From Rhodospirillaceae bacterium (GTDB lineage Bacteria > Pseudomonadota > Alphaproteobacteria > SMXQ01): DNA of 57,642 nt. Position numbers and translations under genes: made by a program. Below the pieces are notes generated by a model. The model saw only the letters and a list, made by a program, of their open reading frames with translations, ran no database searches and was not told the DNA's origin. Numbering within the stretch: the first letter of the stretch is position 1; every line of letters starts with the position of its first letter. Where the stretch lies: positions 1 through 57,642 of the forward strand of contig CANJIM010000006.1 of the NCBI GenBank assembly GCA_947474495.1. The letters run 5' to 3'. Positions 1-57,642 of the stretch are shown here, in pieces.

Positions 1-598
1 ACGCGAGAAAACGCAGGGCGTTGATACGGACATTGGCGAGCAACTCCTCGAGAATGCGCGCGCGGTCGATAGTCTCGAGATCGCGTTCGCGCATGACGGC
101 GGAAAAATAGCGATCCATTGCCGCCTGAGCCTTCTCGCCGGACGGGTTGAGCGTCTGGGTCAGAATGCTGTCGCGTTCGCCGCGACGGAGCACGACCGTT
201 TCGAATTGGCTGGAGTATTCGTTCATCAGCTGGCCGATGCCGGCGAATTTCGCTTTGCGGCCGGCGTCGGTAAACATTGCGGTCACGCGCGGAATATCGC
301 TTTTGATTTCGTCGAGCAGGGCACGCGCGCTCTTTACATGGGCGGCATCGCCGGTATTGGCAAACAACACGACGACGCGGCGCAATTGCGCGACGTTGTT
401 TTCGACTTCCATGACGTTCATCGCAGTGTCGGCAATCGTGGAATATTGCTCGAACGTGTCGCTCGTCTTGCGCAGACCGAGAAGGCCGGTGGCACCAACG
501 GCAATCAGCAATGCCAGGACGATGAAGAAGCCCGAAAGGATTTTCGTACGTATCTTGAGATTAGCCAACCATTGGCCGCGCGGAAGAGAGGTCGTCAT
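1..598 (-). CDS. Methyl-accepting chemotaxis protein, N-terminal part (runs off the window)
   Basis: The minus strand is open from an ATG at 598 to the window edge, giving about 199 residues. Residues about 12-38 form a hydrophobic membrane segment after a short basic N-terminus. A helical, polar sensory region follows, with phrases such as MEVENNVAQLRRVVVLFANT and heptad-like spacing, as in four-helix-bundle ligand domains of chemoreceptors. The HAMP and signalling domains would lie beyond the edge, so they cannot be confirmed. A membrane sensor histidine kinase with the same kind of sensor domain is the main alternative. The gene is divergent from the Tim44-like gene at 1006. Confidence 0.7.
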   Translation of the reverse strand, partial: MTTSLPRGQWLANLKIRTKILSGFFIVLALLIAVGATGLLGLRKTSDTFEQYSTIADTAMNVMEVENNVAQLRRVVVLFANTGDAAHVKSARALLDEIKSDIPRVTAMFTDAGRKAKFAGIGQLMNEYSSQFETVVLRRGERDSILTQTLNPSGEKAQAAMDRYFSAVMRERDLETIDRARILEELLANVRINALRFLA

Positions 599-1005
599 AA
601 TGGCTCATCTCATTGATGTTAATAGAAAATCGGTAGCCGCCTGGCCGTCACGGAGGGGGGTCACGCGCGATCCAAAAAGCGGTACGGATCACTAGGCCAG
701 GCGACTATGCAAAAAGAAATATGCCTTAGGAATTAATCGCGCCTTAAAATTGCCCGCTCTTGCGACAAATTTTATTGAACAGCCAAAGCATGAGAAGTGA
801 GCCACCCTGCCGATCTCGGGAACTGGGTCCGACTTGGCCTCGTTCACCTTGTATTCCGCGCCATGCAAGGCCAATTCCTGAGAGCAGGTTCGTTGGGTGC
901 TCTCGGCTGTGCCAGACCCACGCACATGCTAGGATGACTTAATTTCGCTCCGCCCTCTCATCACAGAGAGGCAACGCGGAGCCAATCGTTTCGACAGGAA
1001 CCTTC
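599..1005. other. Intergenic region between receptor and Tim44-like gene
   Basis: These 407 bases separate two divergent genes. The short open frames here look like chance frames: none carries a recognisable motif or a convincing ribosome binding site. The stretch around 700-790 is richer in A and T than its surroundings and could hold the divergent promoters, but I could not identify boxes with confidence. AGGAA lies just before the Tim44-like start at 1006. I see no secB gene, which I recall as a frequent neighbour of this Tim44 family in related genomes. Confidence 0.5.
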
Positions 1006-1689
1006 ATGGGTAGCGGCCTCCCGTTCGTTGACATCATCTTCTTCGCCCTGGTTGCGGGATTCATCATCCTGCGCCTGCGCAGCGTGTTGGGAAAACGCAC
1101 CGGCACCGAGCGCCCCCGCGATCCCTTCGCCAAACCGCCGGCGCCCGCCGAAGCGCCCGATTCGCGCCGCAGCGGTGATGTCGTCGCCCTGCCGCGCCGG
1201 GACGGCGCCGATCTCGGCGCTGCCACGGCGGCCGGTTCGCTCGGCGGCGCCCTGACGCAGATCAAGCTCGCAGATCCCGCCTTCGACGAGGCCAAGTTCG
1301 AGGAGGGCGCCCGCGCCGCCTTCGATTATATCGTCGGCGCCTTCGCCGCCGGCGAGCGGGCCAAGCTCAAGCCGCTGCTGTCGGAAGAGGTCTATGCCAA
1401 TTTCGAGCAGGCCATCGCCGCGCGCGAGGAGGCCGGCCACAAGGCCGAGACGACTCTGGTCCGCATCAAGTCGGCCGACATCGTCGAAGCGCGCATGGAA
1501 GGCCAGAGCGCCTTCGTTGGCGTCAAATATGTCAGCGAGCAGATCAACGTGACGCGCGACGCCGAGGGCAAGGTGGTCGAGGGGAACCCCGACCGCATCA
1601 CCGAGGCGACTGACATTTGGACCTTCGCGCGCAACACGCGCTCGTCGGACCCCAACTGGACTCTCGTCCGCACCGACGTTCCGGCGTAA
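1006..1689 (+). CDS. Tim44/TimA family membrane-associated protein
   Basis: The 227-residue protein starts with a hydrophobic segment (residues about 4-22, LPFVDIIFFALVAGFI) and then a proline-rich linker to about residue 75. The C-terminal 140 residues match the Tim44-like domain: ADPAFDEAKFEEGARAAFDY, then LKPLLSEEVYANFEQAI and a beta-rich end finishing in WTLVRTDVPA. Bacterial members are membrane-anchored relatives of mitochondrial Tim44 and are thought to act at the inner membrane; their exact role is not settled. AGGAA precedes the ATG. The mltA start follows 10 bases after the stop, so the two are probably co-transcribed. Confidence 0.88.
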   Translation: MGSGLPFVDIIFFALVAGFIILRLRSVLGKRTGTERPRDPFAKPPAPAEAPDSRRSGDVVALPRRDGADLGAATAAGSLGGALTQIKLADPAFDEAKFEEGARAAFDYIVGAFAAGERAKLKPLLSEEVYANFEQAIAAREEAGHKAETTLVRIKSADIVEARMEGQSAFVGVKYVSEQINVTRDAEGKVVEGNPDRITEATDIWTFARNTRSSDPNWTLVRTDVPA

Positions 1690-1699
1690 TCTTGGCGGC

Positions 1700-2968
1700 A
1701 TGATCGCCGCACAGACAACGTCCTATCGCCCCCTCCTCCTCACCGCTCTCGTCAGCGTCCTGTTGGCGCTCGCGTCTTGCGCGCCGCGCGAGGCCGAGAA
1801 AAAGCCCGACGCCCTGGCGCTGACAGCGGTGTCGTTCAGCGCCCTGCCCGGCTGGGCCGACGACGACCAGTCGGCAGCCCTGCCCGCCTTGCGAAAATCC
1901 TGCGCCTACTTCGCCCGCCAAGGCGACGCGACGCGCTTGCAGCCGGCGCCAACCGATAGCCAGGTGCCGGGCATCGGCGGCATCGTCAGCGATTGGCGCG
2001 GTGTCTGCGCCGCGGCGAACCAAGTGCCCGATGGCAACCGCGCGGCTGCCCGCGCCTTCTTCGAGCGCGAATTCAAGCCGTTCAAGGCGGCCAACAACCG
2101 CGACAGCCAGGGCCTGTTCACCGGCTATTACGAAGCCGAGCTGCGCGGCGCGCGCCAGCCGTCGGCGCGCTATAACGTGCCGCTGTACAAGGTGCCGGGC
2201 GATCTCGTCGCCGTCGATCTCGCCGAGTTCGGCTCTGAGTTCTCAGGCCGCACCATCGCCGGCAAGGTCGTGCAGGGAAAACTGCGGCCCTATGATGACC
2301 GCGCCACCATCGAGCGCGGCTCGCTCAAGGGCAAAAGCCTCGAACTGCTATGGGTCGACGACGCCATCGATGCCTTCTTCCTGCATATCCAGGGCTCCGG
2401 CCGTGTCGTGATGGATGACGGTTCGGTGATGCGTGTTGGCTATGCCGGCAAGAACGGCCAGCCTTACATTGCCATCGGCCGCGAGCTGGTGACGCGCGGC
2501 GTGATGAAGCCGGAAGAGGTCTCGATGCAGGGCTTGCGCGCCTGGCTGAAAGCCAACCCGCGCGAGGCCGAGCCCTTGATGAACGCCAACCGCTCCTATG
2601 TCTTCTTCAACGAAACGAAGGGCGCGGGCCCCAATGAAGGCCCGATCGGCGCGCAGACGGTCGCCTTGACGCCGGGCCGCAGCCTCGCGGTTGATCGCAA
2701 ATTCCTGCCGCTCGGCTTGCCGATCTGGCTCGACGCCTCGCATCCCGATGGCGGCAATGGACCTTCTAGCTCCGGCGAAGCGCGCATCCGCCGCTTGGTC
2801 GTGGCGCAAGACACCGGCGGCGCGATTCGCGGCCCGGTGCGCGGCGACGTGTTCTTCGGCTGGGGCGAACAGGCGGCGGCGCGCGCCGGCGCCATGCGCG
2901 ATCGTGGCGAGTATTATCTGCTGCTGCCCAACGCGGTCGCCGACCGGAACAGCAAGCCCAGCAGCTAA
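1700..2968 (+). CDS. mltA: Membrane-bound lytic murein transglycosylase A
   Basis: This 422-residue lipoprotein cleaves the beta-1,4 link between MurNAc and GlcNAc in peptidoglycan, leaving a 1,6-anhydro end. The signal peptide ends in LALASC, with Cys27 as the lipidation site, which implies an outer-membrane anchor. The MltA domain includes GYYEAELRGAR near residue 140 and QGSGRVVMDDG further on. The C-terminal 3D domain has VAQDTGGAIRGPVRGDVFFG near residue 370, which holds the conserved catalytic aspartate of the family. Length is normal for alphaproteobacterial MltA. It sits between the Tim44-like gene and the Smr gene, a common order in Hyphomicrobiales. Confidence 0.95.
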   Translation: MIAAQTTSYRPLLLTALVSVLLALASCAPREAEKKPDALALTAVSFSALPGWADDDQSAALPALRKSCAYFARQGDATRLQPAPTDSQVPGIGGIVSDWRGVCAAANQVPDGNRAAARAFFEREFKPFKAANNRDSQGLFTGYYEAELRGARQPSARYNVPLYKVPGDLVAVDLAEFGSEFSGRTIAGKVVQGKLRPYDDRATIERGSLKGKSLELLWVDDAIDAFFLHIQGSGRVVMDDGSVMRVGYAGKNGQPYIAIGRELVTRGVMKPEEVSMQGLRAWLKANPREAEPLMNANRSYVFFNETKGAGPNEGPIGAQTVALTPGRSLAVDRKFLPLGLPIWLDASHPDGGNGPSSSGEARIRRLVVAQDTGGAIRGPVRGDVFFGWGEQAAARAGAMRDRGEYYLLLPNAVADRNSKPSS

Positions 2969-2984
2969 TGATGGCAAGCTGATC

Positions 2985-3539
2985 ATGGCCAAGACACTGG
3001 TGCCGGATGACGAGCTCTGGTGGCAGATCGCCGACAGCATCACGCCGCTCAAACATCGCCGGCGCGTACCATCGGTAAAGCCCCCTGCGAAAGAGCCCGC
3101 CGCCGCGCCGATAAAAGCGCCGAAGTCGCGCAGCGCTCATGTCCTGCCGGCGGCGCCGCCGCACAAGCCGACGCTGGCCGAACTTTCACATGACCGATTG
3201 GTCGATCTCGACAAGCGCACCGGGCAAAAACTGGTGCGCGGCCAATTGCCGCTCGAAGGCCGGCTCGATCTGCATGGCATGACGCAGGATCAGGCGCATG
3301 GCAAGCTGACGCGCTTCATTGCGACGAGCGCCGAGGCCGGCAAGCGCTGCGTGCTGGTGATTACCGGCAAGGGTTTGAAGCCGACCGGCGAGACCGGCGT
3401 GCTGCGCAAAGCGGTGCCGCGCTGGCTCAACAGTGCTGACTTGCGCCCCTTGGTACTGGCGATCCGTTACGCGCAATCGAAGGACGGCGGCGAGGGGGCG
3501 CTTTACGTGCTCTTGAAGCGCCGGCGCGACAAGGCATGA
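2985..3539 (+). CDS. Smr/MutS2-C domain protein
   Basis: The 184-residue protein begins MAKTLVPDDELWWQIADSI. Residues about 25-65 are a basic, Pro/Ala-rich linker. The C-terminal Smr domain follows, with LDLHGMTQDQAHGKLTRF, then VLVITGKG and a terminal ALYVLLKRRR. The LDxH and TGKG motifs are the hallmark of Smr domains, which bind or nick DNA or RNA; the role of stand-alone alphaproteobacterial members is poorly defined. I chose the ATG at 2985 because upstream in-frame sequence only reads across mltA in a shadow frame. The XRE gene begins 4 bases after its stop. Confidence 0.9.
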   Translation: MAKTLVPDDELWWQIADSITPLKHRRRVPSVKPPAKEPAAAPIKAPKSRSAHVLPAAPPHKPTLAELSHDRLVDLDKRTGQKLVRGQLPLEGRLDLHGMTQDQAHGKLTRFIATSAEAGKRCVLVITGKGLKPTGETGVLRKAVPRWLNSADLRPLVLAIRYAQSKDGGEGALYVLLKRRRDKA

Positions 3540-3543
3540 CGCC

Positions 3544-3915
3544 ATGACACCCTTCGGCGCGAAGCTGCGCGAACTGCGCAAGGCGCGCGGCATCACCTTG
3601 ACGGAGATGGCCGCCAGCCTGGAGATTTCTTCGGCTTATCTCTCGGCGCTCGAACATGGCAAGCGCGGCAAGCCGAGCCCAATGCTGGTGCGCCAGATCT
3701 GCACCTTCTTCACGATCATCTGGGACGAAGCGGAAGAACTGGAGCGGCTGTCGCGCATCTCGCATCCGCGCGTCGCTGTCGACACCGCCGGCCTCGGCCC
3801 GCGCGCCACGGAGCTGGCAAATTTGCTCGCCGAACGCATCGGCGATCTCAGCGAAGAGGAATTGGCCGCGCTGCTGTCGAACATCCGCTCGATCAAGCCG
3901 AAACGCGGGCGCTGA
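3544..3915 (+). CDS. XRE-family helix-turn-helix regulator
   Basis: The 123-residue protein carries an N-terminal Cro/C1-type HTH over residues about 5-65: LRELRKARGITLTEMAASL is the first part and SSAYLSALEHGKRGKPSP holds the recognition helix. The remaining 60 residues are helical and acidic then basic (DLSEEELAALLSNIRSIKPK) and may mediate dimerisation. Targets are unknown. It follows the Smr gene by 4 bases, so it is the last gene of the tim44-mltA-smr unit. A 183-base gap to hisB follows. Confidence 0.88.
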   Translation: MTPFGAKLRELRKARGITLTEMAASLEISSAYLSALEHGKRGKPSPMLVRQICTFFTIIWDEAEELERLSRISHPRVAVDTAGLGPRATELANLLAERIGDLSEEELAALLSNIRSIKPKRGR

Positions 3916-4036
3916 TCCGCCAGCCCAGGCCCGGCCCGGCAGTCAGGTCGCGTAGCGCCATCCCGCAGGGCGGATTACCGGGCAAGATCAAGGCCATACC
4001 GGGCCGGTCCCGGCTGTGGAAAACCCCGGACTTCCC

Positions 4037-4065
4037 TTGGACTTTCAACGCTGTCCTGCTAAAAC
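4037..4065 (+). promoter_or_regulatory. Candidate promoter of the histidine operon
   Basis: TTGGAC at 4037-4042 and TAAAAC at 4060-4065 are separated by exactly 17 bases, a sigma70-like arrangement. The -35 box matches the consensus at 5 of 6 positions and the -10 box at 4 of 6. It lies 33 bases before the hisB ATG. No leader peptide rich in histidine codons or attenuator was seen. Confidence 0.4.
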
Positions 4066-4098
4066 AGGGCGAATTTCCGCCATTTGGAGAGCCGGGTC

Positions 4099-4806
4099 AT
4101 GAGCCCGAAGACCGCCCCCGCGCGTAAAGCCGCGCGCGCCAAGAGCGCCCCGTCGGTGAAGGCCAAGACGGCCGTCGCCGTCCGCAAGTCGCCGGCCAAG
4201 TTTGTCGGCCGCGTCGCTACGGTCGCGCGCAAGACCAAGGAGACCTCGATCTCGGTCACCGTGAAGCTCGACGGCACCGGCCAGTACGACGTCTCGACCG
4301 GCATCGGCTTTCTCGATCACATGCTCGAACAGCTGTCGCGCCACAGCCTGATCGACATCACCTGCCGCGCCCAGGGCGACCTGCACATCGACGCGCACCA
4401 CACGACGGAAGACAGCGGCATCGCCATCGGCGAGGCGATCACCCAGGCGCTCGGCGACCGCGCCGGCATCGCGCGTTACGGCTCGGCGTATATCCCGATG
4501 GACGAGACGCTGACACGCGTCGCGCTCGACGCATCCAATCGCCCGTACCTGATCTGGCGCGTGAAATTTCCGCGCCCGAAGGTCGGCGAGATGGACACCG
4601 AGCTGTTCAAGGAATGGTTCCAGGCCTTCGCCCAGGCGGCGGGTCTGACGCTGCATGTCGAGAATCTCTACGGCGAGAACAGCCACCATATCGTCGAGTC
4701 CTGCTTCAAGGGTTTGGCGCGCGCCTTGCGTCAGGCGGTCGAGATAGACCCGCGCAAGGCCGACGCCGTGCCTTCCACCAAGGGCGTGCTCGGCGGCTCT
4801 CTGTAA
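4099..4806 (+). CDS. hisB: Imidazoleglycerol-phosphate dehydratase
   Basis: HisB dehydrates imidazole glycerol phosphate to imidazole acetol phosphate in histidine synthesis. The core domain starts near residue 45. The two metal-binding motifs are visible: [16 protein letters not shown] near residue 98 and [17 protein letters not shown] near residue 193, along with [18 protein letters not shown]. The protein is 235 residues, longer than the usual roughly 195, because of a 40-residue Lys/Ala-rich N-terminal tail. The ATG at 4099 is preceded by GGAGA at 4086-4090. It is the monofunctional form, without a phosphatase domain, and is first in the his operon. Confidence 0.96.
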
Positions 4807-4836
4807 GTCGCCGACGCCGCACGCATCGGACAGCTC

Positions 4837-5316
4837 ATGTCGCTCCGCGTCTATACGGTTCACACGCCAGCCGCTCGCACGCAGCGGTGGGACGCGCTCG
4901 ATCAGCTGCCCGAGCTGGTGAAGGAAGGCTTCTCCTGGCCGGCCTTCCTGTTCGGCTTCGTCTGGAGCCTGACGCAACGGATGTGGCTCGTCTCGGCGGC
5001 ATTGCTGTTGGTTGCGACCGCACTCGGCGTCGCCTTCGAGGCGATGGGCGTCGATCAGATCACCACCTCGTTCGTGTTCTTCGCCATCGCCGTTCTCGTC
5101 GGCATGTTCGCCAATGACTGGAAGCGCGCGGCGCTACAACGCCGCGGCTATCGCGCCGACGGCGTGGTGACCGCCGCCAATCTGGAAACGGCGCTGCGCC
5201 GCTATCTCGATCTGCGGGCCATCGGAAGCTCACTGACGGGCACGTCGATGCAGCAGGCGGCCGCGCCGCACAGCTCGCGCGCGCCCGATGCCGGGCCGTG
5301 GGGTCGCGCGCAATGA
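4837..5316 (+). CDS. DUF2628 membrane protein in the his operon
   Basis: The 159-residue protein begins MSLRVYTVHTP and contains SWPAFLFGFVWSLTQRMW, the typical start of DUF2628 proteins, whose function is unknown. Two or three membrane segments follow at about residues 35-50, 53-72 and 78-95. The tail from about residue 120 is polar. The gene lies 30 bases after hisB, and its TGA (5314-5316) overlaps the ATG of a five-codon ORF that leads to hisH. The position suggests co-expression with the his genes, but nothing in the sequence ties it to histidine synthesis. Confidence 0.88.
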   Translation: MSLRVYTVHTPAARTQRWDALDQLPELVKEGFSWPAFLFGFVWSLTQRMWLVSAALLLVATALGVAFEAMGVDQITTSFVFFAIAVLVGMFANDWKRAALQRRGYRADGVVTAANLETALRRYLDLRAIGSSLTGTSMQQAAAPHSSRAPDAGPWGRAQ

Positions 5317-5337
5317 ACATCGTCCGATGAACATCGT
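5313..5337 (+). repeat. 11-bp tandem repeat (14-bp period) spanning the hisH start
   Basis: ATGAACATCGT occurs at 5313-5323 and again at 5327-5337. The first copy provides the TGA stop of the DUF2628 gene and an ATG that opens a five-codon ORF, M-N-I-V-R. That ORF ends in TGA at 5328-5330, which overlaps the hisH ATG at 5327. Both junctions are therefore ATGA overlaps. The simplest origin is a 14-bp tandem duplication of a former single ATGA junction. Confidence 0.8.
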
Positions 5338-5968
5338 TATCGTCGATTACGGCTCGGGCAATCTGCGCTCGGCGGCCAAGGCGTTCGAACGCGCGGCGAA
5401 TGACGCCGGTCTCGGCGAGACCGTCATCGTCAGCGCCGAGGCGAAAGCCCTGGCGAGCGCCGACCGCATCGTGCTGCCGGGCGTCGGCGCGTTCGGCGAT
5501 TGCAAGCAAGGCCTCGAAGCCTTGCCGGGCATGATCGAGGCGCTCGGCGAACAGGTGCTGGTGAAACATAAGCCGTTCTTCGGCATCTGCGTCGGCATGC
5601 AGCTGATGGCCGAGGTCGGCCGCGAGCATGGCGATCACGCCGGGCTCGGCTGGATCAAGGGCGTCGTCGAAGAAATCAAGCCGGCCGATCCGGCGCTCAA
5701 AGTGCCGCACATGGGCTGGAACGAGTTGCAGTTCACGCGCCCTCATCCGCTGTTCGCCGGCCTTGGCGCGCAGCGCGACGCCTATTTCGTCCATAGCTAT
5801 CAGCTCAAGCCAAGCAACCCGGCCGACGTGATCGCCACCGTCGAGTATGGCGGACCGATCGTCGCCGCTGTCGCGCGCGACAATATCGTCGGCACGCAAT
5901 TCCATCCGGAAAAGAGCCAGGCCAACGGGCTCGCCATCATCGCCAATTTCCTGCGCTGGCGGCCTTAG
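5327..5968 (+). CDS. hisH: Imidazole glycerol phosphate synthase, glutamine amidotransferase subunit
   Basis: HisH hydrolyses glutamine and passes ammonia to HisF. The 213-residue protein has the class I amidotransferase features: VDYGSGNLRS at the N-terminus, the nucleophile Cys88 in FFGICVGMQL, and the His193/Glu195 pair in TQFHPEKSQ. The length is normal. I chose the ATG at 5327 because MNIVIVDYGSGN is the conserved start. An upstream in-frame start would overlap the DUF2628 gene and lacks similarity. The start lies in the second copy of a short tandem repeat, so translation may be coupled through the intervening five-codon ORF. Confidence 0.96.
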   Translation: MNIVIVDYGSGNLRSAAKAFERAANDAGLGETVIVSAEAKALASADRIVLPGVGAFGDCKQGLEALPGMIEALGEQVLVKHKPFFGICVGMQLMAEVGREHGDHAGLGWIKGVVEEIKPADPALKVPHMGWNELQFTRPHPLFAGLGAQRDAYFVHSYQLKPSNPADVIATVEYGGPIVAAVARDNIVGTQFHPEKSQANGLAIIANFLRWRP

Positions 5969-6001
5969 CCGCGCGCGACATCGTCTCGGAGTGACTCGCC
6001 C

Positions 6002-6727
6002 ATGATCCTGTTTCCCGCGATCGACTTGAAAGACGGCGCCTGCGTGCGTCTGTTCAAGGGCGATATGGATAAGGCGACCGTCTACAACGCCGATCCCGCC
6101 GATCAGGCGCGCGCCTTCGAGAAGGCCGGCTTCAAGTGGCTGCATCTCGTCGATCTCAACGGCGCCATCAAGGGCAAGCCGATCAACGAGGCGGCCGTCG
6201 CGTCGATCTTGGCCGCGATCAAGCTGCCGGTGCAGCTCGGCGGCGGCATCCGCGATCTCGCCACCATCCAGCGCTGGATCGACGCCGGCATCACCCGCGT
6301 CATTCTCGGCACCATCGCGCTCAACGATCCTGAACTGGTCAAGACCGCCTGCAAACAATTCCCCGGCAAGATCGTCGTCGGCATCGACGCGCGCGAAGGC
6401 TATGTCGCGGTCGAAGGCTGGGCCAAGACTTCGCGCGTCAAGGCGCTCGATCTGGCGCTGCGCTTCGAAGACTGCGGCGTTGCCGCCATCGTCTTCACCG
6501 ACATCGACCGTGACGGCGTGATGACCGGCGTCAATCTCGAATCGACGGTCGATCTCGCCTTTGCGCTGACCACGCCGATCATCGCCTCGGGCGGCGTCTC
6601 GTCGCTGTCCGATCTCGAAGAGATCAAGCGCCATGAAGGCTCCGGCATCGAGGGCGTGATCTCCGGCCGCGCGCTCTATGACGGGCGTATCAATGTCGGC
6701 GCCGCGCTCAAGTTGATGGAGGGATGA
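6002..6727 (+). CDS. hisA: ProFAR isomerase
   Basis: HisA converts ProFAR to PRFAR by an Amadori rearrangement. The 241-residue (beta/alpha)8 barrel begins [17 protein letters not shown], with catalytic Asp8. The second catalytic acid is Asp129 in [15 protein letters not shown]. The two phosphate-binding motifs of this barrel family are visible as QLGGGIRDL and [12 protein letters not shown]. The length is typical. The stop overlaps the hisF start in an ATGA (6724-6727), implying translational coupling. Confidence 0.97.
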
Positions 6728-7491
6728 GCTTGCTCAAGGCGCGCGTCATTCCCTGCCTCGACGTCAAAGACGGTCGTGTCGTCAAAGGCGTCAATTTCGT
6801 CGATCTGATCGACGCCGGCGATCCGGTCGAGCAGGCGCGTCTCTACGATCGCGAAGGTGCCGATGAGCTGACCTTCCTCGACATCACCGCCTCGTCGGAC
6901 AACCGCGACACGTTGTATGACGTGGTGCGCGGCACCGCCGAGCAGTGCTTCATGCCGCTGACCGTCGGCGGCGGCGTGCGGCAGGTCGAAGACATCCGCA
7001 AGCTGCTGTTGGCCGGCGCCGACAAGGTGTCGATCAACACGGCTGCCGTGGCGCGGCCCGAATTCGTCGGCGAGGCGGCCGAGAAGTTCGGCAGCCAATG
7101 CATTGTCGTCGCCATCGACGCGAAGAACGTCGGCCCCGGTAAGTGGGAGATCTTCACCCACGGCGGACGCAACCGCACCGGCCTCGATGCGGTGGAATGG
7201 GCCAAGCGCATGGCGAGCCTGGGCGCCGGAGAAATCCTGCTGACCTCGATGGACCGCGACGGCACCAAATCAGGCTTCGACATCGATCTCACCCGCGCGG
7301 TCGCCGACGGCGTGCCGGTGCCGGTGATCGCCTCGGGCGGCGTCGGCACGCTCGATCATATGGTGGCCGGCGTGCGCGACGGCCATGCCAGCGCGGTGCT
7401 CGCCGCGTCGATCTTCCATTTCGGCACGTTCAAGATTCGCGATGTGAAAAGCCACATGCGCGCCGCCGGCCTGCCTGTGCGACTCGACTGA
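6724..7491 (+). CDS. hisF: Imidazole glycerol phosphate synthase, cyclase subunit
   Basis: HisF closes the imidazole ring, releasing AICAR and IGP, using ammonia from HisH. The 255-residue barrel begins [20 protein letters not shown], with catalytic Asp13; the second catalytic residue is Asp132 in [10 protein letters not shown]. The phosphate-binding loops are [11 protein letters not shown] and [11 protein letters not shown]. The length is typical. It overlaps hisA by 4 bases. About 100 bases separate it from the hisE start, with no obvious terminator, so hisE is probably in the same transcript. Confidence 0.97.
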
Positions 7492-7597
7492 CAGTCCTCG
7501 CGCGGTTCCGTGACAGGCCCAAGCGAGTGACAGACTCGGGCAAATCTGTTACGACGCAAAGAAATCGCGGGGCTTGATGTTCCGCCGGGAGAGCGTC

Positions 7598-8122
7598 GTG
7601 GCCCAGAGATCCAAAACCAACAAAGCCAAAAGCAAAACCAAAGGCAAAGCCCAAAAGGCCGCCGCCAAACGGTCGGGCGTCAAGCCGGCCAAGAGCTCTA
7701 AGATCGCCAAAATTATCGGCATCATTCCCGGCGCCGGCGCCGGGAATGATGGCCGCACGCTCGACGGATTATATTCCGTGATCCGGTCGCGTCGCGGCGC
7801 CGATCCGGCCCGTTCCCACACCGCGCGCATGTTCCTGCGCGGGCCGGCCAAGATTGCCCAGAAGTTCGGCGAGGAAGCGGTCGAGGCGGTGATCGAGGGC
7901 GCGCACGGCAATGGCAAGGCGCTGGTGCTCGAAAGCGCCGATACCCTCTATCATTTGTTGGTGCTGTGGGCGGCCTGCGGCGTCAAGCCGGCCCAGGTGT
8001 GGAAAGAATTGAAGCGGCGAGAAGTGCGCTCCGGCATCGCCGAAAAGGCATCGCGCAAGGCGGAGCAACTCGGCGCGACGAAAAGCCCGGCGACAGCGCG
8101 CGCGAAGAAAAAGGCCCGCTAA
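7598..8122 (+). CDS. hisE: Phosphoribosyl-ATP pyrophosphatase with basic tails
   Basis: HisE removes pyrophosphate from phosphoribosyl-ATP. The MazG-like core begins at about LDGLYSVIRSRRGADP and contains FLRGPAKIAQKFGEEAVEAV, with the metal-binding acidic pairs, and LESADTLYHLLVLW. It is extended at both ends by Lys/Ala-rich tails: about 40 residues before the core and 25 after. The GTG at 7598 is chosen because GGGAGAG lies just upstream; an in-frame ATG at 7577 is the alternative, with a weak binding site. A perfect 32-bp palindrome is embedded at the junction of tail and core. No HisI domain is fused. Confidence 0.93.
   Translation: MAQRSKTNKAKSKTKGKAQKAAAKRSGVKPAKSSKIAKIIGIIPGAGAGNDGRTLDGLYSVIRSRRGADPARSHTARMFLRGPAKIAQKFGEEAVEAVIEGAHGNGKALVLESADTLYHLLVLWAACGVKPAQVWKELKRREVRSGIAEKASRKAEQLGATKSPATARAKKKAR
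7720..7751. repeat. Perfect 32-bp palindrome inside hisE
   Basis: Positions 7720-7735 are exactly reverse-complementary to 7736-7751, with no loop; the centre is GGCGCC/GGCGCC. The palindrome encodes part of IIGIIPGAGAGNDG, at the boundary between the Lys-rich tail and the HisE core. Chance perfect palindromes of this length are rare even in GC-rich DNA. Confidence 0.9.
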
Positions 8123-8169
8123 CGGCCCATTTTGACCGCGCCCCCGGCCGGGCGGGTGGAGAACAGCCG

Positions 8170-8532
8170 ATGACTTATGATCCCAACAATATCTTCGCGC
8201 GGATCTTGCGTGGCGAAATCCCGTGTAAAAAAGTCTATGAGGATTCGCATGTCCTGGCCTTTCACGACGTCAATCCACAGGCGCCGACCCATGTGCTGGT
8301 GATCCCGAAAGGCGCCTACGTTTCATTCGACGATTTTTCGGCCAAGGCCTCAGCCGACGAAATCACAGCTTTCGTCCGCGCGGCGGGACAGATTGCCCGC
8401 GATCTCGGCGCGGCGGAGCCCGGCTATCGTATTCTCGCCAATACGGGGCTGAATGGCGGTCAAGAAGTGCCGCACTTCCACTTGCATCTGTTCGCCGGTC
8501 GCCGCCTTGGCCGCATGATCGCCGCCGATTAA
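8170..8532 (+). CDS. hinT: HIT-family nucleotide hydrolase (HinT-like)
   Basis: The 120-residue protein begins MTYDPNNIFARILRGEIPCK, the standard start of HinT proteins, which hydrolyse adenosine phosphoramidates and acyl-adenylates. The histidine triad is His102, His104 and His106 in PHFHLHLFAGR, and TGLNGGQEVPHFH precedes it. The ATG at 8170 has GGAG at 8158-8161. It follows hisE by 47 bases and is probably the last gene of the his operon, an arrangement frequent in Hyphomicrobiales. Confidence 0.93.
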   Translation: MTYDPNNIFARILRGEIPCKKVYEDSHVLAFHDVNPQAPTHVLVIPKGAYVSFDDFSAKASADEITAFVRAAGQIARDLGAAEPGYRILANTGLNGGQEVPHFHLHLFAGRRLGRMIAAD

Positions 8533-8664
8533 CCCGATCTTTTCGTGTACTCTTCAGCAACCTAGGGATGCAGATGCGTGCACAATCGAGCGGGAATAAT
8601 AATTAGTTCCCAAACTGAAAATCGTTAGCAACGCACGGAACGGGCAGGCGGTGCTTATAATCGT

Positions 8665-8681
8665 TTGAATGTATTGTTCAA
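8665..8681. promoter_or_regulatory. Inverted repeat, candidate MarR-type operator
   Basis: TTGAA at 8665-8669 and TTCAA at 8677-8681 form an inverted repeat with a 7-base spacer in an A/T-rich stretch, 18 bases before the ATG at 8699 of the MarR-like gene. MarR family operators are often imperfect palindromes of about this size near the promoter, and many regulators act on their own gene. Binding is inferred only. Confidence 0.35.
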
Positions 8682-8698
8682 TTATCTGAGTTGAGGGC

Positions 8699-9123
8699 AT
8701 GTCGGGGGATCGACACGGCCACCTGCCGCGGCGCAGGAAACGAGCGGCGGAGACCTCGACAGGGCCTTTGCTCTGCTCAAGACGATCCGGGCTTATAAAA
8801 ACAGCCGTTTTCCATTCCTGCGCACACGCGTCGATTACGATCTCCTGCTGCATATCGGTCATGGCCAAGTCAGCGGCAAGCCGATGAACCTCACCGATAT
8901 CCTGACCTCGAACATCGGAACGGTGTCCACCATCGTTCGCCGTCTCGGCCGTCTCGAGAAGCTCGGCGTGGTGCATAAGGTCAAAGCAACCACCGACAAG
9001 CGCAACGTGCATTATTTCCTCGCCGACGAACATCTCGACGCGGTGGCGGAATTTGTCGATTACCTCGGGCGCGCGGGCAGCCCGGAAGGCGGCACCGCTT
9101 GGGTGCCGAGCGTCTCGCTCTAA
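8699..9123 (+). pseudogene. MarR-like winged-helix regulator lacking an in-frame start
   Basis: From about 8755 to 9123 one frame reads as a MarR-type protein: LDRAFALLKTIRAYKNSRFP, then PMNLTDILTSNIGTVSTIVR and RLEKLGVVHKVKATTDKR (recognition helix and wing). Only a late ATG at 8884 lies in this frame, which would remove the N-terminal helices; a TGA at 8692-8694 closes the frame upstream without any ATG, GTG or TTG between. The ATG at 8699 is in another frame. Adding one G to the five-G run at 8704-8708 would join it to the domain, reading MSGGSTRPPAAAQETSGG first. It is either a frameshift mutation or a sequence error. Confidence 0.65.
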
Positions 9124-9134
9124 AAGAATTGCAC

Positions 9135-10669
9135 TTAACGCGGTAAGGCGAGTCGCCGGTAGCTCAAGGCTTCTGCGATATGGGCTTTGCGTACGCCTTC
9201 GCTCGCGGCGAGGTCGGCGAGCGTGCGCGCGACGCGCAGCACGCGGTGATAGCCGCGTGCCGACAGCTTGAGCCGCTCGGCGGCGTCGGTCAGCAACTTG
9301 CGTCCTTCGGCGTCGGGACCGGCGACCTCTTCGAGCGCCGTGCCGTCCACTTCGGCATTGCTACGAATTGTCGTTTTGGCGGTGGCGTAGCGGGCGCGTT
9401 GAATGTCGCGCGCGGCAGCGACACGCGCCGCCACCTCGGCACTGCCTTCGCGCGGCGGCGGCAGGCTGAGATCTTGCGGTGTCACCGCCGGCACTTCGAT
9501 ATGCAGATCGATGCGATCGAATAGCGGCCCGGAAATTTTGCTTTGATAGTCGCCAGCGCAGCGCGGCGCTTTGTTGCAGGCGAGCGCCGGGTCGCCGAGA
9601 TGGCCGCAAGGGCAGGGGTTCATGGCGGCAATCAATTGCACGCGCGCCGGGTAGGCGACATGGGCATTGGCGCGCGCCACCACGGCGCGACCCGATTCGA
9701 GCGGCTGGCGCAGGGCTTCGAGCGTGCCGCGGGCGAATTCGGGCAGTTCGTCGAGGAACAGCACGCCCAAATGGGCGAGCGACACTTCGCCCGGCTTGGC
9801 GCGCTGGCCGCCGCCGACCATGGCGGCGAGCGACGCCGAGTGATGCGGATCACGGAAGGGCCGCGTGCGCACCAATCCGGCGGAATTGCCGCCCGCGATC
9901 AATGTGCCGGCGAGCGAATGGATCATGCTGACTTCCAGCGCTTCGGCTGGACTGAGCGGCGGCAGGATTCCCGCCAGCCGTTGCGCCAGCATCGACTTAC
10001 CGGCGCCGGGCGGCCCGCTCATCAGCAGGTTGTGGCCGCCGCCGCGGCCACTTCGAGGGCGCGCTTGGCGCTTTCCTGGCCCTTGATGTCGGCGAGATCG
10101 AGGCCAGCGTAGGCGCTGTCCGGCGGCGGGCCGAGACGCGGCTGCGGCGGGCTCAGCACCTGGGTGCCCTTGAAATGGTTGATCAGCGCCAGCAGGCTGC
10201 TCGGCGCTAGGATGTCGAGCCCTTCGACCCAGGCGGCTTCGCCGCCGACGCCGGCCGGGCAGATCAGGCCGCCCTGGCCGTCATAAGCATGCAGCGCGGC
10301 GGGCAAGGCGCCGGCCACCGAGGCCAGTGCGCCGTCGAGCGACAGTTCGCCGAGGGCGACATAGCCTTCGAGCTCTTCTTGCGGCAGCACGCCCATGGCG
10401 GCGAGCACGCCGAGAGCGATCGGCAGATCGAAATGGCTACCTTCCTTGGCGACGTCGGCAGGCGCAAGATTGACGGTGATTCGTTTGGGCGGCAGCGCCA
10501 GGCCGAGGGCGTTGAGCGCGGCGCGCACGCGTTCCTTCGATTCGCCGACCGCCTTGTCGGGCAATCCGACGATGGCGAAACTGGGCAGGCCCGCCGCCAT
10601 CTGCACCTGCACGTCGATGGCGAGGACATCGATGCCGAGGAAGGCGACGGTGGCGATATGAGCGGTCAT
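9135..10669 (-). pseudogene. comM: ComM/YifB-type AAA+ Mg-chelatase-like protein, frameshifted
   Basis: ComM is a hexameric helicase-like AAA+ ATPase that helps branch migration during transformation recombination. The N-terminal half (10669 to 10022) starts MTAHIATVAFLGIDVLAIDV and reaches DIKGQESAKRALEVAAA, then goes out of frame and stops at 10022-10024. The rest (10022 to 9135) begins at the Walker A motif, MSGPPGAGKSMLAQRL, and continues through FLDELPEF, the Cys-rich MNPCPCGHLGDP and a C-terminal helical part. One base is missing in the GCC/GCG run at about 10034-10048, where AAAGGHNLLMSGPPG is expected. The stop and the next ATG overlap as TGATG, so some coupled translation is conceivable. 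A normal protein would be about 510 residues. Confidence 0.85.
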
Positions 10670-10735
10670 GGCGCGAGAATCCCCCGGTGACGGAAAACTA
10701 TAGCGCGCCATTCCTGGATGGCGAAAGGCCGGCCG

Positions 10736-12163
10736 TTAGGTGAAGAGCGTCGGGCCGGGCGGCAGGGACACGACCGCGCTGGTGCCACGGCCGGGCTCGC
10801 TCTGCAGCTCAAGCGTGCCGCCATGCAGCCGCACCAGGGCGTCGGCGAGGGGCAGGCCGAGGCCGATGTTGCTTTGACCGTGAACCCCGTCGCGATGGGC
10901 TTCGCCGTTGGCGGCCTGCTCGAACGGCTTCATCACGCGGGACATATCTTCCGGCGCGATGCCGATGCCGCTATCGCGCAGACTGAACTCGACCTTGCCG
11001 TTGAGCAGACGGCCGAGTTTCACCGAGACCAAACCGCCATCCGGCGTGAACTTCACGGCGTTAGATAGCAAATTGAAAAAGATTTGCTGCAAGGCTTGCG
11101 GGTCGGCGCGGCAAATGGGCGCCGTCTGCGCCACGTCGAGCATGAGATGAATATGCTTCGCCTCGGCGGCGGGGCGGATTTGCGCGAGCGCCGCGTCGAG
11201 GACGGGGCGCGGATCGAGGTCGATGGGCGAGACCTCCAGCTTGCCGGCATCGGCTTTCGAGATATCGAGGATCGAGCTGATGAGTTCGAGAAGATGCGTG
11301 CCGGAGGAATGGATATCGTCGGCATATTCCTTGTAACGCGGATGACCGAGCGGGCCGTGCAGCTCGCTCCGTTGCACGTCGGAAAATCCAATGATGGCGT
11401 TGAGCGGCGTGCGCAGCTCATGGCTCATGGTGGCGAGAAATTCTGACTTGGCGCGATTCGCCTGTTCGGCGCGCAGGCGGGCGCGCTGCAATTCGACGTT
11501 GCGCGCCTCAAGCTGATTTTGCAGTCGCTGCAGCGCCATCATCAGGAAGGCGACGACGACGAGAATCTTGCCGAGCAGGGAGATGACAAAATGGACGGTC
11601 TGCGCCGCGCTGAGCGCGAAGAGGTCGTCGATCGGCGGCGTGGCCAAGGCGACGACGGCGCGGATAAACAAAGTGCAGGTGATCAGGCCGAAGAGCGAGG
11701 CGGCGAGCACGCCGGGGGCGCGCAATTCGCTTACCGGGCCGCGCAAGAGTTCATAGGCACAAAGCCCGCAAGCGAAGGACAGGGCAAAGGAGATGACGAC
11801 CAAGCGGCTGACAATGTCATCGACGAAATAGGTGAGATAGACGAAGGCGGCCAGCACGGCGGTCGTCGCGAGCAGCGCCTCGCCCCACATCGTGCGCCGG
11901 CCATCGAACAGGCGAATGCCATTCCAGAAGGCGATGACAGAAATCAAGCCGACAATATTGGCGCCGACAATCGACAAGAGATCGGGAATCATGCCGCGTA
12001 GGCTGGCGGCGAGGAAGGCGACGCCCAACAGCAAGGTGCCCAATGTCCATTGTCCGAGGCCCGGCGTGGTCCTGTGGCTGCGCCAGAAGGCGACCATCAG
12101 AAACGACAGGGTCACGGAGACGAGCGAATGGACGACAAGAAGTGTGCGGACGTCGAGGTTCAT
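10736..12163 (-). CDS. Orphan sensor histidine kinase with seven-helix membrane sensor
   Basis: The 475-residue protein has about seven hydrophobic segments between residues 5 and 211, then a coiled linker and a kinase core. The H-box is [20 protein letters not shown] with His248 as the phosphorylated residue. The ATPase domain has the N-box [12 protein letters not shown] and a G-box [11 protein letters not shown], ending [20 protein letters not shown]. No receiver domain or response regulator gene is adjacent, so the partner is unknown. The kinase core resembles alphaproteobacterial PleC/DivJ-like kinases, but this is family resemblance only. The neighbours are comM (co-directional) and a divergent ankyrin gene. 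Confidence 0.9.
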
Positions 12164-12444
12164 GGCGTTAGGTCTAGCCGTGCCGCGAGTCTTGCGCCAA
12201 TAGTTATTAAGGGTGGAGCCGCGGCGTGGAAATTTCTGAAACGTCTAAAGTTCGACGTTAAGCATTTCGGGCCCTCTCGACGGTGGCGGGCCAGGATTTT
12301 GATAACGGCTCGCAGGAACAGCGGACGCGCAGATATGGGCGTTGCGGTCCCGGCCCGGTCCATGACGGCTGAAGGGGATGCCAGCGCTCCCAGCGTCACG
12401 CCGATTTGTGCGCTGTTCATGGGGAGATCGCGTAACATCAAAAT

Positions 12445-13173
12445 ATGACCGTTTTTTCTTTTGGCCGTGCCGTGACCCGCCTCTGCGCCGGGCTCGCCAT
12501 TGTTGTCCTGGTCGCCGCCGCTGGGCCGGCGATGGCCCAGGCCGTTTATAAGGCGCCGCCAGGCGCGCCATCGGCATCGGTGCTCGGCCGCCAGCTCATC
12601 GTCGCCGCCGAGGCGGGCGATAAAAACCTGGTGGAGAAACTGCTCGCCATGGGCGCCGATATCGAATGGCGTGACGGGCGGCGCCGTACCGCGCTTCTAG
12701 CTGCGACGCAGGGCAATCGCATCGAGGTGGCGCGTCTATTGATCAGCCGCGGTGCCGACGTGAACGCCAAGGACGATATTTCCGACAGCCCCTTTCTACT
12801 ATCCGGCGCGCGCGGCTACGTGGAGATCCTCAAGCTCACCTTGGCGAGCGGGGCCGACATCAAGAGCCTTAACCGCTTCGGTGGCACCGGCTTGATTCCG
12901 GCGTGCGAGCGCGGTCATGTCGAGGCCGTGTCGATGCTTATCGCGGCCGGCGTCGCGGTTGATCATGTCAATCGCCTGGGCTGGACCTGCTTGTTGGAGG
13001 CCATCATTCTCGGCGATGGCGGCCCGCGCCAAGTGGAGATCGTCCGCCAAGCCATCGCCGCCGACGCCGACGTCAACCGCGCCGACCGCGACGGCATCAC
13101 GCCGCTCGGTCATGCCCTGCAACGAGGGTTTGCCGATATCGCCGCCATTTTACGGGCGAAGGGCGCGCGCTGA
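12445..13173 (+). CDS. Secreted ankyrin-repeat protein
   Basis: The 242-residue protein has a signal peptide ending near AGPAMAQA (cleavage about residue 31-32), so it is probably periplasmic. Ankyrin repeats fill residues about 45-240, for example LIVAAEAGDKNLVEKLLAMG, RTALLAATQGNRIEVARLLI and GITPLGHALQRGFADIAAIL; roughly five to six units are visible. Such proteins bind other proteins; the partner is unknown. It is a single-gene unit with a strong hairpin terminator just downstream, and it converges on the terC-like gene. Confidence 0.88.
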   Translation: MTVFSFGRAVTRLCAGLAIVVLVAAAGPAMAQAVYKAPPGAPSASVLGRQLIVAAEAGDKNLVEKLLAMGADIEWRDGRRRTALLAATQGNRIEVARLLISRGADVNAKDDISDSPFLLSGARGYVEILKLTLASGADIKSLNRFGGTGLIPACERGHVEAVSMLIAAGVAVDHVNRLGWTCLLEAIILGDGGPRQVEIVRQAIAADADVNRADRDGITPLGHALQRGFADIAAILRAKGAR

Positions 13174-13195
13174 GCTTTCGTGGAGTCGAAACGGC

Positions 13196-13231
13196 AACGG
13201 GCGGCGCTGGGACATCCCGGCGCCGCCCGTT
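13196..13231 (+). terminator. Terminator after the ankyrin gene
   Basis: A 12-bp perfect stem (13196-13207 with 13220-13231), extended inside by GGG/CCC, is followed by TTGTTATT. It lies 22 bases after the ankyrin gene stop and 15 bases before the end of the convergent terC-like gene, so it may work in both directions. Confidence 0.8.
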
Positions 13232-13246
13232 TGTTATTGGCGCAGA

Positions 13247-13987
13247 TCAGCCGCTCTTTTTGGCTTTGCGGCGGCGGGCGAAGATATTCAAGCCCTCGAC
13301 GAAGGCTGAAAAGGCCATCGCGGCATAGACGTAGCCCTTCGGAATCTTCGCGCCGAAGCCTTCGGCGATCAGGGTCGTGCCGATCAGCAGCAGGAAGCCG
13401 AGCGCCAGCATGATCAGCGTCGGATTGGCCTGGATGAAGTTGGCAAGCGGCGTTGCCGCCACCAGCATGACGATGACAGTGACGAGCACGGCGATCACCA
13501 TAACCGGCAGATGATCGGTCATGCCGACGGCCGTGATAATGCTGTCGATCGAGAACACCATATCGAGCAGCAGGATCTGGCCGATCGCCGCGGCATAGCC
13601 GAGATTGACGGCCTTGCTCTCGAACATGTCGTCGTTGGGCGCGGGATCGACGCTGTGATGAATTTCCTTCGTCGCCTTCCAGACCAGAAACAGGCCACCG
13701 GCGATGAGGATAATGTCGCGCCAGGACAGGGCCTGGCCGAAGATGTCGATCACCGGCGCGGTGAGCTTGACGATGAAACTGATGGTGGCGAGCAAGCCGA
13801 GGCGCAACAGGAGGGCGCCGGCGATGCCGATACGCCGCGCGGTGACGCGCTGATGTGCCGGCAGCTTGTTGGTCAGGATCGAGATGAAGATCAGGTTGTC
13901 GATGCCCAGCACCACCTCCATGGCGATCAGCGCGGCCAGCGCGGCCCAGGTGGCGGGTTCGGCGAAGAGAGTCAGCAGGTCGGTCAT
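13247..13987 (-). CDS. TerC-family integral membrane protein
   Basis: The 246-residue protein begins [20 protein letters not shown] and has about seven membrane segments. The two TerC signature regions are visible: [20 protein letters not shown] near the N-terminus and [16 protein letters not shown] in the middle, each with a conserved acidic residue in a membrane helix. Family members are linked to metal export, manganese in several cases, and to tellurite resistance. I chose the ATG at 13987; an upstream in-frame start would add 14 residues without membrane character. I looked for a manganese riboswitch pattern upstream and did not see one. Confidence 0.88.
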
Positions 13988-14103
13988 CGGGGGGTCATTT
14001 CCTCGAATAGGCCTTGAAGGGATGAGCAAGGTGCAATGTGCCGAAAACTGGCGGGCCTGGCCAGGGGCTGGCTATTCACCTCTGCGTTAGTGCCATGCGG
14101 ATG

Positions 14104-14134
14104 AAAAAAGCCCGGTCCTGATGGACCGGGCTTT
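14104..14134 (-). terminator. Terminator of the cold-shock gene
   Basis: A 12-bp perfect stem (14107-14118 with 14123-14134) with a TGAT loop is followed, on the minus strand, by a run of six T (14104-14109 on the plus strand reads A). It lies 26 bases after the cold-shock gene stop. It is a textbook intrinsic terminator. Confidence 0.92.
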
Positions 14135-14159
14135 GATCTGTCCGCCGTGGCGGAAGAAT

Positions 14160-14363
14160 TTACTCGGCGCGCAGATTGCCGGCGGCCGATTTGCCGCGCT
14201 CGTTGACGATCTCGAAGCTGACGGCCTGGCCTTCACGCAGGGTGGAGAGGCCGGCCTTTTCGACCGCGCTGATATGCACGAACACATCCTTGCCGCCGTC
14301 GGACGGCTGGATGAAACCAAAACCCTTCTGGGCGTTGAACCACTTCACGGTGCCGGTAGGCAT
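14160..14363 (-). CDS. Cold-shock domain protein
   Basis: The 67-residue protein is a single cold-shock domain that binds single-stranded RNA and DNA. RNP1 is KGFGFI in [20 protein letters not shown] and RNP2 is VFVHI. It ends with a short basic tail, [13 protein letters not shown]. The ATG at 14363 has GGAGA upstream. The leader contains a CCGCGCG/CGCGCGG hairpin at about 14402-14420, which could affect translation, as leaders of cold-shock genes often do. An efficient terminator follows. Confidence 0.95.
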
Positions 14364-14630
14364 AGAAAAGTCTCCTCGGAGAACGCTTAGACGTCGCGAA
14401 ACCGCGCGACCACCGCGCGGCTCATATATCCGAATTGCAGCGTTGTCTTGGAGGCCCGAATGATGTGGGTAGCAAGGCAGGCTAGAATTTCGAACACAGA
14501 TTCTCTGTCCGTTTTGCCGTTAAATAGCAAGCCGATTTATCCACAGCTTCGCGTCGGACGGGCCGCCCCCACTAGTTGTTCGGGTAAGGACGCAACCTGT
14601 CGTTATCGGCTGAAATTGGAGCCCAGCATC

Positions 14631-15083
14631 TTGAGTGCACCGATAAAAACCAGAGGGCGGAACCCCTCACGGAAGAAGCCGGCGCCGCAATGGTATCTCG
14701 CCTTTGCCGAATGGCGCGCCGATATCCAACGGCGCACCGATGCCTGGCGCACGGTGAAGTTTTTTCGCCAGAGCCGCAGTCATACGATTCTCTGGACCGA
14801 AGTGATGCGCGGCCATTACACCGCCGCCGCGCCAGGGGTGACGGCCTGCCTCGCCGCCATGCCCTGCGCGCGGATGACGGCGCGCAAGATCATCGCGCTC
14901 GCGGAGCAGAAAGGATATTTCCTTCGCCGGGCCGCCGCATCCGACAGCCGCAAGAAACTCTTGCTGCCGTCGGCGCGCTGCGTCGCCGAATATGAGGCGA
15001 TGGTCGATGAGTTTTTGCATCTCGCCGATAAGCTCGGTGCCAGCGCGCGTCATCCCGGTAAACGCAATAGGGCCAAGCTTTAG
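14631..15083 (+). CDS. MarR-like winged-helix transcriptional regulator
   Basis: The roughly 150-residue protein has a basic N-terminus and then WYLAFAEWRADIQRRTDAWR followed by a winged-helix region: VTACLAAMPCARMTARKII as the HTH and EQKGYFLRRAAASDSRKKLL as the wing. The last helix is YEAMVDEFLHLADKLG. It is a divergent relative of MarR-type regulators. The start is uncertain: I chose TTG at 14631, with GGAG at 14618-14621, because sequence further upstream does not look coding; ATG at 14460 is in frame. It lies 95 bases before the dioxygenase gene and may regulate it. Confidence 0.65.
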   Translation: MSAPIKTRGRNPSRKKPAPQWYLAFAEWRADIQRRTDAWRTVKFFRQSRSHTILWTEVMRGHYTAAAPGVTACLAAMPCARMTARKIIALAEQKGYFLRRAAASDSRKKLLLPSARCVAEYEAMVDEFLHLADKLGASARHPGKRNRAKL

Positions 15084-15178
15084 ACTTTTCTCCGCCCTGT
15101 CCTGGCGCCATGCTGGTTCGTCCTTCGCCGCACAGAAAAAATACCGCGGCTGTTATGCGCCACGTCTGGGAGACCGCC

Positions 15179-16033
15179 ATGACTCTCATCGCCAGCCGAT
15201 TCGAAGTCCGTCCGCTGTCAGCCGCACTCGGCGCCGAAATTCGCGGCGTCGATCTCGCCAAGCCGTTGGACGATGCCGGCTTCACGCAAATCCTCAAAGC
15301 TTGGCACGATCACAGCCTGATCCTGTTGCGCGGCCAGAGCTTCAGCGAGGACCAGCAAGTGGCGTTCGGCCGCCGCTTCGGCGAGGTCGCGCCGTGGTCG
15401 CGCTTCGCCGCCAAAGAGAAGGGCCGCCACCCCTTCATCATGTTGGTCACCAACCTGAAGGAAAACGGGGAATTTGTCGGCTCCTTGCCGGAAGGCGAGA
15501 TCGAATTTCACTCCGACGGCATCTATATCGAACAGCCCTCTGCCGGAACCATGTTGCATGCGGTGGCGATTCCGTCGCGCGGCGGCCAGACGGCCTTTGC
15601 CAATATGTATAAGGCCTACGAAACGCTGCCGAAGGCGCTGAAGACGAAGCTCGACGGCATGAAGGCGCGCCATGCCTTCACCTACAACAGTCAGAAGCAG
15701 GGCGAGAATGATCATAAAAAGGCGGCGGAGGATGTCGCAAGCTATGATCATCCGATCTTTCGCACCCATCCGGCGACCGGGCGCAAGGCGCTCTATGTGA
15801 ACCGCTTGATGACGGAGCGCATCGTCGGCCTGTCCGACGACGAAAGCCGCGAGATTCTTGCCGGGCTATATGCCCACATCGAAACGCCCGCTTTCATCTA
15901 TGAGCATGAATGGCAAGTCGGCGATGTTCTGCTGTGGGACAATCGCTGTCTCGTCCATGCGCGGCGCGACTTTCCGGCCCAGGAGTTGCGCCTGATGCGC
16001 CGCCTCACCATCGCTGGCGAGAAGCCGATCTGA
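15179..16033 (+). CDS. TauD/TfdA-family 2-oxoglutarate- and Fe(II)-dependent dioxygenase
   Basis: The 284-residue enzyme begins MTLIASRFEVRPLSAALGAE, matching the start of the TauD family. The iron ligands are His111 and Asp113 in IEFHSDGIYIEQ and distal His260 in CLVHARRDFP; arginines in LRLMRRLTI near the end would bind 2-oxoglutarate. These enzymes hydroxylate small acids such as taurine, alkyl sulfates or aryloxyalkanoates. The substrate here cannot be told. GGGAG precedes the ATG at 15179. The stop overlaps the SDR start as TGATG, so the two are translated together. Confidence 0.9.
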   Translation: MTLIASRFEVRPLSAALGAEIRGVDLAKPLDDAGFTQILKAWHDHSLILLRGQSFSEDQQVAFGRRFGEVAPWSRFAAKEKGRHPFIMLVTNLKENGEFVGSLPEGEIEFHSDGIYIEQPSAGTMLHAVAIPSRGGQTAFANMYKAYETLPKALKTKLDGMKARHAFTYNSQKQGENDHKKAAEDVASYDHPIFRTHPATGRKALYVNRLMTERIVGLSDDESREILAGLYAHIETPAFIYEHEWQVGDVLLWDNRCLVHARRDFPAQELRLMRRLTIAGEKPI

Positions 16034-16791
16034 TGCGCCTCGCAGGAAAGAGCGCGCTGGTCACCGGCGCCGGTTCGGGGTTCGGCGCAGCCATCGCCAA
16101 GCGGTTCGCCGGGGAAGGCGCGCGCGTCGCCGTCAACGATCTCGATGCCGCCAAAGCCGAGGCGGTCGCCGCGGCCATCCGCGCGGCCGGCGGCGACGCC
16201 ACCGCCGCGCCGGGCAATTCCGCTCAGGTGGAGTCTGTCGCGGCCATGATCGCAGTTTGCGTCGCGGCCTATGGTCGCATGGATCTGCTGGTGCTCAATG
16301 CCGGCGTGGCGCAGCGACCGGCGCCGATCGAAACGGTGGACGAGGCGACGTTCGACCGCATTTTTGATGCCAATGTGCGCAGCGTCTTTCTCGGCGCCAA
16401 ATATGCCCAGCCGCAGTTCAAGGCGCAGGGCGGTGGCGCCATCGTCGTGACCGCCTCGACCATCGCGACGCGCCCGCGGCCCGGCCTCGGCGTCTATGCG
16501 GCGTCGAAGAGCGCGGTGATCTCGCTGACCAAGGCGCTGGCGGTCGAGCTTGCCGCCATCAAGGTGCGGGTCAATGCCGTCTGTCCCTCGGCGGGCGAAA
16601 CACCGATGCTGAAGGAATTCATGGGCGGCGACATTACGCCCGAGATGCACAAGCTGTTCACCAGCCGCGTGCCGCTCGGCCGTTTGTGCGAACCGGCGGA
16701 TGTGGCGGATGCGGCGCTGTTTCTCGCCTCCGACGAGGCGCGGTTCATCACCGGCATCGCCATGGACGTCGATGGCGGCCGCAGCGTCTAG
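16033..16791 (+). CDS. Short-chain dehydrogenase/reductase coupled to the dioxygenase
   Basis: The 252-residue protein is a classical SDR. The NAD(P) motif is TGAGSGFG (residues 11-18), LNAGVA is the NAG motif, and the active site has Ser in VVTASTIATR and Tyr155/Lys159 in YAASK. The C-terminus IAMDVDGGRSV is typical. Its ATG shares a base with the TauD-family stop, so a two-step oxidation of one substrate (hydroxylation, then dehydrogenation) is a reasonable inference. The substrate is unknown. It converges with the isochorismatase-fold gene 6 bases away. Confidence 0.92.
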   Translation: MRLAGKSALVTGAGSGFGAAIAKRFAGEGARVAVNDLDAAKAEAVAAAIRAAGGDATAAPGNSAQVESVAAMIAVCVAAYGRMDLLVLNAGVAQRPAPIETVDEATFDRIFDANVRSVFLGAKYAQPQFKAQGGGAIVVTASTIATRPRPGLGVYAASKSAVISLTKALAVELAAIKVRVNAVCPSAGETPMLKEFMGGDITPEMHKLFTSRVPLGRLCEPADVADAALFLASDEARFITGIAMDVDGGRSV

Positions 16792-16797
16792 CGCGGC

Positions 16798-17988
16798 CTA
16801 AGATTCGGCAAGAATATCCGCGGTTCTTTGCATCTGCGCGTAGTCGGCCAGCACCGGGCTGTATTTCGACCCGACCGGATAAACGGCGTCTTCGACGACG
16901 GAGAAGCGATAGCCGAGCGCCGCGCCGTCGCGCAGCGTGGCACCAAGGCAGCCCGAGGTGGCGCCGCCCGACAGCAGGCAATGCGAGACGCCGAGATTGC
17001 GCAGGGCGCGGTGCAGGGGCGTGAAGCCGAAGCCGCTCTGGCCACGCTTGTAGAGGAGGTAGTCTTTCGGCGCCGGCGTCAGGCCGTCGGCCAGCTCCGC
17101 GCCCCAGGTGCCATCGAGCAGCAAGCTATCGCCGCCGAGCAGGATGTCTTCGCGCAATTTATGCATGGCGGTATCGACGCGGTCGGCGCGCCGGCCGGTC
17201 TTGAGCCAGATCACCGGCCAATTCTTGGCCCGCAGGTGATCGGCGAGCTGCGCGCAATGGCGCACCAGCTCACTGTTGCGCGCGAAATTCTTTTGCCGCG
17301 CCTCTTCATCGCCTTTCTGCGGAAATAGGAAATGATTCTGCATGTCGATGATGAGAAAGGCTGACCGGTCGGCCTTCGCGGCCGCGCCGGATTGCGGTGC
17401 GGCGAGGGCCTCATCCGTCGTCACCGCTTGCGCCGAACTGATGGATGGATAGCTGGCGAGCGGCGGAAAAACGGCGTCGCCAGCGAGAAAGACGCGATAG
17501 CCGAGCGCCGCGCCGTTGCGTGCCGTGTCGCTGAGGCTGGCCGACAGCGGCCCGCCGGCGAGCAGCAGATCGTGGGCGCCGAGATTGGCGAGAATGCGGT
17601 CGAGCGAGCTGCCGGCAAAGACGCTGTGGCTGGCGCGCGTGATGACGAGATCGTCGCCTTGCGGCGCGAGGCCCTCCAACCAACTGGCGCCGACGCTGCC
17701 CTCGACGAGAAAGCCGCTTGCCGCGCCGAAATGGCGCTCGGCCCAGCCATGGCCCCACGCACAGTCAGCCATGTCGGCGCGAAAGGCGCTACGCGCCCAG
17801 ATCACCGGCTGGCCGGCGGCGCGGAAGCGCTCAGCCAAACGTCGGATATTGCCGGCCATGGTCGCAATCTCGCCGTCGCTCATGCGGCGCTTTCCGCTGC
17901 GGCCGAGACAGCCGTCCGCCGCCAAATAGTCGGCTTGAACGTCGGTGATGATGAGCGCTGCTTGATCGAGCGCGAAGATTTTGGTCAT
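16798..17988 (-). CDS. Tandem isochorismatase-fold hydrolase, first domain degenerate
   Basis: The 396-residue protein holds two cysteine-hydrolase domains of the isochorismatase family, residues about 1-195 and 205-396. The second has the intact triad: Asp215 (LIIDMQNHF), Lys314 (YKRGQSGF) and Cys347 (TSGCLGA). The first aligns closely but has Asp16, Arg118 in place of Lys and Ser151 in place of Cys, so it is probably inactive. Family members hydrolyse isochorismate, nicotinamide or carbamoyl-type amides; which one applies here is unknown. Usual members have one domain of about 200 residues. AGGAG precedes the ATG at 17988. Confidence 0.9.
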   Translation of the reverse strand: MTKIFALDQAALIITDVQADYLAADGCLGRSGKRRMSDGEIATMAGNIRRLAERFRAAGQPVIWARSAFRADMADCAWGHGWAERHFGAASGFLVEGSVGASWLEGLAPQGDDLVITRASHSVFAGSSLDRILANLGAHDLLLAGGPLSASLSDTARNGAALGYRVFLAGDAVFPPLASYPSISSAQAVTTDEALAAPQSGAAAKADRSAFLIIDMQNHFLFPQKGDEEARQKNFARNSELVRHCAQLADHLRAKNWPVIWLKTGRRADRVDTAMHKLREDILLGGDSLLLDGTWGAELADGLTPAPKDYLLYKRGQSGFGFTPLHRALRNLGVSHCLLSGGATSGCLGATLRDGAALGYRFSVVEDAVYPVGSKYSPVLADYAQMQRTADILAES

Positions 17989-18040
17989 GGGGATCTCCTG
18001 CGCGGCCATGATAGCCCGCGTTAAATCGTCGGGCGATGGG

Positions 18041-19054
18041 CTAAACGCGCGGAACGGCGAGGTCCGGCAATTGCAGATCGACGATGATCGGCCGGTGGTC
18101 GGACCCTATATCGGGCCCGACGCGATTGGCGCGCGGCGCGATGTCCGCGCTGACCAAGGCTTGGTCGATCGATAGCGCGAACAGCGGCGCGAGGCCGGTC
18201 GGCAAATGGGCGGATTGCCACGTCGGCTGCAGGCCGCGCAAACGCGAACTGTCCTGCAGGCCGGTGACATCGATGAGCCGCGCGAAGGTCGGCGACCAGG
18301 GCGTCAGATTCAGATCGCCAATGATGATCGCGGAGCCGAGTTGCGCCATCGCGGCGCGGGCCGCGAGATCAAGCTGCCGGGTGCGCAGTGCCGCGCCGCC
18401 GCCGAACGGCGCCTTGGCATGCAGGGTGACGACGCGCAGGCACGCTCCGCGCGTGCCGGCCGGCGGGCAGAGATCGGCGCTCAGCACCGGCATGTCGGGA
18501 TGCGCTGAGCGGTTGGTCTCGATCGCCGCGATCGGCCAGCGGCTGTAGAGCGCGACGTCATGCAGGCCCTTGCTGCGCGCCGGGATGCGATGGGGATAGC
18601 TGTCCGTCAGCGTCGCCATGCGCTGTTCGATGTCGCCCGCCACTTCGGTCAGCAGGATGACGTCGGGTTTTTCCGCCGCGATCAGGGCCAAAAATTTGGC
18701 GGGGTCGGTATCGGAGCCATGCATGTTGAAACTCAACAGCCGCAGGCTCGGGCCTGCGGCCGCAACCGCGGCGGGCTCGCGCAGATAGATCATCAGATGC
18801 GGCCAGAGCGGCAGGACGTTGGCCGCGAGCAGCACGACATTGACGACGATCATTGGCTTGTGGCGCAGCGCCACCGCGAAGATCAATGTGGCGACGGCGA
18901 GAACGGCAAGCTGCGGGCGGAAATTGGCGAACAGTTCGAGCGGCCAGGCAAAGCCGCCGAGCACGGCGCTGAGCGTCGCGAAGCCGAGGCCGAGCGTCGC
19001 CGCCAGGACGAAGACGGTGAGCAGCGCGAGGCGGGGGGACGCTTGTTGACTCAT
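18041..19054 (-). CDS. Membrane-anchored endonuclease/exonuclease/phosphatase-family protein
   Basis: The 337-residue protein has three hydrophobic segments in its first 90 residues and then an EEP domain. Visible motifs are LRLLSFNMHGSDTDP, DVILLTEVAGD, IIIGDLNLTPWSP and GSDHRPIIVDLQL, which carry the Asn, Glu, Asp and His residues of this metal-dependent phosphoesterase fold. Alphaproteobacterial members of this layout are uncharacterised; phospholipid or nucleic-acid phosphodiesters are possible substrates. It starts 16 bases downstream of the gshB stop on the same strand. Confidence 0.9.
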   Translation of the reverse strand: MSQQASPRLALLTVFVLAATLGLGFATLSAVLGGFAWPLELFANFRPQLAVLAVATLIFAVALRHKPMIVVNVVLLAANVLPLWPHLMIYLREPAAVAAAGPSLRLLSFNMHGSDTDPAKFLALIAAEKPDVILLTEVAGDIEQRMATLTDSYPHRIPARSKGLHDVALYSRWPIAAIETNRSAHPDMPVLSADLCPPAGTRGACLRVVTLHAKAPFGGGAALRTRQLDLAARAAMAQLGSAIIIGDLNLTPWSPTFARLIDVTGLQDSSRLRGLQPTWQSAHLPTGLAPLFALSIDQALVSADIAPRANRVGPDIGSDHRPIIVDLQLPDLAVPRV

Positions 19055-19069
19055 CGACCGTGCTTTGAC

Positions 19070-20041
19070 TTACATCGCCCGTTTGACTTTACCGCGCCGT
19101 GCCTTGAGGCGGGCTTCGATGGCGTCCCACAGATCGCGCTCGAGCTTCACGCCGTCGAGCCGGTTGATCTCTTGAATGCCGGTCGGCGAGGTGACGTTGA
19201 TTTCGGTGAGATAGTCGCCGATCACGTCGATGCCGACGAAGACCAGGCCTTTTTCCTTCAGCGTCGGGCCGATCGCGGCGCAAAGCTCGCGGTCGCGCGC
19301 CGTCAGCTTGGCCTTGGCAGCACGGCCGCCGACATGAAGGTTGGCGCGCGCCTCGCCGGCCGCCGGAATGCGCGCCACCGCGCCGCCCGGCTCGCCGTCG
19401 ATCAGGATGATGCGCTTGTCGCCCTTGCGCACCTCGGGCAGGTATTTCTGCACCATGATCGGCTCGCGCGAGCGCGCCGTGAACATTTCCAAGAGCGCGT
19501 TCAGATTGTCGTCGCCGGCCTTGAGATGGAACACGCCGGCGCCGCCGTTGCCGTACAGCGGCTTGAGGATGATCTCCTTATGCTTGGCGCGAAACTCGAC
19601 GATGCGCTCGCGGTCGGAGGCGATCAGCGTCGGCGGCATGACGCCGTCGAAATGCGTGACGAACAATTTTTCCGGCGCGTTGCGCACCTCGACGGGATCG
19701 TTGACCACCAGCACGTCTGGCAACAGATGCTCGAGCAGATGCGTCGCGGTGATATAGGCCATGTCGAACGGCGGATCCTGGCGCATCAGCACCACATCCA
19801 TGCTGGCGAGATCGATCAGCTTGGCCGGGCCGAAGCTGTAATGGTCGCCCTTCTTGCGCCGCACCGTCAGTTCGCGGGCGCGCGCCGTCACGCGGCCGTC
19901 CATCAGGCTCATGTCTTGCGGCAGGTAATGGAACAGCGTGTGTTTGCGGCGCTGCGCTTCGAGGGCGAGCATGAAGGTGGAGTCGCCATCGATATTGATG
20001 GTCTCCATCGGGTCCATCTGCAGGGCGACCGCGAGGCTCAT
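19070..20041 (-). CDS. gshB: Glutathione synthetase
   Basis: GshB joins glycine to gamma-glutamylcysteine using ATP. The 323-residue protein starts [20 protein letters not shown] and has the ATP-grasp features: [36 protein letters not shown], then [20 protein letters not shown] and a metal-binding [20 protein letters not shown]. Length and order match the bacterial enzyme. I chose the ATG at 20041; a longer in-frame start would read into the hairpin repeats upstream. The leader holds three tandem hairpins at 20054-20119, which could affect expression. Confidence 0.96.
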
Positions 20042-20053
20042 TCGTCTACTCCA

Positions 20054-20119
20054 TTGCGCGAAGGCGCATATGCTGGCGTGCGAAAGCACGCATATTGGGC
20101 GCGCGAAGCGCGCATGTTA
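20054..20119. repeat. Three hairpins with 22-bp period before gshB
   Basis: Three imperfect 22-bp units (20054-20075, 20076-20097, 20098-20119) each contain a small inverted repeat: TGCGC/GCGCA at 20055-20068, GCGTGC/GCACGC at 20076-20091, and GCGCGC/GCGCGC at 20099-20113. The loops are GAAG, GAAA and GAA on the plus strand (CTTC, TTTC, TTC on the minus strand). The unit sequence varies while the pairing is kept. They lie 13-78 bases before the gshB ATG. Confidence 0.85.
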
Positions 20120-20175
20120 ACAGGCGGAAAATCGGTGGCGATTATGGCGTGACGGAAAGCTTTAGGCCAGCGGCG

Positions 20176-21027
20176 CTAATGCAAACGGCGGCGCAGGGCC
20201 TGGATGGTTTGGGCCGCCTTATGGCGCGCGGCGGCATCGCGCGACAATTCCACGAACTTTTCCATGGCGGCTATGGCGGCGCGGAGATTGCCGACCTCGC
20301 CATGAAGCGCGCCGGCCTCGCGCCACAAGTCCGCCTGGTTGGGGGCGAAGAGCAGCATGCGCTCGATAATGGCCAGCGCCTTTTCGTTGCGCTGCTGGGC
20401 GATCAGTCGCGTCTTGATGTTGTTCTGCAATCGCAGCAGCACGGCACGGTTGGGCAGCGCGGCGCTATGGGCAGGGCTCAATTCGGCGTCATTGCCGAGC
20501 ATGCTCTTCAGCAGCCCGCGCAATGCCCCGGCGTCGCCGACGCGCTGGCCGCGAAACGGATCGACGATGGCGCGTTCGCCGGCCATCTCGATGGCGACGA
20601 GGAAGTGCGCGGGAAAATTGAGGCCATGCGCCGTCCAGCCCTGGGCGCGCGCGGCGTGGATATAGAGAATGCCGAGCGCCACCGGCAGGCCTTTACGGCG
20701 GTCGATCACGCGCATCAAGTTGGCGTTCTGCAGATCGTCGTAGGTCAGTTCGTCGCCGCGATACCCCAGCTCGTTGGCGATGACGTCGATCAAGGCGCCG
20801 GCTCGCGCATCGAGGTCAGGTATGTCGCCCTGACGGCGCATCGCGGCACGTCCGACCGCGTCGGCCAGGTCTTTCAGATGCAGGCGGTAGCGTTCGAGGG
20901 CGACGCGCGGCCGCTCCAAGGCGGCGAGCATCAAGGCGGTTTCGGCGAGATCCATATCGTCGTCGCCGACAGCGGCGAGGCCGGCGAGGGCGGTTTCGAT
21001 GTCGCTGCTCGCCGGGCCACCGTTCAC
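20176..21027 (-). CDS. SirB1-family transglutaminase-like protein with TPR-like tail
   Basis: The 283-residue protein matches the SirB1 (transglutaminase-like plus tetratricopeptide) family: DLQNANLMRVIDRRKGLPVA, then LGILYIHAARAQGWTAHGLN, FPAHFLVAIEM and IVDPFRGQRV. The usual catalytic Cys of transglutaminases is not apparent, as in many family members. The C-terminal 80 residues are helical repeats ending LRRRLH. Function is unclear. The start is a GTG at 21027, 7 bases after the BON lipoprotein stop, so the two are probably co-transcribed. Confidence 0.82.
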   Translation of the reverse strand: MNGGPASSDIETALAGLAAVGDDDMDLAETALMLAALERPRVALERYRLHLKDLADAVGRAAMRRQGDIPDLDARAGALIDVIANELGYRGDELTYDDLQNANLMRVIDRRKGLPVALGILYIHAARAQGWTAHGLNFPAHFLVAIEMAGERAIVDPFRGQRVGDAGALRGLLKSMLGNDAELSPAHSAALPNRAVLLRLQNNIKTRLIAQQRNEKALAIIERMLLFAPNQADLWREAGALHGEVGNLRAAIAAMEKFVELSRDAAARHKAAQTIQALRRRLH

Positions 21028-21034
21028 GGCGCGC

Positions 21035-21811
21035 CTAGTTCAGCGGCTCGGAGGTGATGGCGCCGCCGCTGCGCGGCGCCGGGGCGGCGCCGCCTTCGAT
21101 CGGATAACCGCCGGACGGTTCGGCCGGCAAGGGCGCGGCGCCGCGCGAAGCGCCCGGCGCGGTCGTGTTGCCCGAGGCGGCCGGCGCGTTGCCATTGTTG
21201 GCGCGGCGCGGATCGCTCTTGAGGAGGGCGTGATTCACCACACGCTGCACATATTCGATATTGCGCGCGTAATTGAGGACGATCTCCAGTTCGGTCTGGT
21301 CTTGCGCAACGCCGAGCATGTAGATCACGCCGCGGACCGTCTCGAACGAGTAGTTCACCGAGAAGACATTCTTCTCGAACAGCAATTTGCTCTTGAGCTG
21401 CGCGGTGATCCATTGGTCGCGCGCGAAGCTGCCGGTGTTGCCCGATCGGTCGACGATGGTCTCGTCGATCACTTCCTTCACACCCTTGGCCTGCCAGGCG
21501 CGCTTGACCGCTTCGGCCCGCCACTCTTCCGAGGCGAGCACGCCGGTCAGCAGAACGCGGCCTTCCCACACCTGCAAGTTGAGCTGGCGATACATGGTGC
21601 CGGAATAGTCGAGCCAGAGATAATTGATCGCCGCGCGAATTTGCGTGTCGCTGGCACCGCCTTCGATGCCGCGCTCTTGCGAGGCGCTTACCGCGCCGGT
21701 CGCCCCGGCGCCCATGGCAACGCCGACCGGCGTGCAGGCGGCGGAGGAGAGAAGCAAGCCGGCAAGGCCGGCGGCGAGGATCAGGCGGGGGGATAAGCGT
21801 GCGGCGTTCAT
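21035..21811 (-). CDS. BON-domain lipoprotein
   Basis: The 258-residue protein has a lipoprotein signal ending in SSAAC, with Cys26 as the lipidation site. Two BON domains follow: the first around LDYSGTMYRQLNLQVWEGRV LLTG, the second around DQWITAQLKSKLLFEKNVFS and GVIYMLGVAQDQTELEIVLN. BON domains bind phospholipids, and paired-BON lipoproteins such as DolP support outer-membrane integrity. The last 60 residues are Pro/Gly/Ala-rich and look disordered. A DolP-like role is inferred from the architecture. Confidence 0.88.
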   Translation of the reverse strand: MNAARLSPRLILAAGLAGLLLSSAACTPVGVAMGAGATGAVSASQERGIEGGASDTQIRAAINYLWLDYSGTMYRQLNLQVWEGRVLLTGVLASEEWRAEAVKRAWQAKGVKEVIDETIVDRSGNTGSFARDQWITAQLKSKLLFEKNVFSVNYSFETVRGVIYMLGVAQDQTELEIVLNYARNIEYVQRVVNHALLKSDPRRANNGNAPAASGNTTAPGASRGAAPLPAEPSGGYPIEGGAAPAPRSGGAITSEPLN

Positions 21812-21919
21812 GCTCTATCTCGTGGTTTGCGCGAGAGTCTTATATCGGGCTTGCGATGTCCAGCTTGGAAGCTGATGGGAAACCATGGCTAAATTTTGAC
21901 ATAGGTGGAGCGCTCGTGC

Positions 21920-22276
21920 TTAGCGCCAGGCATCGCGCAGATGGACCGGCCAGCGCCAGGGCGCCACCAGCATGGCGTCGAAGCGGACGTCGCAGGCGGC
22001 GAACTGCGGATGACGGGCGAGAAATAGGCCGGCGGCGGCGGTGATCCGGCCGCGCTGGCGTGCTCCGATCGCCTCTCCGGCGGCGCCAAGGTCGCCACGC
22101 GCCTTCACTTCGATGAAGAGCAGCAGCTTGCCGCGCTGGGCGACGATGTCGACCTCGCCGACCGGCGATCGCCAATCGCGCGCCAAAATACGCCAGCCGG
22201 CGAGCTGCAAGCGCCAGACGGCGAGGCGTTCGCCGCGTCGGCCGGCCTTCACGGCGCGCAGGCGCGCGTCGGTCAT
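21920..22276 (-). CDS. yraN: UPF0102/YraN-family predicted nuclease
   Basis: The 118-residue protein has the YraN signature of a Holliday-junction-resolvase-like fold: Glu41 and Asp43 in GEVDIVAQR, then Glu56 and Lys58 in LLFIEVKAR. Its biochemical role is not established. The ATG overlaps the rsmI stop by 4 bases, so translation is coupled to rsmI, the usual neighbour in many proteobacteria. Confidence 0.93.
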   Translation of the reverse strand: MTDARLRAVKAGRRGERLAVWRLQLAGWRILARDWRSPVGEVDIVAQRGKLLLFIEVKARGDLGAAGEAIGARQRGRITAAAGLFLARHPQFAACDVRFDAMLVAPWRWPVHLRDAWR

Positions 22277-23250
22277 TTGGTCGTTTTAAGTTCGCCCGCC
22301 TTCAACTCAAGGGCGCGGGCATAGACCTGCTTGCGCGGCAGGCCGGTGGCGGCGGCGACGGCGGCGGCGGCGTCCTTGACGCTGAGCGAGCCGAGCGCGC
22401 TGCGCAGTTGCGCGTCGAGCGTTTCGGCGCTGGCGATCTGGCTGGCCGCGTCGGCGCCGCCGATGGCGATGACGATCTCGCCCTTGGGCGGGCCGGCAGC
22501 GGCGTAATGGTCGGCCAATTCGCGCAAGGTCCCGCGCCGCGTCTCCTCATAGAGCTTGGTCAGCTCGCGCGACACGGCGGCGGGGCGGGGGCCCAGCACA
22601 TCGGCCATGTCGGCTAGACTTTCGGCCAGGCGCGGCGCCGATTCGAACAGCAGCAGCGTGGCCGGTATGGCCGCCAACTCGCCGAGCGCGGCGCGTCGTC
22701 CGGCGCTTTTCGGCGGCAGGAAACCGGCGAACAGGAAGCGGTCGCTCGGCAGGCCGGACAGGATCAAGGCGGCCAGCGGGGCAGAAGGTCCGGGCAGCGG
22801 CACCACGTTGAAGCCTTCGTCGATGGCGTCGCGAACCAGCTTGTAGCCCGGGTCGGAAACCAGGGGCGTGCCGGCGTCCGAGACCAGGGCGATGCGGCTG
22901 CCGCGCCGCAGGCCCGCCAGCAGCTTGGGCCGCATCTCGCCGGCATTATGCTCGTGGTAGGGCACCAGCTTGGCGGTAATGCCGTGGCGCGCCAGCAGTT
23001 TCGCGGTCACCCGGCTGTCTTCGCAGGCGATGGCGTCGACGGTTTTCAAAACCTCGAGCGCACGTAGGGTGATGTCGGCGATATTGCCGATCGGCGTGGC
23101 GACGACATAAAGGCCGGGTTTCAGGGAGGAGGGCGCGAGCGTGCCGGCCGTTGTCGCCAGCGCGTCGGCTTCGACGTCCTGGTCAAGTTCCGGCGCTTCG
23201 GCCGCGGGGGCTGGTTTACTTGCCCCTTCGCTCTGTTTACCTTGGGCCAC
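22273..23250 (-). CDS. rsmI: 16S rRNA (cytidine-1402-2'-O)-methyltransferase
   Basis: RsmI methylates the 2'-O of C1402 in the decoding centre of 16S rRNA using SAM. The tetrapyrrole-methylase fold is seen in GLYVVATPIGNIADITLRAL, then ACEDSRVTAKLL, RIALVSDAGTPLVSDPGY and LLFESAPRL. The 325-residue protein has an N-terminal extension of about 40 residues, acidic and Ala/Pro-rich. The start is a GTG at 23250. Divergent lppC begins only 26 bases away (17 if its GTG is used), so both promoters must lie within coding sequence or farther upstream. Confidence 0.95.
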   Translation of the reverse strand: MAQGKQSEGASKPAPAAEAPELDQDVEADALATTAGTLAPSSLKPGLYVVATPIGNIADITLRALEVLKTVDAIACEDSRVTAKLLARHGITAKLVPYHEHNAGEMRPKLLAGLRRGSRIALVSDAGTPLVSDPGYKLVRDAIDEGFNVVPLPGPSAPLAALILSGLPSDRFLFAGFLPPKSAGRRAALGELAAIPATLLLFESAPRLAESLADMADVLGPRPAAVSRELTKLYEETRRGTLRELADHYAAAGPPKGEIVIAIGGADAASQIASAETLDAQLRSALGSLSVKDAAAAVAAATGLPRKQVYARALELKAGELKTTK

Positions 23251-23276
23251 CCTAGATTTTCCCCCGCGTGTTCATC

Positions 23277-24659
23277 ATGGCCTTCCGGCTGCCGTCCCTA
23301 TCGGTGTCTCTGCCGATCATCGCACGTTCGCTCGCTTTCGCGTTGGTTCTCGCGCCGCTCGCCGCTTGCCAGCAGCCTGCGAGGTTAACGGCGCAGCCCC
23401 CGCAGCCGCAAGTCGTTGCCCCGCCGGCGACGGCCGCGCCCGCCCCGATGCCGTCGCCGACGATCGAAATCGCGCCGCAGCTGACCCCGCCGCCGGACAT
23501 GGGCAGGGCGGCGAGCGTCGGCTTCCTGGTGCCCTTGAGCGGTCCCGGCGCCGCCTTCGGCCAGGCCTTGCTCAACGCGGCCCAGATGGCGCTGTTCGAT
23601 CTTGCCGCCATCGACGGCGGCGCCGAGGTGGCGCTGCTGCCGCGCGACACCAAGGGCACGCCGGACGGCGCCGTCGCCGCTGCCGAAGACGCCATGGCGT
23701 CCGGCGCGCAGCTGCTGCTCGGCCCGCTGTTCTCGGCCGATGTCGAAGCGATCGCGCCGATCGCCCGCAGCCGCGGCGTGCCGGTCGTCGCCTTTACCAA
23801 CGATTACGCGGTCGCCGGCAGCGGCGTTTATATCCTCGGCTTCACGCCGGAATTGCAGGTCACGCGCGTGGTGAATTACGCCGCCAGCCGCGGACTGCAA
23901 CGCATCGCCGCCCTGGTGCCCGATTCGGTCTATGGCGAGCGCGTCGCCGCCGCCGTGCGCGACGCGGTCGAAAAAGCCGGGCTGACGCTGGGCCCGGTCG
24001 CCAGCTACGACGCATCGGCCAGCACGAACCTCGTCTCGCCGGTGGTGCGCCGCCTGACCAATTACGACGCGCGCCGCGCCGCCTTGCGCCAGCAGCGCCA
24101 GGAATTGGCCGCGCTCGACGACGAAGCCTCGAAGTTGGCGCTGCGCCGCCTCGAACGGCTGGAGACTTACGGCGATGTCGATTTTGATGCCGTGGTGATT
24201 CCCGAGAGCGGCGGGCGCGTCAAGGCGATCGCGCCGCTGTTGCCGTTCTACGATGTCGACACGCGGCGCGTGCGTGCGCTCGGCACCATCGATTGGGACG
24301 AGGCGGAAACCTGGACCGAACCGGCGCTGGTCGGTGGTTGGTACCCGGCGACACCGGATGGCCCGCGCGCCGAATTTTCCGCCGCCTATCGCAAGCTCTA
24401 TGGCGCCGTGCCGCCGCCGCGCGCCTCGCTCGGCTATGACGCGGCCGCTCTCGCCGCCGTGCTCGCGCGCGGCGATTCGTCATCGCGCTTCTCCAATGCC
24501 GCCATCGCCCAGCCGAACGGCTTTGCCGGCGTCGACGGTATTTTCCGCCTGACGCCGCAGGGCGTTGCCGAACGCGGACTCGCGGTGAAGGAGGTCGGCG
24601 CCCGCTCGTCTCGCGTCGTCAGTCCGGCGCCCGCGACGTTCGAGCAGCTCTCGAACTAA
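23277..24659 (+). CDS. LppC/LpoA-like penicillin-binding protein activator lipoprotein
   Basis: The 460-residue protein has a lipoprotein signal ending APLAAC (Cys31), a Pro/Gln-rich linker to about residue 75, and a periplasmic-binding-protein fold: ASVGFLVPLSGPGAAFGQAL, ALLPRDTKGTPDGA, GAQLLLGPLFSADVEAI and LVPDSVYGERVAAAVRD. This is the LppC family; E. coli LpoA activates PBP1A. Alphaproteobacterial members lack the N-terminal TPR domain, and their role is inferred. ATG at 23277 is preferred over GTG at 23268. Its final 19 bases are repeated 48 bases downstream. Confidence 0.9.
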   Translation: MAFRLPSLSVSLPIIARSLAFALVLAPLAACQQPARLTAQPPQPQVVAPPATAAPAPMPSPTIEIAPQLTPPPDMGRAASVGFLVPLSGPGAAFGQALLNAAQMALFDLAAIDGGAEVALLPRDTKGTPDGAVAAAEDAMASGAQLLLGPLFSADVEAIAPIARSRGVPVVAFTNDYAVAGSGVYILGFTPELQVTRVVNYAASRGLQRIAALVPDSVYGERVAAAVRDAVEKAGLTLGPVASYDASASTNLVSPVVRRLTNYDARRAALRQQRQELAALDDEASKLALRRLERLETYGDVDFDAVVIPESGGRVKAIAPLLPFYDVDTRRVRALGTIDWDEAETWTEPALVGGWYPATPDGPRAEFSAAYRKLYGAVPPPRASLGYDAAALAAVLARGDSSSRFSNAAIAQPNGFAGVDGIFRLTPQGVAERGLAVKEVGARSSRVVSPAPATFEQLSN

Positions 24660-24707
24660 TTTTCCTTTTGCCTGCTTCGCAGGCGGGGCGAGCAACTCTC
24701 GAACTAA
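24641..24707. repeat. 19-bp direct repeat at the lppC/hemW convergent ends
   Basis: The last 19 bases of lppC (24641-24659) recur with one mismatch at 24689-24707, a 48-bp period. The second copy contains the CTA that is the TAG stop of hemW on the minus strand. The spacer carries a small hairpin, GCCTGC-TTC-GCAGGC (24670-24684). The layout suggests a 48-bp duplication of a former convergent stop overlap. Confidence 0.8.
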
Positions 24708-25876
24708 GCCAGCAGCTCGGCCAACACGGCGTTGAGGCGCTGACGGCCCTCGCTCGTGCTTGATAGGCCGTTGCTATCAAGGGTGACAAAACCGCCGTCG
24801 ATCAGCCGCTGCACACGGTGCTGATCGAGCACGGTTTCCGGCGGACCGCTGGCGATGCGCAGGAAGCGCGCGCGCGGGATTGGCTCGGTCAGCCGCAAAC
24901 CCATCATCAGCATTTCCGACAGGCGCTCGCTCGCGCTGACGGGCGTTTCTTCCATCACGCCAAGGCCGTCTTTGTTGAGCTGCGCCAGCCAGTCTTCCGG
25001 CTTGTGCTTGCGCAGCGTCGCGAAGGTCTGCCCGCCGAATGTGAGGCGACCGTGCGCGCCGGGGCCGATGCCGATGTAATCGTCGCTGCGCCAATAGATC
25101 AGATTGTGCCGGCTCTCTTCGCCGGGGCGCGCATGATTGGAAATCTCATAAGCGGCCAGACCCGCTTCGCCGAGACGTGCTTGCGTCATCTCGAACAGCG
25201 CCGCGGCTTCTTCTTCATCGGGGATCACGAACTCGCCGCGCTTGTGGGCCGCGAAAAACGGCGTGCCCTTCTCGATCGTCAACTGATAGAGCGACAGATG
25301 CGAGGTGCCGTAGGCGAGCGCCATGTCCAGTTCGCGCTGCCAATCGGCAAGAGACTGGTTGGGCCGCGCGTAGATCAGATCGAAGGTCATGCGCGGAAAG
25401 GTCGTCATTGCGATGTCGATGGCACCGCGTGCCTGCGCCGCGTCATGGGCGCGGCCGAGGAATTTCAAGCTGGCGTCGTCGAACGCCTGTACGCCGAGCG
25501 AGACGCGATTGACTCCGGCGGCGCGAAAGCCGGTGAAGCGGGCCGCCTCGACCGAACCGGGATTGGCCTCCAAGGTAATCTCGATGCCGTCCTCGAAGCC
25601 GAACAGACGCTCTGCCGCTTCGATGATCGCCGCCGTGGTTGCCGGCTCCATCAGCGACGGCGTGCCGCCGCCGAAGAAGAGGCTGGCGAGCGGACGCTTG
25701 GCGCCGTGGCTATCGAGTCGCGCGGCCTCGCTTTCAAGCGCGCGCAGGTAAGCCGCGCGCCAATCGGGCTGATCGATCTGGGCGCGCACATGGCTGTTGA
25801 AGTCGCAATAGGGACATTTGGCGACGCAGAACGGCCAATGCACATAAAGTCCGAGGCGCGGCAAATCAGCTGGCAT
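24704..25876 (-). CDS. hemW: HemW, heme chaperone (radical SAM family)
   Basis: HemW, formerly annotated as oxygen-independent coproporphyrinogen III oxidase, binds heme and a 4Fe-4S cluster. The 390-residue protein has the cluster motif Cys17-x3-Cys21-x2-Cys24 in HWPFCVAKCPYCDFN, then FFGGGTPSLM, ITLEANPGS and RVSLGVQAFDD. The C-terminal part holds YWRSDDYIGIGPGAHGRL. True HemN needs an extra N-terminal region that is absent here. I chose the ATG at 25876; a longer in-frame start would read through a terminator hairpin. Confidence 0.93.
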   Translation of the reverse strand: MPADLPRLGLYVHWPFCVAKCPYCDFNSHVRAQIDQPDWRAAYLRALESEAARLDSHGAKRPLASLFFGGGTPSLMEPATTAAIIEAAERLFGFEDGIEITLEANPGSVEAARFTGFRAAGVNRVSLGVQAFDDASLKFLGRAHDAAQARGAIDIAMTTFPRMTFDLIYARPNQSLADWQRELDMALAYGTSHLSLYQLTIEKGTPFFAAHKRGEFVIPDEEEAAALFEMTQARLGEAGLAAYEISNHARPGEESRHNLIYWRSDDYIGIGPGAHGRLTFGGQTFATLRKHKPEDWLAQLNKDGLGVMEETPVSASERLSEMLMMGLRLTEPIPRARFLRIASGPPETVLDQHRVQRLIDGGFVTLDSNGLSSTSEGRQRLNAVLAELLA

Positions 25877-25916
25877 GGCGGCAATATGCTGTCGCCCTCG
25901 CGGCGGGCGCAAACGA

Positions 25917-25942
25917 AAACGGGCCGCTTGCGCGGCCCGTTT
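25917..25942 (-). terminator. Terminator after the small secreted-protein gene
   Basis: An 11-bp perfect stem (25917-25927 with 25932-25942) with a four-base loop is followed on the minus strand by TTTTCGTTT. It lies between the 81-residue protein gene and hemW and would end transcription of the former. Confidence 0.75.
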
Positions 25943-25978
25943 CCGTCTCACCGACGAATCTTCGGGGGGAAGATCGTC

Positions 25979-26224
25979 TTAGAGGGTCTTGCCGGTCTTT
26001 TTAACCGGCGCGGTCTTGTCGACCTTGGCGCCATCGGCTTTGTGCTTGGCGGTCTGGTCATGCTTGGCCTTGCCGTCGGCCTTCATGGCGTCGGGCTTCG
26101 CCTTCGGCGCGGTCTGGGTGACCGCCTTGCCGGCCGGCGCGACCGGCTCGGCAGCGAACGCGGGGGCGACAAAGCCGGTGCCGATCAGGACGGCGAGGGC
26201 GGCGGCGGCGAATTTGTTAGTCAT
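25979..26224 (-). CDS. Small secreted Lys/Ala-rich protein
   Basis: The 81-residue protein has a clear signal peptide (MTNKFAAAALAVLIGTGFVA, cleavage near AFAA at residue 25). The mature 56 residues are rich in Lys, Ala and Asp with repeated KADG and KAK motifs and no aromatic residues, so it is probably disordered. I do not recognise a family. A real gene is supported by the signal peptide, the ATG at 26224 and the terminator directly downstream. It could bind nucleic acid or act as an exported polycation; both are guesses. Confidence 0.7.
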   Translation of the reverse strand: MTNKFAAAALAVLIGTGFVAPAFAAEPVAPAGKAVTQTAPKAKPDAMKADGKAKHDQTAKHKADGAKVDKTAPVKKTGKTL

Positions 26225-26400
26225 GGAGGTAAACCTCTCTGCGAAAACCGGCGACGGGTGCGATCTATGTCGTGCCTCGGAGCGTCGGAACGAGAGGATA
26301 TTCGCGCCCGATCATGGCGGGATTACGTCGGATCGGTGTCGGCGCGAAGGTATTTTGCTTAACGCAGCAGCGCGGCGGAAAACTTCGCGCCAAGCCGTCC

Positions 26401-27021
26401 TTACGACAGTAAAGCGGCGGAAAACTTATTGAACGCGTCGGCGCGGTGGCTGATCGCGTGTTTGGCGTCCGGCTGCATCTCGCCGAAGCTCAAGGTCTGG
26501 CCGCGCGCCATGAAGATCGGATCGTAGCCGAAGCCGTTCGTGCCGCGCGGCGGCCAGACCAGCGTGCCATCCACCCGGCCGGGAAATATGTCGCAAACCG
26601 GCGCGCCGAGCGGCAAGGCGGGCCAGCACAGCGCCAAGACGCAGACGAAATGCGCCGCTATGTTCTTCGCGTCGGCGGCCTGCGCCTCGCGCCAAACGCG
26701 CTCGCTTGCCATGGCGAAATCCTTGGCCGGTCCGGCCCAGCGCGCCGAATGGATACCCGGCGCGCCGCCGAGCGCATCGACCGCCAAGCCTGAATCGTCG
26801 GCGAGCGCCGGCAGGCCGCTCGCCACGGCGGCGGCTTCGGCCTTGATCACGGCGTTGTCGATGAAGGTCGCGCCGGTTTCGTCGGGTTCCTTCAAACCGA
26901 GATCGCCGGCGGAGACGACCTCGATCTGGTAGGGCGCCAGCAGCTCGGCGATTTCGCGCAGCTTGCCGGGATTGTGGCTCGCCAGAACGATCTTGCGCCC
27001 GACCAGGCTGCGCCGATGCAT
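26401..27021 (-). CDS. rdgB: RdgB/HAM1-family XTP/dITP pyrophosphatase
   Basis: RdgB hydrolyses non-canonical purine triphosphates (XTP, ITP, dITP) to keep them out of nucleic acids. The 206-residue protein shows the family motifs [50 protein letters not shown] and [12 protein letters not shown], ending in [11 protein letters not shown]. It follows rph by 16 bases on the same strand, an order common in Hyphomicrobiales. Confidence 0.95.
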
Positions 27022-27037
27022 CGCTCAGCTCCGCTCT

Positions 27038-27760
27038 TTAGCTGGCCGCGGCGATGGCGGCGCGCTGCAGCGTCACCAATTCGGCGATGCCCTTCTGCGC
27101 CAGCGCGAGCAGCGCGTCGAACTCGGTCTTGTCGAACGGCGCCTGTTCGGCGGTCGATTGAATCTCGACGAATTTGCCCGCGCCGGTGAGCACGAAATTG
27201 CCGTCGGTCTGCGCCTTGCTGTCCTCGGGATAGTCGAGATCGAGCACCGGCACGCCGTTGAACACGCCGCAGGAGACGGCGGCGACATGGTCGGTCAGCG
27301 GCAGCGATTTGAGCGCGCCGGACTTGATCAGCTTGTTGATGGCGAGATGCAGCGCGACATAGGAGCCGGTGATTGCCGCCGTGCGCGTGCCGCCGTCGGC
27401 CTGGATGACGTCGCAGTCGAGGCGAATCTGGCGCTCGCCGAGACCGGGCAGGTTGGTGACGGCGCGTAAAGAGCGGCCGATCAGGCGCTGGATTTCCTGG
27501 GTGCGGCCGGATTGCTTGCCGCGCGAGGCTTCGCGGTCGGTGCGCGTGTGGGTCGAGCGCGGCAGCATGCCGTATTCCGCCGTCACCCAGCCCTTGCCGC
27601 TATCGCGCAGGAACGGCGGCACCTTCTCTTCGATGGTGGCGGCGCACAGCACATGCGTCTCGCCGAACCGCGCCATGCATGATCCTTCGGCATATTTGGC
27701 GGCGCCAGGCTCGAGGCTGATGGGGCGAAGCTGGTCGGGGGCGCGGCCGGAGGGGCGCAT
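27038..27760 (-). CDS. rph: Ribonuclease PH
   Basis: RNase PH is a phosphorolytic 3'-to-5' exoribonuclease that trims tRNA precursors. The 240-residue protein starts [20 protein letters not shown] and has [17 protein letters not shown], then [40 protein letters not shown] and [20 protein letters not shown]. Length and motifs fit the family closely. It is divergent from hrcA with 186 bases between. Confidence 0.97.
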
Positions 27761-27887
27761 GGGGAAGTCTCCTGAACGGGGCTTTTCAAAGGTTGCCGCA
27801 AGCTAACCGCTGCGGCTTGCCGCGTCCAGCCATGCTGCCATCGCGGGAACTCTCCACGGGCGCGATTTTTCCAATAATTCCAGGCCG

Positions 27888-27916
27888 TTGACGCTGGGGG
27901 GCGGCATCACTAGATT
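27888..27916 (+). promoter_or_regulatory. Candidate sigma70-type promoter of hrcA
   Basis: TTGACG at 27888-27893 and TAGATT at 27911-27916 are separated by 17 bases. The -35 box matches at 5 of 6 positions and the -10 box at 4 of 6. It lies 30 bases before the hrcA ATG. I saw no CIRCE element (TTAGCACTC-N9-GAGTGCTAA) near it. Confidence 0.5.
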
Positions 27917-27946
27917 CCCCCGCAGGAACCGCATGAGTGCACCACC

Positions 27947-29002
27947 ATGATTGCCGGACCCAAACCCGCCATCAGCGAACTGAACGAGCGATCGCGCGAA
28001 GTGTTTCGCCGCATCGTCGAATCCTACGTCGAGACCGGCGATCCCGTCGGCTCGCGCACGATCGCGCGTCGCCTATCGCAGAATTTGTCGCCGGCGACGA
28101 TCCGCAATGTCATGGCCGATCTGCAGGATGCCGGCCTCCTCTATTCGCCCCACACCTCGGCGGGGCGATTGCCGACTGAGGCGGGCCTCAAGCTATTCGT
28201 CGATGGTTTGCTCGAGGTCGGCGGCCTGACGCAAGACGAGCGGCGCGACATCGACGTGCAATGCGCCGCCGCCGGCAAAAGCTTCGAAGAGGCGATGGGC
28301 GAAGCGTCCACCATGCTGTCGGGCCTATCGCGCTGCGCCGGCCTAGTGCTGGCGCCCAAGGCCGAAGCGGCCTTGAAACATATCGAATTCGTCGGCCTCG
28401 CCAACGGCCGCGCGCTGGTCGTGATGGTCGCCGAGAACGGCGTCGTCGAGAACCGCTTGATCGATGTGCCGCTCGGCATGCCGGCCTCGGCGTTGATCGA
28501 GGCGAGCAATTATCTCACGGCGAAACTTGTCGGCCGTAACTTGCGCGACGCGCGCGCTGAGATCGTCGCCGAGCTCGAACAGCATCGCGCTCAACTCGAC
28601 GCGCTGACCACGCGCCTCGTCGAGCAGGGCATCGCGCTGCGCGCCGGCGAGAACGGCAGCGGCTCGCTGATCGTGCGCGGCCAGGCCAATTTGCTCGACA
28701 ACATCACCGCCATCGAGGATTTGGAACGTATCCGCGGCCTGTTTCAGGCCCTCGAAACCAAGGAGACCATGGCGAAGCTGGTTGATCTGGCGGGCGCCGC
28801 CGAGGGTGTGCAGATCTTCATCGGCGCCGGCAACGAGCTGTTCCGCAACGCCGGGTTCTCGATGATCGTCGCGCCCTTCGCCAATTCCGCCGAAAAGATC
28901 GTCGGCGCCATCGGCGTCATCGGCCCGACCCGGTTGAACTACGCCCGCATCATCCCGATGGTCGATTACACCGCCAAGGTGATCGGGCGATTGGTGGGTT
29001 AA
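27947..29002 (+). CDS. hrcA: Heat-inducible transcription repressor HrcA
   Basis: HrcA represses chaperone genes by binding CIRCE elements and is kept active by GroEL. The 351-residue protein has an N-terminal winged helix (VGSRTIARRLSQNLSPATIR, NVMADLQDAGLLYSPHTSAG, RLPTEAGLKLFVDGL) and the GAF-like dimerisation domain (IFIGAGNELFRNAGFSMIVA, IGVIGPTRLNYARIIPMVDY). The ATG at 27947 gives the standard start. It is followed by grpE 101 bases downstream. No CIRCE was seen in this window, so its targets (groESL is usual) lie elsewhere. Confidence 0.97.
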   Translation: MIAGPKPAISELNERSREVFRRIVESYVETGDPVGSRTIARRLSQNLSPATIRNVMADLQDAGLLYSPHTSAGRLPTEAGLKLFVDGLLEVGGLTQDERRDIDVQCAAAGKSFEEAMGEASTMLSGLSRCAGLVLAPKAEAALKHIEFVGLANGRALVVMVAENGVVENRLIDVPLGMPASALIEASNYLTAKLVGRNLRDARAEIVAELEQHRAQLDALTTRLVEQGIALRAGENGSGSLIVRGQANLLDNITAIEDLERIRGLFQALETKETMAKLVDLAGAAEGVQIFIGAGNELFRNAGFSMIVAPFANSAEKIVGAIGVIGPTRLNYARIIPMVDYTAKVIGRLVG

Positions 29003-29103
29003 AACCGCCCGAGTCGGTTGACTCCGGCCGCGTCAGCGCCCATTTGTCTCCCCGTTCAGCCCTTTTGGGCCCCCATTCAGGCTCATAGACCCGAGAATTC
29101 CGC

Positions 29104-29724
29104 ATGACCGCGCAAGACGACACCCCGCCTTACGACAATGCCGATCCCGCTGCCGCCGACGGCGCGCCTGACGGCTTTGCCGTGATCGAAAAACTCCAGG
29201 CCGAATTGGCCGAGGCGAAGGACCGCGCGCTGCGCGCGGTTGCCGAGGTGGAAAATTACCGCCGCCGCGCCGACAAGGAGCGCGAGGACACGGCGAAATA
29301 TGCCATCACCGGCTTCGCCCGTGAAATGCTCACCGTCGCCGACAATCTGCGCCGCGCCCTGGAAAGCCAGCCGGCCGAGCTGCCGGACAGCCTTAAAGCC
29401 TTCGTCTCCGGCGTCGAGCTGACCGAGCGCGAGTTGCTGGCGATCTTCGAGCGCAACGGCATCGCCAAGCTCGCCCCCGAGGGTCAGCCCTTTAACCATG
29501 ATCTTCACCAGGCGATCTTCGAGGTCGAGGACGCCAACAAGCCGGCCGGCACCGTCGTCCAGGTGCTGCAGTCGGGCTATACGCTGAAAGACCGCCTATT
29601 GCGTCCCGCCATGGTCGGCGTCTCCAAGGGTGGTGTGGCTGCGGCTGGCAACGCCGCCGCCCAGGGCGCCGGGGCTTACGGCGGTTCGGCGGGCGATCCG
29701 CACAATATCGATACCAAAGCCTAA
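29104..29724 (+). CDS. grpE: GrpE, DnaK nucleotide-exchange factor
   Basis: GrpE dimers release ADP from DnaK. The 206-residue protein has an acidic N-terminus, a long helix (LQAELAEAKDRALRAVAEVE, NYRRRADKE) and the C-terminal beta domain with PFNHDLHQAIFEVEDAN, VVQVLQSGYTLKDRLLRPAM and VGVSKGG. The last 30 residues are Gly/Ala-rich. It lies between hrcA and dnaK, 200 bases before dnaK; that gap holds a promoter, so dnaK can also be transcribed separately. Confidence 0.96.
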   Translation: MTAQDDTPPYDNADPAAADGAPDGFAVIEKLQAELAEAKDRALRAVAEVENYRRRADKEREDTAKYAITGFAREMLTVADNLRRALESQPAELPDSLKAFVSGVELTERELLAIFERNGIAKLAPEGQPFNHDLHQAIFEVEDANKPAGTVVQVLQSGYTLKDRLLRPAMVGVSKGGVAAAGNAAAQGAGAYGGSAGDPHNIDTKA

Positions 29725-29777
29725 TTGATCTGAGACAGGGCCGATCACCCGCGCGTGAGATAGTTTCGCGCCGGGTG

Positions 29778-29806
29778 TTGCAGGCCCAAAAGCCCCTGCC
29801 TATATA
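29778..29806 (+). promoter_or_regulatory. Candidate dnaK promoter
   Basis: TTGCAG at 29778-29783 and TATATA at 29801-29806 are 17 bases apart. The surrounding CTGCCTATAT also resembles the -10 of alphaproteobacterial heat-shock (RpoH) promoters, so either sigma factor is possible. It is 119 bases before the dnaK start, leaving a long leader. I found no CIRCE here. Confidence 0.5.
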
Positions 29807-29924
29807 CCCTGCAGCCGTTCGGGGGACCGGCGATCAAACCTGATCGGTAGGTAATCCCGCAGGGGTTCCGCCCGGTGCCGTTCTGGGCCGGTGGAGCCTG
29901 CTAATTGAGAGGATGAAGAAGACG

Positions 29925-31865
<1,941 letters not shown>

Positions 31866-31871
31866 TTCGAA

Positions 31872-31917
31872 CTGCGCGTGAGGATATCCGTCATCGCAAC
31901 CCTATCCTCACGCGCAG
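31872..31917 (+). promoter_or_regulatory. Long hairpin between dnaK and dnaJ
   Basis: A perfect 15-bp stem (31872-31886 with 31903-31917) closes a 16-base loop in the 70-base dnaK-dnaJ gap. No T run follows, so it is not a typical intrinsic terminator. A likely role is mRNA processing or protection that lets dnaK be made in excess over dnaJ. Confidence 0.75.
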
Positions 31918-31935
31918 AACGAGCTTCGCACTGAC

Positions 31936-33069
31936 ATGGACAAGATCGATTACTACGAGCTTCTGGAGTGCTCGCGGGACGCCGATGGCGAGACCCTCAA
32001 GAGGTCCTATCGCAAGCTGGCCATGCAGCACCACCCCGATCGCAATCCCGGCGACGCGGCGGCCGAGCATAAATTCAAAGAGATCAACGAAGCCTACGAT
32101 GTCCTGAAAGATCCGGACAAGCGCGCGGCGTACGATCGCTATGGCCATGCCGCCTTCGAGAACGGTGGCGGCGGACGCGGCGCCGGCGACTTCGGCTTTG
32201 GCGGCTTCGCCGATATCTTCGACGAAATGTTCGGCGAGTTCACCGGCCGGCGGGGCCAGGGCGGCGTCAACGCGGCGACGCGTGGTGCCGATCTTCGCTA
32301 CAACATGCAGATCACCCTGGAAGAAGCGTTCCACGGCCGCCAGACGACGATCAAGGTGCCGTCGAGCGCGCCCTGTGACGAATGTGAGGGCTCAGGAGCG
32401 GAAAAGGGCTCTAAGCCGGTCACCTGCGGCACCTGCCACGGCCGCGGCAAGGTGCGCGCCAGCCAGGGCTTCTTCACCATCGAGCGCGCCTGCCCGACTT
32501 GCCAGGGCGTCGGCAAAGTCATCGAGAAGCCCTGCCGCGTCTGCTCGGGCGCTGGCCGCGTGCGCAAGGAGAAGACCCTCGCCGTCAATATTCCCGCCGG
32601 CGTCGAGGAGGGCACGCGCATCCGCCTGACCGGCGAAGGCGAAGCCGGCCTGCGCGGGGGGCCGTCGGGCGATCTCTATATTTTCCTGTCGATCGCGCCC
32701 CATCGTCTGTTTCAGCGCGACGGCGCCAATGTCTATTGCCGCGTGCCGATCAGCATGTCGAGCGCGGCGCTTGGCGGCTCGTTCGAAGTGCCCTGCGTCG
32801 ATGGCACCAAAGCGCGCGTCGCCGTGCCGGCCGGCACGCAAAGCGGCCATCAATTCCGCCTCAAGGGCAAAGGCATGTCGGTGATGCGCTCGGCGGCGCG
32901 CGGCGACATGTATATCCAGGCGGCGGTCGAGACGCCGATGAACCTCACCAAAAAGCAAAAAGAGCTGCTCGCCGAATTCGACAAGGCGGGCAAGCGCGAG
33001 CAGACCAGCCCGGAGACCGAAGGCTTCTTCGCCAAGGTCCGCGAGTTGTGGGACGATCTGCGCGAGTAG
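31936..33069 (+). CDS. dnaJ: Chaperone DnaJ (Hsp40)
   Basis: DnaJ delivers substrates to DnaK and stimulates its ATPase. The 377-residue type I protein has the J domain with the HPD motif at residues 33-35 ([20 protein letters not shown]), a Gly/Phe-rich stretch ([19 protein letters not shown]), four zinc-binding CxxCxGxG repeats starting with CDECEGSG and ending with CRVCSGAG, and the C-terminal substrate domains. The length is standard. It follows dnaK by 70 bases across a strong hairpin. Confidence 0.97.
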
Positions 33070-33105
33070 TCGCGCGACGTATTTCATTTCGTCAGTTGAG
33101 GGTTC

Positions 33106-33945
33106 GTGCCGCCGGAAACGCTTTACGCTTTGGTTCTGGCGGCGGCGATCGCGCATGCCACCTGGAACGCGCTGCTGAAATCCTCGCCCGATCCTATGCT
33201 CATGCTCGCGGCGATTCGCGCCGTCGGACTGCTGCTCGGTTTGTCGCTGTTGCCTTTCGTCGAGCTGCCGGCGCCGCAGGTCTGGCCTTGGCTTATCGCC
33301 TGCGCCCTCGCGCATTACGCCTATTACGCCCTGCTACTGCGGTGCTACCGCCACGGCGACATGAGTCTCGTCTATCCGCTAGCGCGTGGCGCGGCCCCTT
33401 TGCTGCTCGCCGCGATCGCCTATGTCGCCATCGGCGAGGCGCTGAACGGCTGGCAGATGGTTGCCGTCGCCTTGACGTCCTCCGGCATCATGCTTTTGGC
33501 CTTGGGAAAGGGCCGCAATGGCATCGCCGCCGCCTTCGGCTTGGCGACGGCCGCTTCGGTGGCGAGCTACTCCTTTCTGGGCGGCGTCGGCGTGCGGCTT
33601 AATGGCGACATTTGGGGATTTCAAGCCTGCCTGGAGATCCTGACTTCGTTACCAATTCTTGTCTTTGCCGGAATGCGGCGCGGCAGGGCGGTGGCCGTCT
33701 TCGCGCGCAGCCAATGGCCGAAGGGCCTATTCGCCGGCGTCATCTCGACAGCTGGTTATCTCACCTATCAGGTCGCCGTGACCGTGCTACCGCTGGCACC
33801 CGTCGCGGCTTTGCGTGAAAGCAGCGCCTTGTTCGGTGCGGTGATCGGCACGCTCGTCTTTAAGGAGGGCTTTGGGGCGATGCGCCTCGTCGCCGCGGCG
33901 CTGGTAACCTCTGGCATTGTGCTGCTCGGCCTGATGTCGTTCTAG
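33106..33945 (+). CDS. EamA/DMT-superfamily transporter
   Basis: The 279-residue protein has about ten membrane helices in two EamA-type halves: LAAAIAHATWNALLKSSPDP and SLVYPLARGAAPLLLAAIAY in the first, ALRESSALFGAVIGTLVFKE in the second. It would export small metabolites such as amino acids; the substrate is unknown. The start is a GTG at 33106 with GAGGG just upstream. It follows dnaJ by 36 bases but is probably not functionally linked to it. Confidence 0.88.
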   Translation: MPPETLYALVLAAAIAHATWNALLKSSPDPMLMLAAIRAVGLLLGLSLLPFVELPAPQVWPWLIACALAHYAYYALLLRCYRHGDMSLVYPLARGAAPLLLAAIAYVAIGEALNGWQMVAVALTSSGIMLLALGKGRNGIAAAFGLATAASVASYSFLGGVGVRLNGDIWGFQACLEILTSLPILVFAGMRRGRAVAVFARSQWPKGLFAGVISTAGYLTYQVAVTVLPLAPVAALRESSALFGAVIGTLVFKEGFGAMRLVAAALVTSGIVLLGLMSF

Positions 33946-34011
33946 ATTCGCTGCTGTGCGGGCTCGTCGCCTGTGCTTAAATCCCCGCCGTTTCAGGCTG
34001 AGGGACTTCTC

Positions 34012-34827
34012 ATGGATCCATTGAAGATCGGTATTGTCGGCGCCGCCGGGCGCATGGGCGCTATGCTCGTGCAGCAAGTGCGCGCCCAGCCGGGCGACTG
34101 CCGCCTGATCGGCGCCACTGAACGCGCCGGCAGCCCGGCGATCGGCAAGGATGCCGGCCTGCTCGCCGGCGGCGACGCCATGGGCGTGACGGTCAGCGAC
34201 GATGCCGTGGCGCTGTTCGCCGCTGCCGATGCGGTGATCGATTTCACCGCGCCGGCTGCCACCGTCGCCCATGCGGCGCTGGCCGCCCAGGGTAAGACGA
34301 TCCATGTCATCGGCACCACCGGCCTCGAAGCGGCGCATGACGCCGAGATCGCCAAGGCGGCGCGCCACACGGCGATTATCCGCGCGGCGAATTTTTCCGT
34401 CGGCGTCAACTTGTTGGCGGGCCTTTCCAAGCGCGTCGCCGGTTTGCTCGGCGACGAGTTCGACATCGAGATCGTCGAGATGCATCATCGCCATAAGGTC
34501 GATGCGCCGTCGGGCACGGCGCTGATGCTCGGCCAAGCGGCGGCGGCCGGCCGCAAGGTGAAGCTCGCCGATGTCGAAGTGCGCGGACGCGACGGCATCA
34601 CCGGCCAACGGGTCGCCGGCACCATCGGCTTCGCCTCTTTGCGCGGCGGCGACGTGGTCGGCGATCACACGGTGGTCTTTGCCGCCGACGGCGAACGCGT
34701 CGAGTTGACGCACAAAGCGTCATCGCGCCAGATCTTCGCGCGCGGCGCGGTGCGCGCGGCCCTGTGGGGCCGCGGCAAGGCGCCGGGGCTTTACAGCATG
34801 CAGGACGTGCTGGGCTTCGCCGACTAG
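34012..34827 (+). CDS. dapB: 4-hydroxy-tetrahydrodipicolinate reductase
   Basis: DapB reduces the product of DapA to tetrahydrodipicolinate in lysine and diaminopimelate synthesis, using NAD(P)H. The 271-residue protein begins MDPLKIGIVGAAGRMGAMLV with the nucleotide-binding loop. The catalytic region is EIVEMHHRHKVDAPSGTALM, and the end is YSMQDVLGFAD. GAGGGA precedes the ATG at 34012. Its last bases, TTCGCCGACTA, are repeated 15 bases downstream, where the repeat supplies the stop of the convergent MFS gene. Confidence 0.96.
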   Translation: MDPLKIGIVGAAGRMGAMLVQQVRAQPGDCRLIGATERAGSPAIGKDAGLLAGGDAMGVTVSDDAVALFAAADAVIDFTAPAATVAHAALAAQGKTIHVIGTTGLEAAHDAEIAKAARHTAIIRAANFSVGVNLLAGLSKRVAGLLGDEFDIEIVEMHHRHKVDAPSGTALMLGQAAAAGRKVKLADVEVRGRDGITGQRVAGTIGFASLRGGDVVGDHTVVFAADGERVELTHKASSRQIFARGAVRAALWGRGKAPGLYSMQDVLGFAD

Positions 34828-34841
34828 GCGTTCGCCGACTA
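34816..34841. repeat. 11-bp direct repeat at the dapB/MFS convergent ends
   Basis: TTCGCCGACTA occurs at 34816-34826 (end of dapB) and at 34831-34841. The CTA at 34839-34841 is the TAG stop of the MFS gene on the minus strand. The geometry is the same as at lppC/hemW: the second copy of the upstream gene's end holds the stop of its convergent neighbour. Confidence 0.75.
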
Positions 34842-35990
34842 AAGCTTCGGCTTATCCATCGCGCGGCGGATCAGCGTCGCCGTCAGGCTGACGCCGGCGG
34901 CGATCACCGCCGCGATCACGAACATCAACGAAATATCGCCGCGCTCGAACAGCGGCTTGAAGGCGGCCGTGCCGAGGGCGCCGCCGATGAACAGGCAGCC
35001 GGCGAACATGGCGACCGCCGCGCCGCGCGCGTGCGGCGCCGCCATCGTCGCCCAGACCTGTAGCGGCGCATGCATGAAGACGACCGAGCCGGCCGACAGG
35101 AAGGAGGCGAGCAACACGCCGACCAGCGCCGGATTGAGCGCGACGGCGGTCCAGGCAGCGACCAGCATAACGCCGCCGACGGCGATCGACCGCCAGGTGG
35201 CGAGCCTCGGGCCGACGCGCCGATAGAGCCAGGCCCACAGCACGACACTGACGCCATAGACGCCGACCACCGCGCCGGCCAGCGAGGCGCGCGCGCCGCT
35301 CGCCAGCAATGTCGGCGCGAGATAGGCGATAGCGCCGAACAGCACGGTGCCTTCGACCAGCGCGATGGCGGCAACGGAGAGCGCCGCCGGCGTCGTCAAC
35401 GCGCCCTTCAGCGTGACGAGCATCGGCACGGCGGCCTTGCCGCGCACTTCCGGCAGGCCGCGCAGCAGCAAGGCGCAAAGCAGCGGCACGACGCCGCCGA
35501 TCACCATGGCGGCTTGCCAGCCGACATGTTCGGTCGCAAATCCGGCGGCGAGCACGCCGAGCGCCGAGCCGACGGCATAGGCGGCGTTCAAGCTGGCGGC
35601 AACGCGCGGCCGCGCGGCATGATCGAGCGCATCGCCAATCCAGGCGATCATCGACGGCACCACGGCGGCCATGCCGGCGCCGGCGCAGAAGCGCAGGATC
35701 GCCAGGGTCGTCAGGTCGGGCGCCAGGGTTGCGGCCAAGGTGGCGAAGCCGCCAAAGATGATGCCGATGAAGGCGGCGCGCGTCCGCCCGATCCGTTCCG
35801 AGAGCAGGCCCCAGGGCAATTGCATCAGGCCGTAGCCGAGATAGTAGGTCGTTGCCGCGACGGTGGCGGCGGCCAGCGTGACGCCGAAATGCACGGCGAT
35901 GTCGCCGAGCGCAGGCGTGATCATGAAATGCTCGAAGGCGGCGGCAAAGGACGCGGCCTGCACGCGGCGACTGATCGCGCGTTCGTTCAT
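34839..35990 (-). CDS. Major facilitator superfamily transporter
   Basis: The 383-residue protein has about twelve membrane helices. The MFS signature after helix 2 is seen as GLLSERIGRTRAAFIGIIFG; the N-terminal half also has FCAGAGMAAVVPSMIAWIGD. Drug or metabolite efflux is likely from the overall type, but no substrate can be named. I chose the ATG at 35990 (MNERAISRRVQAASF); a longer in-frame start would add 32 residues that look untranslated. It converges on dapB. Confidence 0.88.
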   Translation of the reverse strand: MNERAISRRVQAASFAAAFEHFMITPALGDIAVHFGVTLAAATVAATTYYLGYGLMQLPWGLLSERIGRTRAAFIGIIFGGFATLAATLAPDLTTLAILRFCAGAGMAAVVPSMIAWIGDALDHAARPRVAASLNAAYAVGSALGVLAAGFATEHVGWQAAMVIGGVVPLLCALLLRGLPEVRGKAAVPMLVTLKGALTTPAALSVAAIALVEGTVLFGAIAYLAPTLLASGARASLAGAVVGVYGVSVVLWAWLYRRVGPRLATWRSIAVGGVMLVAAWTAVALNPALVGVLLASFLSAGSVVFMHAPLQVWATMAAPHARGAAVAMFAGCLFIGGALGTAAFKPLFERGDISLMFVIAAVIAAGVSLTATLIRRAMDKPKL

Positions 35991-36140
35991 GGAAAACCTA
36001 AAAGTCGCTGACGGTGGGCGGCTATCGCCGCGGTAAGTTGCGCACGTCCCGCGGCTGGCCTGGGCAACGGGACGTGATGCAGACATAAGGCACGCGGCGC
36101 GGATGTAAACCGCGCGGATCGGCTTTATTTAAAGATCGTC

Positions 36141-36695
36141 TTACTTAAAGTCTTCGTTGGTCAGCAGGGTGATCAGCTTGAGGCCACGTTGCTTGAACGC
36201 ATCCTGGGCGCCTTCGAGGCGGTCGACGACGGTGAGCACCAGCTCGACCGTGCCGCCCTGGGCTTTGACGATATCGATCGTCTTGAAGGCCGAGCCGCCG
36301 GTGGTGGTGACGTCCTCCAGCACCGCGACCTTGGCGCCTGGGCCGAAATAGCCGTCGATCAGCGTTTCGGCGCCATGGTCCTTGGGGCCTTCCTTGCGAA
36401 CGTAGAAGAACTGCAGCGGCTTGCCGCGCTGATGGCTGCGCATGCACAAGGCCGCGACCATCGGCACCGCGCCCATGGCGACGCCGCCGACATGGGTGAC
36501 ATTGGCCTTCTCGATCTCGTCGAGCAGCAGGTCAGCCATCAAGTTGGAGCCCTCGGGGTGCAGCGTCGACTTCTTCATGTCGAAGTAGAAGCCGCTCTCC
36601 TTGCCGGAGGCGAGCTTGAAGTTGCGGCCGCTGAGGAGCGAATGTTCTTTGATGATGTCGCGCAGGCGGGCGAGGCGCGGGTCGGCGATCGGCAT
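36141..36695 (-). CDS. pyrE: Orotate phosphoribosyltransferase
   Basis: PyrE makes orotidine monophosphate from orotate and PRPP in pyrimidine synthesis. The 184-residue protein has FKLASGKESGFYFDMKKSTL, the catalytic loop lysines near FYVRKEGPKDHG and the PRPP-binding motif VAVLEDVTTTGGSA (about residues 123-136). The length is normal for the short bacterial form. It is monocistronic as far as can be seen, with about 150 bases of non-coding DNA on each side. Confidence 0.95.
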   Translation of the reverse strand: MPIADPRLARLRDIIKEHSLLSGRNFKLASGKESGFYFDMKKSTLHPEGSNLMADLLLDEIEKANVTHVGGVAMGAVPMVAALCMRSHQRGKPLQFFYVRKEGPKDHGAETLIDGYFGPGAKVAVLEDVTTTGGSAFKTIDIVKAQGGTVELVLTVVDRLEGAQDAFKQRGLKLITLLTNEDFK

Positions 36696-36835
36696 GCTCA
36701 GGGAATCCCGAAATGGTTGGATTTCTTCAAAAGAAGGATGCCTCTAAGCTAATCCAGGAGCGGCTGCCCTGCCAGCGCGAAGCGCCGGTTTTCCACCGTT
36801 AGTTTTCAGCGTCCGTTTTACGTTGAAACGCTGGT

Positions 36836-37762
36836 TCAGGCGGCGATCTTGCCCGCCGCGGCGCGGGCGCGGATCAGCGCCATGGCGACCAGAATAAGAG
36901 CCAACGCCAAGAGTTCGCGCAGAGAAACCAGTTCGCCGAGCCACAGCGTGCCGACGACGATGCCGAGGCCGGGGATCATGTAATTGATCAGGGCGGCGAA
37001 GGTCGGCCCGGCCGACAGTAGCAGTCGTAGATAAACCCAAACACCGAAGGCGGTCGAGCCGACGCCGAGCCAGACGGCCCAGCCGACGGCGCCCCAACTC
37101 GGATCCAACGTCCAGGGCTGCTCGACGATCAGGGTGAGCGGTAGCATGACGATGGCGCAGGCCAGCATGTTGCCGGCGGCGAGCAGGCTGATTGGCATGT
37201 TTTCCGTCAGCACCCGGCCATAGACGGCGTTGGCGGCGTAACTGAAGGCGCCGCCGACGATGGCGAGCTGGCCGATCAGCACCGATAGGTTGCGGATGTC
37301 GCTGAGGCCGCCGAGCGCTTCCGGCCCCATCAGCACGACAAGGCCGGCGAAACCGATGGCGACGCCGAGAAAGTGCCGCGTGCTCAAATGGCGCTCCACC
37401 TTGAAGCCGCGCGCCAGCAACACGGTGAAGATCGGCATGGTGCCGATCAGAATGGCGGCCAAGCTGCTGTCGATGCGTTCCTGGCCGAAGCCGACGAGGG
37501 AGAAGGGAATGCCGTTGCCGAGCAGGCCGAGCACGAAGAACTGCCGCCACATGCGGCCATCGGCCTTGAACAAAGCCGATCAGCGAACGCCCATCAGCGG
37601 CAGAAAGCCGACGAGCAGGAGCGATGCGACGACGATACGGCCGGTGGCGATGGTCAGCGGCGGAATTTCCGTCACCGTCACCTTGATGACGGCGAAGGCC
37701 GAGCCCCACAAGGCGGTGAGCACGAGCAACGTCAGGATGTCGGCAAGGCGGCGGGAGGGCAT
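36836..37762 (-). pseudogene. EamA/DMT-family transporter interrupted by an in-frame TGA
   Basis: The reading frame from ATG 37762 (MPSRRLADILTLLVLTALWG) runs 60 residues to GFLPLMGVR, meets TGA at 37582-37580, and continues in the same frame as SALFKADGRMWRQFFVLGLL down to 36836. Together this is about 308 residues, the usual size of a ten-helix EamA permease, with TMPIFTVLLARGFKVERHLS and FAALINYMIPGLGIVVGTLW in the expected places. A single base change (for example CGA or TGG to TGA) would explain it. Restart at TTG 37573 would lose the first two helices. A sequencing error is possible. Confidence 0.8.
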
Positions 37763-37776
37763 GGGCTTAAAGATGC

Positions 37777-38304
37777 TCAGCGCGCGGCGCGGCGCGAATC
37801 GGCGAGCGCCTGGCGTAGCGCCGCGGCGAAATCGGCGCGTTCGTCGGGCGAGAGAAAACTGCCGACGACGGTGCGGCGGCCATGGGAGGCGAGCAGGATT
37901 TGGCTGCCTGACGTCACCGGATCGTCGATCTCGACACGCAGCCAATAGGGTTGCAAGTCGATGCGTTCGCTTCGCCCGCGCCAATCGACTCGCAGCAGCG
38001 ACAGGCGGCTCTCGGTCAGGCGCAGGGCTTCGTAGCGGCGGCCCGAGCGGTAGTTGAGGCGAAAGGCGACATAGATCGCGAGCACGTCGAGGCCGAAGAA
38101 GCCGAACACCGGCCAGGCGCCGATCGCGATGAAGGCGATGCCGGCGGCGAAGCTGAGGCCGCCGAGCGTCAGCATGAGGATCAGAAAACCGCGCGGCCCC
38201 AGGCTGCGGTTCGGCCGCAGCACGGCGTCGAACAGGACGCGGTCTTCCGCCTCTGCGGCGATCTCTGGCGCCATGCCGGCAGGGGGATGAATGGCGATGC
38301 TCAT
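37777..38304 (-). CDS. DUF2244 membrane protein
   Basis: The 175-residue protein begins MSIAIHPPAGMAPEIAAEAE. It has FDAVLRPNRSLGPRGFLILM and two adjacent membrane helices (about residues 44-85), then a cytoplasmic beta-rich part with YWLRVEIDD and GSFLSPDERADFAAALRQAL. This matches DUF2244, a family of unknown function common in Alphaproteobacteria. A longer in-frame start would overlap nth on the other strand and is unlikely. It lies 14 bases upstream of the broken EamA gene and is divergent from nth. Confidence 0.88.
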   Translation of the reverse strand: MSIAIHPPAGMAPEIAAEAEDRVLFDAVLRPNRSLGPRGFLILMLTLGGLSFAAGIAFIAIGAWPVFGFFGLDVLAIYVAFRLNYRSGRRYEALRLTESRLSLLRVDWRGRSERIDLQPYWLRVEIDDPVTSGSQILLASHGRRTVVGSFLSPDERADFAAALRQALADSRRAAR

Positions 38305-38425
38305 GCGCCACAGATAAGCCTTCCGCCCCAGTGAGTCGAGGGGGCGAGTCGCGGGGACTGGCCGCGCCGGGATCCAATGATTAAACTGCGCGCGCGAGCC
38401 CGATCCCCATTCATTTTGCCAAACG

Positions 38426-39241
38426 ATGTCGCGTCCGCCCCGCGCCGAAAGCCCCGTGAAGAAACCCGCCGCACCAGCCACGAAAGCTGCCAAGACCAAA
38501 CGCGCCGCTGCGCTGCCGCCGTCCGACACGGCGGCGCGCAAGCCGCGCAAGGCCAAGCGCCGCATGCCGCCGGGCAAGGGCGCGACCAAGCTGTCCGCTC
38601 GCTTGAGCGCCGACGAGGTCGACGCGTTTTTCGCCGCCTTGTCTAAGGTCAATCCGGAGCCCAAGGGCGAACTCAATTACGTCAATGCCTACACGCTGCT
38701 CGTCGCCGTCGTGCTGTCGGCCCAGGCGACCGACGCCGGCGTCAACCGTGCGACGAAAGATCTGTTCGCCACGGTCGATACGCCGCAAAAAATGGTCGCG
38801 CTCGGGCTCGAAGGCCTGATCAAGCATGTGCGCACCATCGGCCTGTTCAACACCAAGGCCAAGAATGTCATCGCGTTGAGCGAGATGCTGATCGCCAAGC
38901 ATGGCGGCGAGGTGCCGCATGATCGTGCTGCTTTGGAGGAATTGCCCGGTGTCGGGCGCAAGACCGCGAATGTCGTGCTCAACATCGCCTTCGGCGAGCC
39001 GACCATGGCGGTCGACACCCATGTGTTCCGCATTTCCAACCGCACCGGCCTGGCGCAGGGCAAGACGCCGCTCGAGGTCGAAGAGAAGCTGGTGAAAGCG
39101 ATCCCCGCCAAGTGGGCGCTACATTCGCACCATTGGTTGATCCTGCATGGGCGCTATGTGTGCCTGGCGCGCAAGCCCAACTGCCCGGGCTGCGTCGTCA
39201 ACGAGATCTGCAAGTTTCCGGCGAAGACGACGGTATTTTAG
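38426..39241 (+). CDS. nth: Endonuclease III (DNA glycosylase/AP lyase)
   Basis: Nth removes oxidised pyrimidines from DNA. In this 271-residue protein the catalytic Lys179 lies in the helix-hairpin-helix ELPGVGRKTANVV and the catalytic Asp197 in MAVDTHVFR, with the 18-residue spacing of the family. The 4Fe-4S motif C-x6-C-x2-C-x5-C is intact near the end (CLARKPNCPGCVVNEIC). The core starts near residue 58; before it is a Lys/Ala/Pro-rich tail not present in E. coli Nth (211 residues). The convergent Rieske gene ends 15 bases away. Confidence 0.96.
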   Translation: MSRPPRAESPVKKPAAPATKAAKTKRAAALPPSDTAARKPRKAKRRMPPGKGATKLSARLSADEVDAFFAALSKVNPEPKGELNYVNAYTLLVAVVLSAQATDAGVNRATKDLFATVDTPQKMVALGLEGLIKHVRTIGLFNTKAKNVIALSEMLIAKHGGEVPHDRAALEELPGVGRKTANVVLNIAFGEPTMAVDTHVFRISNRTGLAQGKTPLEVEEKLVKAIPAKWALHSHHWLILHGRYVCLARKPNCPGCVVNEICKFPAKTTVF

Positions 39242-39256
39242 CCGAGCAGAAGCGCC

Positions 39257-40366
39257 TTAGCTTTTCCAGCGCAGGGTGCGCTCGGTGATCGGATTGGCGA
39301 AGGGGCGTCCTTCGGCCTGACTTGCCTGCCATTCCTTCTTCAAGCGGTAGAACCACTTGGCCTGGCGGTCGGCGTCGTCGATCAGCATCAGGCTCGGCCG
39401 CAGCTTGAGGCCCTCCCGCTGAATCATGACGATCTCGCGGTCCTGCTGCAGGAAGGCATGGGCGAAATGCCTGAGGATCGGCTTAAGCGCGGTCAGCCAC
39501 GGCGTCGTCCAATAGATCAGGTTGCTGACGCGCGTCATGTTCTCGCTCACCGGCGTGACGGCGGTGAAATTCACCAACGTATGCTTGCCCGCCTTGGTGT
39601 GATCGATGCGCATGCCGGGCAGACGGAAGGCGATCTCAGTTTCCGGCGCGCCGCCGAGCAGCTTGTAGGCGCGCGAATTCTTCGACGGCTTGTGGCGCAG
39701 CATGGTGAAGCCGAGATCGTTCGGCCCGAAGCGCTTGGTCTTTTCATAGGACGATGAACCGGGTCGCCACCACCAGGACTTATGCACGTAAGGACCATGG
39801 GCCGGATCGATCAAGCCGATCACCGCATGGTCCATGTAGCAGGGGAAATCGAGCGTATCGACGATCTGCAATTGATCCGCCGTCACCTCGGGCAGGGCGG
39901 GCGGCGGCGGCAGGCTCGCTTCGTCGAGCGCGGCGCGCGGCTTCTCGCTCATATAGACCCAGACGATGCCCTGGACCTCGCGGCAGATATAGCTGCGCAC
40001 GCGAATCTTTTCGCGCGCCAGCTGGCTCTGTCCGTCGACCAGCGAGGGGATCGCGGTACAGCGGCCGTCCGGTCCGAAGCGCCAGCCGTGATAGCAGCAC
40101 TCCACCTCGCGACCGTCGAAGCTGCCGTAAGACAGCGGAATGCCGCGGTGCGGGCAGATGTCGTGAATGGCGAAGACCTCGCCCTCGTTGGTGCGGCCGA
40201 ACAGCAGCGGTTCGCCGAGCAACCAGAGCGGCTTGAACTGCCCTTTGGCCAGCTCGCGGCCAGGCAGCGCGAAATACCAAAGGTTGCGCAGGAAGCCGGC
40301 GTCGGCAATGGCCGACGGCACATAAGCCTGCGTCTCGGAGATGGCGGGACTGTCGATGTTGGTCAT
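39257..40366 (-). CDS. Rieske non-heme iron oxygenase, alpha subunit (VanA-like)
   Basis: The 369-residue protein begins with a Rieske domain: Cys71 and His73 in DICPHRGIPLSYG, and Cys90 and His93 in ECCYHGWRFGPDG. The catalytic domain has the iron-binding LIDPAHGPYVH. Length and layout fit vanillate O-demethylase or carbazole-type oxygenases that hydroxylate or demethylate aromatic or sterol-like compounds. No ferredoxin reductase gene is adjacent, so electrons must come from elsewhere. The substrate is unknown. Confidence 0.9.
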   Translation of the reverse strand: MTNIDSPAISETQAYVPSAIADAGFLRNLWYFALPGRELAKGQFKPLWLLGEPLLFGRTNEGEVFAIHDICPHRGIPLSYGSFDGREVECCYHGWRFGPDGRCTAIPSLVDGQSQLAREKIRVRSYICREVQGIVWVYMSEKPRAALDEASLPPPPALPEVTADQLQIVDTLDFPCYMDHAVIGLIDPAHGPYVHKSWWWRPGSSSYEKTKRFGPNDLGFTMLRHKPSKNSRAYKLLGGAPETEIAFRLPGMRIDHTKAGKHTLVNFTAVTPVSENMTRVSNLIYWTTPWLTALKPILRHFAHAFLQQDREIVMIQREGLKLRPSLMLIDDADRQAKWFYRLKKEWQASQAEGRPFANPITERTLRWKS

Positions 40367-40391
40367 GAGGCGCAGTCTAGCATGCCGGTTT

Positions 40392-41003
40392 CTATGAGCG
40401 CAGCCGCCGCGCGCCGACCAGCGTGGCGAGGCATTCGCTGGGACCGCTGGTCACGGCGGCGGCGCCGGTCTGGCGTGGCCGTGCCTCGACATATTGGACG
40501 CGCTTGTCGCCGCCGGCTCCCGGATAAAGAAACAAGTGCAGCACGCAAGTTTCGCCGCGGTACTGCCACATCTGTGCCGTCGCCTCGTTGCGCAGCAGGG
40601 TCGGCTTGCCAAGCAACTGCGTCAGTTGGGCGGCGTCGAGCCCGCGCAGCTCTTCAAGCTTCGGCGGCTCGGGCGGCGGCTCGCGTTGCAAGCTTTCGCG
40701 GGCTGGCGGCAGCGCGGCTTGGCGCTGTGGCGTGGCGGGCGATGCGCTTGCAGGCGTGCTTGAGGCAGCGGCGGCGGGCGCTGACGCCGGCGTGGCCGCC
40801 GCGCTTTCGTCGGGCAACGGATCGCCCGGCCTCCAATCGGGATACTTATCGTAAAAGCTCATATGCGCGTCGCGCATCGGCTCGCGCGGCGGCAGGCCGC
40901 AGGCGGCGAGCGACGGAATGGCGAACGCCAGGAGCAACCAGGAAAAGCGCGACACGGCAATGATCCGGAAATTATGACGTGCGCGGCGCGGCGTCGGCGT
41001 CAT
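40392..41003 (-). CDS. Putative outer-membrane lipoprotein
   Basis: The 203-residue protein has a lipoprotein signal ending PSLAAC (Cys35). After DKYPDWRPGDPLPDE comes an Ala/Pro/Ser-rich linker (residues about 60-105), then a small domain: LRGLDAAQLTQLLGKPTLLR and TAQMWQYRGETCVLHLFLYP, reminiscent of the SmpA/OmlA fold. Function unknown. Starting at ATG 41003 it overlaps the bactofilin gene by 32 bases; a GTG at 40955 would avoid the overlap while keeping the signal peptide. Confidence 0.72.
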   Translation of the reverse strand: MTPTPRRARHNFRIIAVSRFSWLLLAFAIPSLAACGLPPREPMRDAHMSFYDKYPDWRPGDPLPDESAAATPASAPAAAASSTPASASPATPQRQAALPPARESLQREPPPEPPKLEELRGLDAAQLTQLLGKPTLLRNEATAQMWQYRGETCVLHLFLYPGAGGDKRVQYVEARPRQTGAAAVTSGPSECLATLVGARRLRS

Positions 41004-41571
41004 CCGCCGCTGAGTCGGCTGTCGAGGCTTGCGGCACCACCGGCTGCAGACGGGCCACTTCGCCGTCGATCTGGCCGCCTGGTTCGATCTCGATATGGCC
41101 GTAGGAAATGCGTCCGCGTAGGCGGCCAGTGGCGCGCACGCGCAGGCGGCGACGCACCACCATCTCGCCGTCGAACAGGCCGGCGATGTCGGCATCCTCG
41201 ACGCGGATCGAGCCCTTGAAGCTGGCATTGCGCGCCACATCGAGCTCGCGGCAATCGCCGACGGCGGCTTCAAGCTGGCCTTCGACGAGGAGGCGCTCGC
41301 AGGGGCCGACTTTGCCGCTGATGGAGACATCGCGGGCGATGAGCAATGTCTTGTGGTCTTGCGCGTGCGCCGTGCCCTGCAGCGGGTCGGCGCGCCGGGG
41401 CGTCACGCCGGGAATGTCCGGTCCGCGTCCGGGAATCGGCTTGGCCGGCGACGGCTTGCGCAGGGCGAGCGATCCAGCGCTGCCGAAGCTCGGCGCGCTG
41501 CGGGTCTGGCCGCTGGCCGTCGCGGGTTCTGCCGCGCGGGCGGTATCCTCTGGCTTCTTACGCCCGAACAT
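40972..41571 (-). CDS. Bactofilin-family cytoskeletal protein
   Basis: The 199-residue protein has a disordered N-terminus (MFGRKKPEDTARAAE) and the bactofilin (DUF583) beta-helix at residues about 75-175: DVSISGKVGPCERLLVEGQL, then ELDVARNASFKGSIRVEDAD and GRISYGHIEIEPGGQIDGEV. Bactofilins polymerise without nucleotides and organise cell-wall enzymes or morphology. The regular short turns visible here are characteristic. The downstream lipoprotein gene overlaps its 3' end, suggesting a joint role at the envelope, which is inferred only. Confidence 0.88.
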   Translation of the reverse strand: MFGRKKPEDTARAAEPATASGQTRSAPSFGSAGSLALRKPSPAKPIPGRGPDIPGVTPRRADPLQGTAHAQDHKTLLIARDVSISGKVGPCERLLVEGQLEAAVGDCRELDVARNASFKGSIRVEDADIAGLFDGEMVVRRRLRVRATGRLRGRISYGHIEIEPGGQIDGEVARLQPVVPQASTADSAADDADAAPRTS

Positions 41572-41763
41572 GACGCGGTCTCCCGCTGTGGCCGTCGGTT
41601 CTGGCGGCTATTATCTGAGGTCCGCCGTGGGGGACTGTATAGCGCGCGGCGGGGCGGTCTGGCGACGGATTTTGCGGCCATTTCAAGCTTCGCCGGCATT
41701 GTTCCGAGGGGTCGGGCGGTTATACTGCGCCCGCTTTCCTTCCCGCGTCCCATAGGAGCCGCC

Positions 41764-42768
41764 TTGTCCAGCCAGCCCACTCTCGATGTTGTCGGCATCG
41801 GCAACGCCATCGTCGACGTCATCGCCAAAACCGACGAGGCGTTCCTCAAGACCCACGGCCTCGCCAAAGCGGCGATGACCCTGATCGACGCCGAACGCGC
41901 CGAAAGCCTTTATGGCGTCATGGGCGCCGGCATTGAGGCGTCGGGCGGCTCGGCGGCCAACAGCATGGCCGGCCTCGCCTCGCTCGGCGGCCGCGCCGGT
42001 TTCATCGGCAAGGTGCGCGACGATCAACTCGGTGGCATTTTCGCCCATGACATCCGCGCCACCGGCGTCGCTTTCCAGACGTCGGCCGCGACCAGCGGCC
42101 TGCCGACAGCGCGCTGCCTGATCTTCGTGACCGACGACGCGCAGCGCACCATGCAGACCTTCCTCGGCGCGTCCACCGACCTCGGCCCCAGCGACGTCGA
42201 CGAGGCGATGATCGCGTCTGCCGCCGTCACCTATCTCGAAGGCTATCTGTGGGACAAACCGCAGGCCAAGGAGGCGTTTCTGCGCGCCGCCGCCGCCGCC
42301 CACAAGGCCGGCCGCAAGGTCTCGCTGACGCTGTCGGACGCGTTCTGCGTCGATCGCCATCGCGCCGATTTCAAGCGCCTGGTCAAAGACCATGTCGACA
42401 TCCTGTTCGCCAACGAGGCAGAGATTCTCTCGCTCTACGAGACGTCGAATTTCGACGAGGCGGTCGCCAGGGTGCGCGCCGATTGCGATGTCGCGGCGTT
42501 GACGCGCAGCGAAAAGGGCGCGGTGATCGTCGCCGCCGACAAGACCCATACGGTCGCTGCCGAGCCGATCGCCAAGCTGGTCGATACGACCGGCGCCGGC
42601 GATCTCTATGCCGCGGGCTTCCTCTACGGCTACACGCGCGGCCTACCGTTGCCGGTCGCCGGGCGCATCGGCGCCATCGCGGCGGCGGAGATCATCGGCC
42701 ACTACGGCGCCCGTCCGGAAGTGAAGCTGGCCGATCTGGTGACGGCGAAATTGGGCGCAGCTGTCTGA
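41764..42768 (+). CDS. PfkB-family sugar kinase, adenosine kinase type
   Basis: The 334-residue protein starts at a TTG (41764) with AGGAG at 41754-41758; the first residues read SSQPTLDVVGIGNAIVDVIA. PfkB motifs are GGSAANSMAGLASLGGRAGF (substrate side) and DTTGAGDLYAAGF, with Asp280 as the catalytic base. The overall sequence fits the alphaproteobacterial adenosine kinase-like group, which would salvage adenosine to AMP. A ribokinase-like sugar specificity cannot be excluded. The next gene starts 1 base after the stop. Confidence 0.9.
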   Translation: MSSQPTLDVVGIGNAIVDVIAKTDEAFLKTHGLAKAAMTLIDAERAESLYGVMGAGIEASGGSAANSMAGLASLGGRAGFIGKVRDDQLGGIFAHDIRATGVAFQTSAATSGLPTARCLIFVTDDAQRTMQTFLGASTDLGPSDVDEAMIASAAVTYLEGYLWDKPQAKEAFLRAAAAAHKAGRKVSLTLSDAFCVDRHRADFKRLVKDHVDILFANEAEILSLYETSNFDEAVARVRADCDVAALTRSEKGAVIVAADKTHTVAAEPIAKLVDTTGAGDLYAAGFLYGYTRGLPLPVAGRIGAIAAAEIIGHYGARPEVKLADLVTAKLGAAV

Positions 42769-42769
42769 C

Positions 42770-44086
42770 ATGACCGATCCGTCCGTCGCCAAACGATCGA
42801 GATGGCGTGACGCCATCGCGGTCTATGGCGACCGGCGCATGCTCTGCATCCTGCTGCTTGGCTTCTCGTCCGGCCTGCCGCTGGCGCTGACCGGGGCGAC
42901 GCTGTCGGCCTGGCTCGCCACCGTCGGCCTGACGAAAACGGCGATCGGACTCTTTGCGCTCGTCGCCGTGCCTTATTCGTTCAAGTTCGTCTGGTCGCCA
43001 TTGATCGACGGCCTGCGCATTCCGCTTCTCAGCAATTGGCTCGGCCGCCGTCGCGCCTGGACGGTGGTCAGCCAGCTTGCCCTGCTGGTGGCGATCTTCG
43101 CGCTCGGCACGCTCGATCCTGCGCGCGATATCGGCCTGGTCGCCGCCGGCGCTGTGCTCGTCGCCTTTTTGTCGGCGACGCAAGACATTGTGGTCGATGC
43201 CTATCGCGTCGAGATTCTGGCGGCGGACGAACAAGGTGCCGGTTCGGCAGCGGTCCAGGTCGGCTATCGCATCGGCATGTTGGTGTCGGGCGCCGGCGCG
43301 CTCTATATCGCGGAATATGTCAGCTGGTTCGCCGCCTATGGCGTGATGGCCGCCCTCATGATCGTCGGCCTCACCACCATCCTGCTCAATCCCGAGCCGC
43401 AGGGTGAGACCATCGCGCGCGCGCGGCGCAGCGTCGGCGAATGGCTGACGGACCATGTCCTCATGCCGTTCGGCGATTTTCTGCGCCGCAGTGGCTGGGC
43501 GCAAATTCTCGCCTTCATCGTGCTCTATAAATTCGGCGACGCGGTGGCCGGTGTCATGGCCAACAAATTCTACATCGACACCGGCTTCACGCTCGGCGAG
43601 ATCGCCAGCGTCAGCAAGCTGTTCGGCTTCGTCGCCACCTTGGTCGGCGCGGCGGCAGGCGGCGTTGCCGTGGCGCGCTACGGAATTTTGAAGGCATTGC
43701 TGGTCTGCGGCATCTTGCAGGCGCTGTCGAACCTGATGTTCGCGGCGCAGGCCATGGTCGGCCACGATATCGGCTTTCTGACCCTGACCATCGCGACGGA
43801 GAACTTTACCGGCGGCATGGGCTCTGCCGCCTTCGTCGCCTATATCTCGTCGCTCTGCAGCTTTTCCTTCACGGCGACGCAATATGCGCTGTTCTCGTCG
43901 CTCGCCGTCGTCGGCCGCACGACCCTGTCGTCGGGTGGCGGCTGGCTGGCCGATCAGGTCGATTGGGTGACGTTCTTCTGTATCTCGGCGGCAGCGGCCT
44001 TACCAGGCCTCTTGCTGCTCGCCTGGATGATGCGGCGCGGGCTGACGGGTTTGGCGCCTGTGGCGCCGCAGCCTAAAGCGTCTTAG
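42770..44086 (+). CDS. AmpG-like MFS permease
   Basis: The 438-residue protein has about twelve membrane helices. The start RRMLCILLLGFSSGLPLALT and FKFVWSPLIDGLRIPLL with SATQDIVVDAYRVEIL match the AmpG family, which imports anhydro-muropeptides for cell-wall recycling. MltA in this window makes such anhydro products, so a link is possible but general. It begins 1 base after the kinase gene. Its TAG stop overlaps the phoB stop on the other strand by 2 bases. Confidence 0.88.
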   Translation: MTDPSVAKRSRWRDAIAVYGDRRMLCILLLGFSSGLPLALTGATLSAWLATVGLTKTAIGLFALVAVPYSFKFVWSPLIDGLRIPLLSNWLGRRRAWTVVSQLALLVAIFALGTLDPARDIGLVAAGAVLVAFLSATQDIVVDAYRVEILAADEQGAGSAAVQVGYRIGMLVSGAGALYIAEYVSWFAAYGVMAALMIVGLTTILLNPEPQGETIARARRSVGEWLTDHVLMPFGDFLRRSGWAQILAFIVLYKFGDAVAGVMANKFYIDTGFTLGEIASVSKLFGFVATLVGAAAGGVAVARYGILKALLVCGILQALSNLMFAAQAMVGHDIGFLTLTIATENFTGGMGSAAFVAYISSLCSFSFTATQYALFSSLAVVGRTTLSSGGGWLADQVDWVTFFCISAAAALPGLLLLAWMMRRGLTGLAPVAPQPKAS

Positions 44087-44799
44087 CTCGCCTCGGCGGT
44101 GTTGGCGGCGAAGCCGTCGCTTTCCAGCGAATAACCGGTTGCGCGGACGGTGCGGATAACATCTTCCTTGTCGCCGACATTGAGCGCCTTGCGCAGGCGG
44201 CGGATATGCACGTCGACCGTGCGGGGTTCGATGTAAGTGTCGTGCGTCCATACCGCATTGAGCAACTGCTCACGCGAGAAAACCCGGCCGGGATGCTCGA
44301 TCAAGAAGCGCAGCAGACGAAACTCCGTCGGGCGCAAATGCACCGGCTTGCTACCGCGAAACACGCGATGGGCCGCGAGATCCATGACGATGTCGCCGTA
44401 GGTCAGCGCTTCGGCGGCGAGCGCCGGGCGCGAGCGGCGCAGCACGGCCTGTACGCGGGCAATCAGCTCGCTCGGCGAAAACGGTTTGGTGATGTAATCG
44501 TCGGCGCCGGAATTGAGCGCGCGGATCTTGTCGCCTTCCTCGCCGCGCGCCGTCAGCATGATCACCGGAATATCGCGGGTTTCGGGCTTGCGGCGCACCT
44601 GGCGGCAAATCTCGATGCCGGAGACCAGCGGCAGCATCCAATCGAGCAGCATGATATCGGGCCGCCGCTCGTCGAGCAGCATCAGGCCTTCCTCGCCGTT
44701 GGTCGCCGTCATTACCTCGAAGCCCTCGCGCTCGAGGTTGTAGCGCAGCACGGTGAGCAGCGCTTCTTCGTCTTCGACCAGGAGAATGAGCGGTTTCAT
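44083..44799 (-). CDS. phoB: Phosphate regulon response regulator PhoB
   Basis: PhoB activates phosphate-starvation genes when phosphorylated by PhoR. The 238-residue protein has a receiver domain with acidic pocket VEDEE, phospho-acceptor Asp53 (IMLLDWMLP) and Lys in YITKPFSPSEL, then a winged-helix effector with LRPTEFRLLRFLIEHPGRVF and TVDVHIRRLRKAL. It is last in the pst operon, after phoU. The C-terminus SDGFAANTAEAS is a small family-typical extension. Confidence 0.97.
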   Translation of the reverse strand: MKPLILLVEDEEALLTVLRYNLEREGFEVMTATNGEEGLMLLDERRPDIMLLDWMLPLVSGIEICRQVRRKPETRDIPVIMLTARGEEGDKIRALNSGADDYITKPFSPSELIARVQAVLRRSRPALAAEALTYGDIVMDLAAHRVFRGSKPVHLRPTEFRLLRFLIEHPGRVFSREQLLNAVWTHDTYIEPRTVDVHIRRLRKALNVGDKEDVIRTVRATGYSLESDGFAANTAEAS

Positions 44800-44814
44800 C
44801 GGGGCTCGCTGTCC

Positions 44815-45540
44815 TTACGCCTTCGGCGCCTCGTCGTCGGGATTGACGACCAGGAAGCTGGAGGAATCGCCCTTCGGACGACTTTCGTTGAGCGTCGTGC
44901 CATGAACGATGAAGTAGATCGTTTCGGCGATGTTGGTGGCGTGATCGCCGATGCGCTCGATGTTCTTGGCGACGAACAGAAGATGCGTGCAGGGCGTGAT
45001 GTTGCGCGGATCTTCCATCATGTAGGTGAGGGTTTCGCGGAACAGCGCGTTATACGCATCGTCGACTTCCTCGTCGCGCAGCCACACCTGCTTGGCCTTT
45101 TCGGCATTGCGCTCGTTATAGGCGTCGAGCACATCCTTGATCAGATGCTGAACCAGGCGGCCCATGCGCGGAATGCTGGCGAGCGGCTTCACCGGGCGCA
45201 TTTCGGCAATGGCGATCGAGCGCTTGGCGATGTTGGCGGCGTAATCGCCCATGCGCTCGACGTCTGCGGCGATCTTGAGCGATGAGATGATTTCGCGCAG
45301 ATCGCTCGCCATCGGCTGACGCAACGCCAGCATGCGCACCACGCGCTGATCGACGATCAGGTTCAGCTCATCGAGCTTCGCATCGCCCTTGACGGTGAGC
45401 GCCGCGATATCGGGATCGCGTTTGGTGACGGCTTGGATCGCCGAGGCAAACTGCGCTTCGGCGATGCCGCCCATGCGCAGGATGTCCTCGTGGAGGTTCT
45501 TCAGCTCATCGTCGTAGGATTTTACGGTATGGTCGGCCAT
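44815..45540 (-). CDS. phoU: Phosphate transport regulator PhoU
   Basis: PhoU links the Pst transporter to PhoR so that PhoB is off when phosphate is plentiful. The 241-residue protein is two three-helix bundles with the metal-binding PhoU motifs SLKIAADVERMGDYAANIAK and LLFVAKNIERIGDHATNIAE. I chose the ATG at 45540 (MADHTVKSYDDELKNLHEDI). It lies between pstB and phoB, as is usual. Confidence 0.97.
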   Translation of the reverse strand: MADHTVKSYDDELKNLHEDILRMGGIAEAQFASAIQAVTKRDPDIAALTVKGDAKLDELNLIVDQRVVRMLALRQPMASDLREIISSLKIAADVERMGDYAANIAKRSIAIAEMRPVKPLASIPRMGRLVQHLIKDVLDAYNERNAEKAKQVWLRDEEVDDAYNALFRETLTYMMEDPRNITPCTHLLFVAKNIERIGDHATNIAETIYFIVHGTTLNESRPKGDSSSFLVVNPDDEAPKA

Positions 45541-45571
45541 GGCCTGTTCGTTCCTTGCCTGAAGTCCGCGA

Positions 45572-46387
45572 TCAGCCGAAACGGCCGGTGACATATTCCT
45601 CGGTCTTCTTGACGCTGGGCGTCGTGAAGATCTTTTCCGTGCGGTCGTATTCGATCAATTCGCCGAGATACATGAAGGCGGTGAACTCTGACACGCGGGC
45701 CGCCTGCTGCATGTTGTGGGTCACGATGGCGATCGTGTAGTGGTCTTTCAACTCGTCGATCAGCTCTTCGATCTTGCTGGTCGAGATCGGATCGAGCGCC
45801 GAGCAGGGCTCATCGAACAGAATCACTTCCGGGCGCACCGCGATGGTGCGGGCAATGCAGAGGCGCTGCTGTTGGCCGCCAGACAAGCCGAGGCCGCTGG
45901 TGTTGAGCTTGTCCTTCACTTCGTCCCACAGGGCGGCGCGACGCAGCGACGATTCGACGCGTTCGTTCATCTCGGCGCGCGGCAGGTTTTCGTAAAGCTT
46001 CACGCCGAAGGCGATGTTGTCGTAAATCGTCATCGGAAACGGCGTCGGCTTCTGGAACACCATGCCGACCTTGGCGCGCAGCAGGTTGAGATCTTGTTTG
46101 GGGTTGAGGATATTGACATTGTCGAGCAGCACTTCGCCCTCGGCATGCTGCTTCGGATAGAGCTCGTACATGCGGTTGAGGCAGCGCAGCAGCGTCGATT
46201 TGCCGCAGCCCGACGGACCGATGAAGGCGGTCACAGTGCGCTCGTAGAGCGGCAGGGAAATATTCTTCAGCGCCTTGGTCTCGCCGTAAAAAAACGACAG
46301 GTCGCGGACGGAAATTTTTTCCGGTGTGTTCTCGTCCGTCCGCGCGCCAATCGCCGACGTACCGAGATTATTGGCCATCATACTCAT
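45572..46387 (-). CDS. pstB: Phosphate ABC transporter ATP-binding protein
   Basis: PstB is the ATPase of the high-affinity phosphate importer. The 271-residue protein has Walker A ([20 protein letters not shown]), the Q-loop ([11 protein letters not shown]), the signature [20 protein letters not shown] and Walker B ([20 protein letters not shown]), followed by the H-loop [12 protein letters not shown] 46387 overlaps the pstA TGA as ATGA, so the two are coupled. Confidence 0.97.
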
Positions 46388-47247
46388 CGTTCGCCACCCG
46401 ATTTGCTGGAAAGGACCCGCGCGAGAATGCTGAGGGAGAGCACCGCGAAGGTAATGAGAAGCGCGCCGGTCCAAGCCAATTCGCGCCAGTTTTCGTAAGG
46501 GCTCAACGCGAATTGGAAGATGACAACCGGCAGGCTCGGCATCGGCGCGTTGAGATTGGTGCTCCAGAACTGATTGTTCAGGGCGGTAAAGAGGAGCGGC
46601 GCGGTTTCACCCGTCACGCGGGCGACGGCCAGCAACACGCCGGTGATGATGCCGGCGCGCGCCGCGCGATAGCCGACCTTCATGACGATATGCCAGGTTG
46701 GCGTGCCGAGCGCGGCGGCGGCTTCGCGCAGCGTGTTCGGCACCAGCAGCAGCATGTCTTCCGTGGTGCGCACGACGACCGGCAGCACGATCACGGCGAG
46801 GGCGACGGCACCGGCTAGGCCGGAGAAGTGACCCATGCGCGTGACCAGCACTTCATAAATGAACAGGCCGATGACGATCGAGGGGGCGGACAAGAGAATG
46901 TCGTTGATGAAGCGGATCACCGGCGTGAGTTTGTCGTAACGGCCGTATTCGGCCATGTAGGTCCCGGCCAGCGTGCCGATCGGCGTGCCGATGGCGACGG
47001 CAAGGCCGGTCATGATCAGGCTGCCGACGATAGCGTTCGCCAAGCCGCCCGCCGCTTGCGGCGGCGGGGTCATTTCGGTGAAGACGGCGAGATTGATGCC
47101 GGCCAGGCCTTTGATGAGCAGCGTGCCAAGGATGATCGCCAACCAACCGAGACCGATAGCGGCCGCAGCCACAGACAGGCCCATGTAGACGCGATTGCGG
47201 ACGGCGCGGCGGCGATAAAGGGTCATATTGCGGACGTCTGTGGCCAT
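46384..47247 (-). CDS. pstA: Phosphate ABC transporter permease PstA
   Basis: PstA and PstC form the membrane channel. The 287-residue protein has six membrane helices and the ABC-permease EAA-type loop [20 protein letters not shown]. Other conserved parts are [20 protein letters not shown] and [18 protein letters not shown]. It starts 3 bases after the pstC stop and overlaps pstB by 4 bases. Confidence 0.97.
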
Positions 47248-47250
47248 GGC

Positions 47251-48240
47251 TTAGTTCCCCGCCTGGCGTTCGAGGCGCAGCAGCATGTAGCGTGCGATCG
47301 CCAGGACGATGAAGGTGATGAAGAAGAGAATGAGGCCGAGAGAAATCAGCGCGGAGAAATAGACGTCGCCCACCGCTTCAGCGAACTCATTGGCGATGGT
47401 GGCCGAAATGGTGGTGCCAGGCGCGAGAATGGATCCGGAAATCCGATGCGCGTTACCGATCACGAAGGTGATCGCCATGGTCTCGCCGAGCGCCCGGCCG
47501 AGCGCCAACATGCAACCGCCGATGACGCCGACGCGGGTGAAGGGCAGCACGACGTTGCGCGTCACCTCCCAAGTGGTGCAGCCGAGGCCGTAGGCCGATT
47601 CGCGCAGCACCGTCGGCACCGTCTCAAACACGTCGCGGGTGATGGCGACGATAAAGGGCAGGATCATGATGACGAGGATCAGCGACGCGGTGAGGATGCC
47701 GATACCATAGGGCGGGCCGGCAAACAGGCTGCTGAGCACGGGAATATCGGCGAAGGCGTCGATCAAAAAGGGCTGCACATGGCTTTGCAGGAAGGGGGCG
47801 AAGACGAACAGGCCCCAGATGCCGTAGATGATCGAGGGGATGCCGGCGAGCAATTCGATGGCGATGCCGAACGGGCGGCGCAGCAGCGGCGGGCAGAGCT
47901 CGGTCAGGAAAATAGCGATGCCGAGGCCGAGCGGCACCGCGATCAACATGGAGAGGAACGACGTGATCAGGGTGCCGTAGATCGGCGATAGAGCACCGAA
48001 TTTAATCGTGACCGGGTTCCAGACTTCGGTGGTGACGAAGTCGAGCTTGAACGTGCTCAGCGCCAGCCACGAGCCCTCGACCAGCGAGAACATAATGGCA
48101 CCGAGAATGACGAGTACGCTGATGGCGCAAATGCGGGTCAGGCTACGGAAGAAGGCATCGGTCAAAGCGAAGCGCTTTAGCGCGCGCGTTCGATCGACGA
48201 CCGCCGACGTGAATGAGGTTTCGACGCTGAGTTCCGCCAC
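47251..48240 (-). CDS. pstC: Phosphate ABC transporter permease PstC
   Basis: PstC is the partner permease of PstA. The 329-residue protein has six helices with GALSPIYGTLITSFLSMLIA, LAGIPSIIYGIWGLFVFAPF and the EAA-type loop VLRESAYGLGCTTWEVTRNV. I chose GTG 48240 because CGAGG precedes it at a good distance; the longer frame would need a TTG at 48291 inside the leader. A hairpin lies between pstS and this gene. Confidence 0.95.
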   Translation of the reverse strand: MAELSVETSFTSAVVDRTRALKRFALTDAFFRSLTRICAISVLVILGAIMFSLVEGSWLALSTFKLDFVTTEVWNPVTIKFGALSPIYGTLITSFLSMLIAVPLGLGIAIFLTELCPPLLRRPFGIAIELLAGIPSIIYGIWGLFVFAPFLQSHVQPFLIDAFADIPVLSSLFAGPPYGIGILTASLILVIMILPFIVAITRDVFETVPTVLRESAYGLGCTTWEVTRNVVLPFTRVGVIGGCMLALGRALGETMAITFVIGNAHRISGSILAPGTTISATIANEFAEAVGDVYFSALISLGLILFFITFIVLAIARYMLLRLERQAGN

Positions 48241-48327
48241 GATGGCCTCGTGATTTTTGGTGAAGTCGAAAGGCAGGAAAGAAAGGAACAAACGAATAAA
48301 TGGCAGTCAAAATATCGAAGTAGAAAC

Positions 48328-48352
48328 GGGGGACCGGAAAACCCGGCCCCCC
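48328..48352 (-). terminator. Hairpin between pstS and pstC
   Basis: GGGGG-A-CCGG at 48328-48337 pairs with CCGG-C-CCCCC at 48343-48352 with one A-C mismatch. It lies 11 bases after the pstS stop. No long T run follows, so it is probably a partial terminator or mRNA 3'-end protector that allows more PstS than permease. Confidence 0.6.
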
Positions 48353-48363
48353 GCGAAAGCGTC

Positions 48364-49383
48364 TTACATCTTCGCTTTGATCTGGTCGGCCCAGACCTTC
48401 TTGATCAGGCCGACGACGTTGTCCGGCATCGGGACATAGTCGAGCTCTTCGGCCATGGCATCGCCCTTGCTGTAGGCCCAGTCGAAGAACTTGAGGGCGG
48501 CGGCGGAGGCGGCCGGATCTTGCGGCTGCTTGTACATGATGATGAAGGTGGCGGACGCCATCGGCCAGCTCAGCTCGCCCGGCGCGTTGGTGATGATGAC
48601 GGCCATGCCGGGCGTACCGGCCCAGTCGGCACCAGCGGCGGCGGCTTGCACGGCCTTGGAGCCCGGCTCCACGGCTTTGCCGTCGCGGTTGATCATCCGC
48701 ATGTAGGTCATCTTGTTCTGCTTCACGTAGGCGTATTCGACGTAGCCGATCGCGCCCTTCGTGTTGGTGACGGTGCCGGCAACGCCTTCATTGCCTTTTC
48801 CGCCAATACCGACCGGCCACTGGACCGAGGTGTTCGCGCCGACCTTGGTCTTCCATTCCGGGTTCACCTTGCTGAGATATTCGGTGAACACGAAGGTGGT
48901 GCCCGAGCCGTCCGAACGGTAAGCGACGGCGATGGCCTGGTTCGGCAGCTTGGCCGACGGGTTCAGCTTGGCGAGGGCCGGATCGTTCCACTTGGTGATC
49001 TTGCCGAGATAGATGTCCGCCAGCGTATTGCTGTCGATCACCAGCTCGCCCGGCTTGATACCGTCGAGGTTGACGACCGGGACGACGCCGCCCATGACGG
49101 TCGGGAACTGGATCATGCCGTCCTTCTCCAGCTGCTCGGCAGTGAGCGGCATGTCGGAGGCGCCAAAGGTCACGGTCTTCGACTGAATCTGCTTGATGCC
49201 GCCGCCGGAGCCGATCGACTGGTAGTTCAGGCTGTCGCCGGTCTCTTTCTTGTAGGCATCGGCCCACTTGGAATAGATCGGATAGGGGAAGGTGGCGCCG
49301 GCGCCGGAGATGTCGGCCGCGCTAGCGGTATAAGCCGTGCAAAGGGCTGCAGCCGCCGCGACGAGGCTCGCTGTCATGCGCAT
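48364..49383 (-). CDS. pstS: Phosphate-binding periplasmic protein PstS
   Basis: PstS captures phosphate in the periplasm for the Pst transporter. The 339-residue precursor has a signal peptide ending ASAADI (cleavage near residue 22). The mature protein shows ISGAGATFPYPIYSKWADAY, NYQSIGSGGGIKQIQSKTVT, FGASDMPLT and AVAYRSDGSGTTFVFTEYLS, which carry the phosphate ligands. ATG 49383 has GGGAG upstream. A Pho-box-like site is 134 bases before the start. Confidence 0.97.
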   Translation of the reverse strand: MRMTASLVAAAAALCTAYTASAADISGAGATFPYPIYSKWADAYKKETGDSLNYQSIGSGGGIKQIQSKTVTFGASDMPLTAEQLEKDGMIQFPTVMGGVVPVVNLDGIKPGELVIDSNTLADIYLGKITKWNDPALAKLNPSAKLPNQAIAVAYRSDGSGTTFVFTEYLSKVNPEWKTKVGANTSVQWPVGIGGKGNEGVAGTVTNTKGAIGYVEYAYVKQNKMTYMRMINRDGKAVEPGSKAVQAAAAGADWAGTPGMAVIITNAPGELSWPMASATFIIMYKQPQDPAASAAALKFFDWAYSKGDAMAEELDYVPMPDNVVGLIKKVWADQIKAKM

Positions 49384-49503
49384 GGAGGGGACTCCCGTGG
49401 AAGAGTGTGTGGGGTCGGACGGAGATGTCCGGGGGACGCGGATCAGGGCCTGATTCGCGCCCCGAGCTTGCGCGGCGCAATCTAAGGGGCTTCGAGGACA
49501 CAA

Positions 49504-49534
49504 ATACTACAGGTATGTGAACGTTATGTGACAC
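49504..49534 (-). promoter_or_regulatory. Pho-box-like site and -10 box for pstSCAB-phoU-phoB
   Basis: On the minus strand GTGTCAC (49534-49528), ATAA, then CGTTCAC (49523-49517) form two direct 7-mers with a 4-base spacer, the layout of PhoB boxes (CTGTCAT-N4-CTGTCAT). TAGTAT (49509-49504) follows 7 bases later as a candidate -10. PhoB control of the operon is the expected reading. Confidence 0.6.
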
Positions 49535-49554
49535 GGCGCCGGCAGGCGCGTGTC
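49530..49554 (-). terminator. Hairpin after phoR overlapping the Pho box
   Basis: GACAC-(G)-GCGCC at 49530-49540 pairs with GGCGC-GTGTC at 49545-49554 around a GGCA loop, with one bulged G. It lies 49 bases after the phoR stop. Its end overlaps the first half of the Pho box. No T run follows on the minus strand, so terminator activity is uncertain. Confidence 0.4.
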
Positions 49555-49602
49555 AGAAAACTCGACAAGTCTAACTCATTGTCTAGGAATGGTTTTTTGA
49601 GC

Positions 49603-51054
49603 TCAGTTCGGGCTGGCGTCGTCCGCCAGAGGCGCTTCGAGCGGCAAAAAGACGGTGAAGCGGCTGCCCTGGCCCGGCTCGCTGTCGATGCGCAACTGGC
49701 CACGATGGCGCGCGACGATATGTTTGACGATGGCGAGGCCAAGACCGGTGCCGCCGACAGCGCGCGAGCGGGCGGTGTCGACCCGGTAGAAGCGCTCGGT
49801 CAGACGCGACAGATGCTCCTGGGCGATGCCCTCGCCCTTGTCGCTGACCGCGATGGCGAGCGCCGCTGCGGGAATCGCGAGATCGCTGCTCGCCGCGCCT
49901 TTCGTCGGCCAGACGCGCACCGTCACGTCGCTGTTGGCGACGCCGTACTTGATCGCGTTGTCGATCAGGTTCTGGAAGAGCTGGGCAAGCTGGTCGGAAT
50001 CGCCGGGCACGCTCGGCACTTCGCCCTCGACGGCGATTTTCACCGTCATGCCCTTGGCGCGCGCCTGCAGCTGCAGGATCGCCACCACGGTTTGCAACAT
50101 GGCCGGGACGTCGACATGGCCGGCCGGCGGCTTGTGCTCGCTCATCTCGATGATCGACAGCGATAAGAGATCGCGCACCAAGCGGGCCATGCGCTGCGCC
50201 TGCTCATGCATCAATTTGAGGAATTGCTCGCGGGCCGGCGCGTCGTCGCGCGCCGGGCCCTGCAGCGTCTCGATGAAGCCGATCAGGCTGGAGAGCGGCG
50301 TGCGCAATTCGTGCGACGCGTTGGCGATGAAATCGCTGCGCATTTGCTCGATGCGCTTGATGGCGCTGACATCGACCATGACCAGCACGCAAATGGCGCC
50401 GCCCGGCGCCGGATTGGGCCGTTCGTCGGTCGGCGGCGGCAAGCGCAGCTTTTCGATGCGCACGGCGAAGTGCCGTTCGCTCGGCTGCACGGCATGGAAC
50501 TCCGCTTGGCGTCCCGTGCCGTCTTCCAGCACGCCATCGACCGCTTCCAGCACGGCTGGATCGCGCAGCGCCACTGCCAGATCGGCGCCGACGGCGATGG
50601 TGCCGAGCAATTGACGCGCCGCCATATTGCCGAAGGTCACGCGGCGGCGTCCGTCGAGCAAGATCAGGGGATCGGGCAGGCTGTCGAACACGCCTTTGTT
50701 CTCGCCGACGCCGCTGCGCAGGGCCTCGGCGCGTTCGCGCCAGATGCGGTCGAGGCGCAGCACGGCGGCCAGCGCGTCGCCGGTGAAGCGGCCGCCGAGG
50801 CGCGGCGGCTGTGGGCGCGGCATGCGGTCGGTCTCCGCCAAGGCATCGGCGGTGGCGATGATCACCGAAATTTCATAGAGATGGCGGCGCACCAGGAAGA
50901 ACAAGGCGACCGCCACAGCGCCGCCGGCGGTGAAAACGTGACCCCAGGCCAATTCGTCCTGCAAGGCCAGGATGACGAGCAAGATCAGCGTCGGCGCGGT
51001 GAGCGCGAGCGTCGTGAAGATCAAGCGGCCGGCGGAAATGCGCGAAAGCGACAT
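49603..51054 (-). CDS. phoR: Phosphate regulon sensor histidine kinase PhoR
   Basis: PhoR phosphorylates PhoB under phosphate limitation. The 483-residue protein has two N-terminal membrane helices (about residues 10-31 and 38-56), a PAS-like domain (VFDSLPDPLILLDGRRRVTF) and a kinase core: H-box [20 protein letters not shown] with His248, N-box LFQNLIDNAIKYG, and G-boxes DKGEGIAQEHL and GTGLGLAIVKHIV. It precedes pstS on the same strand, an order common in Alphaproteobacteria. Confidence 0.96.
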   Translation of the reverse strand: MSLSRISAGRLIFTTLALTAPTLILLVILALQDELAWGHVFTAGGAVAVALFFLVRRHLYEISVIIATADALAETDRMPRPQPPRLGGRFTGDALAAVLRLDRIWRERAEALRSGVGENKGVFDSLPDPLILLDGRRRVTFGNMAARQLLGTIAVGADLAVALRDPAVLEAVDGVLEDGTGRQAEFHAVQPSERHFAVRIEKLRLPPPTDERPNPAPGGAICVLVMVDVSAIKRIEQMRSDFIANASHELRTPLSSLIGFIETLQGPARDDAPAREQFLKLMHEQAQRMARLVRDLLSLSIIEMSEHKPPAGHVDVPAMLQTVVAILQLQARAKGMTVKIAVEGEVPSVPGDSDQLAQLFQNLIDNAIKYGVANSDVTVRVWPTKGAASSDLAIPAAALAIAVSDKGEGIAQEHLSRLTERFYRVDTARSRAVGGTGLGLAIVKHIVARHRGQLRIDSEPGQGSRFTVFLPLEAPLADDASPN

Positions 51055-51116
51055 GCTGCCTCTTCCCTCGCCGTGCCGGGGAAGTCAAGCCTTGCCGTCG
51101 GCGGGTCCCAAACGGG

Positions 51117-51144
51117 ATCGGCCCCGCGCGAGGGCGGGGCCGAT
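51117..51144 (-). terminator. Hairpin after maeB
   Basis: An 11-bp perfect stem (51117-51127 with 51134-51144) with a six-base loop lies 33 bases after the maeB stop. On the minus strand it is followed by CCCGTTTGGG, so the T run is weak. It is a likely terminator separating maeB from phoR. Confidence 0.6.
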
Positions 51145-51177
51145 AACCGGTGGATGACAGTCCGCGAGAGGAGCGGG

Positions 51178-53442
51178 CTAACCTTTGATCGCGTCGTAGG
51201 CGGCGAGCGCGGCGACGTTGACCAATTCGGTGACGTTCGAGCCCATCGGCACGATCTGCGCCGGCTTGCTGAGGCCGATGAGCAGCGGGCCGACGACGGT
51301 GCCGCCGCCGAGTTCCTGCAGCAGTTTGGCCGAGATGATCGCCGGATCGAGCGCCGGCATGATCAGCACGTTGGCCGGCGCCGACAGGCGGCAGAACGGA
51401 TAGAGCGTGCGCAGCTCCGGGTTGAGGGCGACGTCGACCGACATTTCGCCGTCATATTCGAAGTCGACCTTCATGGTGTCGAGATGCTCGACGGCTTCGC
51501 GCACGCGCTTGCCCTTCTCGCGCAAGGGATCGCCGAAGTTCGAGAAGGAGACGAAGGCGACGCGCGGCTCATGGCCGAGCTGGCGCGCGGCCTTGGCCGC
51601 TTGGATGGCGATATCGGCGAACTCGGCCGTCGTCGGCACTTCATGCACCATGGTGTCGGCGATGAACACCGTGCGTTCGCGCGCCAGCATCATGGTCAGG
51701 CCGATCACCCGCTCGTTCGGCTTGGCGTCGATGACGCGGCGAATCTCGCTATAGGCAACGAAGGACGAGCGCGTCACGCCGGTCACCATGGCGTCGGCGT
51801 CGCCGAGCGCCACCATGCAGGCGGCGAAGATGTTGCGGTCCTGATGCACCATGCGCTGGCAGTCGCGATAGAGCACGCCGTGGCGCTGCAGGCGCTCATA
51901 AAGGAAGTCGATGTAGCGCTTGTTATCGGGGTTGAGCGCCGCATTGTAGATTTCCATGTCGTCGCCGACCTTGAGGCCGAAGGAGTTCATGGTCTCCTGC
52001 ACGCGGTCTTTGACGCCGATCAGCACCGGCGTGCCGTAGCCGGCGTTGCGGAACGACGCGGCGGCGCGGATCACCGTCTCTTCCTCGCCTTCGGCGAAGA
52101 CGACGCGCTTGGGATTGGCGCGCACAGTCTCGAAGATCGAGTTGAGCGCCGCCGAGGTGCGGTCCAGGCGCGAGGCGAGCACGCGCCGGTAAGCTTCCAT
52201 GTTCTCGATCGGCTTCTGCGCCACGCCCGACGCCATGGCGGCCTGCGCCACCGCGCTCGGCACGGCGACGATCAGGCGCGGATCGAACGGCGACGGAATG
52301 ATGTAGTTCGGGCCGTACTGCAGCTTCTGGCCGAGCGAGGCGTCGGACACTTCGTCGGGCACGTCTTCGCGCGCCAGTTCGGCAAGCGCGTGGGCGGCGG
52401 CGATCTTCATCTCGTCGTTGATCGTGCTGGCGCGCACATCGAGCGCGCCGCGGAAGATGTAGGGGAAGCCGAGCACGTTGTTGACCTGATTCGGATAGTC
52501 CGAGCGGCCGGTGGCGACGATGGCGTCGGCGCGCACGCTATGCGCCTCTTCCGGCGTGATCTCGGGGTCCGGATTGGCCATGGCGAAGATGATCGGCTTG
52601 GCGGCCATGGCGACGACCATCTCCTTGGTCACGGCGCCCTTGGCCGAGAGGCCGAAGAACACGTCGGCGCCCTTCATGGCATCGGCCAGCGTGCGCGCTT
52701 CGGTCGGGATGGCGTGGGCCGATTTCCACTGGTTCATGCCGTCGGTGCGGCCCTGATAGATGACGCCCTTGGTGTCGCACAGGGTGACGTTGCCGTGCGG
52801 CACGCCGATGGCCTTCACCAGTTCGACGCAGGCGATGGCGGCGGCGCCGGCGCCGTTGACCACCATCTTGAAATTCTTGATGTCGCGGCCGGTGATCTCG
52901 AGCGCGTTGATCAGGCCGGCGGTGGCGATGATCGCCGTGCCGTGCTGGTCGTCATGGAACACCGGAATGTCCATCATCTCGCGCAGGCGCTGCTCGATGA
53001 TGAAGCATTCGGGCGCCTTGATGTCTTCCAGATTGATGCCGCCGAACGAGGGCCCGAGGAAGCGCACGCAATTGATGAATTCCTCGACGTCCTTGGTGTC
53101 GACTTCGAGATCGATCGAATCGACGTCGGCGAAGCGCTTGAACAGCACCGACTTGCCTTCCATCACCGGCTTGGCAGCCAGCGCGCCGAGATCGCCGAGG
53201 CCGAGGATCGCCGTGCCGTTGGTGATGACGGCGACCATGTTGCCGCGCACGGTATATTCATAAGCGGCGGCGGGGTCCTTGGCGATGCGGAGCACCGGGG
53301 CGGCGACGCCGGGGGAATAGGCCAGCGACAGGTCGCGCTGCGTCGTCATCGGGACGGTGGCGACGATTTCCAGCTTGCCGGGGCGTCCCGAGGAATGGAG
53401 CAGCAGGGCTTCTTCGTCGGTGACGTGATTGTTGGTATCCAC
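51178..53442 (-). CDS. maeB: NADP-dependent malic enzyme with C-terminal phosphotransacetylase-like domain
   Basis: MaeB converts malate to pyruvate and CO2 with NADP. The 754-residue protein has the malic enzyme part (residues about 1-430: LAYSPGVAAPVLRIAKDP, FHDDQHGTAIIATAGLINAL, VVNGAGAAAIACVELVKAIG, FAMANPDPEITPEEA) and a C-terminal phosphate acetyltransferase-like part (VVFAEGEEETVIRAAASFRN, LIMPALDPAIISAKLL) with a regulatory role in known members. Start is GTG 53442 with AAGGA upstream. It is divergent from mutS. Confidence 0.96.
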   Translation of the reverse strand: MDTNNHVTDEEALLLHSSGRPGKLEIVATVPMTTQRDLSLAYSPGVAAPVLRIAKDPAAAYEYTVRGNMVAVITNGTAILGLGDLGALAAKPVMEGKSVLFKRFADVDSIDLEVDTKDVEEFINCVRFLGPSFGGINLEDIKAPECFIIEQRLREMMDIPVFHDDQHGTAIIATAGLINALEITGRDIKNFKMVVNGAGAAAIACVELVKAIGVPHGNVTLCDTKGVIYQGRTDGMNQWKSAHAIPTEARTLADAMKGADVFFGLSAKGAVTKEMVVAMAAKPIIFAMANPDPEITPEEAHSVRADAIVATGRSDYPNQVNNVLGFPYIFRGALDVRASTINDEMKIAAAHALAELAREDVPDEVSDASLGQKLQYGPNYIIPSPFDPRLIVAVPSAVAQAAMASGVAQKPIENMEAYRRVLASRLDRTSAALNSIFETVRANPKRVVFAEGEEETVIRAAASFRNAGYGTPVLIGVKDRVQETMNSFGLKVGDDMEIYNAALNPDNKRYIDFLYERLQRHGVLYRDCQRMVHQDRNIFAACMVALGDADAMVTGVTRSSFVAYSEIRRVIDAKPNERVIGLTMMLARERTVFIADTMVHEVPTTAEFADIAIQAAKAARQLGHEPRVAFVSFSNFGDPLREKGKRVREAVEHLDTMKVDFEYDGEMSVDVALNPELRTLYPFCRLSAPANVLIMPALDPAIISAKLLQELGGGTVVGPLLIGLSKPAQIVPMGSNVTELVNVAALAAYDAIKG

Positions 53443-53893
53443 GGTACAAATCCTTTGGCGACGGCCGCGACGGTACGCTTCGAAAGTCGGGTCGACGAGT
53501 TGTTGCGCCCTAGCTGGGCATCCGCAGGCGGCGCGCGCGGCAAAAAGCCGTTTCAGTGCGTCGTTCAGAACCCGCGGGAAGGGAGCCGGCAGCCGCCGGC
53601 CCAAATGAAGCGGGAAACTTGCCAAGCGCGGCCGCCACTGTCATCAAAATTCGATAACTGGGGCGAATGAGCGGAGCTCATGCCCCACCTTATAAACGAA
53701 GCCCTTGGTGGCAGGTTACAGCGCCGTTAAGTTAGCGTGTCTCCCGTTCGAAGACTTTCGGCCTGCCGCTCGTTCTTATAGCAATGGCGGGCTTTCACAG
53801 CATTATTGCAGCGCAGCAAATTTGAATTCGCCGAGCACGACGTCGCCAGACGCCATCGACAAGACCGATGAAGCTATAGCTTCTCCCGAAGGC
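53443..53893. other. Intergenic region between maeB and mutS
   Basis: This stretch separates the divergent maeB and mutS genes; 53822-53893 may be coding if mutS starts at the TTG at 53822. A bulged hairpin at 53660-53686 (GGGGC-ga-ATGAGC with GCTCATGCCCC) stands out. Promoters for both genes should lie here, but I found no convincing pair of boxes. I see no tRNA or small gene. Confidence 0.5.
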
Positions 53894-56611
53894 ATGGCCG
53901 AGGCGGCGATTGCCGCTGCCATCGTTTCTGCTGCCGATACGACACCTTTGATGGGGCAATACCACGCCATTAAGCGCGCTCACCCCGGCGCGCTGCTGTT
54001 CTACCGCATGGGCGACTTTTACGAGATTTTCTTCGACGACGCGGTGCAGGCCTCGCGTGCCCTCGACATCGCGCTCACCAAGCGCGGTAAATACAATGGC
54101 GAAGACATTCCGATGTGCGGCGTGCCGGTCCACGCGGCGGAAGCCTATCTCGCGCGCCTGATCAAGAAGGGCTTTCGCGTCGCCGTCTGCGAACAGGTCG
54201 AAGATCCCGCTGAGGCCAAGAAGCGCGGCGCCAAATCGGTGGTGAAGCGTGAGGTCGTGCGGCTGGTCACGCCGGGCACGCTGACCGAAGACTCGCTGTT
54301 GGATTCGCGGCGCAACAATTTCCTCGCCGCCTTGGCCGAGGCGGCGGGCTCGCTCGGCCTCGCTTGGTTCGACCTGTCGACCGGCGAATTCGTCGTCCAG
54401 GGCGTGACGGCGGAACAATTGCCCGCCGCCCTGGCGCGCATCGCGCCGGGCGAATTGCTCATCGCCGACAAGCTGCTGGCGCGGCCCGATGTCGCCGCCG
54501 CTGCCAACGACGGCGCCGGATCGCTAACGCCGCAACCTTCCAGCCTGTTCGATAGCGAGAACGCCCGCCGCCGCCTGCAGACGCTTTACGGCGTCGCCGC
54601 CCTCGATGCCTTCGGGTCGTTCGGCCGCGCCGAATTGGCCGCCGCCGGGGCGCTGGTCGATTATGTCGATCTGACGCAAAAGGGCCGTCTGCCCGCCTTC
54701 GCGCCGTTGCGCCAATTGGCGGCGCGCGCGGTGATGGAGATCGACGGCGCCACTCGGCGCAATCTCGAACTGCTGCACGGGCCGGACGGCGGGCGCGACG
54801 GCAGCCTGCTCGCCGTCATCGACCGCACGCTCACCGGCGCCGGCGCGCGGCTTTTGGCCTCGCGTCTCGCCGCCCCGCTCACAGATGTCGCGCGCATCCG
54901 CCGCCGCCATGACGCGGTCGGCTTTTTCGTGCAGTCGCGCAATTTGCGGGAAGACGTGCGCGCCGTGCTCGGCCGCCTGCCCGACATGGCGCGCGCCTTG
55001 TCGCGCCTCGGCGTCGGCCGTGGCGGTCCGCGCGATCTCGCCGCCATTCGCGATGCGCTGGCGGCGGGCGCTGCGCTGCGCCGCCGCTTCGAATCGCCGG
55101 GCCGCCAGGACGGGTTCGACGAATTGCCCGACGCCATCGCCACCGCTTGTTCGCGCCTCGGCACCGAAGGCGCGCTGGTCGATCTGCTGCAACGCGCCTT
55201 GACCGAAGAGCTGCCATTGTTCGCGCGTGACGGCGGCTTTTTGGCGAGCGGCTACGATCCCGATTTCGACGAGGCAAAATCCTTGCGTGACGACAGCCGC
55301 AAGCTGATTGCGGGCCTCGAATCGCGTTACGCCACGGCGGCCGACATTCCCGGCCTCAAGATCAAGCACAACAATGTGCTCGGCTATTTCATCGAGACGC
55401 GCCCGAACCTCGCCGACAAGATCGCCGCCGCGAATGGCCCGGAAGGCCAGGAACGCTTCTTCATCCATCGCCAGACCATCGCCAGCGCCGTGCGCTTCAC
55501 CACGCCGGAGCTCGCTGAGTTGGAAACGCGGATTTCCCGCGCCGCCGACCGCGCGCTCGCGCTCGAGCTCAAAGCCTTCGAAGAACTCTGCGCCGCCGTC
55601 CGCGATCGCGCTGGGCAGATTGCTCAAGCGGCGCAGGCCATCGCCGTGCTCGACGTCTCGGCGGCGCTGGCCGAACTGGCCATCGATCAGCGCTGGTCGC
55701 GCCCGACCATCGACGACAGCCTCGCCTTCAATATCAAGGGTGGCCGCCATCCGGTGGTCGAAGCGGCCCTGGCGCGCGAGGCCGCCGGCAGCGCCGCTTT
55801 CGTCGCCAACGATTGTGATCTCGGCGCCAGCCGTTTGTGGCTGATCACCGGTCCCAACATGGCGGGCAAGAGCACCTTCCTGCGCCAGAACGCCGTTATC
55901 GCGATTCTGGCGCAAGCCGGCGCTTACGTGCCGGCCGAGAGCGCGGTGATCGGCGCGGTCGACCGCCTGTTCAGCCGCGTCGGCGCGGCGGACGATCTGG
56001 CGCGCGGCCGCTCGACCTTCATGGTCGAGATGGTCGAGACCGCCGCCATCCTCAATCAATCAAGCGACCGCGCGCTGGTCATCCTCGACGAGATCGGCCG
56101 CGGCACCGCGACCTACGACGGCCTGTCGATTGCCTGGGCGACCATCGAGCATCTGCACGACATCAACAAATGCCGCGCGCTCTTTGCCACGCATTACCAC
56201 GAGCTGACGGCGCTCTCGGCGCGCCTGGCGCAGCTGTCCAACCATTCCATGCGCATCAAGGAATGGCAGGACAATGTGGTGTTCCTGCATGAGATCGGCC
56301 CCGGCTCGGCCGACCGTTCCTACGGCATCCATGTGGCGAAGCTGGCGGGCCTGCCCGCCGCCGCCGTGCTGCGCGCCGAAGAGGTGCTGGCGAATCTGGA
56401 AGCCGGCGGCAAGACCAAGGCGGTCAATCAGCTGGCCGAAGATCTGCCGCTGTTCTCGACCGCCGTCGCCGCCGCCAAACCGCCAGCGCCCACTGAGCCG
56501 TCCGAGATCGAACGCAAACTCGCGCGCGTCAATCCCGACGACCTCACGCCGCGCGGCGCGCTGGATTTGCTGTATGAGCTGCGGGGATTGTTAGGCGGCG
56601 CTGATAAGTAA
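53894..56611 (+). CDS. mutS: DNA mismatch repair protein MutS
   Basis: MutS recognises mismatches and starts repair with MutL. The protein is about 905 residues. Domain I has [20 protein letters not shown] and [14 protein letters not shown], whose FYE motif contacts the mismatch. The ATPase has Walker A ([19 protein letters not shown], near residue 653), the ST-rich loop [17 protein letters not shown], Walker [21 protein letters not shown] and [15 protein letters not shown] 53894 is my choice; TTG 53822 would add 24 residues and cannot be excluded. Confidence 0.97.
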
Positions 56612-56613
56612 GT

Positions 56614-57435
56614 CTACCGCCGATCCGCCGGCGGCTCGCGCAGCACCGGCAATTCGCGGGCTTTGATCGCGGCGTCGGTCGGCGCCAGCGATGCGTCCCA
56701 CAATTTGGCGACGTAGCGGCCGCCGGTCAGGCCGTCCGACAATTGTGACGCGAGCCACAGCATCGGCGGCACCATCACCTCCGGCTCCAGCAATGGCCCC
56801 TTCGCATTGAAGACCATGTCGGTGCGCGCGGCGCTGCCGGGAATCAGGCTGTTGACCGTCACGCCTGTGCCGTCCAGTTCCTGCGACCAGATCAAGGTCG
56901 CCGCTTCCATCGCCGACTTGGTCACGCCATAGGGCGAGTTGAGTTTGCGCTGCAGGGTGCCGAGACTCGTGGTCACATTGACGATGCGGCCCCAGCCTTG
57001 GTTGAGCATATGCGGCGTCACGGCGCGCGCCATGTAGAAGCCGCCGGTGACGTTGACGTCGATGGCGTCGCGCCAGCGTTCGGGATCGGCCTCCCAGAAC
57101 TTCGTCGATGTCGACTTCGGCGAGTCGCCGACGTAGCGCTGGCCGAGCGCGGCGTTGTTGACCAGCACATCGACGCGGCCGAAGACATCGAGCGCCGTCT
57201 GCACCAGCTCATCGCAGTCCTGTTGCGAGCGCACGTCGCAGCGCCGTCCCAGCACATTGCTCTTGCCGAACTCGGCCTCCGCCTCGCTCGCCGTCTTGGC
57301 GATGCGTGCGCTGTCCTGGCCGGCGAGCACCAGCTTGGCGCCGTGGGCGAGCAGGCCCCAGCCCATGGCGCGGCCCAATCCGCGGCTGCCGCCGGTGACG
57401 ATCACCACCCGTCCTCTCAGATCGAAGGCGTCCAT
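56614..57435 (-). CDS. Short-chain dehydrogenase/reductase
   Basis: The 273-residue protein is a classical SDR. The cofactor loop is TGGSRGLGRAMG (residues about 15-26), NNAALGQRYVG is the NNAG region, and the active site has Ser in VTTSLGTLQ with Tyr and Lys in SPYGVTKSAMEAATL. The C-terminus is atypical after GGRYVAKLWD, with an Arg/Pro-rich end. An oxidoreductase of unknown substrate. It converges with mutS two bases away. Confidence 0.92.
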   Translation of the reverse strand: MDAFDLRGRVVIVTGGSRGLGRAMGWGLLAHGAKLVLAGQDSARIAKTASEAEAEFGKSNVLGRRCDVRSQQDCDELVQTALDVFGRVDVLVNNAALGQRYVGDSPKSTSTKFWEADPERWRDAIDVNVTGGFYMARAVTPHMLNQGWGRIVNVTTSLGTLQRKLNSPYGVTKSAMEAATLIWSQELDGTGVTVNSLIPGSAARTDMVFNAKGPLLEPEVMVPPMLWLASQLSDGLTGGRYVAKLWDASLAPTDAAIKARELPVLREPPADRR

Positions 57436-57642
57436 ACTCTATAACTCCGGTTTCGTGGATTGTGGGACCGCCACTGTCGCGCCGGGCAGACAAGCGGTCA
57501 ATTCCCATGACGGAACAGGGTGTTAGGCGCTTCGCGGCGGCTTAAAACGCATGTTAAGTTGGCTTTAAGGGCGCGCGGGCCTATTAACCGTCTTGCATTG
57601 TAATAAACCGCGCCAAAGCGCATCTCTACAGCCATGACTGCA
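57436..57642. other. Intergenic region at the right edge
   Basis: This region lies upstream of the SDR gene. It is richer in A and T than the genes, especially 57540-57610. An ATG at 57634 with only three codons before the edge could open a rightward gene, but no clear binding site precedes it and nothing can be said about a product. Confidence 0.3.

Follow-up and report, generated by a model that had tools for sequence, protein, structure and literature searches.

A two-domain isochorismatase-fold protein with one intact and one degenerate active site in a Rhodospirillaceae bacterium

The window analysed here, a 57,642-nucleotide stretch of contig CANJIM010000006.1 from a Rhodospirillaceae bacterium, exhibits on its reverse strand an ORF encoding two isochorismatase-like domains in a single chain. 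The gene and its parts are as follows:

16798..17988 (-): tandem isochorismatase-fold gene, 396 amino acids plus stop; orthologue (L036 in genome G001) 83-84% identical
17458..17967 (-): half 1, with a degenerate active site, residues 8-177; PF00857 score 89 bits
17368..17457 (-): C-terminal unit of half 1 plus linker, residues 178-207; conservation is lower here, with 73% amino acid identity to the orthologue
16861..17367 (-): half 2, with an intact triad, residues 208-376; PF00857 score 104.9 bits

Of the in-frame ATG codons at 17988 and 18009, the former is the better start, since an AGGAG motif lies six bases ahead of it. A scan for promoters and terminators found none. Upstream on the same strand lie an Exo_endo_phos (phosphatase-like) gene and gshB, which are 15 bases apart in the window; downstream, in convergent orientation, are an SDR gene and a TauD-family gene. 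Synteny of lppC, rsmI, yraN, a BON gene and gshB is kept in most of the family, and the phosphatase-tandem-SDR-TauD block beside gshB is found only in the two genomes of the genus. This neighbourhood indicates no pathway or metabolite for the tandem protein. The phosphatase-like neighbour (18041-19054, minus strand) is only 59% identical to that of the congener, a value below the 78-94% of most surrounding genes. In the congener, an alpha/beta-hydrolase-like ORF (L076 7093-7809, plus strand) stands between gshB and the phosphatase-like gene.

The protein matches the Pfam isochorismatase family PF00857 twice, once in each half, with an overall score of 190.5 bits against a gathering cut-off of 27. 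The close alignment of the two halves claimed in the preliminary description is confirmed by BLASTP (34% identity over 191 columns, E-value = 4e-25) and by a Smith-Waterman score of 232, where shuffled sequences gave a mean of 33 (sd 5.5) and a maximum of 59. In both halves the Pfam match stops at model position 148 of 175, and the altered C-terminal unit that they appear to have in common fits descent from a common parent. Scores against two characterised subfamilies, RutB (TIGR03614; 91.6 bits, equivalog cut-off 377.95) and the biuret amidohydrolase BiuH (NF050097; 88 bits, cut-off 370), are so far under the NCBIfam cut-offs that the tandem protein is neither a RutB nor a BiuH.

To read the residue states at the active sites, 99 domains of the family, taken from the genome of the window and related ones, were aligned. 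The positions concerned are:

17941..17943 (-): Asp16, the triad aspartate of half 1, kept (family alignment and half-to-half alignment)
17635..17637 (-): Arg118, at the catalytic lysine position of half 1; same in the orthologue
17548..17550 (-): Pro147 of half 1, equivalent of Thr158 of the triuret hydrolase TrtA, a residue that contributes an oxyanion-hole backbone nitrogen (alignment; PMC7948467)
17536..17538 (-): Ser151, at the nucleophilic cysteine position of half 1; same in the orthologue
17344..17346 (-): Asp215, triad aspartate of half 2
17047..17049 (-): Lys314, triad lysine of half 2
16948..16950 (-): Cys347, nucleophile of half 2

Half 2 thus carries the complete Asp-Lys-Cys triad and half 1 has lost two of its three residues, exactly as first described. 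The combination Asp/Arg/Ser occurs in two of the 99 domains, half 1 and its orthologue. Most domains (74) are Asp/Lys/Cys; others have Gly (14), Ser (3), Ala (2) or Val (1) at the cysteine position together with Asp and Lys, and with one exception the domains bearing such a replacement keep the lysine. A proline at the fourth residue before the cysteine position is found in three domains, including half 1 and its orthologue, and the third is itself devoid of the aspartate and the lysine. Proline has no backbone NH to donate. In TrtA the oxyanion hole is formed by the backbone nitrogens of Thr158 and Cys162, and the C162S change abolishes activity (PMC7948467). By analogy, Pro147 would be a further defect of half 1, with one oxyanion-hole NH lost. 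Arg118 alone is no proof of inactivity, since the related YcaC, whose active site lies between chains, carries an arginine that forms a salt bridge with the aspartate (PMC4519933). That half 1 is probably incapable of cysteine-hydrolase chemistry is therefore argued from Ser151 and Pro147 more than from Arg118.

In a single-domain member of the family (L012 1501-2022), located upstream of an AraC-like ORF, the triad reads Asn, Ala, Cys and a proline precedes the cysteine by four residues; this protein is possibly another pseudoenzyme.

Modelled alone (residues 1-199), half 1 yields a confident AlphaFold2 prediction (pLDDT 81.9, pTM 0.86). Its best fold match is RutB (Z = 23.0, rmsd 2.7 over 193 residues), closely followed by VibB, EntB and PhzD (Z about 22). 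Half 1 belongs to the superfamily by its sequence profile and its fold, though not by its catalytic residues; loss of conserved catalytic residues with retention of the fold, here read from the sequence and the predicted structure, is what characterises a pseudoenzyme. The full-length model, built on a shallow alignment, is weak (pLDDT 67.1, pTM 0.54), and the packing of the halves cannot be judged from it. Among the solved structures listed as matches, no chain is long enough for two such domains, none exceeding 287 residues.

The orthologue, found in the only congeneric genome, exhibits identical states at all six triad positions and also keeps Pro147. Because all the states of the degenerate site recur there, neither an assembly error nor fresh decay accounts for them, and a sequencing or assembly artefact is rejected. 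Purifying selection acts on both halves, less strictly on half 1. In this comparison of two sequences only, one from each species, half 1 has a dN/dS of 0.22 (bootstrap 0.13-0.35) and half 2 one of 0.09 (0.088; bootstrap 0.03-0.17), the former exceeding the latter in 0.988 of the bootstraps; half 2 is 93.5% identical to its orthologue at the amino acid level.

Phylogenetic analysis, proposed at the outset as a check, places the two halves as sisters both in a rapid tree of the 99 domains (SH-aLRT 99) and in a more careful one of 51 domains (bootstrap/SH-aLRT 96/85). Because this grouping joins two long branches, it supports duplication well without settling it. On the family alignment half 2 is 0.306 identical to half 1, which is not above its identity to several single-domain relatives. 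That the gene arose by duplication within an isochorismatase-like cysteine hydrolase, with one half now catalytically defective, is well supported by the sister halves, the state of the congener and Pro147. A fusion of two unrelated family members is disfavoured, since the halves are sisters in the trees. The single-domain L012 adjoins the pair in the careful tree on a very long branch, and was not used as a relative of half 1.

Full-length matches are confined to the genus among 11 genomes of the family, the other nine having no orthologue. Beyond the genus, no full-length match was found in 385 genomes of the class or 398 of the phylum, samples that overlap with each other and with that of the family. 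A scan of genome contigs, which detects close relatives only, returned the same orthologue and one distant single-domain gene. Plasmid sequences gave only tblastn matches below 60% identity, the four best by coverage consisting of two pieces of the query aligned to a stretch of some 510 bases, the length of a single domain, and viral contigs gave no match to the tandem protein.

Among 289 genomes of the class, there are four other complete two-domain isochorismatase proteins, two in G169 and two in G070:

L073, 2619-3959 (+): intact two-domain protein, both halves Asp/Lys/Cys
L074, 2035-3369 (-): intact two-domain protein, both halves Asp/Lys/Cys
L050, 652-2106 (-): intact two-domain protein, both halves Asp/Lys/Cys
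L154, 1501-2883 (+): intact two-domain protein, both halves Asp/Lys/Cys, read directly

The first three lie apart from the pair of the window in both trees; L154 was not included in them. These proteins, from two alphaproteobacterial genera, appear to form a family derived from a separate duplication. Their N- and C-terminal halves tend to group by position. In another genome (G039) the first half of such a protein runs to the end of the contig. A further two-domain profile match (G169:C1 186124-187389) is interrupted by a TAG codon, and may correspond to a pair of neighbouring genes that are not fused. The two-domain architecture thus appears to be rare, not unique, the novelty lying in the degenerate half: the suggestion that such members are uncommon holds for the class sample, with the reservation of four intact proteins in two genera. 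Homologues with two intact halves, foreseen as an objection to the first interpretation, are the rule in this independent family and not among the orthologues. We found no literature on two-domain isochorismatases in the open-access papers covered.

Our favoured reading, to which we give a probability of roughly 55%, is that half 2 does the catalysis, with half 1 as a folded pseudoenzyme retained as its partner after the internal duplication, which would predate the split of the two known species of the genus. Half 2 is most likely a C-N amide hydrolase, in which Cys347, activated by Lys314 and Asp215, would attack an amide or ureide C-N bond to form a thioester that is then hydrolysed. Half 1, deprived of the nucleophile, the lysine and one oxyanion-hole NH, would not catalyse C-N hydrolysis; the retained Asp16 possibly leaves room for other chemistry there. 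Most likely it serves instead as a pseudo-subunit, covalently joined to half 2, whose active site it would stabilise and perhaps complete or gate. We propose such a role because relatives build their active sites at subunit interfaces, as in TrtA, where Gln202 from the other subunit completes the site (PMC7948467). The C-terminal units of both halves are altered, so an interface like that of TrtA is not to be taken for granted. The more specific proposal of a single-chain heterodimer with one catalytic centre per pair, its sole active site being completed or gated by the conserved pseudo-subunit, is tentative, and we hold it a little less probable than not. The constraint on half 1 and its confident fold are consistent with the structural or regulatory role originally suggested, although the role itself is one that we infer.

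Next in order, and rather improbable, half 1 could act as a regulatory domain, switching half 2 in response to a metabolite ligand that it binds. A retained fold with a constrained sequence fits a binding pocket without catalysis, and the substrate-bound structure of C162S TrtA indicates that binding can survive the Cys-to-Ser change (PMC7948467), but the gene neighbourhood points to no metabolite that might be sensed. We consider it unlikely that half 1 is a decaying leftover of the duplication, kept by the common reading frame and the need to fold: its higher dN/dS would be expected of such a remnant, but the value is well under 1, two species share exactly the same degenerate state in an unbroken reading frame, and half 1 is predicted to form a complete fold. 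True isochorismatases such as EntB, PhzD and VibB cleave a vinyl ether without a cysteine nucleophile, and a half 1 still active through a similar aspartate-based chemistry would agree with the retained Asp16, the near-equal fold matches to these enzymes and the frequency of cysteine-less domains in our sample; we regard this as the least probable reading, since those domains have the lysine that half 1 lacks, Pro147 is nearly absent from the sample, and half 1 evolves faster than half 2.

With half 1 as a pseudoenzyme partner, the gene would offer a natural test of the division of labour following the fusion of enzyme subunits that share active sites, one half being freed from catalysis while the other is kept under tighter constraint. 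For comparison, intact two-domain proteins from the other genera are at hand. Like the tandem protein, L073, L074, L050 and L154 have two PF00857 domains arranged head to tail within a single chain; in contrast, both of their halves are Asp/Lys/Cys, and their best-scoring half spans nearly the whole Pfam model. YcaC resembles half 1 in having an arginine in place of the lysine of the others (PMC4519933), and differs from it in keeping the cysteine and in being a single-domain octamer. RutB, TrtA and BiuH have the fold of PF00857 in common with the tandem protein and exhibit the Asp-Lys-Cys triad of half 2, of which RutB is the best solved-structure match by sequence; the tandem protein is distinguished from them by its two domains in one chain. 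Whereas these relatives have one catalytic centre per subunit, the proposed single-chain heterodimer would have one per pair.
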